Source: Sphingomonas sp. Leaf242 (lineage in GTDB: Bacteria > Pseudomonadota > Alphaproteobacteria > Sphingomonadales > Sphingomonadaceae). From it: a stretch of DNA of 64,000 nt. Positions within the stretch are counted from its first letter, which is position 1. Every line of letters begins with the position of its first letter. The position numbers and the translations under genes are program-made. The notes below the pieces were generated by a model, which was not told where the DNA came from, ran no database searches, and saw nothing but the letters and a program-made list of their open reading frames with translations. The stretch lies in the NCBI RefSeq assembly GCF_001422045.1, contig NZ_LMLW01000001.1, positions 70,972 to 134,971 of the forward strand, read 5' to 3'. Of this stretch, positions 1 to 64,000 are shown one piece after another.

Positions 1-1541
1 TGCTCGACGATCGCCGTGCCGGCCGTTTTGACAGCACCGTCGGGGCGCGCGACGGTATCGACCGTCCGGAACTGCGTTTTCCACTGGTCCGTACCCACGT
101 CGCACAGCAGGTAACCGCGACGGTCGTTGGTCCAGGCGAGGAACGGGTTGCGGGCGCGTATCCGGTCTTCGCCGACCCGGCGATCCGCACCGTCGCCGCC
201 CGAGCTGATCGACGTGCCGACGAACTCGACGGCGACGGCATCCCCCTGGCCACCCCCGGTACGCAGCACGCCAGCATAGTTCTGATGCTCGTCGCCGGTC
301 AGGACGACGGCATTGCCGAGCCCCTCGACCATCTTCAACACGCGTTCGCGCGGCGCGTCGTAGCCGCCCCAGCTGTCCATGTTGCGGATCGGCGCGGGCT
401 CATCGCCGGTGCGCCGGTCGAGCGGCATCATCATCACCTGCTGCGCCAGCGCGTTCCACCGCGCCTTCTTCTGCTTCAGCGCCGTCGCCAGCCACGCCTC
501 CTGCGCGCGTCCCATGACCTGCGCCGCGGGATCCGCCCAGCCCTTGCAACGCGTCTTGAAGCCGTCATCGCAGGGTTGGTCGGTCCGGAACTGCCGGGTG
601 TCGAGCAAATGCAGGTCGAGCAGATTGCCGATCGTCGCGCGGCGATAGATCTGCATCCCCGCAGGCCCCGGAAACGCCGAGCGACGCAGCGGCATATGCT
701 CGTAATAGGCCTGGAATGCCGCCGCCCGGCGCAGTGCGAACACCTCGGGCGGGTCGTTCTCCTGGTCGATCTCGCCGACCCAGTTGTTTTCGACTTCGTG
801 ATCGTCGAACGTGACGAACCACGCCGCGGCCGCGTGGGCGGCCTGGAGGTCCGGGTCGGTCTTGTACTGGGCGTAGCGGCGGCGATAATCGGCGAGGTCG
901 AACAGCTTCTGCCCGGCATGTTCGCGGACGAAGCGGCGGGGCTTGCCGTCATAGCCGACCGGCATCGGCGCGCTTCGCCCTTCGTAGATATAGTCGCCGT
1001 AATGGAAGACGAAGGCGGGATCGTCCGCCGCGAGGTGACGATAGGCGGTGTAGAGGCCGTCCTCGTAGTTCTGGCAGCCGGCGACCGCGAACCGTAGCCG
1101 GTCGAGTGGCGCACCGGCGACCGGCAGCGTGCGTGCGCATCCCGTGGTCGAGCGCTCGCTGCCGACCGTGAACCGGTACCAATACGGCCGATCGGGTAGC
1201 AGGCCCGCAACCTCGACATGGACGGAGTGGGCGAGTTCGGGCCGCGCCAGCGTCTTGCCGCCCGCGACGAGCGTCGCAAAGCGCGGGTCGGTTGCGACCT
1301 GCCAATCGACCTCGACCGGCTGCATCGGCATGCCGCCATGCTCGGCGAGCGGATCGGGCGCGAGCCGGGTCCAGATGACGAAGCCGTCCGCTGCCGGATC
1401 GCCCGCCGCGATGCCGAGGCGAAACGGGTAGGCGGCGAACAGTTGTTGGGCGCGCAGGATCGCCGGCGCGCCGACCAGCGCCGCGGCGGCGCCGATCATG
1501 GTGCGGCGATTGAGGAGCAGGCGCGAGGTGGTGTCGGTCAT
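1..1541 (-). CDS. phoD: Alkaline phosphatase D (PhoD family), 3' end outside window
   Basis: Secreted phosphodiesterase/phosphomonoesterase that releases phosphate from organic esters. The reverse frame is open from the ATG at 1541 to the window edge, giving 513 codons; the C-terminus is missing. The N-terminus has a twin-arginine signal (NRRTMIGAAAA near residues 11-21), as expected for PhoD enzymes exported folded by Tat with a Ca/Fe centre. The PhoD N-terminal domain follows, then the metallophosphatase core with AGCQNYEDG, HYGDYIYEG, TFDDHEVENNW and VLTGDEHQNYAG, the typical metal and active-site blocks. It starts 10 bp after the acid phosphatase gene on the same strand, so the two are probably co-transcribed as a phosphate-scavenging pair. 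Family call is firm; substrate is not visible. Confidence 0.93.
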   Translation of the reverse strand, partial: MTDTTSRLLLNRRTMIGAAAALVGAPAILRAQQLFAAYPFRLGIAAGDPAADGFVIWTRLAPDPLAEHGGMPMQPVEVDWQVATDPRFATLVAGGKTLARPELAHSVHVEVAGLLPDRPYWYRFTVGSERSTTGCARTLPVAGAPLDRLRFAVAGCQNYEDGLYTAYRHLAADDPAFVFHYGDYIYEGRSAPMPVGYDGKPRRFVREHAGQKLFDLADYRRRYAQYKTDPDLQAAHAAAAWFVTFDDHEVENNWVGEIDQENDPPEVFALRRAAAFQAYYEHMPLRRSAFPGPAGMQIYRRATIGNLLDLHLLDTRQFRTDQPCDDGFKTRCKGWADPAAQVMGRAQEAWLATALKQKKARWNALAQQVMMMPLDRRTGDEPAPIRNMDSWGGYDAPRERVLKMVEGLGNAVVLTGDEHQNYAGVLRTGGGQGDAVAVEFVGTSISSGGDGADRRVGEDRIRARNPFLAWTNDRRGYLLCDVGTDQWKTQFRTVDTVARPDGAVKTAGTAIVE

Positions 1542-1551
1542 GATGGTCTCG

Positions 1552-2340
1552 TCAGTAGAGGGGCTGGGCGACGAGGGCCGCTTCGCCTGTGCAGAGCGCA
1601 GCGTCGGGTTTCGCCGTTCCGCCGTCGTGTCGAAGCGCCGCGATCTCCTGCCTGGCTGCGGCGAGATCCGCGGTGAAGGCCGGGTCGCCATGCATCGCTG
1701 TCAGCGTCGACGACGCCGACAGCCGCCCCGCCTCGACGGCGCTGGCATTGTGGACGCCGCACACGATCCGGCTTTCGCCATAAGCCCGGCCGCGTGCGAG
1801 CAGGGCGGTCGCGCGATCGGGCGCGATCTGCGCAAGCAACGTCGCCATCGTCCAGCCTGCGGTCGTGTGGCCCGACGGGTAATCATAGCTGTCAGCGACC
1901 TCGGCGGCGGGCTGGCAGATCGGTCCGCGGTCGATCAGGAACGGTCGCTGCCGCTTGTAGAATGTCTTGGCACCGTTGGTTTGACGGGATGTGTCGAACA
2001 TGGCGCGCCGAAGCAGCGCGGCGGTCCGCGGGGCGTTCTCGGGCGTGAGCACGATCCCCATCGCACAACTGAAGTCGCGGAACAGGTCGGCGGGCGCGGA
2101 CTTCACGTCGTTGGTGGCCAGCGCCCAGCGCGGACTGCCCTGCAACGCGCGTGTTGCCTTGAAGATCGCACGGTCGGCGATCCCGCGAGGGTCGGTGGAC
2201 CTGGGGGCAGGCGGCAGGATGGCCAACACGTCGAACGCGCCGGGCTTGAGATATCCCGCCGGCCCGAGCGCCTGCTGCGCGCCGGCAACGGCACCAAGGC
2301 TCGCCAGCGTGACGGCGAGGAGAAGCGGCAAACGCGTCAT
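1552..2340 (-). CDS. Class A non-specific acid phosphatase (PAP2 superfamily)
   Basis: Periplasmic acid phosphatase of the PhoN/PhoC type, 262 residues. A signal peptide (LPLLLAVTLASLGAVAGA) follows the ATG at 2340; an in-frame start at 2400 is less likely because it would put a long polar stretch before the signal. The class A signature is present in three parts: K-x6-RP (KTFYKRQRP), PSGHTTAG, and SR-x5-H (SRIVCGVH). In the last block the aspartate normally found four residues after the catalytic His is Ala (HNASA), while the flanking VEAGR is typical. Activity may therefore be altered, or this may be a family variant. It lies 75 bp after the DUF1826 gene and 10 bp before phoD, all on the same strand. 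Confidence 0.88.
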   Translation of the reverse strand: MTRLPLLLAVTLASLGAVAGAQQALGPAGYLKPGAFDVLAILPPAPRSTDPRGIADRAIFKATRALQGSPRWALATNDVKSAPADLFRDFSCAMGIVLTPENAPRTAALLRRAMFDTSRQTNGAKTFYKRQRPFLIDRGPICQPAAEVADSYDYPSGHTTAGWTMATLLAQIAPDRATALLARGRAYGESRIVCGVHNASAVEAGRLSASSTLTAMHGDPAFTADLAAARQEIAALRHDGGTAKPDAALCTGEAALVAQPLY

Positions 2341-2415
2341 GGAGTGAGTATCCTGATGGCTTGGATCATGAGACGCCGTGCGCCGGTTTGGCAGGGGCAA
2401 TGGACCGGTAATGTG

Positions 2416-3054
2416 TCAGCCACGTTGCATCGCGCTCGCCCACAGCGCCGCGGTTTCCGCTGGTGGCGGACAGTCGAGCACGAGCAGAAGCCGCTCCTCG
2501 CCGGTGCCGGCGATCGGCGGCGAACGGTGGATGATCGCCTGCTCGCCAGCGAGAACGCGGCCCTTGAACAGACCGACCGCACCCGCGTCGAGCGATTGCG
2601 GTGTCTCGACGACCGGTACGTCCGGGCTTTCGACCGACCGCTCGATCCACTGCGTTCCCGATCCGCGATAGGTGCAGATCAGGCGGACGGAGACGTAATC
2701 GGCGTGCCAGCGTTTGCAGGCATCGCCCACCACCCGCTCCAGCCGGATCACGACGTGCGACAGCGCCATGATCGCCGCGAAGGACGTGGTGAGCGCGGCG
2801 ATGTCCGCGGCGATATCCGCATGCCAGGCGGCGGCGGGTAGCTGCGCGAACGCACCGGTCAGTTCCTCCTGCGCGCGATCGACCGTCGTCGTCATTTGGA
2901 TGGTGCCGAAACCGCCTAGCGGCCCGATCGGCACCGATGGTCGATCCCAGATCGCGAGATTGACGTCGGGTTCGAGGATCGCGGCAAGCGCATCGACGGT
3001 CCGTGCCCGACGAACGTGCGATCGGACCGGCGCGAGTATCGACGCGTCGGTCAT
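2416..3054 (-). CDS. DUF1826 domain protein
   Basis: 212 residues starting at the ATG at 3054, whose A is the last base of the upstream GTPase stop codon (TGATG), so translation is coupled. The protein contains the Trp/Asp-rich N-terminal part (NLAIWDRP), a central helical region, a HADYVSVRLICTYRGSGTQW core and a C-terminal HRSPP block with several His/Cys that could bind metal. I assign it to DUF1826 from recall of the family; its biochemical function is not known to me. Coupling to a COG0523 GTPase behind a Zur-like operator points to a role in zinc limitation, for instance as a GTPase partner or zinc acceptor; that is inference. Confidence 0.78.
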   Translation of the reverse strand: MTDASILAPVRSHVRRARTVDALAAILEPDVNLAIWDRPSVPIGPLGGFGTIQMTTTVDRAQEELTGAFAQLPAAAWHADIAADIAALTTSFAAIMALSHVVIRLERVVGDACKRWHADYVSVRLICTYRGSGTQWIERSVESPDVPVVETPQSLDAGAVGLFKGRVLAGEQAIIHRSPPIAGTGEERLLLVLDCPPPAETAALWASAMQRG

Positions 3055-4277
3055 CACGCCATCTCCCGCACGCCCCAGGCGGGGAACGGATCGGGCAGCT
3101 CCTCCCACAACCGGGGGGTGAAAGCGGCGGCGGGCACCAGGCAGGCATCGAGACGGCGCCGGATCTCGGCCTCGTCCATGTCGATGCCGATGCCGATGAA
3201 GACCAGTTCCTGCCGTCGGTCGCCCCAGATCGGCGACCATTTCGCGGCGACCATCCGGTCCCACGCTTCGCCGCTCGGCCGCTTCGGTTCCGGCACGCAG
3301 GCCCACCAGCGGCCCAGCGCCTCCGTCACCGACTGCGCGCCGGCCTGCGCGAGTTCGCCACACCAGTCGGGGCGCGTCGCAAGCCAGAAATGCCCCTTCG
3401 CCCGGACCACACCCGGCCAGCCGCCGCGCGCGAAGTCGTGGAACTTCACCGGGTCGAACGGCGCACGAGCCCGGTAGACGAAGCTTTCGACGCCGTATTC
3501 TTCGCTCTCGGGACGGTGATCGGCATGACCGTAGAGTTCCTTCGCCCACAGCGGATGCAACTCCGCCTTCTCGTCGTCGAACAGCCCGGTTTCGATAACG
3601 GCATCGATCGGCACGCGTCCGTGATCGGCCTCGACGATGCGGGCATCGGCGTTGAGCGACGCGACCAGTTTTCGCACGGTCGCGAGTTGCGCGGCGTCGA
3701 CCAGATCGCCCTTGGTGATGACGATCACGTCCGCGAACTCGATCTGCTCGACCAGCAACCCGACCAGGCTGCGACGATCGTCGTCGCCGAGCACCTCGCC
3801 GCGATCGGCGAGAAAGTCGGTGCTGGCATAGTCGCGCAGCAGGTTGGCGGCGTCGACCACCGTCACCATCGTGTCGAGCCGCGCGACGTCGGACAGGCTT
3901 TCGCCTTGTTCGTTCTCGAACGAAAAGGTCGCGGCCACCGGCAACGGTTCGGAGATACCGGTACTTTCGATGACCAGGCAGTCGAACCGTCCCGCATCGG
4001 CAAGCGCTCGCACCTCGACGAGCAGGTCCTCGCGCAGCGTGCAGCAGATGCAGCCATTGGTCATCTCGACCAGCGTGTCTTCACCGCGTGACAGGGCGGT
4101 ATCGCCGCTCCGCACCAGATCCGCATCGATGTTCACCTCGGACATGTCGTTGACGATCACCGCAACCCGCCGGCCTTCGCGGTTGGCGAGGATGTTATTG
4201 AGAAGCGTCGTCTTACCCGCACCCAGGAATCCGGACAGGACCGTCACGGGCAACAGCGGCTTCATATCCTGGACCAT
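3054..4277 (-). CDS. COG0523-family zinc-related GTPase (G3E/CobW type)
   Basis: 407-residue G3E GTPase, probably a zinc metallochaperone used under zinc starvation. Visible motifs: Walker [10 protein letters not shown] at residues 16-24, the family-defining metal motif GCICC near residue 75, a [12 protein letters not shown] switch/Walker B region, base-recognition TKGD, and the CobW C-terminal domain from about residue 250 with a His/Trp-rich stretch. The start at 4277 is preceded by GAGG at good spacing; a second ATG at 4265 is possible. The gene overlaps DUF1826 downstream and is separated by a palindromic operator from the divergent merC-like gene. Related proteins include ZigA and YeiR; the exact subfamily cannot be fixed by reading. 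Confidence 0.93.
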
Positions 4278-4294
4278 CGACTTACCTCATATGA

Positions 4295-4313
4295 AATGAT
4301 ATGATGTATCATT
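4295..4313. promoter_or_regulatory. Candidate Zur operator in divergent promoter
   Basis: Perfect inverted repeat with 7-bp arms AATGATA / TATCATT around TGATG. It is AT-rich in a GC-rich background, lies 18 bp upstream of the GTPase start and 26 bp upstream of the merC-like start, and so could control both. Fur-superfamily repressors bind such AT-rich palindromes; Zur is proposed from the zinc-linked neighbours. Confidence 0.6.
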
Positions 4314-4339
4314 ACGATATTGACGGCGGGCGTGGCAAG

Positions 4340-4729
4340 ATGAGAACGATACGGACGTGCGGAATGGACTGGCTCGATCGGGCGGCGATGGCGGGATCGG
4401 CAGCGTGCATGGTGCATTGCCTTGCGCTACCGCTCCTCCTGGCGGCGGTGCCGATGGTGTCCACGATTGTGGTCATCCCCGAAAGCTTCCACCGTTGGGT
4501 GCTGCTGTTGGCTGTCCCGATAGCGGTCATCGCGCTGATCGGCGGACGGACCCGTCACGCCACATCATGGCCTCTGTGCCTTGGTGCCGCCGGACTGTGT
4601 CTGATGACGATAGGGGCGTTCGTCCTGCCGGAAGGCAACGCCGAGGTCGCCGTCACGGTGACTGGCGGCATCCTGGTGGCGACTGCGCACATTATGAACA
4701 TGCGGCTGCGGCATACCTGCCTCACCTGA
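4340..4729 (+). CDS. MerC-family small membrane protein
   Basis: 129 residues from the ATG at 4340. An upstream ATG at 4301 falls inside the operator palindrome and is rejected. Four hydrophobic segments fit the MerC fold, and the first contains CMVHCLALPLLL, the Cys-x-x-His-Cys pattern typical of MerC-like metal transporters. MerC was first known as an inner-membrane mercury importer, but family members occur in zinc-responsive loci without other mer genes, and there are none here. Divergent from the COG0523 GTPase with a shared operator, it most likely moves or senses zinc. Substrate is inferred. Confidence 0.82.
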   Translation: MRTIRTCGMDWLDRAAMAGSAACMVHCLALPLLLAAVPMVSTIVVIPESFHRWVLLLAVPIAVIALIGGRTRHATSWPLCLGAAGLCLMTIGAFVLPEGNAEVAVTVTGGILVATAHIMNMRLRHTCLT

Positions 4730-4912
4730 CGACGGTCTGGCACTTCGCGTTGAAGATCTCCCGGACCTTGCTCGATCATGGACTGAAGGAGGCTCTGCCT
4801 TCGCCCGAGTATCGGAAGCGCACATGCGGCGGGATGTCCGCAAACCGGCCTTCGGCTAATCTTACGCGGGGTCGCCAGTGTAACTTCCGGTTTATCCTGC
4901 TAGCGGACGTCC

Positions 4913-5110
4913 ATGCTCAAGATACGAACCAAGCGGCGCGCGACGGAGACGGGGCGGGCGCTCGAGCGCCTTGCGGCGGTAGAGGCGTCGGTGAAAGCGC
5001 TTGGCGACGAGGATCTGCTCGACCTCGCCGACATCTTTGCCGCAGGCGATCCGACGCCGTTGCGCGAAATGGCGGGGGACGAGATGCGCCGACGCGACAT
5101 CCGCCTGTGA
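4913..5110 (+). CDS. Small uncharacterised protein coupled to SEC-C gene
   Basis: 65 residues, Arg-rich at the N-terminus (LKIRTKRRATETGR) then an acidic helical part (KALGDEDLLDLADIFAAG). Its stop overlaps the GTG start of the next gene by four bases (GTGA), which argues that it is translated and works with, or paces, the UPF0149 protein. No domain recognised. The 183 bp before it hold nothing I recognise. Confidence 0.6.
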   Translation: MLKIRTKRRATETGRALERLAAVEASVKALGDEDLLDLADIFAAGDPTPLREMAGDEMRRRDIRL

Positions 5111-5766
5111 AACGATTCCCGTCGCGCTTCCGGCGCCTCGATGGTGCACTCGCCGACCTCGCCGTCGAGGAGCCGATGCTGCTTACCGAGCTCGACGGCT
5201 TCCTCACCGGGCTGCTGATTTGCCCGGAGGCGATCCCCCCGGGCGAATGGATGACCGTCGTGTGGGGAGCGGACGTCGACGGCGTCGCGCCGTTCGAGGA
5301 CCCGCTGGACGTGCAATGGTTCGCCGACGCGGTGGCGGCGCGACGCGAAGAGATCGCGCGCGATCTTGTCCGCGGCAAGCTTCAGCCGATCTTCGACGTC
5401 GACGAGCGCGATGGCGAGGTCCTTTGGGAATATTGGATCGACGGCTTCGCCGAGGCGATCGCACTACGTCCGAACGCCCGGGAGGCGATGGCCGGCGACG
5501 CTGAAAGCGCAGCACCCTGGTCGCAATTGACGACGCTGATCGCGGTCGCGCGCGACGAGAGCGACCTCGACAGCGTGGAGATCAACGCGCTGCAGGACGG
5601 TGCCGCGTCGGCCCTGACAGACGCTGTCCAACTGCTGTACGTGGTGCGTACGCGCCTCGCCGGCACGACCTCGCTCGATGCGCTGGCGACGACGGCATCG
5701 AAAGTCGGGCGCAACGATCCGTGCCCTTGCGGGTCGGGGAAAAAGCACAAGCGCTGCTGTGGTTGA
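5107..5766 (+). CDS. UPF0149/YecA-like protein with C-terminal SEC-C zinc motif
   Basis: 219 residues, GTG start inside the stop codon of the preceding small ORF. Residues 1-175 show the UPF0149/YecA features (LTELDGFLTGLLICPEAIPP, then WEYWIDGFAEAI). The C-terminus ends in NDPCPCGSGKKHKRCCG, a complete SEC-C zinc-binding motif (C-x-C-x8-C-C) like that closing SecA. Such proteins are thought to bind zinc and possibly ribosome or Sec partners; the function is not settled. The longer frame upstream has no protein character, so the coupled GTG is preferred. Confidence 0.85.
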   Translation: MKRFPSRFRRLDGALADLAVEEPMLLTELDGFLTGLLICPEAIPPGEWMTVVWGADVDGVAPFEDPLDVQWFADAVAARREEIARDLVRGKLQPIFDVDERDGEVLWEYWIDGFAEAIALRPNAREAMAGDAESAAPWSQLTTLIAVARDESDLDSVEINALQDGAASALTDAVQLLYVVRTRLAGTTSLDALATTASKVGRNDPCPCGSGKKHKRCCG

Positions 5767-5998
5767 TCAGGTCGTAGGCAAGGATATCGCGGCCTGATTG
5801 CTGCCAAGTCCGCCTCCAACTTGGTCGAGCCTTCTGCGAACGAAGCGTACCCGAGTCCCGTCTGCACGCTGACACGATGTACCGCCCGCTAAGCGACATG
5901 AATGGGTGTCCGCTTTGCGCTCTGGACTACGCGCCCCGAATGCCGGTGCGGGGCGACGCCTTGATATACATTAACGGTGTCAGCCAGGACAACGACTT

Positions 5999-6015
5999 AT
6001 GCGAACGATTTGCAT
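5999..6015. promoter_or_regulatory. Imperfect palindrome upstream of TonB receptor, possible Fur-type site
   Basis: ATGCGAA / TTTGCAT arms (6 of 7 pair) around CGA, 44 bp before the receptor ATG. The TGC...GCA form resembles alphaproteobacterial Fur/Mur sites as I recall them. The rest of 5767-6059 shows nothing recognisable. Confidence 0.35.
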
Positions 6016-6059
6016 TAGCGTATCGTGTCGCGTAGGGGCGTCCTCATTCGGGGGACATC

Positions 6060-8216
6060 ATGCGGTTTGGGCTTTTCACTCTACTGGCTTTGCCGATCGT
6101 CGGTACGACCTCGCCGGTTCGCGCGCAGGTGATACTCACGCCGGCGGGGGACGATACCGACGCTCGGTCTGCGGACGTCCCCGCGGATATCATCGTCAGT
6201 GCGACCCGCAGCATCCTGCCGCCCAACGCGCTGCCGCTGACGATCGACGTGATCGACCGCGCCGCGCTCGACCAGCAGGTCGCGATTGGCGGGTCCGTGG
6301 TCGATGCGGTATCGAACCTGACGCCGTCCTTCTCGCCGACGCGGCAGAAGCTGTCGGGCGCGGGCGAGACGTTGCGCGGGCGTTCGCCGCTCTATGCGAT
6401 CAACGGCATCCCGCAGTCGACACCCCTGCGCGATGGGTCGCGCGACGGCTTCACGATCGATCCGTTCTTCATCGACCGCGTCGAATTGATCTACGGTTCG
6501 AACGCGTTGCAGGGGATCGGCGGCACCGGCGGGATCGTCAACCAGGTGACCGTGCAGCCGCCGCGCACCGAAGGCCTTTCGGGCCGCGCGCTGGTACAGG
6601 GGACGACCGACACCGGCTTCAGCGGCGATGGCAAAGGTGGCAAGGTCGCCGGGCTGCTCGCGTGGAAATCGGGGCGCTTCGACGTGATGGCGGGCGGTGC
6701 GTATGACAAGCGCGGTGCGTTCTACGACGGCCACGGCAACCGCGTCGGCACCGACCTGACCCAAGGCGAAACGCAGGACTCGCGCAGCTGGTCGGTGTTC
6801 GCACGCGCCGGCTATGCGCTGACCGACACCGCGCGGATCGACCTGATCGCCAACCGGTTCGAGCTGAAGGGCGGCGGCAACTACATCGCCAGCAACGGAA
6901 ATTTCCGGATCAACCTACCAACCACCTCGGTACGCGGCACCCCGCCGGGCGACCCTGCCGAGAACCGGACCGAGAGCATCGCGCTGTCGCTGACCGATCC
7001 CGATCTGTGGGGCGGCAACCTCGTCACCCAGGTCTTCTTCAACCGGTCGCGCGACACATTCGGCGGTGAGGTCGCACCGATCGCGACGTTCCAGGACGTG
7101 CGGCTCGCACCGGTCGGCACGCTGTTCGACCAGTCGCAGAACCGCTCGCGCAAATATGGCGGCAAGTTCAGCTACGAGCGCGCTGTCCCCGGCTTCGAGG
7201 CGCTCACCGCGACGCTCGGCTTCGACGCGCTGTACGATCGCACCGAGCAACGCCTGATCGCGACCGACCGCGTCTGGGTACCACCCGCCGACTTCCGCAG
7301 TCTCGCGCCGTTCGGCCAGGTCAACCTCGCGCTGTTCGACAAGGTCGTACGGATCGCCGGCGGCGCGCGCTACGAGAATGTGAAGATCGTCATCGACGAC
7401 TACACCACGCTCGCCTCGTACGGCAGCCACGCGGTCGCCGGCGGCAGCCCGAGCTTCAGCAAGGCGTTGTTCAACGGCGGCGTCATCGTCGAGCCGATCC
7501 CCGGCATCCGCGCCTATGGCAGCTATGCGCAGGGCTTTACGGTGCCCGATGTCGGCCGCATCTCGCGCGCGATCAACCGCGACGGGGTCGACCTCGACAG
7601 CTATGTCGACATCGCGCCGATCGTGTCGAACAACCGCGAACTCGGCGTCGAGGTGAAGCGCGGACCGATGAACGCGAGCGCGACCTATTTCTGGTCGACC
7701 AGCACGCGAGGACAGGTGCTGGTGTTCGTCGGCGGCGCGTATGAAGCGCAGCGCCAGCGCGTCGAGATCCAGGGCATCGAGGTCAATCTGGAGGCGCGGA
7801 TGCCCCTGCCGGGGCTGACTCTGTCGACCGGGTTCGCGCATCTCGTCGGCCGCACCGACTCGAACGACGACGGCAAGGTCGATATCGATCTGGACGGTGC
7901 GAACATCTCGCCCGATCGCCTCAACCTCGCGGCGAGCTATGTCCGCGGCAAGATGTCCGCCCGCGTGCAGCAGCAATTCTACCTCGCGCGTAAATATGCC
8001 GGGCTGCCCGCCGCAAACGACTTCAGCGGCTACAATATCACCGACGCCTCGATACGGTACGCGTTGCCAATCGGCGCGCTGACGCTGAGCGCGCAAAACA
8101 TCTTCGACCATTTCTATATCGATTATTACAGCGACACGGTGCGGCCAACCGACAATGCGCATTTCTTCGCGGGGCGCGGGCGCAATTTCACGCTCGGCTG
8201 GGACGTTCGGTTCTAG
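6060..8216 (+). CDS. TonB-dependent outer-membrane receptor
   Basis: 718 residues with signal peptide (GLFTLLALPIVGTTSPVRA), short TonB-box-like IIVSATRS at about 40, plug domain (GETLRGRSPLYAINGIPQ, VELIYGSNALQGIGGTGGIVNQVT) and a beta-barrel ending in the aromatic GWDVRF. This plug matches ferric siderophore or metal receptors rather than the longer SusC-like or sugar receptors. A strong RBS (GGGGGA) precedes the ATG at 6060. A PepSY-associated membrane protein gene starts 1 bp after the stop, the usual pairing for siderophore receptors, so ferric siderophore import is the best guess. It is not clearly tied to the fucose genes downstream. Confidence 0.92.
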   Translation: MRFGLFTLLALPIVGTTSPVRAQVILTPAGDDTDARSADVPADIIVSATRSILPPNALPLTIDVIDRAALDQQVAIGGSVVDAVSNLTPSFSPTRQKLSGAGETLRGRSPLYAINGIPQSTPLRDGSRDGFTIDPFFIDRVELIYGSNALQGIGGTGGIVNQVTVQPPRTEGLSGRALVQGTTDTGFSGDGKGGKVAGLLAWKSGRFDVMAGGAYDKRGAFYDGHGNRVGTDLTQGETQDSRSWSVFARAGYALTDTARIDLIANRFELKGGGNYIASNGNFRINLPTTSVRGTPPGDPAENRTESIALSLTDPDLWGGNLVTQVFFNRSRDTFGGEVAPIATFQDVRLAPVGTLFDQSQNRSRKYGGKFSYERAVPGFEALTATLGFDALYDRTEQRLIATDRVWVPPADFRSLAPFGQVNLALFDKVVRIAGGARYENVKIVIDDYTTLASYGSHAVAGGSPSFSKALFNGGVIVEPIPGIRAYGSYAQGFTVPDVGRISRAINRDGVDLDSYVDIAPIVSNNRELGVEVKRGPMNASATYFWSTSTRGQVLVFVGGAYEAQRQRVEIQGIEVNLEARMPLPGLTLSTGFAHLVGRTDSNDDGKVDIDLDGANISPDRLNLAASYVRGKMSARVQQQFYLARKYAGLPAANDFSGYNITDASIRYALPIGALTLSAQNIFDHFYIDYYSDTVRPTDNAHFFAGRGRNFTLGWDVRF

Positions 8217-8217
8217 C

Positions 8218-9309
8218 ATGGCGCTGCTCGATACGCTGCACCGCTGGGCTGGCGGGTTCCTAGGCCTGGTCCTCGCGCTGCTCGGCTTGACCGGCGCGAT
8301 CCTCGTCCACCGCGATGCGTGGATCATGCTGCCGCATGCCGGCGACGCGCAGATCCAGAGCACGCGCATCCTCGCCGTGACCACCGAGCGGTTGATGGCG
8401 GACCCCGCGAACCGGCCGCAGAGCATCACCTTCGCCAACGCCAATCTCGGGCTCGACCGGCTCGATTTCGGCAAGGGGGCAGGGGCCTATACCGATCAGG
8501 CGGGCACGATCGTCAGCCTGTGGCATAGCCAATGGGCGCGGCCCGAATTGTGGCTGTTCGACCTGCATCATCATCTGTTTTCAGGCGACACCGGCGAGAC
8601 GATCATCGGCATCGCGGGCGTGGCGGGGCTGTTCTTCGTGATCACGGGGACGATCCTGTGGTGGCGGACGCGCAAGACGTTCGCGTTCCGCCCGCTGCCA
8701 AAGCGTATCAGTCGTCCGGCGATCGTCCGGCATCACCGCGATCTGGGGATCGTCGCCGCACCGTTGCTGATCCTGTCGCTGCTGACCGGCGCGACATTGG
8801 TGTTCCGGCCGATCAGCGCGCTGTTCCTCGGTCCCAGCGCACCGACGACGATCGACGCGGCACTGAAGCCGCCGAAGGGCCCCAAGGTCGCGCTTGCGGA
8901 CCATCTCGACTGGGAGGGCATGATCGTCGCGGCGCGCGCGCGCTTTCCCGACGCCGAACTGCGCAGCCTGTCGCTGCCGCGCAAGGAGAGCGGACTCATC
9001 ACGATCCGGATGAAGCGGCCGCAGGAATGGCTGCCGAACGGGCGGACGACGCTGTGGTTCGCGGCCGATGACGGCCGTCTGATCGGCGCGCGCGATGCAG
9101 CGTCGCTGTCGAATGTCGTGGCCGCGTACAACATCCTGTATCCGCTGCACGCCGCCAAGGTCGGCGGGCTCGGCTACCGCCTTGTGATGACGTTGTCGGG
9201 GCTCGTTCTCGGCCTGCTCGGGACGTTGAGCGTCTGGAGCTTCTGGTTCAAACGGCCTGCGGGGAGGACGAAGGTGCGGGCCAAGGGCAGCGCCCGGCAA
9301 GCGGGTTAG
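8218..9309 (+). CDS. PepSY-associated transmembrane protein (possible ferric-siderophore reductase)
   Basis: 363 residues; the ATG at 8218 follows the receptor stop by one base. Four membrane segments are visible: residues 12-32 (GLVLALLGLTGAILVHR), about 133-153 (IIGIAGVAGLFFVITGTILWW), about 184-205 (LGIVAAPLLILSLLTGATLVFR) and near the C-terminus (LVLGLLGTLSVWSFWF). Conserved His occur at HRWAGG, the HHHLF segment and HHRDLG. This is the PepSY_TM architecture found beside TonB-dependent siderophore receptors and thought to reduce ferric iron in the inner membrane or periplasm. The specific ligand cannot be read. Confidence 0.88.
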   Translation: MALLDTLHRWAGGFLGLVLALLGLTGAILVHRDAWIMLPHAGDAQIQSTRILAVTTERLMADPANRPQSITFANANLGLDRLDFGKGAGAYTDQAGTIVSLWHSQWARPELWLFDLHHHLFSGDTGETIIGIAGVAGLFFVITGTILWWRTRKTFAFRPLPKRISRPAIVRHHRDLGIVAAPLLILSLLTGATLVFRPISALFLGPSAPTTIDAALKPPKGPKVALADHLDWEGMIVAARARFPDAELRSLSLPRKESGLITIRMKRPQEWLPNGRTTLWFAADDGRLIGARDAASLSNVVAAYNILYPLHAAKVGGLGYRLVMTLSGLVLGLLGTLSVWSFWFKRPAGRTKVRAKGSARQAG

Positions 9310-9310
9310 G

Positions 9311-9337
9311 CCGGTTCTTCCAAGGGTTCTGAACCGG
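9311..9337 (+). terminator. Weak hairpin after PepSY gene
   Basis: CCGGTTC / GAACCGG, seven paired bases with a 13-nt loop, directly after the PepSY stop. There is no T-run, so it is at best a weak or Rho-assisted terminator. Confidence 0.35.
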
Positions 9338-9415
9338 ACTGTCTGGTCAGCAAGGCGCCAATGCCGTCGATGGTTCCGAACGGTCCGCAGAAGGCGTCCA
9401 TCGTTGGGTGGATGA

Positions 9416-9781
9416 AGCGTTGGACCGATGCCGAACGGCGAGATCCAGCCTGAAAACCTGGCGACCTTCCACCCGATCGGCGAATGGATGACCGCGCATG
9501 GCACGGCCATCTACGGCACGCGCGGCGGGCCGGCCGCGCCGGGGGACTGGGGCGTCACCACGCAGCGTGGCAAGACGGTGTATGTCCATCTGATGCGCGC
9601 GCACGACGGGCTGGTCACGCTACCGATCGATGGGCCGATGCGGGGCAGGATCGCGTCCGCACGGCTGTTCGACGGCGGTGCAGCGGTAAAGGTCATGGCA
9701 GGCAAGGGCAGGATCGAACTGTCGGGTCTGCCGCCGCTGGGCAAGGCGTGGGATCAGATCGTCGCGCTGGAATTGCGCTGA
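9416..9781 (+). pseudogene. C-terminal remnant of GH29 alpha-L-fucosidase
   Basis: Reads SVGPMPNGEIQPENLATF then GEWMTAHGTAIYGTRGGP, the stretch that closes the catalytic domain of GH29 alpha-L-fucosidases (usual form NVGPMPDG...IGEWL...IYGTRGGP), followed by about 75 residues of the C-terminal beta domain. The frame is closed by TGA at 9413-9415 just upstream, and the roughly 300-residue catalytic barrel is missing. A start at the ATG at 9428 could make a 117-residue protein, but without the catalytic residues. It lies at the edge of the fucose catabolic cluster, so this is likely the relic of the enzyme that once supplied its sugar. Confidence 0.82.
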
Positions 9782-9827
9782 CGGGTGATGGGCACCTAAC
9801 CGGTTTTGCTATCGCAGGCGCGTCGCG

Positions 9828-10634
9828 TCAGGCGTTGCGCGGCGGCTGCCAGCCCAGCGCGACCGAGATGCGCTGGCCGGTCTGCTTGAGTTCGGCACAC
9901 GCGTCTTCGATCGAGACCAGTTGCGAGCCGTCGAGCAACTCGAGGAACGGCACCGTCAACGCCGCGAGCAGTTCGCCGTCGAAGCCGAAGATCGGGCAGC
10001 TGATATCGGTCACGCCGCGCGTTACCGGGCTTTCGCGCAGACCGTGGCCCTGCGCACGAACCTGCCGGAGCGTCTTGGCCAGCGCGGCGTGCCCGACCGG
10101 CTCCTTGCGCAGCGCGGAGGCGCGCGCGAGCAGCCGTTCTGCCGCGTCCTCGGGCGTGAAGGCGAGGATGACGCTGCCCGAGCAGCTGCGCACCAGATCG
10201 ATCGAGGCACCGACGCGCAGCGCAAAACCGCGCACGCCGGGATTTTCCTCGCGGGCGATGACCAGTCCTTCGGCGCGCTGCACCACCACGAGATGACAGG
10301 ACTGGCCGATCGCGGCGGCGAGCATTTGCATTTCGGGCTGCGCGGTGACGACCAGCTTGCGCGCGGGGGTGGCGCGATAGGCGACGTCGAGGAACTTGTA
10401 GGTCACGGTGTATCGGTCGGTGACCTTGGATTTCTGCAGATAGCCCGCTTCTTCCATGACCACGACGATGCGGAACAGCTCGCCGAGCGAGCGTTGCAGA
10501 GCGGTCGCCATCTCGCTCGCCAGCAGCCCCTGCGGGTTGTTGGCGAGCAGTTCGATGATCAGGAACGCCTTGTCGAGCGCGGGCGCATTGTAGTTGCCCT
10601 TGCGCTGCGCCGCGTCCCCCTCCTGCTTCGCCAT
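9828..10634 (-). CDS. IclR-family transcriptional regulator of the fucose cluster
   Basis: 268 residues from the ATG at 10634, with GAGG seven bases upstream. The winged helix-turn-helix fills residues 15-80 (ALDKAFLIIELLANNPQGL, then ELFRIVVVMEEAGYL), followed by the IclR effector-binding domain. IclR proteins usually bind a pathway intermediate and act on nearby promoters. This one sits next to the dehydrogenase gene on the same strand and near the divergent sugar genes, as in the Campylobacter jejuni fucose locus, which also carries an IclR-type gene. The ligand, perhaps L-fuconate or a keto-deoxy acid, is inferred. Confidence 0.9.
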   Translation of the reverse strand: MAKQEGDAAQRKGNYNAPALDKAFLIIELLANNPQGLLASEMATALQRSLGELFRIVVVMEEAGYLQKSKVTDRYTVTYKFLDVAYRATPARKLVVTAQPEMQMLAAAIGQSCHLVVVQRAEGLVIAREENPGVRGFALRVGASIDLVRSCSGSVILAFTPEDAAERLLARASALRKEPVGHAALAKTLRQVRAQGHGLRESPVTRGVTDISCPIFGFDGELLAALTVPFLELLDGSQLVSIEDACAELKQTGQRISVALGWQPPRNA

Positions 10635-10739
10635 CGTTTCCTCGCCCCCCGTTCTGGCGTTGATGTCTAGCCGCAACCGCCTCGCCAAGGAAGGCGTGCG
10701 GGCATGGCGTGGGCGCCGGCTCTCAGTCCATTCGGCGAC

Positions 10740-11753
10740 TCAGATGGTGACGATCGCCTTCAGCACGTCTTCCTGCCGGGCGATCAGCGCCGGGATCGCG
10801 TGCGGAGCGTCGTCGAGGTCGACGCGGTCGGTCAGGAACCGGTCGGCCGGGACCGAGCCGTTGCGGATCGAGGCGATGACATGATCGAAATCCGCCGCGA
10901 GCGCGTTGCGGCTGGCGAGCAGGGTCGTCTCGCGCTTGTGGAATTCGGGGTCGGGGAAGACCAGATCGTCGAGACACAGGCCGACCAGGACATAGGTGCC
11001 GGCGTTGGCGACGTTGAACAGCCCCGCCTTCATCGCCTGGCTGCTGCCCGTCGCGTCGAACACATAGTCGAACATCTCGCCATCCGTTCGATCCGCCAGC
11101 GCGGCGGTCGCATCCGGGCCGGCGACGACGCCGTCATCGAAACCGAACCGCTCCGCCGCGGTCGCGAGACGCCTTGCGCTGCGATCCAGCAGCGTGACGG
11201 AGCCGGCGCCGGCGATCCGCGCGAACAGCGCGCAGCCGATGCCGATCGGCCCGGCCCCGGTGACCAGCACGCGCGTGCCCGGTTCGATCGCGGCACGGCG
11301 GACCGCGTGCGCGCCGATCGCGAGAAATTCGACCATCGCCGCCTGATCGACGCTCAGGCCGTCGGTCGTCACGATCGAACCGATCGGCACCGCGAGAAAT
11401 TCGGTCATGCCGCCGTCGGCGTGCACGCCGAGCACGCTGATCCGCGCGCAGCAATTGGGCCGCCCCCGCCGGCACGCGACGCAGGTGCCGCACGCGATGT
11501 AGGGATTGACCGTCACGATCTGGCCGGGTGTCAGCCCACTGTCCGCAGGCGCCTCGATCACTTCGCCGGCGAGCTCGTGGCCGATCAGGCGGGGATAGGT
11601 GAAGAACGGCTGGCTGCCGTCGAAGATATGATAGTCGGTGCCGCAGATCCCGACCCGCCGCATCCGCAGCAGGACCTGGCCCTCGCCGCGCTGGGGCGTC
11701 GGCCGGTCTTCTATCCGCGCCGCGTTGGGCGCCGTGCAGACCAATGCCTTCAT
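10740..11753 (-). CDS. Zinc-dependent alcohol dehydrogenase, L-galactonate 5-dehydrogenase (LgoD)-like
   Basis: 337 residues from the ATG at 11753, behind a strong GGAGGA RBS. Medium-chain dehydrogenase: catalytic zinc site CGTDYH and GHELAGEV, four structural-zinc cysteines in CGTCVACRRGRPNCC, and Rossmann motif VTGAGPIGIG. Local sequences (QPFFTYPRLIGHE, SVLGVHADGGM, PEFHKRETTLLASRN) recall E. coli LgoD, which oxidises L-galactonate. L-fuconate is 6-deoxy-L-galactonate, so a related substrate is plausible. The basic fucose route is complete without it; it may serve L-galactose or an alternative branch. It is divergent from the mutarotase gene. Confidence 0.85.
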   Translation of the reverse strand: MKALVCTAPNAARIEDRPTPQRGEGQVLLRMRRVGICGTDYHIFDGSQPFFTYPRLIGHELAGEVIEAPADSGLTPGQIVTVNPYIACGTCVACRRGRPNCCARISVLGVHADGGMTEFLAVPIGSIVTTDGLSVDQAAMVEFLAIGAHAVRRAAIEPGTRVLVTGAGPIGIGCALFARIAGAGSVTLLDRSARRLATAAERFGFDDGVVAGPDATAALADRTDGEMFDYVFDATGSSQAMKAGLFNVANAGTYVLVGLCLDDLVFPDPEFHKRETTLLASRNALAADFDHVIASIRNGSVPADRFLTDRVDLDDAPHAIPALIARQEDVLKAIVTI

Positions 11754-11884
11754 TGCTTCCTCCACTATGTCGTTCCGCGTCGCTGGGTCGTTCTGCGTCG
11801 CCGGTCGCGCGCCGAGGGCAGGGTGCCTGCTCCACAACGACCGGCTGATTGACGCAGAATGAGACCCGCCTATCATATGTGCAA

Positions 11885-11895
11885 TCGAAATTCGA
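11885..11895. promoter_or_regulatory. Small palindrome between divergent fucose genes
   Basis: TCGAA-A-TTCGA in the 182-bp space between the dehydrogenase and mutarotase starts, about 40 bp before the latter. It could be an IclR operator half or whole, but it is short and was not found again at the other promoters. Confidence 0.25.
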
Positions 11896-11935
11896 GTTTC
11901 CGGTGATAGCCGTCGCCGGAATTGAGGAGAGAAAA

Positions 11936-12280
11936 ATGTCTCGTCGCGTGTGTTTCGCGCTCGATCTGGTCGATAATGCGGATCTGATCGCCGACTATGA
12001 ACGCGCGCATGCGCCGGGCGCGGTCTGGCCCGAGGTGACGCGGGGTATCCGCGACAAGGGCTTCACCGACATGGAAATCTGGCGTGTCGCCGATCGCCTG
12101 GTGATGATCGCGCAGGTCGCCGACGACTGGCCACGCGACCTCGACGCCGAGGGAAGCGCGGTCGACGCGCGCTGGGAGGCGGCGATGGATCGCTTCCAAC
12201 GCCCGCTGTCGTGCGCCGGTGACGGGGAAAAATGGGTCCCGATGCACCGCATATATTCGCTCGGCGACCAAGCCGGTTAG
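11936..12280 (+). CDS. L-rhamnose mutarotase-family protein, probable L-fucose mutarotase
   Basis: 114 residues of the RhaM/RhaU (DUF718) family: a small ferredoxin-like fold with conserved RVCFALDLVDN, YERAHAPGAVWPEV, MEIWRVADRLVMI and a final WVPMHRIYSL. These enzymes interconvert the alpha and beta forms of 6-deoxy sugars. The RBS GAGGAGA lies eight bases before the ATG. The family name points to rhamnose, but a RhaM-type protein in the Campylobacter jejuni fucose locus acts in fucose use, and every neighbour here fits fucose. It is first in the rightward cluster. Confidence 0.88.
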   Translation: MSRRVCFALDLVDNADLIADYERAHAPGAVWPEVTRGIRDKGFTDMEIWRVADRLVMIAQVADDWPRDLDAEGSAVDARWEAAMDRFQRPLSCAGDGEKWVPMHRIYSLGDQAG

Positions 12281-12388
12281 AGGCTGCCATCGACGGGACC
12301 CGCCCATCCTGTGGGCGTGGCCTCCGGGGAAGAGGTTGCCAAAGGCGAGGCGCTCGGTTAGCTCTCGCTCGTGAAAATATGATCTCGC

Positions 12389-12420
12389 ATGTGTGCAGGC
12401 GGTGGTTCGCAGTCACACAT
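12389..12420. promoter_or_regulatory. Inverted repeat upstream of fucP
   Basis: ATGTGTG and CACACAT, separated by 18 bases, end 49 bp before the permease ATG in the 189-bp gap after the mutarotase gene. Possible operator or leader hairpin; low certainty. Confidence 0.3.
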
Positions 12421-12469
12421 CTATCGATGGCCTCCGCGGCGTCGCAACGACCGAGACTGGAGAGACAGG

Positions 12470-13786
12470 ATGGCCTTGCCGCCGATGATCGATTCTCACC
12501 CGGCCGATCCTCACCATGCCGCGCGTTCGACGGGCGGCGCTGACGGCGGTCGCTATGTCGCCGCGCTCGTCATCACCGTCGCGCTGTTCTTCCTGTGGGG
12601 GATGGCGAACAACCTGAACGACATCCTGATCGCGCAGTTCCGCAAGGCGTTCGCGCTGTCGGACTTTGGCACCAGCTTCGTCCAGCAGGTCTTCTATTTC
12701 GGCTATTTCGTCGTCGCGATCCCGGCGTCGTCGGTGATGCGGCGCTTCGGTTACAAGACCGCGATCGTGACCGGGCTGACGCTGTACGGGTGCGGCGCGT
12801 TGCTGTTCTATCCCGCCGCTGTCGCCGGCATGTACCAGCTGTTCCTGCTCGCCTTGTTCGTGATCGCCTGCGGCCTCGCGTTCCTCGAGACATCGGCCAA
12901 CCCGCTGATGACCGAACTGGGCGATCCGCGCACAGCGACGCGGCGGCTCAACTGGGCGCAGGCGGCCAACCCGCTCGGCGCGATCACCGGAATCCTCGTC
13001 GGACGCAATTTCATCCTGTCGGGGATCGAGCATAACGAACGCAGCCTGGCGGCGATGAGCGACGCGGCGCGCGACGCGTTCTACCGCGCCGAAGTGCAGG
13101 CGGTGGTGATGCCCTATGTCGCGATCGCCGGCGTCGTGCTGCTGTTCGCGGTCGCCGCCGCGCTGGTCCCGTTCCCCCGTGGCAGCGTCGAGCATGATCA
13201 GGGCCCGACGGGTCGCTTCACCGACGTGTTCCGCCGCCCGCAGCTGATCGCCGCGGTCGTCGCGCAGTTCTTCTACGTCGGCGCACAGGTCGGGCTGTGG
13301 AGCTATACGATCCGCTACGCCCAGGCGAACGCAGGGATGGGCGAACGCGCCGGCGCCGATGCGCTGTTCGTGTCGCTGGTGCTGTTCGCGGCGGGGCGCT
13401 TTGTCGGCACTGCGCTGATGGCGCGGCTTGCGCCGGTCGTGTTGCTGGCGATCTTCTCGGCGATCTCGCTGCTGCTGGCGGTGTTCGCGGGAACGGTCGG
13501 CGGCACGCTCGGCCTGTACGCGATGGTCGCCGCCAGCCTGTTCATGTCGATCCAGTTCCCGACGATCTTCGCGCTCGGCGTCGAGGGTCTCGGACCGCTG
13601 CGCAAAGCGGGGTCGTCGTTGATCATCATGGCGATCATCGGCGGCGCGGCGCTGACCGCGCTGATGGGCTGGGTGTCGGATCGCGCCGGGATCACGCATG
13701 CGATGCTGGTGCCGGCCGCCTGTTTCGCCGGCGTATTCGCCTTCGCACTGTACGCCCGCGGCGCGACCGCGCGGGCATCGATCTGA
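12470..13786 (+). CDS. fucP: L-fucose:H+ symporter, FucP-type MFS permease
   Basis: 438 residues with about twelve membrane segments. The first helix carries FFLWGMANNLNDILIAQF, the hallmark of the FucP family, including the Asp used in proton coupling; LETSANPLMTELG provides the conserved acidic residue in helix 4. ATG at 12470 follows GGAGAGACAGG. The permease imports L-fucose or related sugars across the inner membrane. A 13-bp gap links it to the SDR gene, so it probably opens the main catabolic operon. Relatives transport glucose or galactose, but the cluster supports fucose. Confidence 0.9.
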   Translation: MALPPMIDSHPADPHHAARSTGGADGGRYVAALVITVALFFLWGMANNLNDILIAQFRKAFALSDFGTSFVQQVFYFGYFVVAIPASSVMRRFGYKTAIVTGLTLYGCGALLFYPAAVAGMYQLFLLALFVIACGLAFLETSANPLMTELGDPRTATRRLNWAQAANPLGAITGILVGRNFILSGIEHNERSLAAMSDAARDAFYRAEVQAVVMPYVAIAGVVLLFAVAAALVPFPRGSVEHDQGPTGRFTDVFRRPQLIAAVVAQFFYVGAQVGLWSYTIRYAQANAGMGERAGADALFVSLVLFAAGRFVGTALMARLAPVVLLAIFSAISLLLAVFAGTVGGTLGLYAMVAASLFMSIQFPTIFALGVEGLGPLRKAGSSLIIMAIIGGAALTALMGWVSDRAGITHAMLVPAACFAGVFAFALYARGATARASI

Positions 13787-13799
13787 AAGGAAAGACGAC

Positions 13800-14531
13800 A
13801 TGGATAGACTGAAGGGCAAGCGCGCGATCGTGACCGGTGCCGGCCAGGGTATCGGGCGCGCCGCGGCCGAACTGTTCGCTGCGGAGGGCGCCGAGGTGCT
13901 CGCGCTCGATCGCAACGCGGCGGCATTGGCGGATCTCGCCGGATGCACCACGCATGTCATCGACCTGACCGATCGCGCCGCGATCAGGGCGTTCGCTGAA
14001 ACTGCCGGCGGGGTCGACGTGCTGTTCAACTGCGCGGGCTATGTCGATGCGGGCGTGCTGCTGGAGACCGCGGATGTGGGCTACGACCTGTCGTTCGATC
14101 TCAACGTCCACGCGATCACGCACATGCTGACCGCGTTGCTGCCGGCGATGATCGCGCGTGGCGGTGGCTCGATCGTCAACATGTCCTCGGTCGCCGGCGC
14201 GGTGATCGGCGTCGGCAACCGCTACGCCTATTGCGCCTCGAAAGCCGCGGTCGCCGGGATCACCCGCTCGGTCGCGCTCGACTATGTCGCCAAGGGTATC
14301 CGCTGCAACGCGATCTGCCCGGGGACGGTCCAGTCGCCCTCGCTCGACGAGCGGCTCGCCGCGACGGGCGACGAAGCCGCGGCGCGCGCCGCATTCATCG
14401 CACGTCAGCCGATGGGGCGGCTCGGCAAGGCCGACGAGGTCGCGGCGCTCGCGCTGTATCTCGCATCGGACGAGAGCGCCTACACCACCGGGCAGTTGCA
14501 CGTGATCGACGGCGGCTGGTGCATGGCCTGA
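13800..14531 (+). CDS. SDR oxidoreductase, probable 2-keto-3-deoxy-L-fuconate dehydrogenase
   Basis: 243-residue classical short-chain dehydrogenase: TGAGQGIG cofactor site at 12-19, NCAG, active-site Ser in NMSSVAGA and Tyr/Lys in YAYCASK. The tail [20 protein letters not shown] resembles the SDRs that oxidise 2-keto-3-deoxy-L-fuconate to the 2,4-diketo compound and human BDH2/DHRS6. RBS AAAGGAAAG precedes the ATG at 13800. In the route it follows the dehydratase and supplies the FAH-family hydrolase encoded two genes later. An L-rhamnonate-pathway enzyme of the same family is the alternative. Confidence 0.87.
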
Positions 14532-14535
14532 TGCG

Positions 14536-15687
14536 ATGGTGACGATCGCCTCGACCCTCGATTTCCAGCGTGCGGCGAAGGCACGGCTGCCGCGCTTCCT
14601 GTTCGATTATGCGGACGGTGGCGCGTATGCCGAGCAGACGCTGCGGCGTAACACTGCCGATCTCGCCGACATCGCGCTGCGCCAGCGGGTGTTGCAGGAC
14701 GTCGCGACGATCGATCTGTCGACCACCTTGTTCGGCCGGCAGATGCCGCTGCCCGTGGCGCTCGCACCGATCGGGATCGGCGGCATGTATCGCCGTCGCG
14801 GCGAGACTCAGGCGGCGCGCGCCGCCAACGCACGCGGCCTGCCGTTCACGCTGTCGACCGTCGGGCTGTGCGGGATCGGCGAGGTCCGCCGCGCCACCGA
14901 CGGGCCGTTGTGGTTCCAGCTCTACGTCCTGCGCGACCGTGGTTTCATGCGCGAGCTGATCGCGAACGCCAAGGCGGCAGGCGCGGAGGCGCTCGTGTTC
15001 ACGGTCGACATGCCGGTACCGGGTGCCCGCTACCGCGACGCGCATTCGGGCATGTCCGGGCCGCGCGCGCCATTGCGCCGAATGCTCCAGGCGATCGGAC
15101 GGCCGGGCTGGGCGTGGGATGTCGGTCTGCGCGGGCGGCCGCACCGGCTCGGCAATCTGGAGCCGGTGCTCGGCAAGGCCAGCGGCATGAACGACTACAT
15201 GGGCTGGCTCGGCGCCAATTTCGATCCGTCGATCCAGTGGCGCGATCTCGACTGGATTCGCGCCGCGTGGGACGGCCCGCTGATCATCAAGGGTATCCTC
15301 GACCCCGACGATGCGCGCGCCGCCGCCGATGTCGGTGCGGACGGGATCGTCGTCTCCAACCACGGCGGGCGTCAGCTCGACGGCGTGCTGTCGACCGCGC
15401 GCGCGCTGCCGGCGATTGCCGATGCGGTCGGCGACCGGCTGACCGTGCTGGCGGATTCGGGCGTGCGCTCGGGTCTCGACGTCGTGCGGATGCTCGCGCT
15501 GGGCGCACACGGCGTCCTGCTCGGGCGCGCGTGGCTCTATGCGCTGGCCGCGCTCGGCGAGGCGGGCGTGACCCAACTGCTCGACCTGATCGAAAAGGAA
15601 ATGCGCGTCGCGATGACGCTTACCGGCGTCAACACGATCGCCAAGATCGATCGCTCCATTCTGGTTTCTGCAAAGGATAATCTATGA
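14536..15687 (+). CDS. FMN-dependent alpha-hydroxy-acid dehydrogenase, probable L-lactate dehydrogenase
   Basis: 383 residues of the LldD/glycolate oxidase family. Visible: [17 protein letters not shown] at the N-terminus, an [11 protein letters not shown] loop, [15 protein letters not shown], the FMN lysine in IIKGIL, and catalytic His in [10 protein letters not shown]. The start lies 4 bp after the SDR stop. The FAH-type cleavage encoded next door yields pyruvate plus L-lactate; this enzyme would oxidise lactate to pyruvate and pass electrons to the respiratory chain. Its last four bases overlap the next ORF (ATGA). Another 2-hydroxy acid is possible as substrate. Confidence 0.88.
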
Positions 15688-16538
15688 AACTTTGTCGCTA
15701 TGGTACGCCCGGAAACGAACAGCCGGGCCTGATCGATGCCGATGGCCGCCTGCGCGCGCTGACCGGTCACGCCGACATTGCCGCGGAAACGCTGGCGCCC
15801 GAAGCGCTGGCGAAGCTCGCCGCGATCGACCCCGCGACGCTGCCGCTGGTCGAGGGCGAGCAGCGCTACGGCGTGCCCGTATCGGGCACGCGCAAATTCA
15901 TCGCGATCGGGCTGAACTACGCCGATCACGCCGCCGAATCGAACCTGCCGATTCCCGCGGAGCCGGTCGTCTTCAACAAATGGGTCAGCTGTCTCCAGGG
16001 CGCGAACGACCCCGTCGTCATCCCGCGCGATTCGAAGAAGACCGACTGGGAAGTCGAACTCGGCATCGTCATCGGCACCCGCGCCGAATATGTCGAAACC
16101 GCCGACGCACTTGCGCATGTCGCGGGCTACCTCGTGGTCAACGATGTCTCCGAGCGGCACTGGCAGATCGAACGCGGCGCGACCTGGGACAAGGGCAAGG
16201 GCTTCCCGACCTTCGGCCCGGTCGGCCCGTGGCTCGTCACCGCCGACGAAGTGGGCGATCCGCAGAACCTGTCGATGTGGCTCGACGTCAACGGCAAGCG
16301 GATGCAGGACGGCAGCACGAAGACGATGATCTTCTCGGTCGCCGAGATCGTCGCCTATTGCTCGCAGTTCATGACGCTGGAGCCCGGCGACATCATCACC
16401 ACCGGCACGCCGCCGGGCGTCGGCATGGGCCAGAAGCCCGAGCCCTGGTATCTGAAGGCGGGTGACGTCGTCACGCTCGGCATCGAGAAACTCGGCGAAC
16501 AACGCCAGGACTTCGTCGCCTGGCAGCCGCGCCACTAG
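15684..16538 (+). CDS. FAH-family hydrolase, probable 2,4-diketo-3-deoxy-L-fuconate hydrolase
   Basis: 284 residues of the fumarylacetoacetate hydrolase family. Metal ligands appear as [11 protein letters not shown] (the E-x-E pair) and [13 protein letters not shown] (Asp), followed by [12 protein letters not shown] and [12 protein letters not shown]. This matches the hydrolases that split 2,4-diketo-3-deoxy-L-fuconate (or -rhamnonate) into pyruvate and L-lactate. The ATG overlaps the preceding stop by four bases. Its presence shows that the cluster ends in hydrolysis rather than the aldolase route used by Campylobacter. Confidence 0.88.
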
Positions 16539-16539
16539 G

Positions 16540-17418
16540 ATGGCCCGACCGCCGTTCGTCGATGCGCATCTGCACCTCTGGGACAGGGATGGCCTGCGCT
16601 ATCCCTGGCTCGACGAGCCGGACACCGCGCCGATCGCCGCCACCTATACGGTCGCGCACCACTGTGCGGCGGCGGCGGCGTGGAACCTCGTCGGCGCGGT
16701 GCACATCGACGCCGGCGCGCACCGCGACGACGGCGAGCGCGAGACCGACTGGCTCAACGCGGTCGCGGACGCGCATGGCTTGCCGGACGCGATCATCGCG
16801 CGCGTCGAACTCGACGATCCCGATGTCGAGGCGCTGCTGGCCCGGCAGGCCGCACGACCACGCGTCCGCGGTATCCGCCACCTCGTCAACTGGCACCCCG
16901 ACGCCGTGCGACAAGCCTATCCGCGCGACCTGACGATCGATCCGGCCTGGCGACGCGGCTTCGGCCTGCTCGCCGACCACGCGCTCAGCTACGATTTCCA
17001 CGGCTTCCCCGCGCAGCTTGCCGGGCTCGTCGAGATCGCTGCGCTCCATCCGAGCGTTCCCGTCATCGTCAATCATCTCGGATTGCCGATACCCGGCGAC
17101 GGGCTCGATCAATGGCGCACCGGGGTAACCGCGCTGGCGGCGATGCCGCAGGTGTCGATCAAGCTGTCGGGGGCCGGCTTCATCCACGCGCCGTTCGACC
17201 CCGCCGCCTTTGCCGACATCGTCGCCGAGGTGATCGATCTGTTCGGCACTCGCCGCGTGATGGTCGCCACCAATTTTCCCACCGACCGCCTGTTCGCGAC
17301 GCTGGACGAGACGCTCGGCGCCTATGAGGCTTTGCTCGCCGATCGCAGCGACGACGAGCGGGCTGACCTGTGGGGCCGCAACGCCAACCGCATCTATCGA
17401 CTGGACCTGGACCTGTGA
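16540..17418 (+). CDS. Amidohydrolase-2 family, probable L-fuconolactonase
   Basis: 292 residues, ATG one base after the hydrolase stop. The amidohydrolase_2 barrel begins with FVDAHLHLWDRDGLRYPWL, contains VRGIRHLVNWHPD, PVIVNHLGLP and closes with VMVATNFPTDRL. This is the cog3618 group of sugar-acid lactonases (L-fuconolactonase, L-rhamnonolactonase, galactarolactone hydrolase). It would open L-fucono-lactone to L-fuconate. Downstream, GTGA couples it to the L-fucose dehydrogenase gene that makes its substrate. Confidence 0.87.
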   Translation: MARPPFVDAHLHLWDRDGLRYPWLDEPDTAPIAATYTVAHHCAAAAAWNLVGAVHIDAGAHRDDGERETDWLNAVADAHGLPDAIIARVELDDPDVEALLARQAARPRVRGIRHLVNWHPDAVRQAYPRDLTIDPAWRRGFGLLADHALSYDFHGFPAQLAGLVEIAALHPSVPVIVNHLGLPIPGDGLDQWRTGVTALAAMPQVSIKLSGAGFIHAPFDPAAFADIVAEVIDLFGTRRVMVATNFPTDRLFATLDETLGAYEALLADRSDDERADLWGRNANRIYRLDLDL

Positions 17419-18449
17419 CGCCTATTCCCCACCGGCCGATCGGCCGCACCGCGCTGTCGGTGCCCGAACTCGGCTTCGGTGCCGCCTCGCTCGGCAATCT
17501 CTACGCGCCGGTCGCCGACTCCGATGCGCGCGCCGCGGTCGATGCCGCGCTCGCCGCGGGGCTGCGCTATGTCGACACCGCGCCGCATTACGGCCGCGGG
17601 CTCTCCGAACGGCGCGTCGGCGACGCGCTGCGGTTGCAGCCGGATACCGTCGTCTCGACCAAGGTCGGCCGGTTGATGGACCCCGATGCCTCGATCACCG
17701 ATGATCGCGAACGCGACGGCTTCCGCTCGCCGATGCCGTTCCGGATGCGCTACGACTACACGCATGACGGCATCCTGCGCAGCCACGAGCACAGCCTGCA
17801 GCGGTTGGGCGTGGCGAAGATAGACCTGCTCTATGTCCACGACATCGGCCGGTACACGCATGGCGACGCCGCGGACGGTTACTGGCAGCAGCTGACTAGC
17901 GGCGGCGGCCTTAAGGCACTCGAGCGACTGCGCGACGACGGCACGATCACGGGCTTCGGCATCGGCGTCAACGAGATCCAGGTCTGCCTCGACGTCATGG
18001 CCGAGGCACGGCTCGACGCGATCCTGCTCGCCGGCCGCTATACATTGCTCGAACAGGATGCGCTCGACGCGCTGTTCCCGGCGTGCGCCGCGGCGGGCAC
18101 GTCGATCGTGATCGGTGGTCCGTACAACAGCGGCATCCTCGCGACCGGCACGCGGCGCAGCGGCACGATCCATTACGACTACGGACCCGCGCCCGACCAC
18201 GTGCTGGCACGCGTGCGCGGAATCGAGGCGATCGCCGACCGCCACGCTGTCGCTCTGCCTGCCGCAGCGCTCGCGTTCGTGCTCGCGCATCCGCTCGTGG
18301 CCAGCGTCATTCCGGGCATCGGCAGCGCGGCGCGCGTGGCGCAGACGGTCGACCTGTATCACGCGTCGATTCCGCCGGCGTTCTGGGAAGAGTTGCGCAC
18401 CGAAGGGCTGCTGCGCGGCGATGCGCCGGTGCCGGAGTTGGCGCCATGA
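17415..18449 (+). CDS. Aldo/keto reductase, probable L-fucose (D-threo-aldose) 1-dehydrogenase
   Basis: 344 residues; GTG start inside the lactonase stop (GTGA). The catalytic tetrad of aldo/keto reductases is recognisable: Asp and Tyr in YVDTAPHYGRG, Lys in VVSTKVGR and His in LLYVHDIGR. The subgroup with SERRVGDALR and YDYTHDGILRS(H)EHSL is the D-threo-aldose 1-dehydrogenase type, which oxidises L-fucose, L-galactose and D-arabinose at C1 with NAD(P). It catalyses the first committed step and is followed by the dehydratase small-subunit gene with an ATGA overlap. Confidence 0.87.
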   Translation: MTPIPHRPIGRTALSVPELGFGAASLGNLYAPVADSDARAAVDAALAAGLRYVDTAPHYGRGLSERRVGDALRLQPDTVVSTKVGRLMDPDASITDDRERDGFRSPMPFRMRYDYTHDGILRSHEHSLQRLGVAKIDLLYVHDIGRYTHGDAADGYWQQLTSGGGLKALERLRDDGTITGFGIGVNEIQVCLDVMAEARLDAILLAGRYTLLEQDALDALFPACAAAGTSIVIGGPYNSGILATGTRRSGTIHYDYGPAPDHVLARVRGIEAIADRHAVALPAAALAFVLAHPLVASVIPGIGSAARVAQTVDLYHASIPPAFWEELRTEGLLRGDAPVPELAP

Positions 18450-18745
18450 GCGCCGCCGCTATCCGCCTGTCGCCCATCGACAATGTCGCGGTAGCCTGCC
18501 GCAACCTGATCCCCGGCGAGACGATCATGGTCGAGGGCACCACGCTGGCGATCACCGAAAAGGTCGATCTCGGTCATAAGATCGCAGTCTCGTCCTTGAA
18601 AATGCGCGACAAGATCGTCAAATATGGCATGCCGATCGGGTCGGCGACGGCGGACGTGCCCGCGGGCGGCTGGGTGCACATGCACAACATGCAAAGCGAC
18701 TATATCCCCGCGCACCTGCGTGACGCGGCAGGAGATCATTCATGA
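18446..18745 (+). CDS. UxaA-family dehydratase, SAF-domain (small) subunit
   Basis: 99 residues equal to the N-terminal SAF domain of altronate/galactarate dehydratases: VACRNLIPGETIMVEG, then GHKIAVSSL and KYGMPIGSATADVPAGGWVHMHNM. In many bacteria this domain is fused to the large domain; here it is separate and joined by ATGA overlaps to the genes on both sides. It should pair with the product of the next gene to dehydrate L-fuconate to 2-keto-3-deoxy-L-fuconate. The Campylobacter jejuni fucose locus has a similar split UxaA pair. Confidence 0.86.
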   Translation: MSAAAIRLSPIDNVAVACRNLIPGETIMVEGTTLAITEKVDLGHKIAVSSLKMRDKIVKYGMPIGSATADVPAGGWVHMHNMQSDYIPAHLRDAAGDHS

Positions 18746-20004
18746 ACGACGCGGTGCAGACCTTTGGGGTCCAGACCACTGGGGCCCAGGACTATGTGGC
18801 CCAGAACGACGGGACGATGACCGGCTGGCTGCGCGCCGATGGTCGCAAGGGCATCCGCGATGCCATCGTGGTCGTGTACCTGGTCGAATGCGCGCATCAC
18901 GTCGCGCGCCGGATCGTCGACAAGATCGACGATCCGCGCGTCCAGCTAATCGGCTTTCCAGGCTGCTATCCCAACGACTACGCGCTGGCGATGATGAAGG
19001 CGCTGACCACGCACCCCAATGTCGGCGGAGTCGTACTGCTGTCGCTAGGCTGCGAGAGCTTCAACCGCGAACTGCTCGGTGCGAACGCGCGGGAGCAGGG
19101 CCGCCCAGTCGAGACCGTGGTGATCCAGCAGGTCGGCGGCACCGGCCCGGCGATCGCAGCCGGGATGGCGGCGGTCGAGCGCGTCCGTGCCGAAGCCGAC
19201 GCCCGCGCGCGCCGTGTGCCGATGGCGATGTCGGAACTGGTGATCGGCACGATCTGCGGCGGGTCCGATGGGACTAGCGGGATCACCGGCAACCCGGCGG
19301 TCGGCCGCGCCTTCGATACGCTGATCGACGCGGGTGCGGCGTGCATCTTCGAGGAAACCGGCGAGATGATCGGCTGCGAAGGGCATATGGCGAGCCGCGC
19401 CGCGACACCCGACGTGGCGGATGCGCTGATCGCCTCGGTCCACAAGGCCGAGATTTATTACCGCGCGATGGGCTATGGCAGCTTTGCCCCCGGCAACGCC
19501 GAGGGTGGCCTGTCGAGCCAGGAGGAGAAATCCGCCGGCGCCTATGCCAAGTCGGGCAGCCGCGCTATCGATGGCGTGATCGACCCCGCCGAACTGGTGC
19601 CGGGGCCGGGCCTCTATCTGCTAGACGTCGTGCCGCCCGGCGATCCCAAGTTCGGCTTCCCCAACATCGTCGACAATGCCGAGATCGGCGAACTGATGGC
19701 GAGCGGCGCGCATATCAACCTGTTCGTCACCGGGCGCGGCTCGGTGGTCGGCTCGGCGATCTCGCCGGTGGTGAAGATCTGCGCCAATCCCGACACCTAT
19801 CGGCGGATGGCCGACGACATGGACGTCGACGCCGGTCGCATCCTCGAGGGGCGTGGTACGCTGGACGAGGTCGGGGCCGAGATCGTCGACCTGATCATCG
19901 GCATCGCGAACGGCGTGCAGACCAAGTCCGAAGAGCTGGGCCATTCCGAATTCATCCTGACATACAAGGCGTCGGGACCGGCTCGCCCCGCGGTGTGTCA
20001 CTGA
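18742..20004 (+). CDS. UxaA-family dehydratase, catalytic (large) subunit, probable L-fuconate dehydratase
   Basis: 420 residues of the altronate/galactarate dehydratase C-terminal domain: LIGFPGCYPNDYA, LLSLGCESFN, GTICGGSDGTSGITGNPAVG, FEETGEMIGCEGHM and CANPDTYRRMADDMD. The cysteines in GCESF, TICGGSD and KICANPD could hold the iron site of this family. No enolase-superfamily fuconate dehydratase is encoded in the cluster, so this pair most likely does that step. Near the start three imperfect 15-bp repeats encode GVQTT, GAQDY and VAQND. The stop is one base from the stop of the convergent ABC gene. Confidence 0.85.
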   Translation: MNDAVQTFGVQTTGAQDYVAQNDGTMTGWLRADGRKGIRDAIVVVYLVECAHHVARRIVDKIDDPRVQLIGFPGCYPNDYALAMMKALTTHPNVGGVVLLSLGCESFNRELLGANAREQGRPVETVVIQQVGGTGPAIAAGMAAVERVRAEADARARRVPMAMSELVIGTICGGSDGTSGITGNPAVGRAFDTLIDAGAACIFEETGEMIGCEGHMASRAATPDVADALIASVHKAEIYYRAMGYGSFAPGNAEGGLSSQEEKSAGAYAKSGSRAIDGVIDPAELVPGPGLYLLDVVPPGDPKFGFPNIVDNAEIGELMASGAHINLFVTGRGSVVGSAISPVVKICANPDTYRRMADDMDVDAGRILEGRGTLDEVGAEIVDLIIGIANGVQTKSEELGHSEFILTYKASGPARPAVCH

Positions 20005-20005
20005 G

Positions 20006-20944
20006 TCAGGCGTTGGCCGCGCGCGTCAGGCTGAGGAAGACGTCCTCGAGATCGGGTTCCTTGGTCGAGACGTCGACGATCCCGAAGCCGACGGACTGGA
20101 CCGCGGCCAGGACTTCGCCTGCGTTCACGCGGTCCTTCTTGTAGGTGATCTCCAGCGTCCGCGTGCCTTTCAGCGCGATCTTCTGGAAGCATGCGTTCGC
20201 CGGGATGTCGGTGACGTCGCGGTCGACCGTGACCGCGACGATCTTCTCCTGCGCCTTGCCGACCAGTTCACGCGTCGGTTCGTTGGCGATCAGGCGACCG
20301 TTGTTGATGATCGCGATCCGGTCGCAGAGTTCTTCGGCTTCTTCGAGGTAATGTGTGGTGAGGACCACCGTCACGCCGGCATGGTTGAGGCTGCGGACAT
20401 AGGTCCAGAGCTGCTGGCGCAGTTCGATATCGACGCCCGCGGTCGGCTCGTCGAGGACGAGGACGGGCGGCGAGTGGACCATCGCTTTCGCCACCATCAG
20501 CCGCCGCTTCATCCCGCCCGACAGCGTGCGTGCATAGGCGTGCGCCTTGTCCTCGAGATGGACCGCGCGGAGCAGTTCCATGGTGCGGCGCTTCGCCTTG
20601 GGGACGCCGTAGAGGCCGGCCTGGATCTCCAGCGTCTCGAACGGTGAGAAGAACGGATCGAACAGGATCTCCTGGTTGACGATCCCGATCGACGCCTTGG
20701 CGTTGCGCGGGTGCTCGTCGATGTCGAACCCCCAGATCGCGGCGCTACCGTCGGTCTTGTTGACCAGCCCGGCGAGGATGTTGATCAGCGTCGACTTTCC
20801 CGCACCGTTCGGGCCGAGCAGGCCGAAAATCTGGCCGCGGGGCACGTCGAACGTCACGTCGTCGAGCGCACGCTTGGGCGGCGCCGTGCCGACGGGCGCG
20901 TAGGTCTTGCAGAGGTTCTTGATGGCGATGGCGGCTTCGGTCAT
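20006..20944 (-). CDS. ABC transporter ATP-binding protein
   Basis: 312 residues from the ATG at 20944. Walker A GPNGAGKST near 45, Q-loop NQEILFDPFF, signature LSGGMKRRL, Walker B VLVLDEPTAGVD and H-loop TTHYLEEAEELCDR; the C-terminal extension after about 225 is typical of ABC-2 drug or polysaccharide exporters (DrrA/NodI type). No permease gene is adjacent: downstream is the convergent fucose operon, upstream a repeat pair and a divergent small gene. The partner must lie elsewhere, or this is a stand-alone ATPase. Substrate unknown. Confidence 0.9.
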   Translation of the reverse strand: MTEAAIAIKNLCKTYAPVGTAPPKRALDDVTFDVPRGQIFGLLGPNGAGKSTLINILAGLVNKTDGSAAIWGFDIDEHPRNAKASIGIVNQEILFDPFFSPFETLEIQAGLYGVPKAKRRTMELLRAVHLEDKAHAYARTLSGGMKRRLMVAKAMVHSPPVLVLDEPTAGVDIELRQQLWTYVRSLNHAGVTVVLTTHYLEEAEELCDRIAIINNGRLIANEPTRELVGKAQEKIVAVTVDRDVTDIPANACFQKIALKGTRTLEITYKKDRVNAGEVLAAVQSVGFGIVDVSTKEPDLEDVFLSLTRAANA

Positions 20945-21006
20945 GCCAGCGGCATAGCGGGGCGGGCGGGACTGGTCATCCCCTCGGGCACTGCAAAGAA
21001 GATTTG

Positions 21007-21149
21007 TTCGCGCGGAGCCGCGGAGACGCGGAGGTGTAGCGCTTGCCGCGTAGCGACCGCTCAATCATCTGCCTACGGAACGGAGTATGATGTCTCCCGA
21101 CCGACAGGCTGGATGCAACACCTCCGCGTCTCCGCGCCTCCGCGTGAAC
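21007..21149. repeat. Inverted repeat pair (REP/BIME-like), GC-rich family
   Basis: A purine-rich unit containing GCGGAGACGCGGAGGTGT at 21007-21037 is repeated in inverse at 21118-21149, with an 80-bp spacer. The gap 20945-21216 holds no gene. The unit has the same length and rhythm as the GCGAAGGCGCAAAGGCGCG repeats at 47664 and 50603, which look like a G-to-A variant. Confidence 0.8.
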
Positions 21150-21216
21150 CATTCTTCCTTCTGGACCACAGGAAGAAGCAATTGCCCGGCCCGCCCGCGC
21201 TTGCTATCGCCCCTGC

Positions 21217-21450
21217 ATGCATCCGCCGCTCGAAACCACCCGCGTCACCCACGCCCGCGTCGCCTGCGATGGCGCAACCGACATTCCCGGCGGCGCAGCG
21301 CTCGGTCACCCGCGCGTCTGGTTGCAGATCGACGAGACAGGCTATGTCGATTGCGGCTATTGCGACCGCCGCTTCATTCTAGTCGGCGGCGCTGCGGACG
21401 GCGCGGACCAGTCGACTTTGCGCGATCACGGGGATGGCGCAGGGCGCTAA
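21217..21450 (+). CDS. Zinc-finger CHCC-type small protein (NDUFS6-like)
   Basis: 77 residues with the zf-CHCC pattern: Cys in RVACDG, His in [10 protein letters not shown], then [11 protein letters not shown]. This is the bacterial counterpart of the C-terminal domain of mitochondrial complex I subunit NDUFS6, common in alphaproteobacteria and probably zinc-binding. It lies 18 bp before tldD, suggesting co-transcription. Confidence 0.88.
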
Positions 21451-21468
21451 GCCTCTTATATCTATCGG

Positions 21469-22896
21469 ATGACGATAGCAGCAGACCCCCGTTCGTTCCT
21501 CTACCGCGATACCCTGGACCCCGAACAAGCGCAGGCGCTGACCGCCACGGCGCTCGGCAAAGCCGATGACGGGGAGCTCTATCTCCAGTACCGCAAGGCC
21601 GAGGCGTTCGGCTTCGACGACGGCCGGCTGAAGACCGCCTCCTATGACACGAGCTCAGGCTTCGGCCTGCGCGCGGTATCGGGCGAGATGACCGCGTTCG
21701 CGCATTCGAACGAGATGACTCCCGCTGCGATCCGTCGCGCCGCAGAGACGATGGCACTGATCGAACCCGGTGTGGCCGCGAAGGCCGGTCCGCCGCAGGG
21801 CACGAACCAGCGTCGATACACCGCCGCCGATCCGCTCGACCTCGTGCCGTTCGCCGATAAGGTGAACCTGTGTCAGACGATCGATGCCGCCGCGCGGGCG
21901 CGCGATCCTCGCGTCGCGCAGGTATCGGTTAGCCTGTCCGGGACGTGGTCGGTGGTCGAGATCGTCCGCGCGGACGGCTTCGTCGCGACCGATGTCCGGC
22001 CGTTGGTGCGGTTGAACGTTTCGATCGTCGCCGAGCAGAATGGTCGCCGCGAGACGGGCAGCTACGGGATCGGAGGCCGCTATCTCTACAACGACCTGTT
22101 CGAGCCCGCGACGTACAACCGCGCGATCGACGAGGCGTTGTCGCAGGCGCTCGTAAACCTCGACTCGATCGCCGCTCCTGCGGGCGAGATGACCGTGTTG
22201 CTCGGCAATGGCTGGCCCGGCATTTTGCTGCACGAGGCGATCGGTCACGGTCTCGAAGGCGATTTCAATCGCAAGGGCACGTCGGCCTTCTCGGGTCGCA
22301 TCGGCGAGCGCGTCGCGGCCGAGGGTGTGACGGTGGTCGACGACGGCTCGCTTCAAGACCGCCGCGGCTCGCTGACGATCGACGACGAGGGCACGCCGAC
22401 GCGCGAGACCGTGCTGATCGAGGACGGCATCCTCAAGGGCTATATGCAGGACCGCCTCAACGCACGGCTGATGGGCGTCGAGGCAACTGGCAACGGCCGT
22501 CGCGAAAGCTACGCACACGCACCGATGCCGCGGATGACGAACACGTTCATGAAGGCGGGCAACGACGACCCGGCCGAACTTCTGTCGCGCGTGAAGAAGG
22601 GCATATTCGCCAAGGCGTTCGGCGGCGGGCAGGTCGACATCGTGTCGGGCAAGTTCGTGTTCAGCTGCACCGAGGCGTATTTGATCGAGGACGGCAAGCT
22701 GGGCGCGCCGATCAAGGGCGCGACGCTGATCGGCGATGGTCCGAGTTCGCTTACCAAGGTGCGCGGGATCGGCAACGACTTCGCGCTCGACGAGGGTATC
22801 GGTATTTGCGGCAAGGGCGGGCAGTCGGTGCCGGCTGGTGTCGGCCAGCCGACGTTGCTGGTCGATGGGCTTACGGTCGGGGGGACGGCGGCTTAA
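21469..22896 (+). CDS. tldD: TldD metalloprotease subunit
   Basis: 475 residues of the TldD/PmbA family. The zinc-site motif HEAIGHGLEGDFNRKGTSAF and the downstream KFVFSCTEAYLIEDGKLG are both present, the latter with the conserved Cys. TldD works with TldE (PmbA) to cut unfolded peptides, for example in peptide maturation and antitoxin turnover. The partner gene is not in this window. The TAA stop overlaps, on the other strand, the TAA of the ccdB-like toxin gene within TTAA. Confidence 0.93.
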   Translation: MTIAADPRSFLYRDTLDPEQAQALTATALGKADDGELYLQYRKAEAFGFDDGRLKTASYDTSSGFGLRAVSGEMTAFAHSNEMTPAAIRRAAETMALIEPGVAAKAGPPQGTNQRRYTAADPLDLVPFADKVNLCQTIDAAARARDPRVAQVSVSLSGTWSVVEIVRADGFVATDVRPLVRLNVSIVAEQNGRRETGSYGIGGRYLYNDLFEPATYNRAIDEALSQALVNLDSIAAPAGEMTVLLGNGWPGILLHEAIGHGLEGDFNRKGTSAFSGRIGERVAAEGVTVVDDGSLQDRRGSLTIDDEGTPTRETVLIEDGILKGYMQDRLNARLMGVEATGNGRRESYAHAPMPRMTNTFMKAGNDDPAELLSRVKKGIFAKAFGGGQVDIVSGKFVFSCTEAYLIEDGKLGAPIKGATLIGDGPSSLTKVRGIGNDFALDEGIGICGKGGQSVPAGVGQPTLLVDGLTVGGTAA

Positions 22897-23183
22897 AACC
22901 CGGAGATCAACATATCGAGCGCAGCCTTGATCTCGAACTGCGCTGCGTCGAGTGTCGTGACGGTATCTTCGATATCGCGGACATCGATCGCCCGCGCTAG
23001 CGGCGTGATCATGGTCAGTGCCGTGCCGTCGATAACGAAGGTCGGGGTCAGCCTCTTGAGTGCGACGGTGTCGGTCGGGCGAAGCGGCACCACGAAGCGG
23101 GTCGGCAAATCAGCCAGAAGATCAGACTGGCAATCGATCACCAGCACGTTGCCGCGAACGCGGTAGACGTCGAACTGTGCCAT
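22893..23183 (-). CDS. ccdB: CcdB-family toxin
   Basis: 96 residues: FDVYRVRGNVLVIDCQSDLL, RFVVPLRP, then LTPTFVIDGTALTMITPLARAI, and a short C-terminal helix ending ISGF in place of the usual W-G-F/I. CcdB poisons DNA gyrase until neutralised by CcdA. The start codon directly abuts the ccdA stop, the expected toxin-antitoxin order. It is wedged against tldD with overlapping stop codons, implying insertion into or replacement of the tldD terminator. The missing Trp near the end may affect gyrase binding. Confidence 0.88.
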   Translation of the reverse strand: MAQFDVYRVRGNVLVIDCQSDLLADLPTRFVVPLRPTDTVALKRLTPTFVIDGTALTMITPLARAIDVRDIEDTVTTLDAAQFEIKAALDMLISGF

Positions 23184-23429
23184 TCAGAGCGACCGCAAAT
23201 GGGCGAGCGGATCGCCGTTCTTTTCGTACCAGTGGTTCCAGCCCTCTATCGCCTCGCGATTTTCTTCCTTCCAGCGGCGCTCCTGTTCGACTTTCGTTGC
23301 ATGCCTGATAGCGTGTTCGCTGATCTGGGAGAGGTTGAGCCCTGCCTCCCGGGCCGCCGCTACGATGCCGGTATCGAGCGACATATTAACCGATTTGCGC
23401 TTGCCGGTTGCGACTGGATCATGTTTCAT
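23184..23429 (-). CDS. ccdA: CcdA-family antitoxin
   Basis: 81 residues taken from the ATG at 23429; ATG at 23435 is equally possible as neither has a clear RBS. An N-terminal ribbon-helix-helix segment (KRKSVNMSLDTGIVAAAREAG) is followed by a disordered toxin-binding tail with QERRWKEENREAIEGWNHWYEKNG, the conserved CcdA pattern. It should bind CcdB and repress its own promoter. Confidence 0.85.
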   Translation of the reverse strand: MKHDPVATGKRKSVNMSLDTGIVAAAREAGLNLSQISEHAIRHATKVEQERRWKEENREAIEGWNHWYEKNGDPLAHLRSL

Positions 23430-23440
23430 GGGCATAGAGT

Positions 23441-23462
23441 ATGCGCGTCGATGATGCGCGTC
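23441..23462. promoter_or_regulatory. Direct repeat upstream of ccdA, possible autoregulatory operator
   Basis: ATGCGCGTC occurs twice, 13 bp apart, immediately before the ccdA start region. Ribbon-helix-helix antitoxins usually bind repeated short sites at their own promoter. The same region is the leader of the divergent gene at 23479. Confidence 0.35.
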
Positions 23463-23478
23463 AATTCGGAGCCGAACG

Positions 23479-24039
23479 ATGGACTTCTTCCCCGCGCTCA
23501 CCGACGATCATCGCGCGTTCGTGATGCGGCAACCGGTATTCTTCGTTGCGACAGCCGCGGAAGGCGCGCGGATCAATCTCAGTCCCAAGGGCATGGACAG
23601 CTTTCGTATGCTCGATCCGAAGACGGTCGCGTATCTCGACGTCGGTGGGTCGGGGAACGAGACGAACGCGCATCTGGGCGCCGATGGTCGCATCACGATC
23701 ATGTTCTGCGCGTTCGACCAGCCGGCGCTGATCTTCCGCATCTATGGCACGGGTCGTGCGGTGTTGCCGCAGGATGCGGAGTGGACGGACCTGCATGCGC
23801 AGTTTACGCCGTTGCCGGGCACGCGGCAGATCTTCGTGATCGATGTCGACGAGGTGCAGACGAGTTGCGGCTGGGGCGTGCCGTTCATGACGCTGGAGCG
23901 CGAGCGGCAGACCTTGTCGAAGTATCACGCCAGGCAGTCCGACGCCGAACGGACTGGGGAATTGGCGAGGCCTGTTGCGAGCATCGATGGCTTGCCGGTT
24001 CGGCTCGGCACCGTTCTGCCGGATCGCGTCGGCGCATGA
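23479..24039 (+). CDS. Pyridoxamine 5'-phosphate oxidase-family flavoprotein
   Basis: 186 residues with a split-barrel FMN-binding fold: FVATAAEGARINLSPKGMD, VAYLDVGGSGNETNAHLG, RITIMFCAFDQPALIFRIYG and a CGWGVPFM segment. These PNPOx-like proteins bind FMN or related cofactors; this subgroup is uncharacterised to my knowledge and not a vitamin B6 enzyme with certainty. It overlaps the next ORF by ATGA. Confidence 0.83.
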   Translation: MDFFPALTDDHRAFVMRQPVFFVATAAEGARINLSPKGMDSFRMLDPKTVAYLDVGGSGNETNAHLGADGRITIMFCAFDQPALIFRIYGTGRAVLPQDAEWTDLHAQFTPLPGTRQIFVIDVDEVQTSCGWGVPFMTLERERQTLSKYHARQSDAERTGELARPVASIDGLPVRLGTVLPDRVGA

Positions 24040-24233
24040 GCCTGGTCGAACTGGGGCGGTACGGCCGCAACGAGGCGCATATCATCGTCGGGCGGCTGGA
24101 AAGCGAAGGCATTCCCGCGATCGCATTCGATGGCGGGATGTCGATCATGGAGGGGAGCTGGTTGCTGATCCCGGTCCGCGTGATGGTCGACGAGGATGAT
24201 CTCGACGAGGCTCGGGGGATCCTGGCGGGGTGA
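24036..24233 (+). CDS. DUF2007-family small protein
   Basis: 65 residues: NEAHIIVGRLESEGIPAIAF, then a WLLIPVRVMVDEDDLDEAR tail. This matches the DUF2007 fold (a putative signal-transducing, ferredoxin-like domain). It is coupled by ATGA to the PNPOx-like gene. Function unknown. Confidence 0.8.
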   Translation: MSLVELGRYGRNEAHIIVGRLESEGIPAIAFDGGMSIMEGSWLLIPVRVMVDEDDLDEARGILAG

Positions 24234-24282
24234 GCGGGTGCGTTAGGCGCTGATAGAAAGCCGCCTGCCTAAACCCCGGATC

Positions 24283-24376
24283 GTCATTGCCGCGCAGGCG
24301 GGAACCCATACTGGCAAAGCTTGCGAGTTAATCGATAGCTTTGGAGCATATGGGTCCCGGCCTCCGCGGGGATGAC
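24283..24376. repeat. Inverted repeat pair (REP/BIME-like)
   Basis: GTCATTGCCGCGCAGGCGGG with GAACCCATA, and the inverse TATGGGTCCCGGCCTCCGCG then GGGATGAC, 38 bp apart, between the DUF2007 gene and the convergent PQQ-dehydrogenase gene. Confidence 0.75.
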
Positions 24377-24438
24377 GACAAGTCGGGATCGTACGCCGTT
24401 GGTATAGAGGGCGGGGCCTTTGCCGACCTCCGGCAAGA

Positions 24439-25767
24439 TCACCCCCCGGCGCTGACCCGCCAGATCGCGTTGCCGATGTCGTCCGCGACCAGCAGGCCGC
24501 CGGTCTTGTCGGTGATGACGCCGACCGGGCGACCCTGCGCATCGCCGTCCTTGTTCAAGAATCCTCCGAGCACATCGACCGGCTTCGCGTTCGCCGCCGG
24601 GAAGCCGGTGTCGCCGAACGGTACGTAGACGACCTTGTAGCCCGATACCGGCTTGCGGTTCCATGATCCGTGCTCGCCTACGAACGCGCCGTTGGCGAAC
24701 TTCGCGCCGAGCTTCGCATCCGCGGAGAAGGTCAGGCCGAGCGCAGCGACGTGCGGCCCCAGCGCATAGTCGGGGCGCTTGGCATATTGCTGAAGCGCGG
24801 GGTTCTTCGGCTCGACGCGAGGATCGGGATAGCCGCCCCAATAATACCAGGGCCAGCCGAAGTTATCGCCGAACTCGACCTGCGTCAGGTAATCGGGCGC
24901 GAGGTCGGAGCCGAGCATGTCGCGCTCGTTGACGACGGTCCACAGTCCGCCCGACTTGGGATTGATCGCCATGCCGTTGGGGTTGCGCAGGCCGGCCGCG
25001 TAGATCCGCCAGTTCTTGTCCTTCGGCCAGACCTGCAGGATGTTGGCGCGGTATTTCTCGGCGTCCATGCCGTTCTCGGCGATGTTGGTCGAAGATCCAA
25101 CACCGACGTACAGCGTCTTGCCATCGGCAGCGGTGATGACGTTGCGCGCCCAGTGGTTTCCGCCGGGGTTGAGCTTGATGACGAGCTCGGGCTTGGCGGT
25201 GATCTTGGTCTGACCGTCGACATAGGGCACGCGGACGAGTGCGTCAGTGTTGCCGATGTAGAGCTGGCCGTCGAGCAGCGTCATGCCGAACGGCGAGTTG
25301 AGGCCGGTCATGAACACCGACTTCGTTTCCGCCACGCCATCGCCGTTCGCATCGCGGAGCAGCGTGATGCGGTTGGCCGAGGGCACGCCGGCGCCGGCGC
25401 GGCCCATCAGAACCTTCATCACCCAGCCGGTGATCCCGCCGCCCTCGCGCGGGGGCGAGTTCGTCTCGGCGACCAGCACGTCGCCGCTGGGGAGGCGGTA
25501 CATCCAGCGCGGGTGGTCGAGCCCGGTCGCGAACGGCTGAATCTTGAGGCCCGCGGCAGGCGTCGGCATCGCGCCGTTCTGCCAGCCGACGACCTTCGCC
25601 ACTTTCACGGTCGGGATCGTCTGGATGCGGGGATCGGTGATCTTGGGCAGCTTGCCGGCGACCTGGTCGACCGACAATTCCGCCGTGTCGGGCCAGGCGA
25701 GATAGGTGACGCCCGCGGCGATCACCAGCAGGATCAGCCCAAGGACGATGAGGATGTGTTTGCGCAT
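24439..25767 (-). CDS. PQQ-dependent sugar dehydrogenase-like protein (sorbosone dehydrogenase family)
   Basis: 442 residues. An N-terminal membrane anchor or signal (ILIVLGLILLVIAAGVTYLAW) is followed by a six-bladed beta-propeller of the glucose/sorbosone dehydrogenase type: FATGLDHPRWMYRLPSGDVL, RDANGDGVAE, NSPFGMTLLDGQLYIGNTD, AGLRNPNGMAINPKSG, and FGDNFGWPWYYWGGYPD. These enzymes oxidise sugars in the periplasm using PQQ. No pqq genes lie in the window. Substrate unknown; some members of the family have lost PQQ. Confidence 0.88.
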   Translation of the reverse strand: MRKHILIVLGLILLVIAAGVTYLAWPDTAELSVDQVAGKLPKITDPRIQTIPTVKVAKVVGWQNGAMPTPAAGLKIQPFATGLDHPRWMYRLPSGDVLVAETNSPPREGGGITGWVMKVLMGRAGAGVPSANRITLLRDANGDGVAETKSVFMTGLNSPFGMTLLDGQLYIGNTDALVRVPYVDGQTKITAKPELVIKLNPGGNHWARNVITAADGKTLYVGVGSSTNIAENGMDAEKYRANILQVWPKDKNWRIYAAGLRNPNGMAINPKSGGLWTVVNERDMLGSDLAPDYLTQVEFGDNFGWPWYYWGGYPDPRVEPKNPALQQYAKRPDYALGPHVAALGLTFSADAKLGAKFANGAFVGEHGSWNRKPVSGYKVVYVPFGDTGFPAANAKPVDVLGGFLNKDGDAQGRPVGVITDKTGGLLVADDIGNAIWRVSAGG

Positions 25768-25846
25768 GAAGGGAAGTTAGAACGGCGGCAGGGCCGGGGC
25801 AATGGATCATGGGTAAAAGGCCCGTCGATCCATTGCAGAGGCTGTA

Positions 25847-26746
25847 TCAGTCGTCGTCCTCGACTGGCACCACCGGCGGATGCAGGCGCAATCGGTTGAT
25901 ACGCCGCTCGTCGGCGTCGATAATCTCGAGCTTCCACCCGCTCGGATGATCGACGCATTCGCCGATCTGCGGGACATGCCCCGCCAGCAAGGCCGCCAGC
26001 CCGCCCAGCGTGTCGATATCGCCGTCGACCTCCGCCAGACGCGGATCGATCAGTTCTGCGGCATCCTCCAGCTCGGCGCGCGCGTCGGCATCCCAGGCCC
26101 CGCCTTCGATCGGCGTCATCAGCACCTGCGGCGCCTCGTCATGCTCGTCCTCTACCTCGCCGACGATCTCCTCGATCAGATCCTCGAACGTTACCAGACC
26201 TTCGGTGCCCGAATACTCGTCGAGCACGATCGTCAAATGGACGTGCTTCTGGCGCATGTCCGCGAGCAGATCGAGCGCACCGCGCGACATCGGCGCGTAG
26301 AGCGGTTCGCGGATCAGCCCGGCGATCGAGGTCGGATGCTTGGCGCCGGTCGCGAGGATGTTGAAGACGTCCTTGATGTGGACCATGCCGATGATCGTAT
26401 CGAGGTTGTCGCGGTAGACCGGCAGGCGGCTATGGCCGGCTTCCGCGAACAGCTTGACGAGATCGGCGAACGGGGTCTCTTCCTCGACCGCGATGATATC
26501 CGCGCGGGGCACGCCGACGTCGCCCGCATCGCGCTCGCTGAAGTGGAGCAGGTTGCGGACCATCTGGCGCTCGAGCGGGGTCAGATCGCCCTTGGCATCG
26601 GGGGCGGGATCGCCCTCGTGCCGGTCGATCGCATCCTCGAGCTGGTCGCGAAGGGATTCGTCTTGAGCACCAAAGATCAGGCCCTTGAGCCCGCGCCAGA
26701 TACTGTCGCTACTATCGCCGTTACCGGCATTGGGGCCATCGGCCAT
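25847..26746 (-). CDS. corC: CorC/hemolysin-like CBS-domain protein
   Basis: 299 residues: two CBS domains (about 75-130, GVPRADIIAVEE to GMVHIKDVF, and about 140-195, HVHLTIVLDEYSGTEGLVTF) and a C-terminal CorC_HlyC domain (DTLGGLAALLAGHVP). No membrane segments, as in CorC, linked to magnesium/cobalt export and ribosome-related operons. It lies 8 bp after ybeY in the same direction. In many alphaproteobacteria lnt follows corC; here an unrelated gene does. Confidence 0.9.
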   Translation of the reverse strand: MADGPNAGNGDSSDSIWRGLKGLIFGAQDESLRDQLEDAIDRHEGDPAPDAKGDLTPLERQMVRNLLHFSERDAGDVGVPRADIIAVEEETPFADLVKLFAEAGHSRLPVYRDNLDTIIGMVHIKDVFNILATGAKHPTSIAGLIREPLYAPMSRGALDLLADMRQKHVHLTIVLDEYSGTEGLVTFEDLIEEIVGEVEDEHDEAPQVLMTPIEGGAWDADARAELEDAAELIDPRLAEVDGDIDTLGGLAALLAGHVPQIGECVDHPSGWKLEIIDADERRINRLRLHPPVVPVEDDD

Positions 26747-26754
26747 CGTGGTCG

Positions 26755-27276
26755 TCAGTCCTCTGTTATCAGGTAAGGGTCGTGGAGACCGAGCGCCGCG
26801 AGCGCATCGCGCTCGATCTGCTCCATGCCCTCGGCCTCGTCGTCGTCGATATGGTCATAGCCTAGCAGATGCAGCGTGCCGTGCACCATCAGATGCATCG
26901 CATGATCCTCGACCGAAATACCGCGCTCGGCCGCTTCCGCGACGCAGACGCCGTGCGCGAGGATGATGTCGCCAAGCAGCACCTCGCCGTCGTCCGAATT
27001 CTGGCTGACCGTGGCGAGCAAGTCCGGCTGGACCATCGGGAAGGACAGGACGTTGGTCGGCTTATCCTTCTGGCGGTACTGCTTGTTGAGCGTATGGACC
27101 TCGTCGTCCGACGCGAGCCGGATCGAGATCTCGACCGTTGCCGCGCTGGTCAGCAGTTCGCCGTGCGGAGTCCACTCGATCGCCGCCGTCGCCGCACGCA
27201 AGGCGAGTGCCTCCCAATCATACCCAGGGCCCTGGCCCGGCCAGGGGGCGTCAGAAGAAAGTGCGATTTCGAGCAT
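26755..27276 (-). CDS. ybeY: YbeY endoribonuclease, rRNA maturation factor
   Basis: 173 residues from the ATG at 27276; 20 extra upstream codons are not conserved-looking. Contains LNKQYRQKDKPTNVLSFP, LLGDIILAHG and the zinc-binding HLMVHGTLHLLGYDH. YbeY processes the 3' end of 16S rRNA and aids ribosome quality control. It is 8 bp from corC. phoH, its usual upstream partner, lies 2.8 kb away beyond a LysR/pirin/WrbA island. Confidence 0.93.
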   Translation of the reverse strand: MLEIALSSDAPWPGQGPGYDWEALALRAATAAIEWTPHGELLTSAATVEISIRLASDDEVHTLNKQYRQKDKPTNVLSFPMVQPDLLATVSQNSDDGEVLLGDIILAHGVCVAEAAERGISVEDHAMHLMVHGTLHLLGYDHIDDDEAEGMEQIERDALAALGLHDPYLITED

Positions 27277-27348
27277 GCGGGCCTTTCGGGGCGAAAGCGT
27301 CAGGACGAAAGCACTACCCGCGAACGGAAGTTCCACGCCAGCGCATTT

Positions 27349-28239
27349 CTATCGATCGCGCAGGCGGCTCCCGAGGAATTCGATCAGCGCCTCGACCCTG
27401 GCCGGCCGCAACGGGCTGGGCGGAGTCAGCAGATGAAGGCCGATCGGCGCGGGCGCCCAATCGTCGAGGATCGTCACCAGCGCGCCGCTCGCGAGATGCG
27501 CATTGACGATGAAGTCGGGCAGTCGCGCGATGCCGAGACCGGCGATCAGCGAGGGAATAATCGCTTCGCCGCTGTTCGCGGTAAGCTGCCCCTGCGTGCG
27601 TACCGAGACGTCCGCGCCGTCGGGGCCGTGAAAGCGCCAGGGCCCGACGACATTGGAATAGCCGAACAGTTTATGCTCGCCGAGTTGCGCCGGATGCGTC
27701 GGCGTTCCGTGCGCCGCTAGATAGCGCGGTGCGGCGACGAGATGCGCCTGGATCGTGCACAGGCGGCGCGCGCGCAGCGAACTGTCGGGCAACTCGGCGA
27801 TCCGCAACGCGATGTCGAACCCCTCCGCGACGATATCGACGCGCGCGTCGGACAGATGCAGGTCGACCTCGATGCCGGGATGCGCGGCGAGAAACTCGGC
27901 GAGCAATGGCGCAACGTTGGTGATGCCGAAGCTCATCGGCGCGGCAAGTCGGACCCGGCCCGTATGCGCGCTGGCGGCGTCATGCGCGGACTCTTCGGCG
28001 GCCCGGGCTTCGGCAAGGATACGCGCGGCATGCTCGGCGAGCGGCTTGCCCGCCTCGGTCAGCGCGAGCCGGCGCGAGGTGCGGTGGAACAGCGACTGGC
28101 CAAGATGCGCTTCGAGCCGCGTGATCGCCTTCGACACGGTCGCCTTGCTCAAGCCCACCGCATCGGCGGCGGCGCTGAACGAACGATGCTCCACCACACT
28201 GGCGAAGATCGCCCAGGCTTCGAGATCGGGCAGGCGCAT
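27349..28239 (-). CDS. LysR-family transcriptional regulator
   Basis: 296 residues from the ATG at 28239, chosen because GGAG lies eight bases upstream; a start at 28257 is possible. N-terminal winged helix (LEAWAIFASVVEHRSFSAAA, SKATVSKAITRLEAHLGQSLF, HRTSRRLALTEAG) and the substrate-binding domain follow. It is divergent from the pirin gene, and LysR-pirin-quinone reductase groups of this kind answer electrophile or redox stress, so it probably controls pirin and wrbA. Effector unknown. Confidence 0.9.
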   Translation of the reverse strand: MRLPDLEAWAIFASVVEHRSFSAAADAVGLSKATVSKAITRLEAHLGQSLFHRTSRRLALTEAGKPLAEHAARILAEARAAEESAHDAASAHTGRVRLAAPMSFGITNVAPLLAEFLAAHPGIEVDLHLSDARVDIVAEGFDIALRIAELPDSSLRARRLCTIQAHLVAAPRYLAAHGTPTHPAQLGEHKLFGYSNVVGPWRFHGPDGADVSVRTQGQLTANSGEAIIPSLIAGLGIARLPDFIVNAHLASGALVTILDDWAPAPIGLHLLTPPSPLRPARVEALIEFLGSRLRDR

Positions 28240-28266
28240 GAGGAGCTCCGCAAACATCAGAAATAT

Positions 28267-28373
28267 ACCACCCCGGCGAAGGCCGGGGCCCCATTGGGAG
28301 GCATCGATAACGAAGCGCAGTCCTTCGTTATGTCGACCTTGCCAATTGGGCCCCGGCCTTCGCCGGGGTGGTG
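28267..28373. repeat. Inverted repeat pair, CCCCGGCGAAGGCCGGGG family
   Basis: ACCACCCCGGCGAAGGCCGG at the left end and the inverse CCGGCCTTCGCCGGGGTGGT at the right. Each half is itself a hairpin. The same family recurs at 41899 and 54180, with a shared CTTGCC-A-TTGG inner edge. Confidence 0.88.
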
Positions 28374-28399
28374 GATCAGCTTGTCAGCACGCTAGCACC

Positions 28400-28414
28400 G
28401 AAACGATCGGTTTC
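28400..28414. promoter_or_regulatory. Possible LysR-regulator site before pirin
   Basis: GAAAC-GATCG-GTTTC, five paired bases, 63 bp before the pirin ATG and on the divergent side of the LysR gene. Weak match to a T-N11-A type site. Confidence 0.3.
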
Positions 28415-28477
28415 CACCGTTTCTATTTACGCGGCGATCCGCGCGCCTATCTTGGGATCAACCAGTGGAGACATCTC

Positions 28478-29197
28478 ATGACGACCACGACGCTCAGCAA
28501 AGTAGACCGCCGCGCCTTCGACAGCCTCGGCCATGCCAATCACGGCTGGCTCAACGCGCGCCACCATTTCTCGTTCGCCAGCTATTACGATCCCGCGCGG
28601 ATGGGCTGGGGCGCGATCCGGGTGTGGAACGACGACCAGATCGCCGCCAATTCGGGCTTCCCGCCGCATCCGCATCAGGACATGGAGATCATCACCTACG
28701 TCCGCAGCGGCGCGATCACGCATCAGGATTCGCTCGGCAACAAGGGCCGTACCGAGGCAGGCGACGTCCAGGTGATGAGCGCCGGCACCGGCGTCCGCCA
28801 CGCCGAGTATAATCTCGAACCAGAGACGACGACGATCTTCCAGATCTGGATCGAGCCGTCGCGCAAGGGCGGTGCGCCGAGCTGGGGCGCCAAGCCGTTC
28901 CCCAAGGGCGAGCGCTCGGGCCAGTTCGTGACGCTGGCGAGTGGGTTCGAGGGTGACGGCGACGCGCTGCCGATCCGCGCGAATGCCCGCGTGCTGGCCG
29001 CGACGCTCAAGGCCGGCGACAGCGTCGACTATGCGATCGGTGAGGGGCGCCACGTGTATCTGGTGCCCGCGACCGGTGCGATCACGATCGGCGACGACGC
29101 CTTTGCCGCACGCGACGGAGCGGCGCTCTCGGGCGGTCAGACGGTGACGATCACGGCACAGGACGACGCCGAGATCGTTCTCGTAGACTCGGAATAA
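28478..29197 (+). CDS. Pirin family protein
   Basis: 239 residues: bicupin with SLGHANHGWLNARHHFSFA, FPPHPHQDMEIITYV (metal-binding His), and VQVMSAGTGVRHAEYN. Pirins bind iron; bacterial forms such as YhhW have quercetinase activity or act as redox-sensing partners. ATG at 28478 follows GTGGAG. It is divergent from lysR and 117 bp upstream of wrbA, separated by a repeat pair. Confidence 0.92.
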   Translation: MTTTTLSKVDRRAFDSLGHANHGWLNARHHFSFASYYDPARMGWGAIRVWNDDQIAANSGFPPHPHQDMEIITYVRSGAITHQDSLGNKGRTEAGDVQVMSAGTGVRHAEYNLEPETTTIFQIWIEPSRKGGAPSWGAKPFPKGERSGQFVTLASGFEGDGDALPIRANARVLAATLKAGDSVDYAIGEGRHVYLVPATGAITIGDDAFAARDGAALSGGQTVTITAQDDAEIVLVDSE

Positions 29198-29199
29198 TA

Positions 29200-29298
29200 C
29201 TCCCCTCCCGCCTGCGGGAGGGGTTGGGGGAGGGGCTTCCTGCCTCGACCCCGCCCGGAACTTCCCTCCCCTAACCCCTCCCGCAAGCGGGAGGGGAA
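29200..29298. repeat. Inverted repeat pair, CTCCCGC-GCGGGAGGGG family
   Basis: CCCCTCCCGCCTGCGGGAGG at 29202 and CCCCTCCCGCAAGCGGGAGG near 29276, flanking a 55-bp core, between pirin and wrbA. It ends about 16 bp before the wrbA start and leaves GAAGGAAA as the RBS. The family recurs at 53605. Confidence 0.88.
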
Positions 29299-29314
29299 CT
29301 CGAAGGAAACACAT

Positions 29315-29917
29315 ATGACCAAGGTTCTCGTGCTCTATTACTCGTCCTACGGCCACATCGAGCAGATGGCCGACGCCGTCGCCGAGGGCGCGCGTGCCGG
29401 TGGTGCCGACGTCGATATCCGCCGCGTCGCCGAGACCGCGCCGCAGGCCGTCATCGAGGCCGCGCATTTCAAGACCGATACCGCGCACGCCGAGATCGAA
29501 GGTCCCGCCGCGCTCGAACACTATGACGCGATCATCGTCGGCGCGCCGACCCGCTTCGGCCGGATGCCCGCGCAGATGGCGCAGTTTTGGGACACGACCG
29601 GTGGCCAGTGGTTCTCGGGCGCGCTGGTCGGCAAGGTCGGTGGTGCATTCACCTCGACTGCGAGCCAGCATGGCGGTCAGGAGACGACCTTGTTCTCGAT
29701 CATCACCAACCTGCTGCATCACGGCATGACGATCGTCGGGCTCGACTATGGCTTCCAGGCGCAGATGGGCGTCGACACGGTCAAGGGTGGCTCGCCGTAC
29801 GGCGCGACGACGATCTCGGACGGCGACGGCAGCCGCATGCCGACCACCGCGGAACTTGACGGCGCCCGCTACCAAGGCAAGCGTATCGCGGAGACCGCGG
29901 CGAAGTTGAAGGGCTGA
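29315..29917 (+). CDS. wrbA: NAD(P)H:quinone oxidoreductase WrbA
   Basis: 200 residues, flavodoxin-like: [16 protein letters not shown] (FMN phosphate loop), [44 protein letters not shown] and [13 protein letters not shown]. WrbA reduces quinones by two electrons, avoiding semiquinone radicals. Its place after pirin and LysR suggests an electrophile/oxidant response unit. Confidence 0.94.
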
Positions 29918-29923
29918 CCAAAA

Positions 29924-30021
29924 CTCCCTCCCCTTCAGGGGAGGGTCGGGGTGGGGCGTTTCCCCAACCGCGACGCTTGTGACGAAGCCCCACCCCTGCC
30001 CCTCCCCTGAAGGGGAGGGGT
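29924..30021. repeat. Inverted repeat pair, CCTTCAGGGGAGGG family
   Basis: CTCCCTCCCCTTCAGGGGAG with GGTCGGGGTGGGGC, and the inverse GCCCCACCCC then CCCCTCCCCTGAAGGGGAGG, between the convergent wrbA and phoH genes. The hairpins could serve as a two-way terminator. Related pairs are at 32833 and 39363. Confidence 0.87.
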
Positions 30022-30031
30022 TTCGCGTTCG

Positions 30032-31039
30032 TTATGCCTCGTCGTTGCCCTCATACGCCTCGACGACGCGCCCGACGATCGGATGACGCACCACGTCGCC
30101 GACGGTAAAGCGGCACATTGAGATGCTCTCGAGCCCCTCCAGCCGCCGGACCGCATCGCCCAGCCCCGACGCCGCGACTCCGCCCGGAATATCCACCTGC
30201 TTCGGATCGCCGCAGATCACCATCCGGCTGTTCTGGCCGAAGCGCGTCAGGAACATCTTCATCTGCGCGGGCGTGGTATTCTGCGCCTCATCGAGAATCA
30301 CGAACGCATCCGCCAGCGTCCGCCCACGCATGAACGCGATCGGCGCGACCTCGATTTCGCCGCTCGCGATCCGGCGCTCGACCTGCTCGGCGGGGAGGCA
30401 GTCGTACAGCGCATCGTAGAGCGGGCGCAGGTACGGATCGACCTTCTCCTTCATGTCGCCGGGCAGGAACCCGAGCCGCTCGCCCGCTTCGACCGCGGGG
30501 CGCGACAGGATCAGCCGCTGGACGCTGCCGGTGATGAGCTGCTGCACCGCCTGCGCTACCGCCACATAGGTCTTGCCCGTCCCTGCCGGCCCGAGCGCGA
30601 AGATCATGTCGTTGTTGGCGAGTTCGCGCATGTAATGCGCCTGCGCCGGCGTGCGCGGGACGATCGTCTTCTTGCGCGTCCGGATCATGATCGGTGGCGC
30701 ACCACCGCCGCCCGCATCGGCGCGGATGATGCCCTCGAGCACGGGCTCGTCCGCCATCGCGATCGACGCGTCGACGAGACCGGTATCGACGTCCTCGCCG
30801 CGCTGGATGCGGGCGTACAGATCGTGGAGCACATCGCGCGCCTTGGCGACCTGTTCGGCGGTGCCCTCCAGGCCGATCTTGTTCCCTCGTGCGGTGATGT
30901 AGACGCCGAGGCGATTTTCGAGCGCTACCAGGTTCTGGTCGTACTGGCCGAAGAGCCGGACGAGCAATTGGGGCTTGTCGAACAGCAGCTCGACTCGGGC
31001 GCGGTCACCGGACTGGGCGGGAACGGGTTTACGGCTCAT
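30032..31039 (-). CDS. phoH: PhoH-like ATPase
   Basis: 335 residues. N-terminal KH-like region (RLFGQYDQNLVALENRLGV), linker, then the PhoH helicase-like ATPase with Walker A ALGPAGTGKTYVAVAQA, RPAVEAGERLGFLPGD, Walker B FVILDEAQNTTPAQMKMFLTR and GDPKQVDIP. Usually encoded beside ybeY and miaB and thought to take part in RNA or ribosome metabolism. Here miaB is upstream on the same strand across a 417-bp leader with a strong hairpin. Confidence 0.93.
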   Translation of the reverse strand: MSRKPVPAQSGDRARVELLFDKPQLLVRLFGQYDQNLVALENRLGVYITARGNKIGLEGTAEQVAKARDVLHDLYARIQRGEDVDTGLVDASIAMADEPVLEGIIRADAGGGGAPPIMIRTRKKTIVPRTPAQAHYMRELANNDMIFALGPAGTGKTYVAVAQAVQQLITGSVQRLILSRPAVEAGERLGFLPGDMKEKVDPYLRPLYDALYDCLPAEQVERRIASGEIEVAPIAFMRGRTLADAFVILDEAQNTTPAQMKMFLTRFGQNSRMVICGDPKQVDIPGGVAASGLGDAVRRLEGLESISMCRFTVGDVVRHPIVGRVVEAYEGNDEA

Positions 31040-31056
31040 ACGGTCCTTTCAGGGTG

Positions 31057-31096
31057 TCAAAGGTTACGCCTGGAAGCGTCGAACCGTAACCTTTGA
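31057..31096. promoter_or_regulatory. Twelve-bp inverted repeat in phoH leader
   Basis: TCAAAGGTTACG / CGTAACCTTTGA, all twelve bases paired, 16-nt loop, ending 18 bp before the phoH start (minus strand). No T-run follows. It could be an operator, an RNA structure controlling phoH, or a processing site. Not part of the paired repeat families seen elsewhere. Confidence 0.6.
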
Positions 31097-31456
31097 AAGG
31101 AAGATGAGCATCGCGGGCGACGCGTTCAAGCCGCGCCGGAGCGCTGGCTGAGAGATGATTCGAGTCGCGTGGGCGAAGCTGCATCGGGGGCGAGTGTGAC
31201 AGGCGATCCGGATGTAGGACAGCGAAATCGCGGGGGGCGGGGGTAGGCTCATCAACGTTGCTGAGAACCCTCGACGACAGGCGTCATCAGGCTCCGCGTT
31301 TGATCTACCAACCTCCGTCATGCCGGGCTCGTTCCGGCATCCACCGCGGCATGCCCTCCGAACGGTTGGTTTGCGGCACGGTGGACCTCGGAACAGGTCC
31401 GGGGTGACGGGGGCCCTAGGGATCTCTGACGCGTAAGATCACCAACCGTCCCGTCG
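31097..31456. other. Long gap upstream of phoH with one repeat pair
   Basis: Between the phoH hairpin and miaB no convincing gene is seen; short open frames lack protein character. The part 31317-31408 is a repeat pair (separate entry). The part 31100-31316 holds nothing I recognise. Confidence 0.6.
31317..31408. repeat. Inverted repeat pair, GTCATGCCGGGC family
   Basis: GTCATGCCGGGCTCGTTCCG with GCATCCACCG, and the inverse CGGTGGACCTCGGAACAGGT with CCGGGGTGAC. A second copy lies at 43908-44001. Confidence 0.87.
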
Positions 31457-32785
31457 TTACGCCGCCTCGCGCACGCGCTCCACGCCAGTCAGCGAATTGG
31501 GCCCCGCGGCGGCCAGCGTCACCTCCACCAAGTCGCCGATCGCGTGGTCGCCGATCAGGTGGACCGATTGCAGCCACGGCGACTTGCCGATCAACTGCCC
31601 CGGCAGTTTCCCCGTACGCTCCAGCAGGACCGAGCACGTACGCCCGACGGTGGCGGCATTGAAGGCGTGCTGGTCGCGGTTGAGCGCCGCCTGGAGACGC
31701 TGGAGGCGGTCGTCCATCACGTCCTCGGAGACCTGTTCGACGATCGACGCCGCCGGCGTGCCGGGGCGGGGGCTGTATTTGAAGCTGTAGGCCTGCGCGT
31801 AGCCGACCGCGTCGACCAGGCTCAGCGTGTCCTCGAACTCGGCGTCGGTCTCGCCGGGGAAACCGACGATGAAGTCACCGGACAGCGCGATGTCGGGGCG
31901 CACCGCACGGACGCGGTCGAGCAGGCGGAGATAAGAGTCCCGCGTATGCGACCGGTTCATCGCCTTCAGCACGCGGTCGCTGCCGGACTGCACGGGCAGA
32001 TGGAGGAACGGCATCAGGCTCTCGATGTCGCGGTGCGCGTCGATCAGGCCTTGCGTCATGTCGTTGGGGTGGCTGGTGGTGTAGCGGATCCGCGCGAGGC
32101 CGGGGATGCGGTCGAGGTCGCGGATCAGGTCGTGCAGCCCGCGCTCATTCTCCAACCACGCGTTGACGTTCTGGCCGAGCAGCGTGATCTCGCGCGCGCC
32201 GGCGTCGACCAGCGCCTTAGCCTCGTCGACGATCGCCGCGAACGGCCGGCTGATCTCCGCGCCGCGCGTGTAGGGGACGACGCAATAGGTGCAGAACTTA
32301 TCGCACCCTTCCTGCACCGTCAGGAACGCCGAAGGGGCGACCTTCCGGCGGGCGGGGAGGGCGCCGAACTTCGACAGTAGCGGCATGTCGGTGTCGAGCG
32401 AGGGTGTGCCGGCGGCGGCCTTCGCGACGAGGTCGGGCAGGTTGTGATACGCCTGCGGGCCGACGACGATGTCGACCTTGGCGCGAGTGAAGATCTCCTC
32501 GCCCTCGGCCTGCGCAACGCAGCCGGCGACCGCGATCATCGGCGTCTTGCCGGACTTGCGGCGCTGGTCCTTCCGCAGCCGGCCGATATCCGAATAGACC
32601 TTTTCGGTGGCGCGTTCGCGGATGTGGCAGGTGTTCAGGACGACGACGTCGGCATCGACGGCATCGGCTTGCGTCAGGCCTTGAGCGGCCATCAGTTCGG
32701 CCATGCGCTCGCCGTCATAGACGTTCATCTGGCAGCCGAACGACTTGACGTGGAAGGTTTTTGGGAAGGTTTCGGGAGGGGACAT
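31457..32785 (-). CDS. miaB: tRNA-2-methylthio-N6-dimethylallyladenosine synthase MiaB
   Basis: 442 residues. The methylthiotransferase N-domain carries the three cluster cysteines ([21 protein letters not shown]), the radical-SAM motif is [16 protein letters not shown], and a C-terminal TRAM domain begins about residue 372. It adds the 2-methylthio group at A37 of tRNAs reading UNN codons. Same strand as phoH. In related genomes it commonly lies next to plsC, which here is 8 kb away on the other strand. Confidence 0.95.
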
Positions 32786-32832
32786 GCCGAGCCCCTACCA
32801 AATTTGCGCGCGAGTGGGGAGGGGGCGCTTTA

Positions 32833-32981
32833 ACCCCTCTCCCCCTCGGGGAGAGGGAGGGGCCCGCCCGCTCTTGCGGGTGGGAGGGTGAGGGGCGTGA
32901 GGCTCGGACCGTTCGTCCCAAAGCCCCTCACCCTTCCGTCGCCAAGTGGCTCCTCCCTCCCTCTCCCCGTGGGGGAGAGGG
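32833..32981. repeat. Inverted repeat array, CTCTCCCC-GGGGAGAGG family
   Basis: Two hairpin ends (ACCCCTCTCCCCCTCGGGGA at the left; CTCTCCCCGTGGGGGAGAGG at the right) enclose GCCCGCTCTTGCGGGTGGGA and an AGCCCCTCACCC arm. It lies between the miaB start and the M16 protease stop and may end transcription of the protease gene. Confidence 0.8.
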
Positions 32982-32987
32982 ACTAGT

Positions 32988-35909
32988 TCACTTCTTCGCG
33001 GGCGTCGCAGCCGGCACGACCGCCATCGTCCAGTCCTTCTCCGGCCGCAGGTATTTCGCCGCCGTCGCCTGCAATTCCACCGGCGTGGTGGCGACCAAGT
33101 CCGAAGCGATCCGCTGCGTCGCCGCGATCCGTCGCGGATCGAATGTCGCGCCGCCGAGCTGCTGCAACCAGAACTGGTTCCCCGTCGAGGCGCGCAAAAT
33201 ATACTGCCCCATCGGCTTCTTGATCCGGTCCAGCTCGTCCGCAGCGATCGGCGTCGACACCAGTTCGGCCGCGATCTGCCGCGCGATCTGGAAGAAGAAC
33301 GCCACCTTGTCGGGCGCCACCTGCCCGATCGCGACCATCCGGCCGCCGGTGTTCATCCCGACCGGCCACTGGCTCGACACGTTGGGGCTGTAGCTCGCGC
33401 CCGCTGCCTGCCGGAGCCGCTCGAACAGCCGATCGCTGAACACCTGCGCCAGCACGTCGAGACGCCGCGCCTCGACGATGTTGTCGATCCCGCCACCGGT
33501 CGGCCAGGCGATCACCGCCGCCGCCTGGTTCTCGGGGCCGGTATGCGCGCGCATCACCGGCGTCATGTTGTGCGCGGGGAAGCCGACCGGCGCCCCCATC
33601 GTCGACACCGCCGTCCGCGGCGTCATCGCCCCGAACGTCTTCGCCACCGCCGCGATCGCCTCCTCGGTCTTCACGTCACCGAAGATCGAGACCTCGATCG
33701 GTCCGGTCTTCAGGATCGGCTCCCAGAACGCCCGGAAGTCCTTCGCATTCAGTGCCTCGACGGTCGCCTTCGACGGCGTCCCCCAGCGCGGATCACCCGC
33801 GCGGAGCAGACCTTCGAGGTCGCGCGACAACACGCCGTCGGGCGACGAATCATACCCGGCGAACCCCGCCAGCGCAGCGACACGCGCCCGCGCGACCGGT
33901 GCCGGATCCCAGGCCGGGAACGTCAGCTTCGCAGCCATCAGCCGCAACTGATCCGCGTAATCCGCCGGCGACGTGATCGCATTCAGCGTGAACGCATCGT
34001 CGTCGATCCCGAAGTCGAGACCGATCCGCCGCCCTGCGGTCAGCTGATCGAGATCGCCCTGGTCGAGCTTGCCGATACCCCCCGCGACCAGCGCGAGATC
34101 GCCCGCCCAGGCCGGCGTCGGCCGGTTCGACGGGATCGCGGTATAGCCGCCGCCGAACCGCACGCGCACATAGACGCGCCCGGTCTCGCCCGAGTTGGGG
34201 AACAGCAGCACGCGCGTGCCGTTGGCGAAGTTCACCTGCTCCATGTCGAACGCGGCGATCTTCTCGCGGCTGGCGACGACGCCCGGCCTGCCGAGCGACG
34301 GCAGCTTCGAGAAATCGACCGCAGCCTGCGCGCGGCGCTTGCCGGCCAGCCCCGACACGTCCGCCTTCAATGCGGTCGCCAGCTTCGTCGCGGCGCCGGC
34401 ATCGGGCGTCTGCGTATTGACGAGCGCGCGCGTGATGCCTTCGAAGATCGCCTTGCTCGAGGCGAGCAGCGTGGCGGGCGTGAACATGCCCTTCGCCTTG
34501 GCGTCCTGCAAAATCTTATAAGACGTTTCTGGGCCCGCGACCGTCTCGCGAATATCGAGCGCACTGGCCATGTCGTCGGCCTGCTTCGACCCTGCCTCGA
34601 CCTTGGCGGTCTCAACGCTGGTGCGCATGATCGTGTCGAAATCGGCGTATTCGCGGTCGACTTCGGCCTGGCTCGGCGCGTTGGTCTGCGCGTCGGCGAT
34701 CACCGCGCGGACGTCCTTCAATGCGGCTTCCCAGTCGGTCCCGATCGGCACGATGTTGACGCTAGTCAGGTTCGCCGAGCGCGACACGTCGTCGATCGAC
34801 ACGCCCGCCTGCAGGAAGCTGCCGCCGGCGCGCGCGCGCGTTTCGAGGCGGCGGCTGATGAGGCGGGTGGCGAGCACGTCGACCAGCCGCTTCTGGTTCA
34901 TGATCGCGGTGTCGTCCTTATACTCCCAAGGGCGGACCACGCCGAGCGTGACCACCGCCGGGATGGCCGACTCGGCGATCGACGCGGCGACCGGCGCCTT
35001 CGGATCGGGCTTGCCGAAGCTGGGCGCAGGGGTGAACGGGTCGGTGCGCTTCCAGTCGGCGAAGTTCTTGACGATCAGCCGCCCGAACAGCGCCGGGTCC
35101 ATGTCGCCCGAAATGATGACGACGGTATTCTCGGGCCGATACCAGCGATCGTGGAACGCCTTCACGGTGGCGCCGGTCGCCGCCTCGAGCGTCTTGATAT
35201 TGCCGATCGGCGAGCGATCCGCGAGCGGCTGTCCGGCGAAGAACGTCGCGCGGATCGCATCGCCGAACCGCACCTGCGGCCCCGGCTGCTCGCGCTGTTC
35301 CGCCAGCACGACCGGACGCTCGGCGGTGACCGACGCATCGGTGATCGTCGGCTTCTCCATCATGCCCGACATGATCTTCAGGCTCTCGTCGAGCCCGGTT
35401 TCGGTCGCCGAGGGCAGGTCGAGCTTGAAGGTGGTCGATGTCGGCGTGGTCTGCGCGTTGGTATCCGAGCCGAAGGTCGCGCCGAACCGCTGCCAGACGC
35501 GCTTGGCCTCGCCGTCGGGGACGTATTCGGAGCCGCGGAAGGTCAGATGCTCGATGAAATGCGCGAAGCCGCGTTCGCTGTCGGTCTCGTTGAGCGAGCC
35601 CGCATCGATCCGCACGCGCACCGAAACCTGGCCGGGCGGCACGCCGTTCTTGCGCACCGCAAAGCGCATGCCGTTGGGCAGCGTGCCGAACTTCCACTCG
35701 GGGTCACGGGTGAGGTCGCTGCCCTTGTAGAGCCACGCGGTCGTATCGATACCCGTCAGTTCGGGCAGCGTCGGCGCTTCCTTGCCACCCTCCGTAGCGG
35801 GCGTGGAGGCGGCCTGCTGCGTCGCCATCTGCCCGCTCGCCGGGATGGCGAGGCCGAGCACGAGGGGAAGCAGGATGGGAGCGCGGTACAGGCGCGGAAA
35901 GGATAGCAT
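32988..35909 (-). CDS. M16-family zinc metalloprotease, periplasmic
   Basis: 973 residues with signal peptide (PILLPLVLGLAIPASGQ). The inverted zinc motif HFIEHLTFRG lies near residue 90, with the downstream Glu region FGSDTNAQTTPTSTTFKLDL. The protein holds the duplicated M16 arrangement: an active half (about 60-480) and an inactive C-terminal half (about 550-960). Pitrilysin-like enzymes degrade oligopeptides, here likely in the periplasm. The start region faces three tandem repeats upstream. Confidence 0.93.
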   Translation of the reverse strand: MLSFPRLYRAPILLPLVLGLAIPASGQMATQQAASTPATEGGKEAPTLPELTGIDTTAWLYKGSDLTRDPEWKFGTLPNGMRFAVRKNGVPPGQVSVRVRIDAGSLNETDSERGFAHFIEHLTFRGSEYVPDGEAKRVWQRFGATFGSDTNAQTTPTSTTFKLDLPSATETGLDESLKIMSGMMEKPTITDASVTAERPVVLAEQREQPGPQVRFGDAIRATFFAGQPLADRSPIGNIKTLEAATGATVKAFHDRWYRPENTVVIISGDMDPALFGRLIVKNFADWKRTDPFTPAPSFGKPDPKAPVAASIAESAIPAVVTLGVVRPWEYKDDTAIMNQKRLVDVLATRLISRRLETRARAGGSFLQAGVSIDDVSRSANLTSVNIVPIGTDWEAALKDVRAVIADAQTNAPSQAEVDREYADFDTIMRTSVETAKVEAGSKQADDMASALDIRETVAGPETSYKILQDAKAKGMFTPATLLASSKAIFEGITRALVNTQTPDAGAATKLATALKADVSGLAGKRRAQAAVDFSKLPSLGRPGVVASREKIAAFDMEQVNFANGTRVLLFPNSGETGRVYVRVRFGGGYTAIPSNRPTPAWAGDLALVAGGIGKLDQGDLDQLTAGRRIGLDFGIDDDAFTLNAITSPADYADQLRLMAAKLTFPAWDPAPVARARVAALAGFAGYDSSPDGVLSRDLEGLLRAGDPRWGTPSKATVEALNAKDFRAFWEPILKTGPIEVSIFGDVKTEEAIAAVAKTFGAMTPRTAVSTMGAPVGFPAHNMTPVMRAHTGPENQAAAVIAWPTGGGIDNIVEARRLDVLAQVFSDRLFERLRQAAGASYSPNVSSQWPVGMNTGGRMVAIGQVAPDKVAFFFQIARQIAAELVSTPIAADELDRIKKPMGQYILRASTGNQFWLQQLGGATFDPRRIAATQRIASDLVATTPVELQATAAKYLRPEKDWTMAVVPAATPAKK

Positions 35910-35937
35910 CGTGCATCTCTAGCGCCCCCGCGCACGC

Positions 35938-36000
35938 ATCGCCAGCGCCGCGCCTTAGATCGCCAGCGCCGCGCCTTAGATCGCCAGCGCCGCGCCTCAG
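35938..36000. repeat. Three tandem 21-bp repeats upstream of M16 protease
   Basis: Units at 35938-35958, 35959-35979 and 35980-36000, each beginning ATCGCCAGCGCCGCGCC. The first two are identical, the third differs by one base (T to C). They lie 29-91 bp upstream of the protease ATG, in the promoter or leader. Confidence 0.85.
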
Positions 36001-36097
36001 TCGGCCGCCGCGGCGCCATCATTTCGTCCAACACCGCCGCTAAGACATGTCGCAACACGGGGATCGGTGCCACGACGCGCCGGGATGCAGGGTAGCG

Positions 36098-36808
36098 ATG
36101 ACGGTCGGAGCCGAACTGGGGCAGTCTTCATTGTGGCGGGATTCGGGCGGGTCGGCCGTACGGCGTCGCGTTCGCGTTCCTGGCGTCGGTCCCACGACTA
36201 GCGCGTCGACCGTGGGCAAGGCCAATCGCCCGCTAATTGCCCGTATTGGCGAGCGCCTGCGTAGCGCGTTCGACCCGGTAATCGCGTCGTCATCGCTGGT
36301 CGCCAACGATCCGGTGCTCGACGTTCGCGACTTCGCGTGGACTGCGGGGTTGCGCGACGACTGGGCGGCGATCCGCGACGAAGCCGTTCGCGTTGCGCTG
36401 CCAGCCGGGGCATTGCCCGGCGGCGCGACGATCGAGCACAGCCTCGAGCGCTGCCCGCGTACGGCGGCCGTGGTCGCGCGCATCCCCGGCCTCCACAGCG
36501 CGTCCTTTTCGATCCTCGCGCCCGGCACTCACATTCCCGAGCGTCGCGGCGCGACCAAGCGCCTGATCACCTGCCACCTCGGCCTGATCGTCCCGCGCGA
36601 CGGCGACGTCCGGATGCGGGTCCACGACCGGACCGTTCGCTGGGCCGAAGGCGAGACGCTGGTGTTCGACGACACGTATCGGCACGAGGTCTGGAACGAT
36701 ACGCACGGTACGCGGGTGGTGTTGCTGATCCAGTTCGAGCGGCCGCTGCGCAATCCCGGCAAATGGATTGCAGACCTGGTCCTGCGCGTCGCCCGCCGTT
36801 CCGCCTAA
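36098..36808 (+). CDS. Aspartyl/asparaginyl beta-hydroxylase-like dioxygenase
   Basis: 236 residues if started at the ATG at 36098; the first 40 or so residues look non-coding in character, so GTG at 36212 is a good alternative, and ATG at 36047 is less likely. The cupin-like core has the iron His in SILAPGTHIPERRG and YRHEVWND, with Arg in RLITCHLGLIVP, as in the AspH/LpxO group of 2-oxoglutarate-dependent oxygenases. LpxO hydroxylates lipid A acyl chains; the substrate here is not visible. No signal or clear membrane segment was found. Confidence 0.78.
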   Translation: MTVGAELGQSSLWRDSGGSAVRRRVRVPGVGPTTSASTVGKANRPLIARIGERLRSAFDPVIASSSLVANDPVLDVRDFAWTAGLRDDWAAIRDEAVRVALPAGALPGGATIEHSLERCPRTAAVVARIPGLHSASFSILAPGTHIPERRGATKRLITCHLGLIVPRDGDVRMRVHDRTVRWAEGETLVFDDTYRHEVWNDTHGTRVVLLIQFERPLRNPGKWIADLVLRVARRSA

Positions 36809-36924
36809 GCCTGCACACCGCGGTGATGTCCCCGGCCACGTGACGTCGGGCGGATCGAACCAAACCGGACCGGTCTTTGCAAACCGAGCGGCCGTTTGCT
36901 GATACGCCGTACTGGTGGGGAGAA

Positions 36925-37974
36925 ATGGCCGTGGCCAAGGATCGCGCGACACCGAGATACATGCTGACGATCGATGGCGGTGGGATACGCGGGCTGATCC
37001 CCGCGCTGATTCTCGCCGAACTGGAGCGTCGGATCGAACGGCCGCTGTGCGAGTGCTTCGACCTGATCGCGGGCACCTCTACCGGCGGGATCATCGCCGC
37101 CGGTCTCACCGCGCCGAGCCAGGCGGACAAGACCAGCGCGGCGTGCACGGCCAGCGATCTGGTCGATTTCTATCGCACCGACGGCAAGCGGATATTCCCG
37201 CATATTCTCGGCCTGTCGCAGCGGCTGCCGGGCTTCCCCTACAGCGCTCGCCCGCTCGAGAAGATTCTCGCCGCGCGGATCGGCACCACCGCGACGACTC
37301 GCGACGCGCTGACCAACATCGTCATTCCGGCCTACGACATGATCGGGCGCAAGGCCGTCTTCATGGCGGGCGGCCCCGATTATCCCGTGGACCCGGCAAA
37401 ACCCGAGCGCGTCTTCCCGCTGCATGTCGCGGCCCGCGCGACCTCGGCGGCGCCGACCTTCTTTCCCCCCGCCGCCATCCCAGCGACCACGGGAGTCGGC
37501 GCGGTCAGGGCAGAACCCGCGTTGCTGCTGATCGACGGCGGCGTCTTCGCCAACGACCCGACGATCGCGGCGATCATCGAGGCGCGCAAGCTTGGCTGGC
37601 ATCTCGGCGATCTGGAAATCCTGTCGCTCAGCACCGGGGCCTCCGATCGGCCCTACAAATCCGCGGGCCACTGGTCGATCTTCGGCTGGGTCAATCCGCT
37701 GCGCCGCGTACCGATCTTCTCGATCCTGATGCAGGCCGGCTCCAGCACGATATCGTACCAGGCCCGAGAACTGGCGAGCAGCGGCAATTATGATCGCGCA
37801 GAATTCCCGCTCAGTCCCAATGGGGGCGGACTGGACGATGCCAGCCCCGAGCATCTCGCCGAGCTGACGGGACTGGCCAAGACATGGATAGGTGAGAACG
37901 AGGATGTCCTTGCGCGCTGGGCCGCCAAACTCAGCCCCAAGCGGTCCGATCCCTCGCTCCCCCTCGCGGCCTAG
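36925..37974 (+). CDS. Patatin-like phospholipase
   Basis: 349 residues from the ATG at 36925, with GGGGAG close upstream; a TTG at 36877 would add 16 residues. The patatin fold shows the oxyanion loop DGGGIRGLIPA, nucleophile Ser in GTSTGG and the catalytic Asp in LLIDGGVFAND, with the intervening ATSAAPTFFPP. It would hydrolyse membrane phospholipid acyl esters. Patatin effectors also occur in CBASS defence, but no nucleotide cyclase gene is adjacent, so a lipid-metabolism role is favoured. The 200 bp after it hold no gene. Confidence 0.9.
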   Translation: MAVAKDRATPRYMLTIDGGGIRGLIPALILAELERRIERPLCECFDLIAGTSTGGIIAAGLTAPSQADKTSAACTASDLVDFYRTDGKRIFPHILGLSQRLPGFPYSARPLEKILAARIGTTATTRDALTNIVIPAYDMIGRKAVFMAGGPDYPVDPAKPERVFPLHVAARATSAAPTFFPPAAIPATTGVGAVRAEPALLLIDGGVFANDPTIAAIIEARKLGWHLGDLEILSLSTGASDRPYKSAGHWSIFGWVNPLRRVPIFSILMQAGSSTISYQARELASSGNYDRAEFPLSPNGGGLDDASPEHLAELTGLAKTWIGENEDVLARWAAKLSPKRSDPSLPLAA

Positions 37975-38176
37975 TCTGTAGGATAGCAACACCGCGGCAT
38001 ATCAGCCGCACAGTGATGCCTGACGCGGCCGGGGGAGGCCTGGCACGGGAGCCACGACGCGAGCCCTGGCGTAGGAACCCAGCGCGCAGGCCCCGGCGTG
38101 ATAACAAAGCGGTGCTCGGCGCCCGAAAGAAACCGTTTCCCGTTCCGCGCTTGATCCCTCGCGCCCGCCGGGCCAC

Positions 38177-38758
38177 ATGACCCTCATGCTGATCGAAACG
38201 GAATCCACCCCGAACCCCTCGACGTTGAAGTTCCTGCCGGGACGTACCGTCATGGACGCCGGCACGCGCGACTTCGCCACCCCCGAGGAAGCCGAGACCA
38301 GTCCGCTGGCCGAGGCGATCTTCAACCTCGGCGACGTGACCGGCGTGTTCTTCGGCCGCGATTTCGTGTCCGTGACCGCCGGGCCGGGCGTCGCCTGGTC
38401 GGATCTGAAGCCCGACGTGCTCGCGATCCTGCTCGATCATTTTTCCGCGGCGATGCCGCTGTTCAAGCCCGCGCGCGCCGGTTTCTCGGTGCCATCCGAC
38501 GAGCCGGCGCTGTCCGACGATCCCGCCGATGCCGACATCGTTGCGCAGATTCGCGAACTGATCGACACGCGCGTCCGCCCCGCGGTGGCGAACGACGGTG
38601 GCGACATCGTCTATCGCGGCTTCGACAAGGGCAAGGTGTTCCTCCAGCTCCAGGGTGCCTGCGCCGGCTGCCCGTCATCGAGCGCCACGCTCAAGAACGG
38701 CATCGAGCAGCTGCTGAAATACTACGTCCCCGAAGTCACCGAAGTGAGAGCCGTCTGA
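38177..38758 (+). CDS. nfuA: NfuA-type Fe-S carrier protein
   Basis: 193 residues: N-terminal Nfu domain (ESTPNPSTLKFLPGRTV) and C-terminal NifU-like domain (RPAVANDGGDIVYRGF) with the cluster-binding pair in GACAGCPSS. It carries 4Fe-4S clusters to target enzymes. The start could also be the ATG at 38186. The stop shares a base with the nitroreductase start (TGATG). Confidence 0.93.
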   Translation: MTLMLIETESTPNPSTLKFLPGRTVMDAGTRDFATPEEAETSPLAEAIFNLGDVTGVFFGRDFVSVTAGPGVAWSDLKPDVLAILLDHFSAAMPLFKPARAGFSVPSDEPALSDDPADADIVAQIRELIDTRVRPAVANDGGDIVYRGFDKGKVFLQLQGACAGCPSSSATLKNGIEQLLKYYVPEVTEVRAV

Positions 38759-39351
38759 TGCGCGAGAAACTCGACGACACCGTCCTCGACACCGTCTTCC
38801 GCGACGCTCGCAGCTATAACGGCTACACCGATCAGCCGGTCGCCGAGTCCGAGCTCCACGCGATCTGGGACCTGATGAAGTGGGGCCCGACCTCCGCCAA
38901 CCAGCTCCCCGCGCGCCTGATCTGGGTCACCAGCGACGAAGCCAAGCAGAAGCTCGCGGACGCGTGTAGCGCGCAGAACCAGCCGAAGATCCTCAATGCC
39001 CCCGTGTCGGTGATCATCGGCATGGACACGAATTTCCACGAGCATTTGCCCGAGCTGTTCCCGCACGCCGATGCGAAGTCGTGGTTCGACGGCAACGCCG
39101 AACTGCGCGAGGCGTCCGCGTTCCGCAACTCGACGTTGCAGGGGGCGTATTTCATCATCGCCGCGCGGATGCTCGGGCTCGATACCGGGCCGATGTCGGG
39201 CTTCGACGCGGGCAAGGTCGATGCGGCGTTCTTCCACGACACGCCTGCGGTGCGGACCAACTTCATCTCGACGCTCGGCCACGGCGACCCCGCGACGATC
39301 TATGCCCGCTCGCCCCGCCCCGACTTCGCGAAATTCAACAGCATCGCTTGA
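38758..39351 (+). CDS. Nitroreductase-family protein, RutE/HadB-like malonic semialdehyde reductase
   Basis: 197 residues, FMN-dependent nitroreductase fold: RDARSYNGYTDQPV (FMN binding Arg), MKWGPTSANQLPARLIWV, and MLGLDTGPMSGFD, which is characteristic of the RutE/HadB subgroup. RutE reduces malonic semialdehyde in uracil breakdown, but no rut genes are near, so the true substrate is open. It is coupled to nfuA. Confidence 0.87.
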   Translation: MREKLDDTVLDTVFRDARSYNGYTDQPVAESELHAIWDLMKWGPTSANQLPARLIWVTSDEAKQKLADACSAQNQPKILNAPVSVIIGMDTNFHEHLPELFPHADAKSWFDGNAELREASAFRNSTLQGAYFIIAARMLGLDTGPMSGFDAGKVDAAFFHDTPAVRTNFISTLGHGDPATIYARSPRPDFAKFNSIA

Positions 39352-39362
39352 AGCGGGACCTG

Positions 39363-39462
39363 CTCCCTCTCCCCTGCGGGGAGAGGGTCGGGGTGAGGGG
39401 CAGTTGGGAAGGGCAGCGCTCGCGGCGCCCCTCACCCTGCCCTCTCCCCTGAGGGGAGAGGG
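39363..39462. repeat. Inverted repeat pair, CTCCCTCTCCCCTGCGGGG family
   Basis: CTCCCTCTCCCCTGCGGGGA with GGGTCGGGGTGAGGGGC, and the inverse GCCCCTCACC then CCTCTCCCCTGAGGGGAGAG. It ends 9 bp before the tsaB ATG, so its last purine-rich arm (GAGGGGAGAGGGTAAG) can act as the Shine-Dalgarno sequence. Confidence 0.87.
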
Positions 39463-39471
39463 TAAGAAGTA

Positions 39472-40089
39472 ATGCGCACTTTAGTCATCGAAACATCCAC
39501 CATCGCCTGCTCGGTCGCCCTGATCGAGTCCGGCGCCATCATCGCCCGCGCGCACGAGGTCGTCGGGCGCAGCCATGCCGAGCGCCTCATCCCAATGATC
39601 GCCGAGCTCCCTAACGGAGGCCGAGCCGACCGCATCATCGTCGATTGCGGCCCCGGTAGCTTCACCGGCGTCCGCGTAGGAATCGCCGCCGCGCGTGGCC
39701 TAGCGCTCGGCTGGGGCGCGGAAATCGCCGGCTTTTCCTCGCTTCCGCTGATCGCCGCCGCCGGTTTCGCCGACCGCTTAACCGACGATATTGCGGTGAT
39801 CATGGAAGGCGGGCATGGCGAGGTCTTCATGCAAGCGTTCTCCGCCGATCTGTCGCCGCGATCCGACATGGTATCGCTGAAGCCCAAGGCCGCGCTCGCC
39901 GCGCTGGCAGGACGGCGCGCAGTCGGCAACGGCATCCGCTGGCTCGGCGTACTTGACGACGGCTTGGACCTCACCGAAGCGCTACCAGATGCAGCCTCCG
40001 CGATCCTGCTGCCCGCAGCACTGACCGCGCTCGCGCCAAGCCCGATCTACGGCCGCGCGCCCGACGCCAAGCCGTCGGTCCCGAAATAA
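39472..40089 (+). CDS. tsaB: tRNA threonylcarbamoyladenosine biosynthesis protein TsaB
   Basis: 205 residues: LVIETSTIACSVALIE, RSHAERLIPMIAEL and DCGPGSFTGVRVGIAAARGLALG, the TsaB ASKHA-fold motifs. TsaB is the inactive partner of TsaD in t6A formation. It overlaps rimI by one base (TAATG). The order tsaB-rimI-fur-plsC is widespread in alphaproteobacteria. Confidence 0.94.
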   Translation: MRTLVIETSTIACSVALIESGAIIARAHEVVGRSHAERLIPMIAELPNGGRADRIIVDCGPGSFTGVRVGIAAARGLALGWGAEIAGFSSLPLIAAAGFADRLTDDIAVIMEGGHGEVFMQAFSADLSPRSDMVSLKPKAALAALAGRRAVGNGIRWLGVLDDGLDLTEALPDAASAILLPAALTALAPSPIYGRAPDAKPSVPK

Positions 40090-40577
40090 TGGCCACGCGT
40101 CAGGCCGCCACGCGCACCGTCACGCTTCGCACCGGAGACGCGCGCGATTTGGCGATCGTCGACGCGCTGATGACCGAGGCGTTCGATCCGCGCTACGGCG
40201 AGGCGTGGACGCGCAGCCAGTGCCTCGGCGTGCTCGCGCTGACCGGCGTCCACCTCACCATCGCCTTCGTCGACGATTTCCCCGCCGGTTTCACGATGAC
40301 CCGGTCAGTCGCCGACGAAGCCGAACTTCTGCTGATCGCGGTCGCGCCAGACTATCGCCGCCGCGGCGTCGGCACGGCGCTTATCCGTGCGGTGATCGCC
40401 GATTGCTCGGTCAGTAGCATCGCCAAGCTCCATCTCGAGGTCCGCGCGGGCAACGACGCGGTCAAACTGTACGACGCGCACGGCTTTACCAAGGTCGGCG
40501 AACGCCGCGCCTACTATCGCGGCAAGACCGGCGTCGCGTATGACGCACATACATATTCGAAAGATATCAACAGCTAA
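40089..40577 (+). CDS. rimI: Ribosomal-protein-alanine N-acetyltransferase RimI-like
   Basis: 162 residues, GNAT fold. LLLIAVAPDYRRRGVGTALIRA is the acetyl-CoA motif A, followed by LEVRAGNDAVKLYDAHGF. RimI acetylates the N-terminus of S18. Placement after tsaB supports the assignment, though GNAT specificity cannot be proven by reading. Confidence 0.88.
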   Translation: MATRQAATRTVTLRTGDARDLAIVDALMTEAFDPRYGEAWTRSQCLGVLALTGVHLTIAFVDDFPAGFTMTRSVADEAELLLIAVAPDYRRRGVGTALIRAVIADCSVSSIAKLHLEVRAGNDAVKLYDAHGFTKVGERRAYYRGKTGVAYDAHTYSKDINS

Positions 40578-40583
40578 GGCTTA

Positions 40584-40609
40584 TTGCGAGTCACTATCCC
40601 TTTTCGCAA
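40584..40609. promoter_or_regulatory. Possible Fur-type palindrome in front of fur
   Basis: TTGCGA and TCGCAA arms 14 bases apart in the 74-bp gap before fur. The arms resemble the TGCGAA arm before the TonB receptor at 5999. Autoregulation would be normal for fur; the long spacing makes this doubtful. Confidence 0.25.
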
Positions 40610-40651
40610 CAGCGCGGAGGCCCTACATGGCACTCAACGAGGGAATGACAC

Positions 40652-41074
40652 ATGCCGCGCAAGATCGATCTGGAAGCACTCTGCAACGAGAAGGGCCTGC
40701 GCATCACCGAGCAGCGTCGCGTCATCGCGCGCGTGCTGTCCGAGGCGGACGATCATCCCGACGTCGAGAAGGTCTATGAGCGCGCGTCGCAAATCGACCC
40801 CGGTATTTCGATCGCGACAGTCTACCGCACCGTTCGCCTGTTCGAAGAAGCCGGCATTCTCGACCGCCACGATTTCGGCGACGGTCGCGCGCGCTACGAG
40901 CCTGCACCCGAAGCGCATCACGATCACCTGATCGACGTCGAGAGCGGCAAGGTGCTCGAGTTCGTCGATCCCGAACTCGAGCAGTTGCAGAAGGCGATCG
41001 CGGAGAAGCTCGGCTTCCGGCTGGTCGATCACCGCATGGAACTCTACGGCGTCGCGCTCACCCGCAAGGACTGA
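40652..41074 (+). CDS. fur: Ferric uptake regulator (Fur/Mur)
   Basis: 140 residues: DNA-binding half with RITEQRRVIARVLSEADDHP and IATVYRTVRLFEEAGIL, then the metal-sensing half with EAHHDHLIDVESGKVLEF. The CxxC zinc site of enterobacterial Fur is absent, as usual for the alphaproteobacterial Fur/Mur branch. Senses Fe2+ or Mn2+. The last codons carry AAGGA, which doubles as the RBS of plsC. Confidence 0.92.
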   Translation: MPRKIDLEALCNEKGLRITEQRRVIARVLSEADDHPDVEKVYERASQIDPGISIATVYRTVRLFEEAGILDRHDFGDGRARYEPAPEAHHDHLIDVESGKVLEFVDPELEQLQKAIAEKLGFRLVDHRMELYGVALTRKD

Positions 41075-41078
41075 CGCG

Positions 41079-41792
41079 ATCAGCCGAACCCGCTTTGGCG
41101 CGCGGCTGGCGGCGCTGCTGCTGGCGCTGGTCCTGGCGTTGCCGCTGCACGGGATGTGGCGGCTGTTTGGCCAAAAATCGCCTTGGCCCCCGCGGTTCCT
41201 GGGACTGGTCGCGCGCATTGTCGGCGGTCGGGCGCGGGTGGTCGGCACGCCGCTCCGCCACGACGTGGTCTTCGTCTCGAACCATCTGAGCTGGATCGAC
41301 ATCCTCCTCCTGTCCGGCGCGACCGGTAGCGCGTTCGTGGCGAAAGCCGAGTTGCGCAGCGCGCCGCTGGTCGGCTGGCTCTGCATGCTGAACCACACCA
41401 TCTTCGTCAGCCGTGGCGACCGCATGGCGGTGACCGCCCAGATCGCGCAGATCCGCGACGCGCTCGCCTCGGACTGGCCGGTGACGCTGTTTCCGGAGGG
41501 GACGACGGGCGACGGCGTTACTCTGCTGCCGTTCAAGGCGGCGCTGCTAGCCGCGTTGGACCCGCCGCCGCCCGGCGTGAAAGTTCAGCCCGTCCGGATC
41601 GATTATGGCGCGGCGACGAGCGAACTCGCCTGGGTCGGCGACGAGCCGGGCCAGCATCACGCCGCGCGCGTCCTCAAACGCAAGGGCAGTTTCGTCGCGA
41701 CGCTACACTTCGCCGAGCCGTTCGACCCCGCGCAATACGGCGACCGCAAAGCGATCGCCGCCGAAGCCCGCCGCCGCATGGAAGGGCTGTAA
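41079..41792 (+). CDS. plsC: 1-acyl-sn-glycerol-3-phosphate acyltransferase (PlsC-like), ATC start proposed
   Basis: 237 residues if begun at the ATC at 41079. The LPLAT motifs are VSNHLSWIDILLL (NHxxxxD) and TLFPEGTTGDG. The frame upstream of the first usual start (TTG at 41139) encodes FGARLAALLLALVLALPLHG, the membrane helix expected at the N-terminus. No ATG, GTG or TTG lies before it, but AAGGA is exactly eight bases before ATC AGC CGA, just after the fur stop. A change ATG to ATC would explain this. A TTG start would remove most of the helix. It acylates lysophosphatidic acid. Confidence 0.88.
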   Translation: MSRTRFGARLAALLLALVLALPLHGMWRLFGQKSPWPPRFLGLVARIVGGRARVVGTPLRHDVVFVSNHLSWIDILLLSGATGSAFVAKAELRSAPLVGWLCMLNHTIFVSRGDRMAVTAQIAQIRDALASDWPVTLFPEGTTGDGVTLLPFKAALLAALDPPPPGVKVQPVRIDYGAATSELAWVGDEPGQHHAARVLKRKGSFVATLHFAEPFDPAQYGDRKAIAAEARRRMEGL

Positions 41793-41812
41793 GCCGCGAG
41801 CACAGGATGTTT

Positions 41813-41858
41813 CCCCGCGAAGGCGGGGATCCAGACTGGACTCCCGCCTTCGCGGGAG
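41813..41858. repeat. Double hairpin, CCCCGCGAAGGCGGGG family
   Basis: CCCCGCGAAGGCGGGG and, 10 bp on, the inverse-type CTCCCGCCTTCGCGGGAG. A near-identical element lies at 54088. It follows the plsC stop and may aid termination. Confidence 0.85.
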
Positions 41859-41898
41859 AACAAGGAGGGGACGCTCCCACCCATCCTCAAACTCGAGC

Positions 41899-42004
41899 AC
41901 CACCCCGGCGAAGTCCGGGGCCCAATTTGGGGGACAGTGCTAACGGAGGTTCGCGCGTCGTTACTGCGGCCTTGCCGATTGGGCCCCGGCCTCCGCCGGG
42001 GTGG
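41899..42004. repeat. Inverted repeat pair, CCCCGGCGAAG-CCGGGG family
   Basis: ACCACCCCGGCGAAGTCCGG at the left; GGGCCCCGGCCTCCGCCGGG at the right. Same family as 28267 and 54180, including the inner CTTGCCGATTGG. Confidence 0.87.
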
Positions 42005-42034
42005 AGCAGCTACCAGTCAGAACAGCCCGTAATC

Positions 42035-43822
42035 TCACCCCGAATACAAACCGTCCAGCCGCTCCCCATACGCCTGCCGCAAAACATGCCGCCGGATCTT
42101 CAGACTCGGCGTCAACTGCTCGTTCTCGATCGTGAACGGCCCGTCGGCCAGCACGAACCGCCGGATCCGTTCGGTCACCGTCAGTTCCTTGTTTACCCGC
42201 TCGACCGCCGCGCCCAGCGCTGTCCTGAACTCGCTGTTCTCTGCCAACCGCGCGAAGCTGCACGCGTCGCCATTGCCCGCGCACCATTCCTGCGTCCACT
42301 CGGGATCGGGCACGATCAGCGCCACCATGTACGGCCGCTTGTCGCCGGCGATCATCGCCTGCGCGATCTCGGGCTGGAGCGTGAGCATCCCCTCGACCTT
42401 TTGCGGGGCGACGTTCTCGCCCTTGTCGTTGATGATCAGGTCCTTCTTGCGGTCGGTGATGCGGATCCGGCCGCGCTCGTCGATCTCGCCCACGTCGCCG
42501 GTGTGGAGCCAGCCGTCCTTCAGCACCTTGGCGGTTTCGGCATCGTTGCGCCAATAGCCGTGCATGACGAGTTCGCCGCGCACCAGGATCTCGCCGTCCT
42601 CGGCGATGCGGACCTCGGTGTCCTTGAGGGCGGGGCCGACCGAGTCCATGCGGACACCGGCCTTGGGGCGGTTGCACGAGATGACCGGCGCGGCTTCGGT
42701 CTGGCCATAGCCTTGCAGGAAGGTGAGGCCGAGCGCCTCGAAGAACAGCCCGACCTCGGGATTGAGCGGTGCGCCGCCCGAGATCATCGCCTTCAACCGC
42801 CCGCCGAACTTCTTCGAGATCTTCGGCTTGAACAGCGTGGCGACGGCGGCCTGCATCGGCCGGTCGATCAGGCGCAGGCGGCCGGCATAGCGCTTGGCGC
42901 CGATGTCGAGCGCTTGGCGCAGGAGGTAGGCGGAGGCGCCGCCCTGCTTCTCGATCGTCTTCGAGATCCGCGTGCGCAGCACCTCGAACAGGCGGGGCAC
43001 GACGAACATGATCGTCGGGCGCGTCTCCTCGATGTTGGCCGCGAGCTTCTCGATACCCTCCGCGTAATAGATCTGGCCGCCGAGCGAGATCGGGAAATGC
43101 TGCCCGCCGGTGTGTTCATAGGCGTGGCTGAGCGGCAGGAATGACAGGAAGACCTCGTCGTCCCACCCGAAATCCTCCGATATGACCGAGGCACACCCAG
43201 CGCAATTGTGGAGGATCGCGCCGTGATGCTGCATCACGCCGCGCGGTGCGCCGCCGGTGCCGCTCGTGTAGATGATGCAGGCAAGGTCCTCGCGCGCGAA
43301 ATTGGCGCGGGCGGCGGCGGCATCGGGTGCGGTCGGGTGCGCGGCGATCAGCGCATGCCAGTTGTGGAAGTCGATTCCGGCAGGGACCTTCATGTCCTCG
43401 AGCCCGATCACCGTCTGCGCCTGGTTCGAGCGCACGACCGCGGGGAGCAGCGTCTTGGCCAGCTTGGCGGTCGACACGATGATCGCGCACGCCCCGGCAT
43501 TCTCGATGATGTGGAGATGATCGCGCTCGGTATTGGTGACATAGGTCGGCACGGTGATGCACCCCGCCGCCATGATCGCGAGGTCGCTCAGGCACCATTC
43601 GGGGCGATTTTCGCTGACCAGCATGACCCGGTCGCCGCGCTTCAGGCCGATCGCGGTCAGCGCGGTGGCGAGCGCCGCGACCTGCCGCGCGGCGTCCGCC
43701 CAGCTGGTCGCGGTCCATGTGCCGCTCGTCTTGGTCCAGAGGAACGGCGCGTCGCCCTTTTCCGCGGCGCGCGTGAAGAACATCGTGACGAGGTTCGGGA
43801 AGCGTTCGAGCTGGCGGGCCAT
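42035..43822 (-). CDS. Long-chain fatty acid-CoA ligase (AMP-forming)
   Basis: 595 residues from the ATG at 43822, with GGAGAG upstream. Adenylate-forming enzyme: IIYTSGTGGAPRGVMQHH (P-loop), LPLSHAYEHTGGQ, ISGGAPLNPEVGLFFEALGL, GYGQTEAAPVISCN, DGWLHTGDVGEID and RITDRKKDLIINDKGENVAP. The overall form is the FadD15/ACSL type used to activate long-chain acids. It is monocistronic as far as the window shows. Confidence 0.93.
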   Translation of the reverse strand: MARQLERFPNLVTMFFTRAAEKGDAPFLWTKTSGTWTATSWADAARQVAALATALTAIGLKRGDRVMLVSENRPEWCLSDLAIMAAGCITVPTYVTNTERDHLHIIENAGACAIIVSTAKLAKTLLPAVVRSNQAQTVIGLEDMKVPAGIDFHNWHALIAAHPTAPDAAAARANFAREDLACIIYTSGTGGAPRGVMQHHGAILHNCAGCASVISEDFGWDDEVFLSFLPLSHAYEHTGGQHFPISLGGQIYYAEGIEKLAANIEETRPTIMFVVPRLFEVLRTRISKTIEKQGGASAYLLRQALDIGAKRYAGRLRLIDRPMQAAVATLFKPKISKKFGGRLKAMISGGAPLNPEVGLFFEALGLTFLQGYGQTEAAPVISCNRPKAGVRMDSVGPALKDTEVRIAEDGEILVRGELVMHGYWRNDAETAKVLKDGWLHTGDVGEIDERGRIRITDRKKDLIINDKGENVAPQKVEGMLTLQPEIAQAMIAGDKRPYMVALIVPDPEWTQEWCAGNGDACSFARLAENSEFRTALGAAVERVNKELTVTERIRRFVLADGPFTIENEQLTPSLKIRRHVLRQAYGERLDGLYSG

Positions 43823-43907
43823 TGTCTCTCCTGAACTGCGCTGCGAGCTTTTTGCCCTAGCGGGGATGCTCGATCTTTGGGGTGGTATAGCCCGTTCGAA
43901 CGCCCCC

Positions 43908-44001
43908 GTCATGCCGGGCTTGTTCCGGCATCCACCGTTCCGCGCACTCTCCGGCCTTGGATGATGCGGGATCGTGGACCCCGGAACAAGTCCGGGGTGA
44001 C
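43908..44001. repeat. Inverted repeat pair, GTCATGCCGGGC family (second copy)
   Basis: GTCATGCCGGGCTTGTTCCG with GCATCCACCG, and the inverse ACCCCGGAACAAGTCCGGGG with TGAC. Copy of 31317-31408. Lies between the ligase start and the gamma-glutamyltransferase stop. Confidence 0.87.
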
Positions 44002-44009
44002 GGAGAGAT

Positions 44010-45746
44010 TCACTCCGGTGCGCGCTGGAGGACGCCGACGCGCTGGATTGGGGTGACGGTGCCATCCTGGCTGATCGCGACGCCCTCGCTACGAGGGTCT
44101 GCGGCGCCGACCCATTTGCCGCCGACGCGCTCGATCGCGTTCGCCTTCAGCCCGAGCGCGGCGACCTCGACCGTCTCGCCGAGCGCCTGCAACGCCGGGA
44201 CCATCGTCTCGCGCTCGGTGCCCTTTTCCGCCGCCGCGACATGCCCCGGCGCATACAGCAACCCCAGCGCGATCGAGTCCTGCGCGGACAGTTTCCAGTC
44301 GACCACGCCGATGATCGCCTTGGCCACCTGCGCGATGATCGTCGAGCCGCCCGCTGCGCCGACCGCGAGCCGGACGTTCCCGTCGGGGCCGTAGACGATC
44401 ATCGGCGACATCGAGCTGCGCGGGCGCTTGCCGCCCTCGACTCGGTTGGCGACGAGCGCGCCGTCCTTAACGGGGACGATGTCGAAGTCGGTGAGCTGGT
44501 TGTTGAGGACGGTGCCGTCGACGGTGAGGCCTGAGCCGAAATAGCCCTCTACGGTGGTGGTCACCTCTACGACATTGCCTTGCGCGTCGACGGTGGCGAT
44601 GTCGGTGGTGCCGGGGACTTCGCTGACCGGTGCGCGGGTGCGTGCGGGGGCGCCGGGGGGCGTGCCGGGAGCGACGTTTGCCATCGTCTTCGCCGGCGAG
44701 ATCAGCGCCGAGCGCGATGCGAGATACTTGGTGTCGAGCATGCCCTGCACCGGCACGCGGACGAAATCGGGATCGCCGACGTACAGGTCGCGGTCGGCAT
44801 AGGCGAGGCGCGAGGATTCGGCGAACAGGTGCCAGGCCTGCGCGCTGTCCTTGCCGAGCTTGGCCATGTCGAAGCGTTCGAGCTGCTTCAGGATCATCAG
44901 CACGGTGATGCCGCCGGACGAGGGCGGGCCCATCCCGCAGACGCGGTAGACGCGGTATTTGACGCAGACCGGCGGCCGCGACTTGGCGTCGTAGCTCGCG
45001 AGATCGCCGAGCGTCATTTTCGACGGATTGCGCGCGGCGGTGTTGACCGCGGTGACGATCTTCTGTGCCTCGGGGCCGACGTAGAAGCTGTCGGGGCCTT
45101 GGGTGGCGATGCGCTGAAGGAGGGCGGCTTGCTGCGGGTTCTTGACCGTGTCGCCGACCGCGACCGGCGTGCCGTCTGCCTTCGAGAACAGCGCGCGCGT
45201 CTCGGGCGTCACGTGGCTGCCATACGCCGCCATGCCGTTGACGAGGCGCGGCGTGACCTGGAACCCGTTGGTCGCGATCCGGATCGCCGGTGCGAACAAT
45301 TGCGCCCAGGGCAGCTTGCCCGAGGCACGGTGCGCGAGCGCCATGCCGCGGAGCGCGCCGGGGATGCCGACGCTGCGCCCGCCGGGAACCGCGTCGGCGT
45401 GGCTGAGGGGGGTGCCGTCGGGGGCGTAGAACCAGCGCGCGTCGGCGGCGGCAGGCGCGGTCTCGCGCGCATCGATCGTGCTGAGTGCGCCGCCGGTCGC
45501 GTGGGAGATCCAGAAGCTGCCGCCGCCGATGCCCGAGCTTTGCGGCTCGACGACATTGAGCGCGAGCATGGTGGCGATCGCGGCGTCGGTGGCGCTGCCG
45601 CCGGCGCGGAGGATCTCGACGCCGGCGGCGGCGGCGCGGGGGTCGGCGGCGCTGACCATGCCCTGGTCTTTTGCCGGGGCGGGTTGGCGTGCCTCTACGG
45701 TGGCTGCGGGGACGAGGAGGGCGAGCGCTAGGAGAGAGGTCTTCAT
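44010..45746 (-). CDS. ggt: Gamma-glutamyltransferase
   Basis: 578 residues from the ATG at 45746; signal peptide LLALALLVPAATVEA. NTN-hydrolase: GGSATDAAIATMLALNVVEP, SSGIGGGSFWI, the autocleavage/nucleophile Thr in VPGTTDIATVD, and the small subunit with RPRSSMSPMIVY and AAGGSTIIAQV. It transfers or hydrolyses gamma-glutamyl groups of glutathione in the periplasm. After the nucleophile pair TT the usual His is Asp (TTD), a variation found in some family branches. Confidence 0.93.
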   Translation of the reverse strand: MKTSLLALALLVPAATVEARQPAPAKDQGMVSAADPRAAAAGVEILRAGGSATDAAIATMLALNVVEPQSSGIGGGSFWISHATGGALSTIDARETAPAAADARWFYAPDGTPLSHADAVPGGRSVGIPGALRGMALAHRASGKLPWAQLFAPAIRIATNGFQVTPRLVNGMAAYGSHVTPETRALFSKADGTPVAVGDTVKNPQQAALLQRIATQGPDSFYVGPEAQKIVTAVNTAARNPSKMTLGDLASYDAKSRPPVCVKYRVYRVCGMGPPSSGGITVLMILKQLERFDMAKLGKDSAQAWHLFAESSRLAYADRDLYVGDPDFVRVPVQGMLDTKYLASRSALISPAKTMANVAPGTPPGAPARTRAPVSEVPGTTDIATVDAQGNVVEVTTTVEGYFGSGLTVDGTVLNNQLTDFDIVPVKDGALVANRVEGGKRPRSSMSPMIVYGPDGNVRLAVGAAGGSTIIAQVAKAIIGVVDWKLSAQDSIALGLLYAPGHVAAAEKGTERETMVPALQALGETVEVAALGLKANAIERVGGKWVGAADPRSEGVAISQDGTVTPIQRVGVLQRAPE

Positions 45747-45799
45747 CGAGCGCGAGCCTAGCGCGGTTCGGATACGAGGCAAGTATTCACCTCGAACTT

Positions 45800-45886
45800 C
45801 CCGTCATCCTGGGCTCGACCCAGGATCCAGAGCCACACAGGGCGACATCCGTGGCTCTGGATCCCAGCGTTCGCTGGGATGACGGG
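45800..45886. repeat. Inverted repeat pair, CCCGTCATCCTGGG family
   Basis: CCCGTCATCCTGGGCTCGAC with CCAGGATCCAGAGCCAC, and the inverse GTGGCTCTGGATCCCAGCGT with CGCTGGGATGACGGG. A related pair is at 63757. Confidence 0.87.
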
Positions 45887-45910
45887 AGGAGCCGGGATGA
45901 CGGAAGCGGC

Positions 45911-46942
45911 TTAGCGCGCGTCGACACCCACCGCGTCGCCGACCGACGCAAATCCGTCGCCGGTGAGCAGCGCGTCGAGTTCGCGGAGAATGCGGGCGGG
46001 GAGGCCGGGGCCTTCGTACACCAGCGCGGTGTAGAGCTGGACGAGGCTAGCGCCGGCGCGGAGACGGGCATAGGCTTCGGCGCCGCTATCGATCCCGCCG
46101 ACCGAGATCAGCGGGATCGCCGCGCCGGTCGCCTTGCGAAAATCGGCAAGGCGTTGGCGGGCGAGCCGGACCAACGGAGCACCCGACAAGCCGCCGGTTT
46201 CCCTGGCATTGCCCGAGCGCAGGCCGGGGCGGGAGATCGTCGTGTTGTTGACGATCAGCGCGTCGATGCGGTTGTCGATCGCCGCGCGGGCGATGTCGTC
46301 GATATCGGCGGGTTCGAGGTCGGGGGCGACCTTGAGGAAGATCGGCGTTTTGCCCTTGGCGGCGGTGCAGGCGGCGAGCAGGTCGCGGAGCGCGGCACCG
46401 TGCTGGAGATCGCGCAGCCCCGGCGTGTTGGGGGAGCTGATGTTGATCGTGACGTAATTGGCGTGCCGCGCGGCGCGGGTCACGCCGTGGACATAGTCGG
46501 CAGTGCGGTCGGTCGCGTCCTTGTTCGCGCCGACGTTGATCCCGAGCACGCCTTCGCCGCCCGCCCCGCGCTCGACGCGATCCAGCGCCGCGTCGAGGCC
46601 GCCATTGTTGAAGCCGAGCCGGTTGATGATCGCGCGGTCCTCGGGAAGGCGGAAGATGCGCGGCTTCGGGTTGCCGGGCTGCGGCACCGGCGTGAGCGTA
46701 CCGATCTCGACGCTGCCGAAGCCAAGGCCGAAGAAGCCGTCGATCGCGCGGCCGTCCTTGTCGACGCCTGCTGCCAAGCCGACCGGGTTGGGAAAGGCTA
46801 TCCCCGCCACGGTCGTCGCGAGCCGTGGTACGCTGGGGGCGAGCGGCGCGCCGGCCTTCCCCCATGCGCCGAGCGCGGCGATGGTAAGGGTATGTGCGCG
46901 CTCGGCGTCGAGGCGGAACAGGATCGGGTGGTAGAAGGCCAT
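45911..46942 (-). CDS. pyrD: Dihydroorotate dehydrogenase (quinone), class 2
   Basis: 343 residues from the ATG at 46942. Membrane-associating N-terminal helices, then the FMN barrel: GLAAGVDKDGRAIDGFFGLG, NRLGFNNGGLDAAL, catalytic Ser in NISSPNTPGLRDLQ, IFLKVAPDLEP, NNTTISRPGL, and LISVGGIDSG. Fourth step of pyrimidine synthesis, passing electrons to ubiquinone. Confidence 0.95.
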   Translation of the reverse strand: MAFYHPILFRLDAERAHTLTIAALGAWGKAGAPLAPSVPRLATTVAGIAFPNPVGLAAGVDKDGRAIDGFFGLGFGSVEIGTLTPVPQPGNPKPRIFRLPEDRAIINRLGFNNGGLDAALDRVERGAGGEGVLGINVGANKDATDRTADYVHGVTRAARHANYVTINISSPNTPGLRDLQHGAALRDLLAACTAAKGKTPIFLKVAPDLEPADIDDIARAAIDNRIDALIVNNTTISRPGLRSGNARETGGLSGAPLVRLARQRLADFRKATGAAIPLISVGGIDSGAEAYARLRAGASLVQLYTALVYEGPGLPARILRELDALLTGDGFASVGDAVGVDAR

Positions 46943-46956
46943 GCGCGTCGTCCTTG

Positions 46957-47063
46957 CTCCCCTCCCTGGAAGGGGGGGGGGTGGGGGTGGGTCGGTGTGG
47001 GGTGCGTGCTGCAATCGCCAACCGGCCGACCCACCCCCGGCCCCTCCCTTCCAGGGAGGGGGG
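46957..47063. repeat. Inverted repeat pair, CTCCCTGGAAGGGAGG family, with ten-G run
   Basis: CTCCCCTCCCTGGAAGG then ten G (46972-46981) and GTGGGTCGG, and the inverse CCGACCCACC then CCCCTCCCTTCCAGGGAGGG. The element lies between divergent pyrD and the suf regulator. A second copy at 51818 has a normal AAGGGAGGGG at the place of the G run. Confidence 0.87.
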
Positions 47064-47209
47064 AAGTCAAGCTTTCGGGTTGCGTACGGTGCGGAAAACC
47101 GCGTTCCAGTTGCGAGTCGTTCGCACCCCTCGCCGGGTTGACGATGCACTGCACAACGCCCATTTGACCAATCGGATCATATCGGTCCGATTGGACTTTC
47201 GAAGCCACC

Positions 47210-47638
47210 ATGCGTCTTTCCAGCCTAGCCGACTACGCAGTCGTGATGATGAGCGCCGCGGCGCGTCATTGCGGCGGTATCGCGCGACTGAACGCGACAC
47301 TGCTCGCGGAGGAGACCGGCGTGCCGCTGCCGACCGTGCAGAAGCTGGTGAGCCGGCTGTCCGCGGCGGGGCTGATCGAGAGTACGCGCGGCACCGGTGG
47401 TGGCTTTCGCCTGTCGCGCCCACCGGCGATGATTTCGCTCGCCGACATCATCGAGGCGGTCGAGGGACCGATCGCGCTGACCTCGTGTGTCGATGGCGCC
47501 TCGCAGGACTGCTGCGTCGAGCAGACGTGCAAGGTCAAGCCGCACTGGAACGCCGTCAACGGCGCGGTCCGCGGTGCGCTTGCCGGCGTGTCGCTCGCCA
47601 GCCTTTCGCAAGCCCCCCTTTCGCAGGTGCCCGCATGA
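47210..47638 (+). CDS. Rrf2-family Fe-S regulator of the suf operon
   Basis: 142 residues: Rrf2 winged helix (LSSLADYAVVMMSAAARH, LPTVQKLVSRLSAAGLIEST, GTGGGFRLSRPP) and Cys residues in TSCVDGASQDCCVEQTCKVK that can bind a 2Fe-2S cluster, as in IscR. It heads the suf genes and should repress them when clusters are plentiful. ATG at 47210. Often called SufR or IscR in alphaproteobacteria. Confidence 0.92.
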   Translation: MRLSSLADYAVVMMSAAARHCGGIARLNATLLAEETGVPLPTVQKLVSRLSAAGLIESTRGTGGGFRLSRPPAMISLADIIEAVEGPIALTSCVDGASQDCCVEQTCKVKPHWNAVNGAVRGALAGVSLASLSQAPLSQVPA

Positions 47639-47663
47639 CCTTGCGCGCAGCGCCCTATCCCTT

Positions 47664-47728
47664 CCTTCGCGCCTTTGCGCCTTCGCGTGAGAAGATTCTG
47701 TTCACGCAAAGGCGCAAAGGCGCGAAGA
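47664..47728. repeat. Inverted repeat pair, GGCGCAAAGGCGCGAAG family
   Basis: CCTTCGCGCCTTTGCGCCTT (from 47664) and TTCACGCAAAGGCGCAAAGG (from 47701), only 10 bp apart, between the regulator and sufB. Copy of the family at 50603. Confidence 0.88.
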
Positions 47729-47759
47729 TTTACGAGAGCCGCGCCGCGGCGGAGATGGA

Positions 47760-49253
47760 ATGATGGCTACCCGGAACGCAGAGGCATACGCCGCCGCGAA
47801 CAAGACGTACGAGTGGGGCTTCTCCTCGGACATCGAACAGGAATTCGCGCCCAAGGGTCTGTCGGAAGACACGGTGCGCTTCATTTCCGCCAAGAAGGGC
47901 GAGCCGCAGTGGATGCTCGACTGGCGGCTGAAGGCATTCGCGTTGTGGCAGACGATGGAGGCGCCCGACTGGTCGAAGCTCAACGTGCCGCCGATCGATT
48001 ACCAGGACGCGTATTATTACGCGGAGCCCAAGGCGAAGCCGAAGCTCGGGTCGCTCGACGAGGTCGATCCGGAGATCCTGCGCGTCTACGAGAAGCTCGG
48101 CATTCCGATCGGCGAGCAGAAGATGCTGGCGGGCGTGGTCGAGGATCCGTTGAACGAGGATGGCACACCCAAGCGTCGCGTCGCGGTGGATGCGGTGTTC
48201 GACAGCGTCTCGGTCGCGACCACGTTCCGCAAGGAGCTCGAAGCCGCGGGCGTGATCTTCCGCTCGATCTCCGAGGCGATCAAGGAATATCCCGAGCTCG
48301 TCCGGAAGTGGCTCGGCAAGGTCGTGCCGCAGCGCGATAACTATTTCGCAACGTTGAACTCGGCGGTCTTCTCCGACGGCACGTTCGTCTACATCCCGGA
48401 GGGCGTCCGCTGCCCGATGGAGCTGTCGACGTATTTCCGCATCAACGCCGAGAATACCGGGCAGTTCGAGCGCACGCTGATCGTTGCGGACAAGGGTTCG
48501 TACGTCTCGTATCTCGAAGGCTGCACCGCGCCGATGCGCGACGAGAACCAGCTGCATGCCGCCGTGGTCGAACTCGTCGTGCTCGACGATGCCGAGATCA
48601 AATATTCGACCGTGCAGAACTGGTATCCGGGCGACGAGAACGGCGTCGGCGGGATCTACAACTTCGTCACCAAGCGCGCGCTGTGCCAGGGCAAGAACTC
48701 GAAGGTCAGCTGGACTCAGGTCGAGACCGGCAGCGCGATCACGTGGAAATACCCGTCGTGCGTGCTGCTCGGCGATGGCTCGGTCGGCGAGTTCTATTCG
48801 GTCGCGGTAACGAACAATCGCCAGCAGGCCGATACCGGCACGAAGATGATCCACCTCGGCAAGAATACGCGATCCACGATCGTGTCGAAGGGGATTTCGG
48901 CGGGGCGTTCGGACAACACGTACCGCGGGCTGGTGCGGGTTGCGCCGACCGCGGAGGGCGTGCGGAACTTCACGCAGTGCGACAGCCTGCTGCTGGGCGA
49001 CCAGTGCGGCGCGCATACCGTGCCGTATATCGAGGTCCGCAACCCGTCCGCGCAGATCGAGCACGAGGCGACCACGTCGAAGATCTCCGAGGACCAGCTG
49101 TTCTACGCAATGTCGCGCGGGCTGGACCAGGAGGCGGCGGTGGCGCTGATCGTCAATGGTTTCGCGCGAGAGGTGCTGCAGCAACTGCCGATGGAGTTCG
49201 CGGTGGAAGCGCAGAAGCTGCTGGGGATCTCGCTTGAGGGCTCTGTGGGGTGA
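47760..49253 (+). CDS. sufB: Fe-S cluster assembly protein SufB
   Basis: 497 residues, ATG at 47760 (a second ATG follows at once). Contains the SufB core: [80 protein letters not shown] and [20 protein letters not shown], including the scaffold Cys and His. It forms the SufBC2D scaffold. The stop overlaps a GTG start of an unknown gene inserted before sufC. Confidence 0.96.
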
Positions 49254-49786
49254 GCATCGACTATTACGCTATTGTTCCTGCCGATCGCTGGCCGTCGTTT
49301 GGGTCGGTGCAAGCCACGCTCGACGAAAACACGGCAGGTGTTCGGTTGCGAATACCAGACGGTCTGACGGCTGAGGATGCATTCGCCACGGCCCGATCGG
49401 GCAATGGAGTGGACGTGGTGTGTGCGGGACTGTCGGTCTCGATCACGATGACGTTCCAGCAGCTTACTGCGGACGATGTCGACGCGGACAATGATCACGA
49501 CGACGCGCACGAGGCCATCGTCGTACTTGTTGAACAGGGGATCCCGGTTCAGGCCGGCGATGTGTTGATATGGATGGGCGGTGGCACTTCGGCGTTCGAT
49601 TGGCATCCGGGCTTCCTGATCTTCGCGGCGTTGGCGGACAGCTTTGGAGCCACCGTCGTCGATCCACAGACCGGACAGGCGTACAGGAAGCAGGACGTGG
49701 CCGCCTTGGTCGACATTGCTGCCGATATGCGAACCGAGCTGGATGGAAATCGCCATTTATATCGCGTTGCGGGCCCGTGGGGTTGA
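49250..49786 (+). CDS. Unknown protein inside the suf operon
   Basis: 178 residues starting at GTG in the sufB stop (GTGA). No family recognised. It is acidic ([17 protein letters not shown] around 80), has a predicted alpha/beta pattern, and contains [20 protein letters not shown] and [16 protein letters not shown]. No signal or membrane segment. Its base use is a little less GC-biased than sufB and sufC. The gap to sufC is 39 bp. Position suggests co-expression with Fe-S assembly, but a passive insertion is equally possible. Confidence 0.7.
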
Positions 49787-49825
49787 ATGCCCATGCCTGC
49801 GATATTCAGAGAGATGAAACGACCG

Positions 49826-50569
49826 ATGCTGAAAATTGAAAACCTCCACGCCGAGATCGACGGCAAGGAAATCCTCAAGGGCCTGTCGCTCGAAGTGAAC
49901 GCGGGCGAGGTGCACGCGATCATGGGGCCGAACGGGGCGGGCAAGTCGACGCTGGGCTATGTGCTCGGCGGGCGGCCCGGCTATGAAGTCACGGCAGGCT
50001 CGGTGACGTTCGACGGTGTCGACCTGCTCGAACTCGAGGCGCATGAGCGCGCCGCGGCGGGCGTGTTCCTCGGCTTCCAGTATCCGGTCGAGATCCCCGG
50101 CGTGTCGAACGTCCAGTTCCTGCGCGAGGCGCTCAACGCCCAGCGCGCGACGCGGGACGAGAAGCCTTTGTCGGGGGCTGAGTTCCTGAAGCTCGCGCGC
50201 GGGCAGGCGGATCTGCTCGGCATGGATTACGACATGCTCAAGCGGCCGGTGAACGTCGGCTTTTCGGGTGGCGAGAAGAAGCGCAACGAGATGGTCCAGA
50301 TGGGCATCGTCAACCCGAAGTTCGCGATCCTCGATGAGACCGATTCGGGGCTCGACATCGATGCGCTGCGCGTCGTCGGCGATGGCATCAACCGCATCAT
50401 GCGCGCGCCCGACAAGGCGGTGCTGCTGATCACGCACTACCAGCGGTTGCTCGATTACGTGGAGCCGGATTTCGTCCACGTGCTGGCGGACGGCAAGATC
50501 GTCCGCTCGGGCGGCAAGGACCTCGCCAAGCAGCTCGAGAGCGAAGGCTATGTGGGGATCGCCGCATGA
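49826..50569 (+). CDS. sufC: Fe-S cluster assembly ATPase SufC
   Basis: 247 residues from the ATG at 49826 (an in-frame ATG at 49814 is also possible). ABC-type ATPase: MGPNGAGKSTLGYVLGG, FLGFQYPVEIPGVSN, signature FSGGEKKRNEM, Walker B FAILDETDSGLDIDAL and ITHYQRLL. It powers the SufBCD scaffold. The stop overlaps ATGAGTTCG, which looks like a former start of sufD. Confidence 0.95.
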   Translation: MLKIENLHAEIDGKEILKGLSLEVNAGEVHAIMGPNGAGKSTLGYVLGGRPGYEVTAGSVTFDGVDLLELEAHERAAAGVFLGFQYPVEIPGVSNVQFLREALNAQRATRDEKPLSGAEFLKLARGQADLLGMDYDMLKRPVNVGFSGGEKKRNEMVQMGIVNPKFAILDETDSGLDIDALRVVGDGINRIMRAPDKAVLLITHYQRLLDYVEPDFVHVLADGKIVRSGGKDLAKQLESEGYVGIAA

Positions 50570-50602
50570 GTTCGCTCGTCGCCGAAGGCAGGAAAGATTG
50601 GG

Positions 50603-50700
50603 TTCACGCGAAGGCGCAAAGGCGCGAAGGGCGTGCGGACGGTACCACTGTCGGTCTTCTGATTTCTAATCCTCTTCGCGCCTTTGCGCCTTCGCGTGAA
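50603..50700. repeat. Inverted repeat pair between sufC and sufD
   Basis: TTCACGCGAAGGCGCAAAGG (50603-50622) and the inverse CCTTTGCGCCTTCGCGTGAA (50681-50700), same family as 47664. It separates sufC from sufD by 157 bp where such genes normally touch. Confidence 0.9.
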
Positions 50701-50726
50701 CAAATCTCAACTTCTTGGAATGCCCA

Positions 50727-51803
50727 ATGAGCGTCCTCGAACTTCCTTCGACGCGCGAGGAATCCTGGCGCTGGGGTGATCCGGCGGCGATTGCGGCGGC
50801 GGCTGAACTGCCGCGCGGCGCTGCGCTGGATGCTGGCGAGTGGTTTCTCGACTTGCCGGGTGCGCGGGCGGTGTTCGTCGATGGTGTGCTCGACGAGGGG
50901 CGCAGCGATCTGCGGCACGTCACGATCGTCCCGATCGACGGTGGATCGCATGCGCTTGGGCGTCGGACGACCGGCCTGGGCTGGTCCTTGCGCGTCGAGG
51001 CGAACGCCACGGCCGAACTGATCCAGATCGTGCACATCGCGACCGGCGGCGAGAACCAGCTTCCGGCGGAAATCCTGCTTGCCGATGGCGCGAGCGCGTC
51101 GGTGGTCGAGACGTGTGTCGGGGCTGGCTGGTCGAACCGGTCGACGCGGATGACGCTCGGCAAGGGCGCTAAGCTTACACGGGCGGTGCGGTTGCTTCAG
51201 GCCGAAGGCTTCGTGTCGTTGCGCGACGAGGTCGAGATCGGTGCCGAGGCGACTCTGATCGTAACGGTGCTTGGTGCGGGCGATGCCGGGACGCGGATCG
51301 ATGGGTCGATCACGGTGACGGGTGACGATGCGTTCGCCGAATATGGCGGCGCGTTGCTGACGCGGAACGACCAGCGGCAGGAGTGCGCGGTGTCGGTGCG
51401 GCATGCGGCGCTGAACGGGCAGAGCAAGCAGATCTGGCGTGCGGTCGCGGCGGACAAGTCGACCGCCAGCCTCGCGGCGCGGGTCGAGGTGGCACGCGAT
51501 GCGCAGAAGACCGACGGCGTGCAGTCGTTGCGCGGGTTGCTGTTGCAGCGGACCGCGACGGTGAATTTGAAGCCCGAGCTGGAGATCTTCGCGGACGACG
51601 TGAAGTGCGCGCACGGCGCGACGGTCGGCGAACTCGACCAGCGCGCGCTGTTCTACATGCAGAGCCGCGGCATCCCGCACGCCAAGGCGCAGGCGCTGCT
51701 CACGCGCGCGTTCGTCGGCGATGCGTTCGTGCAGGTCGCGGACGAGACGGTGCGCGAGGCTTTCGTGGCGGACGCGGACGCGTGGCTGGAGCGGGCATTG
51801 TGA
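50727..51803 (+). CDS. sufD: Fe-S cluster assembly protein SufD
   Basis: 358 residues from the ATG at 50727; a TTG at 50715 is less likely. SufD features: LRHVTIVPIDGG, FAEYGGALLTRNDQRQE, GLLLQRTATVNLKPELEIFADDVK split by typical spacing, CAHGATVGELDQRALFYMQS and RGIPHAKAQALLTRAF, with the conserved Cys/His in KCAHGA. Partner of SufB in the scaffold. Confidence 0.94.
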   Translation: MSVLELPSTREESWRWGDPAAIAAAAELPRGAALDAGEWFLDLPGARAVFVDGVLDEGRSDLRHVTIVPIDGGSHALGRRTTGLGWSLRVEANATAELIQIVHIATGGENQLPAEILLADGASASVVETCVGAGWSNRSTRMTLGKGAKLTRAVRLLQAEGFVSLRDEVEIGAEATLIVTVLGAGDAGTRIDGSITVTGDDAFAEYGGALLTRNDQRQECAVSVRHAALNGQSKQIWRAVAADKSTASLAARVEVARDAQKTDGVQSLRGLLLQRTATVNLKPELEIFADDVKCAHGATVGELDQRALFYMQSRGIPHAKAQALLTRAFVGDAFVQVADETVREAFVADADAWLERAL

Positions 51804-51817
51804 TCGGGCGCAACGCG

Positions 51818-51924
51818 CTCCCCTCCCTGGAAGGGAGGGGCTGGGGGTGGGTCGGCCCTTTGGCTGGCGTCACCGTGTCCCAGCAGCCGACCCACCCCCG
51901 ACCCCTCCCTTCCAGGGAGGGGGG
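51818..51924. repeat. Inverted repeat pair between sufD and sufS
   Basis: CTCCCCTCCCTGGAAGGGAG and the inverse CTCCCTTCCAGGGAGGGG, with inner GGGGGTGGGTCGG / CCGACCCACCCC arms. Copy of 46957. It ends 3 bp before the sufS ATG, so its AGGGAGGGGGGAAG arm serves as the RBS. Confidence 0.9.
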
Positions 51925-51927
51925 AAG

Positions 51928-53142
51928 ATGAGTGTGATGACCCAAACGCGCCCGCTCGACCGCCTGTCGGACTTCCCGGCGATTCCAGAGGGCTGGGCGT
52001 ATCTCGATACCGCCGCCACCGCGCAGAAGCCGCAGGTCGTGGTCGATGCGATTACGCGCGCTTATGGCGAGACCTACGCCACCGTGCACCGCGGCGTGTA
52101 CCAGCGGTCCGCCGACATGACGGTCGCCTATGAGGCGGCACGGAATGCGGTCGCGCGGTTTATCGGTGCGGGATCGTCGGACGAGATCGTGTTCGTGCGC
52201 GGTGCTACCGAAGCGATCAATTTGGTCGCAACGTGCTGGGCAGGAACGCAGTTGAAGGCGGGCGACCGCATCCTGCTCTCCATGCTGGAGCATCATTCGA
52301 ACATCGTGCCGTGGCAGATGATCGCGGAAGCGCATGGCGTCGCGATCGACGTGTTGCCGTTAACGCCCGACAACCGCATCGATCTCGACGCGATGGAGCG
52401 GATGATCACGCCGGCGCACAAGCTGGTTGCGCTCGGGCATGTCTCGAACGTGCTCGGCTCGGTGCTCGACGCCAAGCGCGCGACCGAGATCGCACATTCG
52501 GTGGGCGCGAAAATCCTGCTCGACGGGTGCCAGTCGGTGCCGCGGATCACGGTCGACGTGAAGACGATCGGCTGCGATTTCTACGTGTTCTCCGGGCACA
52601 AGCTGTACGGGCCGACGGGGATCGGCGTGCTTTGGGCTAAGCCGGAACTGCTCGACGCGATGCCGCCGTACCAGGGCGGCGGGTCGATGATCGACAAGGT
52701 GTCGTTCGCCAGGACCACCTACGCGCCGCCGCCGGGGCGGTTCGAGGCGGGGACGCCGCATATCGTCGGCGCGCTCGGGCTGCATGCCGCGATCGACTAT
52801 GTCGAGAGCATCGGCCTCGACGCGATTCACGCGCATGAGACGGCGCTGGTGACGGCCACGCGCGAGGCGCTGTCGGGGATCAATTCGGTGCGCCTCTATG
52901 GCCCGGCGGACTCGGCGGGGATCGTGAGCTTCACGATAGAGGGGGTTCATCCGCACGACATCGGCACCATATTGGACGAGGAGCGCGTCGCGATCCGTGC
53001 CGGCCATCACTGTGCGCAGCCGTTGATGGAGGCGCTGGGCGTCGAAGCGACGGCACGCGCGAGCTTCGGCGTGTATAACGGGCCGGCGGACGTCGAGGCG
53101 CTGGTGCGTGGTATCGAGCGAGTAACGAGGATCTTCAAATGA
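51928..53142 (+). CDS. sufS: Cysteine desulfurase SufS
   Basis: 404 residues, PLP enzyme: YLDTAATAQKPQVVVDAI, YATVHRGVYQRS, FVRGATEAINLVA, MLEHHSNIVPWQ, LLDGCQSVPRITVDVK, PLP-lysine in VFSGHKLYGPTGIGVLWAK, and the catalytic Cys in RAGHHCAQPLM. Supplies sulfur to SufBCD. No sufE or sufU gene is nearby. Its stop overlaps the DUF59 gene by ATGA. Confidence 0.95.
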   Translation: MSVMTQTRPLDRLSDFPAIPEGWAYLDTAATAQKPQVVVDAITRAYGETYATVHRGVYQRSADMTVAYEAARNAVARFIGAGSSDEIVFVRGATEAINLVATCWAGTQLKAGDRILLSMLEHHSNIVPWQMIAEAHGVAIDVLPLTPDNRIDLDAMERMITPAHKLVALGHVSNVLGSVLDAKRATEIAHSVGAKILLDGCQSVPRITVDVKTIGCDFYVFSGHKLYGPTGIGVLWAKPELLDAMPPYQGGGSMIDKVSFARTTYAPPPGRFEAGTPHIVGALGLHAAIDYVESIGLDAIHAHETALVTATREALSGINSVRLYGPADSAGIVSFTIEGVHPHDIGTILDEERVAIRAGHHCAQPLMEALGVEATARASFGVYNGPADVEALVRGIERVTRIFK

Positions 53143-53600
53143 GCGATCGGTTCGAGATCGAGGAAGTGGATGCGGTCGCATCGCCGCCCAAGGCGCGCGT
53201 CGTGATGGAGACGGACTCCGACGCAGAGCGGAAGCGGGATTATCTTGCCGGGTTTCTGGCGCAGAAGCCGCAGGTGGATTCGCCCGGCGAGCCTGGCGGC
53301 GCGGTGTATGATGCGATCATCGATGCACTGAAGGAAATCTACGATCCCGAGATCCCGGTGAACATCTATGACCTGGGGCTGATCTACGGCGTCGAGGTGA
53401 CCGAGGACGGGCATGCGGTGGTGGCGATGACGCTGACCACGCCGAACTGTCCGGTCGCGGAGTCGATGCCGGCGGAGGTCGAGATGCGCGTCGGGTCGGT
53501 GCCGGGGGTCGGGTTTGCGGAAGTGAACCTTGTCTGGGATCCGCCCTGGGATCCGCAGAAGATGTCGGACGAGGCTAAGCTCGAGCTGGGCATGCTGTAA
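53139..53600 (+). CDS. sufT: SufT-like DUF59 (MIP18-family) protein
   Basis: 153 residues: a variable 50-residue N-terminus, then the MIP18 domain with ALKEIYDPEIPVNIYDLGLI, MTLTTPNCPVAESMP (conserved Cys) and VNLVWDPPWDPQKMSDEAK. SufT helps mature Fe-S proteins under high demand. Located between sufS and sufA. Confidence 0.92.
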   Translation: MSDRFEIEEVDAVASPPKARVVMETDSDAERKRDYLAGFLAQKPQVDSPGEPGGAVYDAIIDALKEIYDPEIPVNIYDLGLIYGVEVTEDGHAVVAMTLTTPNCPVAESMPAEVEMRVGSVPGVGFAEVNLVWDPPWDPQKMSDEAKLELGML

Positions 53601-53604
53601 TCAT

Positions 53605-53695
53605 CCCCTCCCGCTTGCGGGAGGGGTCAGGGGAGGGGAGTGCGGAACGCTGCTGTTCAAGCCCTCCCCCGACCCCTCCCGCAGGCGGGAGGGGA
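53605..53695. repeat. Inverted repeat pair between sufT and sufA
   Basis: CCCCTCCCGCTTGCGGGAGG and CCCCTCCCGCAGGCGGGAGG around a 40-bp core. Family of 29200. It ends 16 bp before the sufA ATG. Confidence 0.88.
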
Positions 53696-53711
53696 GCAGA
53701 AGGAATTGGTG

Positions 53712-54065
53712 ATGGCGACGACATTGCGAGCACGGCCGGCGGCGCTGAACCTCACCGAGACGGCGCATGCGCGGATCGCCGACCTTATGGCGCGGGCTCC
53801 GGAAGATGCGATCGGGGTGAAGTTGTCGACGCCGAAGCGTGGGTGTTCGGGGCTGGCCTATTCGGTGGATTACGTCACCGAGGCCAAGCCTTTCGACGAG
53901 CGGATCGATACGCCGGGTGGCACGCTGTTCGTAGATGGTGGGTCGATCCTGTATTTGATCGGGTCGACGATGGACTGGGTCGAGGACGATTTCACCGCCG
54001 GCTTCGTGTTCCAGAACCCGAACGCCAAGGGTGCTTGCGGGTGTGGGGAAAGCTTCACGGTCTGA
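53712..54065 (+). CDS. sufA: A-type Fe-S carrier (SufA/HesB-like)
   Basis: 117 residues from the ATG at 53712. HesB fold with the three ligand cysteines: RGCSGLAYSVDYV and GACGCGESF, plus FVFQNPNAKG. It receives clusters from SufBCD and delivers them to apo-proteins. Last gene of the suf group. Confidence 0.94.
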   Translation: MATTLRARPAALNLTETAHARIADLMARAPEDAIGVKLSTPKRGCSGLAYSVDYVTEAKPFDERIDTPGGTLFVDGGSILYLIGSTMDWVEDDFTAGFVFQNPNAKGACGCGESFTV

Positions 54066-54087
54066 GAGTTGCCGTAAGGTAGCGTGT

Positions 54088-54134
54088 TTCCCCGCGAAGG
54101 CGGGGACCCAGACTGGGCTCCCGCCTTCGCGGGA
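54088..54134. repeat. Double hairpin, CCCCGCGAAGGCGGGG family (second copy)
   Basis: CCCCGCGAAGGCGGGG and CTCCCGCCTTCGCGGGAG 10 bp apart, after sufA. Nearly identical to 41813-41858, including the inner CCAGACTGG. Confidence 0.87.
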
Positions 54135-54179
54135 GAACATGATGCGAGCGGACTGCCGTTCGATTTCGGCGGCTCTTCT

Positions 54180-54285
54180 ACCACCCCGGCGACGCCCGGG
54201 GCTGTGTCGGGAGACGCTGCGGACATAGTGCTGCGCGTCGTCACAATTACCTTGCCAACTGGACTTCGGCCTCCCGCCGGGGAGG
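54180..54285. repeat. Inverted repeat pair, CCCCGGCG family (diverged copy)
   Basis: ACCACCCCGGCGACGCCCGG and CCTCCCGCCGGGGAGG with inner CTTGCCAACTGG. Third member of the family at 28267 and 41899. The order double hairpin then this family also occurs at 41813/41899. Confidence 0.82.
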
Positions 54286-54372
54286 AGATTTCGCTGGGGT
54301 AGGTGATTGGCCGCTGGCCTTGCCCCCTGGTCTCGTCCTGTGCCACTCCCCGCGCAACAAGAGGGGATATCC

Positions 54373-55764
54373 GTGGCCAGTCTGTTTCGCCGAAAAATCG
54401 TCACCGAGCAGCCGCCCGAGCATCAGCTCGCGCGGACCTTGTCGTGGCCGCATCTGGTGGCGATGGGTGTCGGTGGAATCGTCGGTACCGGCATCCTGAC
54501 GCTGATCGGCGTGGGGGCAGGGCTCGCCGGGCCTGCCGTCATTCTGTCCTTCATCATCGCTGGCGGGATCTGTGCCTGCGCGGCGCTCGCCTATGCCGAG
54601 ATGGCGACGATGATCCCCGCCTCGGGCAGCGCATACACCTATAGCTATGTCGTGCTCGGCGAACTGATCGCCTGGGTGATCGGCTGGTCGCTGATCCTCG
54701 AATATTCGCTCGTCGTGTCGACCGTCGCGGTTGGCTGGTCGGGCTATGCCGCGCCGTTGCTGCGCGGTGCGTTCGGGTTTCCCGAGGCGCTGACGCTCAG
54801 CCCCGAACTCGGCGGCATTCTCAACGTGCCCGCGATCTTCATCATCGCGGTCGTCGCGGGCGTGCTGTCGTTCGGCACGCGTGAGAGTGCGACGCTGAAC
54901 GCAGTGCTGGTCGGCGTGAAGATGATCGCGCTCGCCGTGTTCGTGTTCATCGCGCTGCACTATTTCAACAGCGCCAACCTCCACCCGTTCATGCCCTACG
55001 GCTTCCCCAAGGCCGTGCAGCCCGACGGGGCCGAACGCGGCGTGATGGCGGCGGCGGCGATCATCTTCTTTGCGTTCTATGGCTTCGATGCGATCTCCAC
55101 CGCAGCGGAGGAGACCAAGAACCCAGGCCGCGATCTCGCGATCGGGATCGTCGGGTCGATGGTCGCGTGCATCGCGATCTACATCCTCGTCGCGGTCGCC
55201 GCGGTCGGGGCGCTGTCGTACACCAAGTTCGCCGGCAGCGCCGAGCCTCTCGCGCTGATCCTCCGCGAGATCGGCCGACCGGGGTTCGCGACTTTCCTTG
55301 GCGCCTCCGCCGTAATCGCGTTGCCGACAGTGCTGCTCGCGTTCCTGTTCGGCCAGAGCCGGATCTTCTTCACGATGGCGCGCGACGGCCTGCTCCCGCT
55401 GAGCCTCGCCAAGGTCTCCAAGCGAGGTGCCCCGGTCCGCATCACCTGGATCACGGCGGCGATTGTTGCCGTCATCGCAGGCCTGTTGCCGCTCGCCGAG
55501 ATCGCCGCGCTGGCCAACGCGGGCACGCTCGCGGCGTTCGTCGCGGTCTGCGCGTGCATGCTCGTGATGCGCCGCCGTGCGCCCGACGCGATCCGCACGT
55601 TCCGCACGCCGGCGGCAACGCTGGTCGGCACGATCGGCATCCTCGGATGCCTGTACCTCTTCTTCAGCCTCCCCTCCAAAACGCAGCTCTATTTCGGGCT
55701 GTGGAACCTGCTCGGCCTTGCGATCTACTTCGTCTACGCGCGACCGAGGGCGATCGCCAAATGA
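54373..55764 (+). CDS. APC-family amino acid permease
   Basis: 463 residues, GTG start at 54373 with GAGGGG upstream; the frame further upstream has no start with a good RBS. Twelve or more membrane segments; LVAMGVGGIVGTGILTLIGV in helix 1 is the substrate-binding G-x-G-T-G loop of cationic amino-acid transporters (YfnA/CAT type), and FFAFYGFDAISTAAEETKNP is typical of the family. Overlaps mtnP by ATGA. Confidence 0.92.
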   Translation: MASLFRRKIVTEQPPEHQLARTLSWPHLVAMGVGGIVGTGILTLIGVGAGLAGPAVILSFIIAGGICACAALAYAEMATMIPASGSAYTYSYVVLGELIAWVIGWSLILEYSLVVSTVAVGWSGYAAPLLRGAFGFPEALTLSPELGGILNVPAIFIIAVVAGVLSFGTRESATLNAVLVGVKMIALAVFVFIALHYFNSANLHPFMPYGFPKAVQPDGAERGVMAAAAIIFFAFYGFDAISTAAEETKNPGRDLAIGIVGSMVACIAIYILVAVAAVGALSYTKFAGSAEPLALILREIGRPGFATFLGASAVIALPTVLLAFLFGQSRIFFTMARDGLLPLSLAKVSKRGAPVRITWITAAIVAVIAGLLPLAEIAALANAGTLAAFVAVCACMLVMRRRAPDAIRTFRTPAATLVGTIGILGCLYLFFSLPSKTQLYFGLWNLLGLAIYFVYARPRAIAK

Positions 55765-56630
55765 GCGGCTGGATGATCGGCATCATTGGTGGCTCAGGGC
55801 TGTACGCGGTCGACGGGATCGAAGACGGCCGCTGGCAGGCGGTCGAGACGCCGTGGGGCGAGCCATCGGACGCGATCTACACCGGCCGCGTCGGCCATGT
55901 CGGCGTCGCGTTCCTGCCAAGGCACGGCCGAGGCCACCGCATCTCCCCTTCCGAGCTCAACGCCCGCGCGAACATCGATGCGTTGAAGCGGCTCGGCGTC
56001 ACCGATGTTCTGGCCGTGTCGTCGGTCGGCTCTCTGGTCGAGCAGCGCCCGCCCGGCAGCTTCACCGTCGTCGACCAGTTTATCGATCGCACCAAGGCGC
56101 GCCCGTCGAGCTTCTTCGGCACCGGCCTCGTCGCGCACGTCTCGATGGCCGACCCGGTCTGCCCGCGCCTGTCGCGCTATGCCGCACAAGCCGCGCGCGA
56201 GGCAGGCGCGCAGGTCGACGACCGCGGCACGTATCTCGCGATGGAAGGCCCGCAATTCTCGACGCGCGCGGAAAGTCGGCTGTACCGCCAATGGGGCTGC
56301 GACGTCATCGGCATGACCGCCATGCCCGAAGCGAAACTCGCGCGTGAGGCGGAGCTGCCCTACGCGCTGGTCGGCATGGTGACGGATTACGATTGCTGGC
56401 GGGAAGACGAGGCGGGCGTCGATGTCGCGCAGGTGATCGCGCAACTCGGCGCGAATGCGGCCAAGGCCCGCGCGATGGTGATGGCGCTCCTCCGCGCGTT
56501 ACCGGCGGAGCGTCCGGCATCGCCGATCGACACCTGCCTGGACAGCGCGATCATCACCGCCACCGAGGCGCGTGATCCGGCGCTGGTCGCGAAGTTCGCC
56601 GCTGTCGCCGGCCGGGCCTTGCGCAGATAA
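55761..56630 (+). CDS. mtnP: S-methyl-5'-thioadenosine phosphorylase
   Basis: 289 residues of the PNP/MTAP family: IGIIGGSGLY, FLPRHGRGHRISPSELNARA, VDQFIDRTKARPSSFF, YLAMEGPQFSTRAES, IGMTAMPEAKLAREAELPYA and VTDYDCWRED. It splits methylthioadenosine to adenine and methylthioribose-1-phosphate in methionine salvage. Coupled to the permease, perhaps linking uptake with salvage. Confidence 0.94.
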   Translation: MSGWMIGIIGGSGLYAVDGIEDGRWQAVETPWGEPSDAIYTGRVGHVGVAFLPRHGRGHRISPSELNARANIDALKRLGVTDVLAVSSVGSLVEQRPPGSFTVVDQFIDRTKARPSSFFGTGLVAHVSMADPVCPRLSRYAAQAAREAGAQVDDRGTYLAMEGPQFSTRAESRLYRQWGCDVIGMTAMPEAKLAREAELPYALVGMVTDYDCWREDEAGVDVAQVIAQLGANAAKARAMVMALLRALPAERPASPIDTCLDSAIITATEARDPALVAKFAAVAGRALRR

Positions 56631-56695
56631 CGCGGTTCGAGGCTGAACCACGGGGCGACATGCTGGCCATGTCGCCCCGAGCGTCGGTTTGCGGG

Positions 56696-56965
56696 TTACT
56701 TCTCGACGATCGTCGCAACCGTCCTCGTGTCCCCGATCGCTGCCTTCGGCATGTCGAGCCCGTCGGCGCTCCACTGCGTCGCGGTCTTGCACGTCTTGCG
56801 CTGAAGATGGCTGCCCGTGACGGCCGGATCGGTCACGCAGTATTTCTGCGTCTTCGCGTCGTATTTCAGTTCGGTCGTCGGTTGCGATCCACCGGCAGCG
56901 AGAACCGGTGCGGCGGAGACGAGCGCGGTGGCGACGATCAGGCTCTTGAGGATGAACGATGACAT
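56696..56965 (-). CDS. Small secreted hypothetical protein
   Basis: 89 residues with a clear signal peptide (FILKSLIVATALVSAAPVLA). The mature part of about 65 residues contains two Cys (KYCVTDP and RKTCKTATQW) that could form a disulfide, and the SHLQRKTCKT motif seen in small sphingomonad exported proteins. Function unknown. It stands alone, and the gap 56966-57174 holds nothing recognisable. Confidence 0.78.
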   Translation of the reverse strand: MSSFILKSLIVATALVSAAPVLAAGGSQPTTELKYDAKTQKYCVTDPAVTGSHLQRKTCKTATQWSADGLDMPKAAIGDTRTVATIVEK

Positions 56966-57174
56966 GAGGGCGTCCTTCGGATTGTTGGCGTTGCAACCCG
57001 ATCGGATTGCCTGATCACCAATGCACCGAGTGTGCCAGTTTGTTACTACAGCGACACGCTACCTTCAACGCACTCACAAAACGTCATAATTTGTCGAATT
57101 TCTTCCAGGGCCGCTAGCATCACGCACCGAACGCAACACCATGATCTGGCGCGCGATACGGAAGGTTGGTGCGT

Positions 57175-57702
57175 TTAGCGCTCCAGCAGTCGTGGCATCA
57201 GCTCGACGAAGTTGCAGGGCCGGTGGCGGCTGTCGAGCTGGTCGCGGAGAATGCCGTCCCAGCCGTCCTTCACCGCGCCGGTCGAGCCTGGCAAAGCGAA
57301 GATATAGGTGCCGTGCGACACGCAGGCGCACGCACGCGACTGGACGGTCGAAGTGCCGATCGTCTGGTAGCTGAGCATCCGGAAGACCTCGCCGAACCCC
57401 GGGATCATCTTCTCGGCGACCTGCTCGACCGCCTCCGGGGTCACGTCGCGCCCGGTGACGCCGGTGCCGCCGGTGGTGATGATGCAGTCGACCTCCGGAT
57501 CACTGATCCAGGCATGCAGGCGCGACACGATCGTCTCGACGTCGTCCTTCTCGATCCGGCGGTCGGCGAGGACGTGGCCCGCCTCGGTCAGCCGCGCGAC
57601 CAGGGTGTCGCCCGAGCGATCCTCGGCAAGGCCACGCGTGTCCGACACCGTCAGCACGGCGATCCGCACAGGCAGGAAAATCCGGCTTTCATCGATCGGC
57701 AT
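57175..57702 (-). CDS. moaB: Molybdenum cofactor biosynthesis protein MoaB
   Basis: 175 residues from the ATG at 57702. MogA/MoaB domain: [39 protein letters not shown] and [18 protein letters not shown]. It adenylates molybdopterin or stands in for MogA. It is 5 bp after the transglycosylase gene on the same strand, likely an operon. No other moa genes here. Confidence 0.92.
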
Positions 57703-57707
57703 GAAAC

Positions 57708-59594
57708 TCAGTCCGCGCGCGTGACAGTGGTGGATTGCGGTCCGACGCTGGCATTGACGGCAACGGTGGCGTTCAAGGGCGCCGTGCTGGCCCGGTATTG
57801 CGTATAGGGTCTGGCGGCCATCCGCACCGCGGTCGCACCCGGCAGGCCGGGGAAGCGCGGCCACATGCCCTGCGCGAGCGCGTTGCGGCTGGTCGACGCC
57901 TTCTTGCCGCCCTGCGCCTCGTACATCCAGTAATTGCGCAGCACGGTGGTCACGTATCCGCGCGTCTCCCAGTACGGAATGCTCTCGATATACAGCAGCG
58001 GATCGCCGTTATCGTGGACGATTGCGTTCCAGTCGCCGACCGGGCGCGGACCCGCGTTATACGCCGCAATCACCTTGGGCAGCAGCCCGCCGGTGACGCC
58101 CGCCATGTCGCGCAGCCGCTCGAGATGACGCTGGCCGACGTCCATGTTGGTGCTCGGCTTGGTCAGCGCTTTCACGTCGATCGAGGTGCCACGTTCGCGC
58201 GCGAAGTCGGTCGCGGCGGCGGGCATGATCTGCATCAGGCCATACGCGCCGGCCGGGCTCTTCACGGTGTTGCGGAACCGCGATTCCTCGAGCGTGTGCG
58301 CATAGACCAGCGCCTTGTCGATGTGCCAGCCGCTGTCCGGCGTCCAGTTCGGCGTCGGATAGCGCGCCTCGGCGGTCGACGTGATCCCCTGCGGGCAATT
58401 GTGCGCGAGCCACACGGTCGTCGCGGGCAGGCTCAGCGCTTCCGCCACGCGCACCAGATTACCGAACTCGCGCGGGTCGCCGATCTTGGCCTGCTGGCGG
58501 ATCACGGTATCGGCCAGATCGGTCTCGCCGACCTCAACCAGAGCGGCGGCGACGCGGACGTTCGGGCGGTTGCCGACGATTTTCCAGTCGCTCGCGACCA
58601 GCCCGCCGACGGACGTGCCCTTGTCCCTCATCGCCAGCTGCTGACGTGCGAGCTGGCCATAGAAGCTCTCGCCGAACTGCGCCGCCGCCTTCAGCCGACC
58701 CTCGATCTTGTCAGGGCGCGAGCAGACCATGTCGGCACGCGACGCCCAGTATAGTGCGGCGGCGCGTAGATCGACGTCGCCCGCGCGTGCTGCAACACCC
58801 TCGAACCCGGTCTCGGCATTCGCGCAGTCATTCTGCCGCCATGCCGAAAGCGCGCCGACCCAGCGGCCCTGGACCGCCCAGTCGCCGACGCCGTCCTGTG
58901 CCTTCGCCGCCATCACGCGCGCGTTCACGTCGTCGCCCTGGAGGAAATAGATCCACGCGATCTTCTGCTGCCATTCGGTCAGCGCCTCTGGGGTAAGCCC
59001 CGGCGTGCTTTCGAGCAGCGACTGTGCCTCGCGGCCCATGTCCGCCTTCACATAAGGCTGCATCTTCATCGCGAGATCGGCGGCGATCATGTCGCCCTGC
59101 AGGCTCTTGGCGCGGACGCGACGCGGTGCGCCGTCCTGCCAGATCAACCGCTGCGCTACGGGCAGGGGCGGCAAACCGACCGCGCCGCGCGTCGTCGCCA
59201 GGCGCGAGATCTGCGCGGCTTCGGGGAGTTCGGGCGCTTCGTTGAGCAGCGCGACCAGCGGCTCCATCTCGACGCGCGGCGACCCCTTCGCCGTATACAT
59301 CTCGGCGCGCGCGATCGCATGCAGCGGGCCGGGCTTCATCGTATCGAGCCCGATCTGCGCGTCGGTCCACTTGCCATCGCGGATTGCGGCGAACACCGTT
59401 TTGTAGGCCTCGCGCTGGCTGGCATCGAGCTGGTCGGGGATCTGCTCCAGCGTCGGCGCGCCGACCAGCTTGGTCGTTCCGAGCCGCGCATCGCCGGCAG
59501 GCTCGCCCGCAGCGGTCGCCGCCAAGGCCGGGAGGGGGAGGGCGCTAAGGCCCAGGGCGATCGCCGCCCAGGAAACCGATCGGATCCGAATCAT
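57708..59594 (-). CDS. Soluble lytic murein transglycosylase (Slt-like)
   Basis: 628 residues with signal peptide ([16 protein letters not shown]). A helical superhelix (about 40-430) precedes the GH23 domain with catalytic Glu in [20 protein letters not shown] and [27 protein letters not shown] and [20 protein letters not shown]. It cleaves peptidoglycan to anhydromuropeptides. Its ATG overlaps the stop of the uracil glycosylase-like gene by four bases. Confidence 0.93.
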
Positions 59595-60373
59595 CTCACA
59601 CCCTCTTGCGACGTCAGTCCGCGCATCAGCATCTGCAAATCCTTCCAGGCCTCGGCCTTGGCCGCGGGCTTCTCGATCAGAAACCGCGGGTGAAAGCTCG
59701 CGATCACGCCGGTCTCGCTGGAGGCTTCGCCAGACGCCGAACCGGACCCCGTTTGTCCGGTCTTATGGTTAAATCCGTGCAAACGCCCACGCGCCGCCTG
59801 TAATTCCGTCCCGAGGATCGCACGGCTCGCCGCATTGCCCAGCAGCAGCAACCGCTTGGGCGCGACCAACCCGATGTGATGCCTGGCGATTTCCGAGAGC
59901 CGCGCCTCGACCTCGCTCTGGATCCGCCCCGCCGTCGGCCGCTTCGCGCAGACCGCCGCGAGATGCACTTCGTCGCGCGTCAGACCGATCGCTGCGAGCA
60001 TCTTGTCGAGCAACCGTCCCGACGCGCCACTCAGCAACGCCCCCGCATCGCCGTCGTCCCGGTCCGGGCAATCGACAAGCACCATGACCGTAGCGTCAGC
60101 CGGACCTAGGGCAGCGAGCGAAACCCCGCTCCAGTCCGCCTCGGGAACCTCCGCGCCGCTCCGCCAGGCCAGGAAATCGGCGAGCAAATGCGGCATCGCG
60201 GACGGTGCCACGACCGGCGCAGTAGGCGCAGCGGAGGGGACGACAAGCGGTTCGGGTGCCGCGAACCAGTCGCGTGGAACGTCGTCCACCAGCGTGTCGA
60301 CGCCAGCCTCGTGCCACCAATCGAGCGCGCTCGCGGCGGCGTTTCGCCAATCGATGGTTTGATCCGCCCCCAC
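59591..60373 (-). CDS. Uracil-DNA glycosylase-superfamily protein, divergent
   Basis: 260 residues, GTG start at 60373. A Pro/Ala-rich N-terminal 80 residues leads to a UDG fold: ATVMVLVDCPDRDDGDAGA in the place of the usual GEAPG block, GRLLDKMLAAIGLTRDEVHL, CAKRPTAGRIQSEVEA, KRLLLLGNAASRAILG and ASFHPRFLIEKP (His-Pro motif). The 4Fe-4S cysteines of family 4 are not seen. Activity on uracil is therefore uncertain. Divergent from the ETF-QO gene. Confidence 0.8.
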   Translation of the reverse strand: MGADQTIDWRNAAASALDWWHEAGVDTLVDDVPRDWFAAPEPLVVPSAAPTAPVVAPSAMPHLLADFLAWRSGAEVPEADWSGVSLAALGPADATVMVLVDCPDRDDGDAGALLSGASGRLLDKMLAAIGLTRDEVHLAAVCAKRPTAGRIQSEVEARLSEIARHHIGLVAPKRLLLLGNAASRAILGTELQAARGRLHGFNHKTGQTGSGSASGEASSETGVIASFHPRFLIEKPAAKAEAWKDLQMLMRGLTSQEGVR

Positions 60374-60509
60374 AGGGTAACCTATGCTGCATGGTTGACG
60401 TGGCGGTCAACTCGCGCAATCGCCATATTGGACAAGATGGTGCCGGCCCGAGCCCGAACGAGGGGTGGGGCGCAAAGCTATGGCAATAGGGGACATCCCC
60501 CGGGAGACG

Positions 60510-62174
60510 ATGATGACGACACGTGAATCGATGCCGTACGACGTGGTGATCGTCGGCGCTGGCCCGGCCGGTCTCTCGGCAGCGATCCGCCTGAAACAGC
60601 TGGCCGCGGAGAAGGACGCCGAGATCAGCGTCTGCGTGCTCGAAAAGGGCTCCGAAGTCGGCGCGCATATCCTGTCCGGCGCGGTCATCGATCCCAAGTC
60701 GCTCGACGAGCTGCTGCCGAACTGGCGCGAGGACGGCTGCCCGCTCGCCGAAGTGCCGGTGACCGAGAACCATCACTGGATCCTGACCAAGACGAAGAAG
60801 AGCGAGATGCCGCACTTCGTCACGCCCTCGTTCATGCACAACAAGGGCACGTACACCGGCTCGCTCGGCAACCTGTGCCGCTGGCTCGCGGGCAAGGCCG
60901 AAGAGCTCGGCGTCGAGATCTTCCCGGGGTTCGCCGCGGCAGAAATTCTGTTCAACGACGACGGCTCGGTCAAGGGCGTCGCGACCGGCGACATGGGCGT
61001 CGCGCGCGACGGCACGCACAAGGGTGACTACACCCCCGGCCTCGAACTCCACGCCAAATACACCTTCTTCTCGGAAGGCTGCCGCGGTCACCTCACCAAG
61101 GAACTGATCCGGACGTTCGCGCTCGACAAGGACAGCGACCCGCAGGTCTACGGCCTCGGCATCAAGGAGCTTTGGGACATCGATCCCGAACTCCACGTCC
61201 CCGGCCGCGTCATCCACACGCAGGGCTGGCCGCTGTCCGAAACCGACGGCTCGAACGGCGGCGGCTGGATCTATCACCAGGCGAACGGCCAGGTCTCGAT
61301 CGGCTTCGTCACGTGGCTGAACTATACCAACCCGTATCTCTCGCCGTTCAGCGAGATGCAGCGCTGGAAGACGCATCCCGAGATCGCTGCGCTCCTTAAG
61401 GGCGCCAAGCGCGTCAGCTACGGCGCGCGCGCGATCAGCGACGGCGGGCTCCAGTCGATCCCCAAGCTCGTCATGCCCGGCGCGGCGCTGATCGGCGACA
61501 GCGCCGGCTTCCTCAACGTGCCGCGGATCAAGGGCACGCATACCGCGATGAAGTCCGGCATGATGGCCGCCGAAGCCGCGGTCGAGGCGATCGTCTCGCA
61601 GCGCGGCCATGACGAGCTCGCCGCCTATCCCGAGGCGTTCGAGAAGTCGTGGGTCAAGAAGGAGCTGTCGGTCGTCCGCAACGTCGTGCCGCTGGTCAAG
61701 AAGTTCGGCGACCTCGTCGGCTCGGGCCTCGCCGGCGTGACGATGTGGATGGAGCATCTCGGCATCAAGGTGCCTTTCACGATGCACCATCACCCCGACA
61801 ATGAGAGCCTGTGGCGCAAGGATCTGGTCAAGCCGATCGTCTATCCGAAGCCCGACGGCGTCCTGACCTTCGATCGCCTCTCGTCGGTGTTCGTCTCGAA
61901 CACCAACCACGAGGAGGACCAGCCGGTCCACCTGACGCTCAAGGATGCGAGCGTGCCGATCGAATACAACCTGCCGATGTACGACGAACCCGCGCAACGC
62001 TATTGCCCGGCCGGCGTTTATGAAGTCGTCGGCGAGGACACCGCGGATCCGAAGTTCGTCATCAACGCGCAGAACTGCGTCCACTGCAAGACCTGCGACA
62101 TCAAGGACCCCACCCAGAACATCAACTGGGTCGTACCCGAGGGCGGCGGAGGCCCCAATTATCCCAACATGTAA
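60510..62174 (+). CDS. Electron transfer flavoprotein-ubiquinone oxidoreductase
   Basis: 554 residues from the ATG at 60510 (a further ATG follows). FAD domain with DVVIVGAGPAGLSAAIRLKQ, VGAHILSGAVIDPKSLDELL, GCRGHLTKEL, ALIGDSAGFLNVPRIKGTHT, and the C-terminal ferredoxin part with the cluster cysteines in YCPAGVYE and NCVHCKTCDIKDPTQNI. It passes electrons from acyl-CoA and amino-acid dehydrogenases via ETF to ubiquinone. Confidence 0.95.
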   Translation: MMTTRESMPYDVVIVGAGPAGLSAAIRLKQLAAEKDAEISVCVLEKGSEVGAHILSGAVIDPKSLDELLPNWREDGCPLAEVPVTENHHWILTKTKKSEMPHFVTPSFMHNKGTYTGSLGNLCRWLAGKAEELGVEIFPGFAAAEILFNDDGSVKGVATGDMGVARDGTHKGDYTPGLELHAKYTFFSEGCRGHLTKELIRTFALDKDSDPQVYGLGIKELWDIDPELHVPGRVIHTQGWPLSETDGSNGGGWIYHQANGQVSIGFVTWLNYTNPYLSPFSEMQRWKTHPEIAALLKGAKRVSYGARAISDGGLQSIPKLVMPGAALIGDSAGFLNVPRIKGTHTAMKSGMMAAEAAVEAIVSQRGHDELAAYPEAFEKSWVKKELSVVRNVVPLVKKFGDLVGSGLAGVTMWMEHLGIKVPFTMHHHPDNESLWRKDLVKPIVYPKPDGVLTFDRLSSVFVSNTNHEEDQPVHLTLKDASVPIEYNLPMYDEPAQRYCPAGVYEVVGEDTADPKFVINAQNCVHCKTCDIKDPTQNINWVVPEGGGGPNYPNM

Positions 62175-62181
62175 GCCTGCA

Positions 62182-63588
62182 TTGCTCGCGCTCGGTCTCG
62201 TCCTGGCGGCGCCCGCCACGGCCGGGACGGGTGATCTGTCCGCCTATCTGAAGGCGCGCGCGGCCGACGCGGCCGGCGAGACGAGCCTGGCCGCCGCCAG
62301 TTACGCGAAGGTGCTGGCGGCCGCACCCGACGATCCCGTCGTCGCGATCCGCGCCTATCGCGAGGCGCTGGAGGCCGGCGACATGCTACTCGCCACCCGC
62401 GCCGTCGCGGTGCTGAACAAGGCCGGCGTAGCCCCCGCCGACGCCGCGCTGATCCCGCTCGCCGATGCCGCCCGCCGCAACGATGCGAAGGCCGCGAGCG
62501 CAGCGATCGCCACGTTGTCGAGCGGTCCGCTCGTTGTTCTCGCGCCCTCGCTCCACGCCTGGGTCGCACAGGCCGAAGGTCGCGATCCCGAACCGTCGCT
62601 AGCGACCGCAGCGAAGGACCCCGTCGCCAACCGTTTCGCCACCGAGACACGCGCGCTGATCGCCGCGGCACCGCGTAAGCAACCGCTCGCGGTCGGCGTC
62701 TCGCGCCTGCTCGCCCGCCTCGCCAGCGACCTCAGCGCAGGCGAACCCTCGCCGCTGTCGATCGCGCTAACCCAGGCAGCCCTGCGCGCCGACCCGAGTT
62801 ACGACGTAGCGCGCGTCCTCCTCGCCGACGCGCTCGCCCGCAACAAGCTGGTCGACCGCGCGCTCGTCGTGCTCGACGGCGTCGACGCCAAGAGCCCGTC
62901 CGCACCGGCCGCCGCCGCCGAACGCATCGACATCCTCGCCACCGCCGACCGCGACGGCGAAGCGCTCGCCGCCGCGAAGAACCGCGTCGACCAGAAGGGG
63001 TCGGAGCCCGCCGACTGGCAACGCTACGCCGACCTATTGCTGACCACCGGCAACCCCGCCGAAGCCGCGACTTGGTACCAGCGCATCATCGCCGCCGACG
63101 GTGCAAAGGGCGGCAGCTGGGGCAACTGGCTGCAATATGGCGGCGCGCTCGACCAGGCCGGCCGCTGGCCCGAAGCGCGCGACGCACTGGAAAAGGCCGT
63201 CGCCCGCGGCCCCGCCCAACCGCTCGCGCTCAACTATCTAGGCTTTGCGCAAGTCGAGCACGGCGACGACATCCCCGCCTCGATCAAGCTGCTCGAACGC
63301 GCCAGCCGGATCGACCCGACCAACGCGTCGATCACCGACTCGCTCGGCTGGGCCTATCACCTCTCCGGCGACACCACCCGAGCGCTCCCCCTGCTCGAAA
63401 CCGCCGCGCAGGCCGAACCCACCAACGCAGAAATCGCCGACCACCTCGGCGACGCCTATTGGAGCACCGGCCGAAACTACGAAGCGCGCTATTCGTGGCG
63501 CGCCGCCTTGCTGACCGCCGAACCCGCAGACACGGCGCGCATAACCGCCAAGATCGCCAACGGTCTCCCGCCCAAAGCCCGCCGCTAA
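62182..63588 (+). CDS. TPR-repeat protein, exported, start uncertain
   Basis: About 468 residues. The frame opens with KPALLALGLVLAAPATAGTG, clearly a signal peptide, but the codon before KPALLAL is TGT; the only usual start is TTG at 62182 without an RBS, eight bases after the ETF-QO stop. The body is rich in Ala with tetratricopeptide-like helices (ASYAKVLAAAPDDPVVAIRA, AATWYQRIIAADG, LNYLGFAQVEHGDD, SIKLLERASRIDPTNASITD, SLGWAYHLSGDTTRAL). Such proteins scaffold outer-membrane or envelope complexes. Followed by ispE. Confidence 0.82.
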   Translation: MLALGLVLAAPATAGTGDLSAYLKARAADAAGETSLAAASYAKVLAAAPDDPVVAIRAYREALEAGDMLLATRAVAVLNKAGVAPADAALIPLADAARRNDAKAASAAIATLSSGPLVVLAPSLHAWVAQAEGRDPEPSLATAAKDPVANRFATETRALIAAAPRKQPLAVGVSRLLARLASDLSAGEPSPLSIALTQAALRADPSYDVARVLLADALARNKLVDRALVVLDGVDAKSPSAPAAAAERIDILATADRDGEALAAAKNRVDQKGSEPADWQRYADLLLTTGNPAEAATWYQRIIAADGAKGGSWGNWLQYGGALDQAGRWPEARDALEKAVARGPAQPLALNYLGFAQVEHGDDIPASIKLLERASRIDPTNASITDSLGWAYHLSGDTTRALPLLETAAQAEPTNAEIADHLGDAYWSTGRNYEARYSWRAALLTAEPADTARITAKIANGLPPKARR

Positions 63589-63756
63589 AAGTCCTCCCAC
63601 CGAGTTAGGGAAGGGCCCCGCAGGCGTGGGGGAGGGCGAGGGCAAGGCGAGTCGACGGCGGAAGCGCCGTTTCGCGAGATCGCCACTAATTCCGAGCATC
63701 CGCGGAAGTGATCGACCGCAGTCAGCAACTCGCGAGGTATGCGGCATCCCCCTCCC
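63589..63756. other. Gap after TPR gene, no gene seen
   Basis: The first part has a decayed repeat (GGGAAGGGCCCCGCAGGCGT near 63608) with weak inverted symmetry. No RNA gene or open frame with protein character was seen before the repeat pair at 63757 or between it and ispE. Confidence 0.5.
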
Positions 63757-63835
63757 GTCATCCTGACGAAAGTCAGGATCCAGAGCAAGGACGGCACCAA
63801 TCATTACCCTGGATCCTGACTTTCGTCAGGATGAC
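63757..63835. repeat. Inverted repeat pair, GTCATCCTGACGAAAGTCAGG family
   Basis: GTCATCCTGACGAAAGTCAG with GATCCAG, and the inverse CTGGATCCTGACTTTCGTCA with GGATGAC, 22 bp apart. Each half is a hairpin. Related to the pair at 45800. Confidence 0.88.
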
Positions 63836-63913
63836 GCGCTTAAACCCGCAGACATCACGCGTATTACGCTAAGCTGCGCTGGAACCCTTCGCCGCCAAAC
63901 CCCGAGACCGACA

Positions 63914-64000
63914 ATGCCCGCCATCACCGAGCCCGCTCCCGCCAAGATCAACCTGGCCCTCCACGTCCGCCGCCGCCGCCCCGACGGCTATCACGACCTC
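63914..64000 (+). CDS. ispE: 4-diphosphocytidyl-2-C-methyl-D-erythritol kinase IspE, N-terminal fragment
   Basis: Twenty-nine codons before the window ends, reading EPAPAKINLALHVRRRRPDG and YHDL, the start motif of GHMP kinase IspE in the MEP isoprenoid pathway. ATG at 63914. The rest is outside the window. Confidence 0.9.
   Translation, partial: MPAITEPAPAKINLALHVRRRRPDGYHDL

Follow-up and report, generated by a model that had tools for sequence, protein, structure and literature searches.

At which codon does translation of an acyltransferase gene begin, if the stretch encoding its N-terminal helix is mostly located upstream of every usual start codon? This question is raised by a gene directly behind fur in Sphingomonas sp. 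Leaf242, found in a window of 64,000 nucleotides (contig NZ_LMLW01000001.1), the window being the whole stretch of DNA that was analysed. AUH starts are on record for few bacterial genes, and such starts are misplaced by gene finders built on ATG, GTG or TTG. The features required to follow the argument are:

40,652 to 41,074, forward strand: fur, encoding a Fur-family regulator (open reading frame call; PF01475, E 1.9e-39)
41,066 to 41,070, forward strand: AAGGA, a Shine-Dalgarno-like stretch within the sequence encoding the Fur C-terminus, 8 nt before ATC
41,072 to 41,074, forward strand: TGA, stop codon of fur (open reading frame call)
41,079 to 41,081, forward strand: ATC, the proposed start codon, which would be read by fMet-tRNA; referred to as codon 0
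41,079 to 41,792, forward strand: PlsC/OlsA-like acyltransferase, 237 amino acids counted from ATC (PF01553, E 9.3e-20)
41,082 to 41,165, forward strand: N-terminal helix of the acyltransferase, residues 2-29 in an AlphaFold2 model
41,139 to 41,141, forward strand: TTG at codon 20, the first usual start in frame

A first-pass annotation had described AAGGA followed by eight bases and ATC AGC CGA ACC CGC behind the fur stop, and this arrangement was recovered as described, with ATC at 41,079 and a gap of 4 nt between the stop and ATC. The acyltransferase frame extends without a stop from a point 49 codons upstream, within fur, to 41,792, and in this frame no ATG, GTG or TTG occurs before TTG 41,139, the 49-codon upstream stretch in fur included; the earlier observation that the N-terminal helix is encoded before every usual start is thus borne out for most of the modelled helix. 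The last codons of fur contain the predicted ribosome-binding site of the acyltransferase gene, whereby AAGGA is judged a probable Shine-Dalgarno sequence by its general form and spacing, with the general bacterial anti-Shine-Dalgarno as pairing partner. On the 16S side, a family search in three genomes gave no match, which does not imply absence, as the control detects 9 of 14 known genomes. Candidates for the 16S 3' end from a pattern search, one match per genome, were rejected as not being rRNA, with no Rfam match in L206 and L205. No structural element of the RNA was indicated at the start site, where the folding energy equals that of shuffled sequences (z 0.03). As a separate observation, a palindromic element with arms 85% complementary is located at 41,808-41,862, immediately 3' of the acyltransferase gene; at least 80 matches are listed in the own genome, nearly all of them this element and on both strands, the scoring having covered 40 of 344 candidates.

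Of 295 genomes of the genus that were searched, 25 gave a match with an E value no higher than 1e-112, and 23 of these, more than 80% identical to the window protein, constitute the close group, which includes S. faeni, S. aerolata and S. aurantiaca and provides 22 distinct sequences over the compared stretch. Codon 0 is ATC or ATT in all 23 genomes (ATC in 20 and ATT in 2 of the distinct sequences), and on the tree of the 22 sequences it has changed 0, 0 and 2 times at bases 1, 2 and 3. The neighbouring codon -1 has changed 7, 2 and 2 times and occurs in six forms (GCG, CCG, ACG, CTG, CCC and CGC); equally, codons +2 and +3 change often. On its own, conservation of codon 0 is modest evidence, as 9 of codons 1-30 are likewise unchanged at bases 1 and 2. 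In all 22 sequences, AAGGA is found 7-9 nt from codon 0, within the working distance of a Shine-Dalgarno sequence, and none of them possesses a usual start between the fur stop and codon 2. The neighbouring genes in the 23 loci served as control: fur begins with ATG in 23/23, rimI in 22/23, the exception (L055) displaying ATG five codons upstream, and tsaB has a usual start in all 19 readable loci, 4 being cut. A genuine, conserved AUC start at 41,079, as had been proposed in the first place, is therefore supported by the comparison with relatives and provides, with high though not complete confidence, the best explanation of the locus.

Further evidence is gained from 57 short-type homologues outside the close group. 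Codon 0 is a usual start in 12 of them (ATG 8, GTG 3, TTG 1), so that the expectation that homologues show ATG at this position holds for distant relatives, for example L028, L032, L035 and L057, and fails throughout the close group. In 33 of the 57 outgroups, codon 0 or codon -1 is a usual start, and those with ATG at either position encode the same N-terminal stretch. The other 24 rows are without a usual start at these two positions; in most of them one occurs within a few codons, none is found near in L030, L084, L126 and L139, and L123 and L128 are probably mis-anchored. L028, with ATG at codon 0 and an interval of 187 nt between fur and the acyltransferase gene, groups with the close group on the tree (100/99), beside L027, a placement which is weak (83/13) and on a long branch. 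The interval in L028 holds an inverted repeat, recognized by eye. As usual starts occur at codon 0 in outgroups and in L028, the position is a start position. In 9 of the 33 outgroups, the usual start is codon -1 and ATC stands directly after it, at codon 0; isoleucine at codon 0 might consequently be kept for other reasons.

The protein itself is an acyltransferase of the PlsC/OlsA family. It possesses the PF01553 domain, the HX4D and FPEG motifs and a fold with the N-terminal two-helix motif, and among 25 homologues H69 and D74 as well as F138 to T142 are invariant. The AlphaFold2 model (mean pLDDT 85.3, with block means of 86-91 over residues 1-30) displays a helix at residues 2-29 followed by a helix at 36-47, and VIA-align superimposes it on PlsC of T. 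maritima (5KYM) with Z 21.0 and 2.4 A over 214 residues, the aligned range extending from 1 to 237. Such a two-helix N-terminus belongs to the PlsC fold, according to the accessible part of the structural literature (PMC6688108). The family placement in the earlier name, plsC, thus stands, but no specific NCBIfam cut-off is reached: TIGR00530, PlsC proper (1-acylglycerol-3-phosphate acyltransferase), scores 76.6 bits against a cut-off of 102.95, and the best matches, to the lyso-ornithine lipid acyltransferase OlsA (NF052553 and NF052552), score 124.9 and 123.5 bits against a cut-off of 300. The sequence EGTT replaces the EGTR motif, T142 being invariant and T143 nearly so in the 25 homologues, while EGTR is present in a paralogue encoded on contig C8, whose start is ATG. 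With respect to its sequence, 'plsC' is a loose label for the acyltransferase gene behind fur.

Among the alternatives, the one that survives best, though unlikely, is a start at a downstream usual codon, either TTG 41,139 or the NTG codon 13, with the upstream stretch untranslated. Gene finders restricted to ATG, GTG and TTG would pick such a codon, 15 of the 22 sequences carry TTG or GTG at codon 22, and codon 13 is NTG (CTG, GTG or TTG) in 22/22, inside the first helix and after the invariant Arg9. Counted from codon 0, the first usual start is, however, scattered over the group, located at codon 3, 9, 12, 13, 18, 20, 22, 43 or 62 depending on the strain: L011 has GTG at codon 3, the position of TTG 41,139 is unconserved, codon 20 being a usual start in 3 of 22 sequences, L027 (Leaf20) offers its first at codon 43, and L053 (S. 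aerolata NW12) at codon 62, shortly ahead of the catalytic NHxxxxD (N68, H69). In addition, the stretch that would be left untranslated is under coding constraint in the acyltransferase frame. The dN/dS ratio is 0.34 for codons 1-9 and 0.40 for codons 1-19, higher than the value of about 0.1 for the rest of the gene; for codons 1-19, the two other reading frames give 0.79 and 5.8. Over 25 homologues down to 53% identity, R9 is invariant and R5 near-invariant. Initiation at TTG 41,139 would, judged by the AlphaFold2 model, cut into the first helix and delete most of it, and the same stretch follows ATG in the outgroups described above.

Somewhat less probable still is a start at another non-AUG codon, either codon -1 or an ACG found towards the end of fur, at codon -11. 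Codon -1 is CTG in L022 and ACG in L016, and in the outgroups, the fur tail holds ATG at codon -11 in L079 and L094 and a similar ATG at codon -8 in L141. On the other hand, codon -1 is GCG, CCG, CCC or CGC in 20 of the 22 close-group sequences, and the frame of codon -11 is interrupted by a stop in L012, L014, L024, L027 and L053 and shifted in L025 and L026.

Very improbable is the absence of a separate start, with ribosomes crossing from fur into the acyltransferase gene by frameshift or readthrough of the stop. In most strains the frame stays open well into fur, for 49 codons in Leaf242, and within fur L021 has an in-frame TTG at codon -23 and L022 one at codon -27, which other members of the close group are without. 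Yet the gap between the fur stop and codon 0 measures 3 nt in L012, 4 nt in 19 sequences and 5 nt in L025 and L026, so that within one group the acyltransferase lies in all three frames relative to fur, and L014, L024, L027 and L053 carry an in-frame stop at codon -7. A shared fusion, a frameshift and a start inside fur are thereby excluded as a common mechanism. Finally, a sequencing error or private G-to-C change of ATG in Leaf242, the second option of the first-pass annotation, has nothing beyond the rarity of AUC in its favour and is refuted by ATC or ATT, the same or a synonymous codon, in 22 further genomes (19 named records). In summary of the sequence comparison, AUC is most likely the real start, whereas sequencing error, fusion and downstream start are unlikely.

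How might initiation at AUC 41,079 operate? The acyltransferase would be initiated by fMet-tRNA at this codon, AUC, which stands at a suitable spacing from AAGGA near the end of fur and is, by sequence comparison, the sole start-like codon kept there across the close group. As starts, AUC and AUU would belong to the class discriminated by initiation factor IF3, namely starts with a central U other than AUG, GUG and UUG. IF3 discriminates against start triplets without a 3' G, according to the available part of a published study (PMC4611024). Because AUC lacks the 3' G, IF3 would be expected to reject most initiation complexes at this codon, and expression would therefore be low and tied to the level of IF3. 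The gap of 3-5 nt in 22/22 sequences corresponds to the stop-start proximity of a coupled gene pair, and ribosomes ending fur, 4 nt upstream in Leaf242, may raise the local supply and partly offset the weak codon by termination-reinitiation coupling. With respect to its origin, the AUC/AUU state probably arose by loss of an ATG or GTG at or next to codon 0, with AUC or AUU subsequently carried on. As a practical consequence, automatic annotation in the close group probably truncates the membrane helix or misplaces the start.

The close group is not alone in departing from usual starts behind fur. In a sister lineage (L084, L126, L139, L141 and L156), GTT is found 6-8 nt from (A/G)AGGA behind the fur stop. 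L084, L126 and L139 have no usual start near GTT, L141 has ATG inside fur, and L156 is frameshifted, with TTG four codons after GTT. In L156 and L169 (genome G049), the acyltransferase frame is broken after the first helix, with 2 TGA inside, representing a pseudogene or an assembly error. L101, L117 and L111, of a long N-terminal type, equally have no usual start near the fur stop, and CTG is the likeliest start-like codon. In L101 and L117, this CTG overlaps the fur TGA (CTGA).

The association with the distance from fur was counted in 72 of 112 fur-linked loci, those of the short N-terminal type, with the frameshifted L156 dropped and 19 loci without the anchor motif excluded. Of the 38 loci with a distance to fur of at most 10 nt, 29 are without a usual start from the fur stop to codon 2, 22 of these 29 loci being one close group; of the 33 farther loci, 3 are without one. 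All 33 short-N-terminal loci with fur more than 10 nt away possess a usual start, 30 of them by codon 2 and 3 at codon 3. This association has P 9e-9 when counted by sequence, the sequences being related, and P 0.12 after collapsing into 15 clusters at 80% identity. That missing usual starts go with a short distance to fur is thus suggestive, and a coupling that relaxes the start codon is, after collapsing of relatives, to be regarded as a lead. It is conceivable, although rather doubtful, that start-codon identity is relaxed at the fur-acyltransferase junction in general, with ribosomes ending fur restarting where the stop codon and AAGGA set the position, and with drift of the codon to AUC or AUU (the S. 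faeni group and L030), GUU (L084, L126 and L139) and perhaps CUG (L101, L117 and L111). As a natural start codon, GUU would, if this is true, be extremely rare. The site in any case represents a natural series of AUC, AUU, GUU, AUG, GUG and UUG behind the same upstream gene, near to or far from its stop, which is suited to ask how far a close upstream stop can stand in for a good start codon, and whether translation capacity is linked to the synthesis of membrane lipids through IF3.

Does Sphingomonas use such codons elsewhere? In 7/7 Sphingomonas loci examined, the proposed start of infC, the gene for IF3, is ATA (5 loci) or ATC (2 loci) behind a Shine-Dalgarno-like stretch, a count which leaves out G006, where the gene is split in two pieces, and G007, which gave no match. 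In the own genome, infC seems, by its sequence, to start at ATA (L198:1450-1452, contig C9); 4 of 6 relatives (the other loci being L196, L197 and L199-L202) have two ATGs a few codons downstream, where the own genome reads ACG ATA. Outside the genus, ATA was found in one and ATG in two of three loci. The infC starts AUU, AUC and AUA, which serve the autoregulation of IF3, resemble the acyltransferase start in a third base other than G, a Shine-Dalgarno-like stretch at normal distance and conservation in relatives. In contrast to infC, the acyltransferase is not IF3, is without a direct feedback loop and is located 4 nt behind the stop of another gene. The AUU start of pcnB is a second case in E. 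coli, and ATC starts occur in Deinococcus.

With its AUC start, the acyltransferase gene joins the rare class of infC, pcnB, sigR and ccpN and is of a known rare kind. A literature search, with articles accessible in part, returned nothing that joins Sphingomonas, plsC and the start codon, and no AUC start for a PlsC/OlsA gene. In the accessible sections of one report, pcnB with AUU appears in a reference list, and for Staphylococcus aureus cvfC1 (AUU) and ccpN (AUA) are described to reach about 10% of the AUG level in poor medium, ccpN up to 30% in rich medium (PMC13009471). These two genes represent a conserved AUN start that lowers expression; the acyltransferase gene shares the conserved AUN start, and a lowering of its expression would be expected. 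On the other hand, ccpN and cvfC1 have extended Shine-Dalgarno motifs, whereas the acyltransferase gene has a plain AAGGA and a close upstream stop (PMC13009471, same sections). For this latter feature, termination-reinitiation pairs offer the comparison: in the available portions of two studies, they display the same few-nucleotide distance between stop and start as fur and the acyltransferase gene (PMC6728339; PMC10666635), reinitiation requiring a very short stop-start distance (PMC10666635), although no pair with an AUC or GUU start was found in these portions. Streptomyces provides a further comparison, as sigR with a GTC start and infC with an ATC start are reported in the accessible part of a publication (PMC5472188). 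Like the acyltransferase gene, sigR has a conserved non-canonical start that would be missed by annotation, and its repression by IF3 has been demonstrated (PMC5472188). Equally, sigR is a member of a coupled gene pair, of which it is the first gene, whereas in Sphingomonas the odd start belongs to the second gene, on which IF3 might act in a comparable way.
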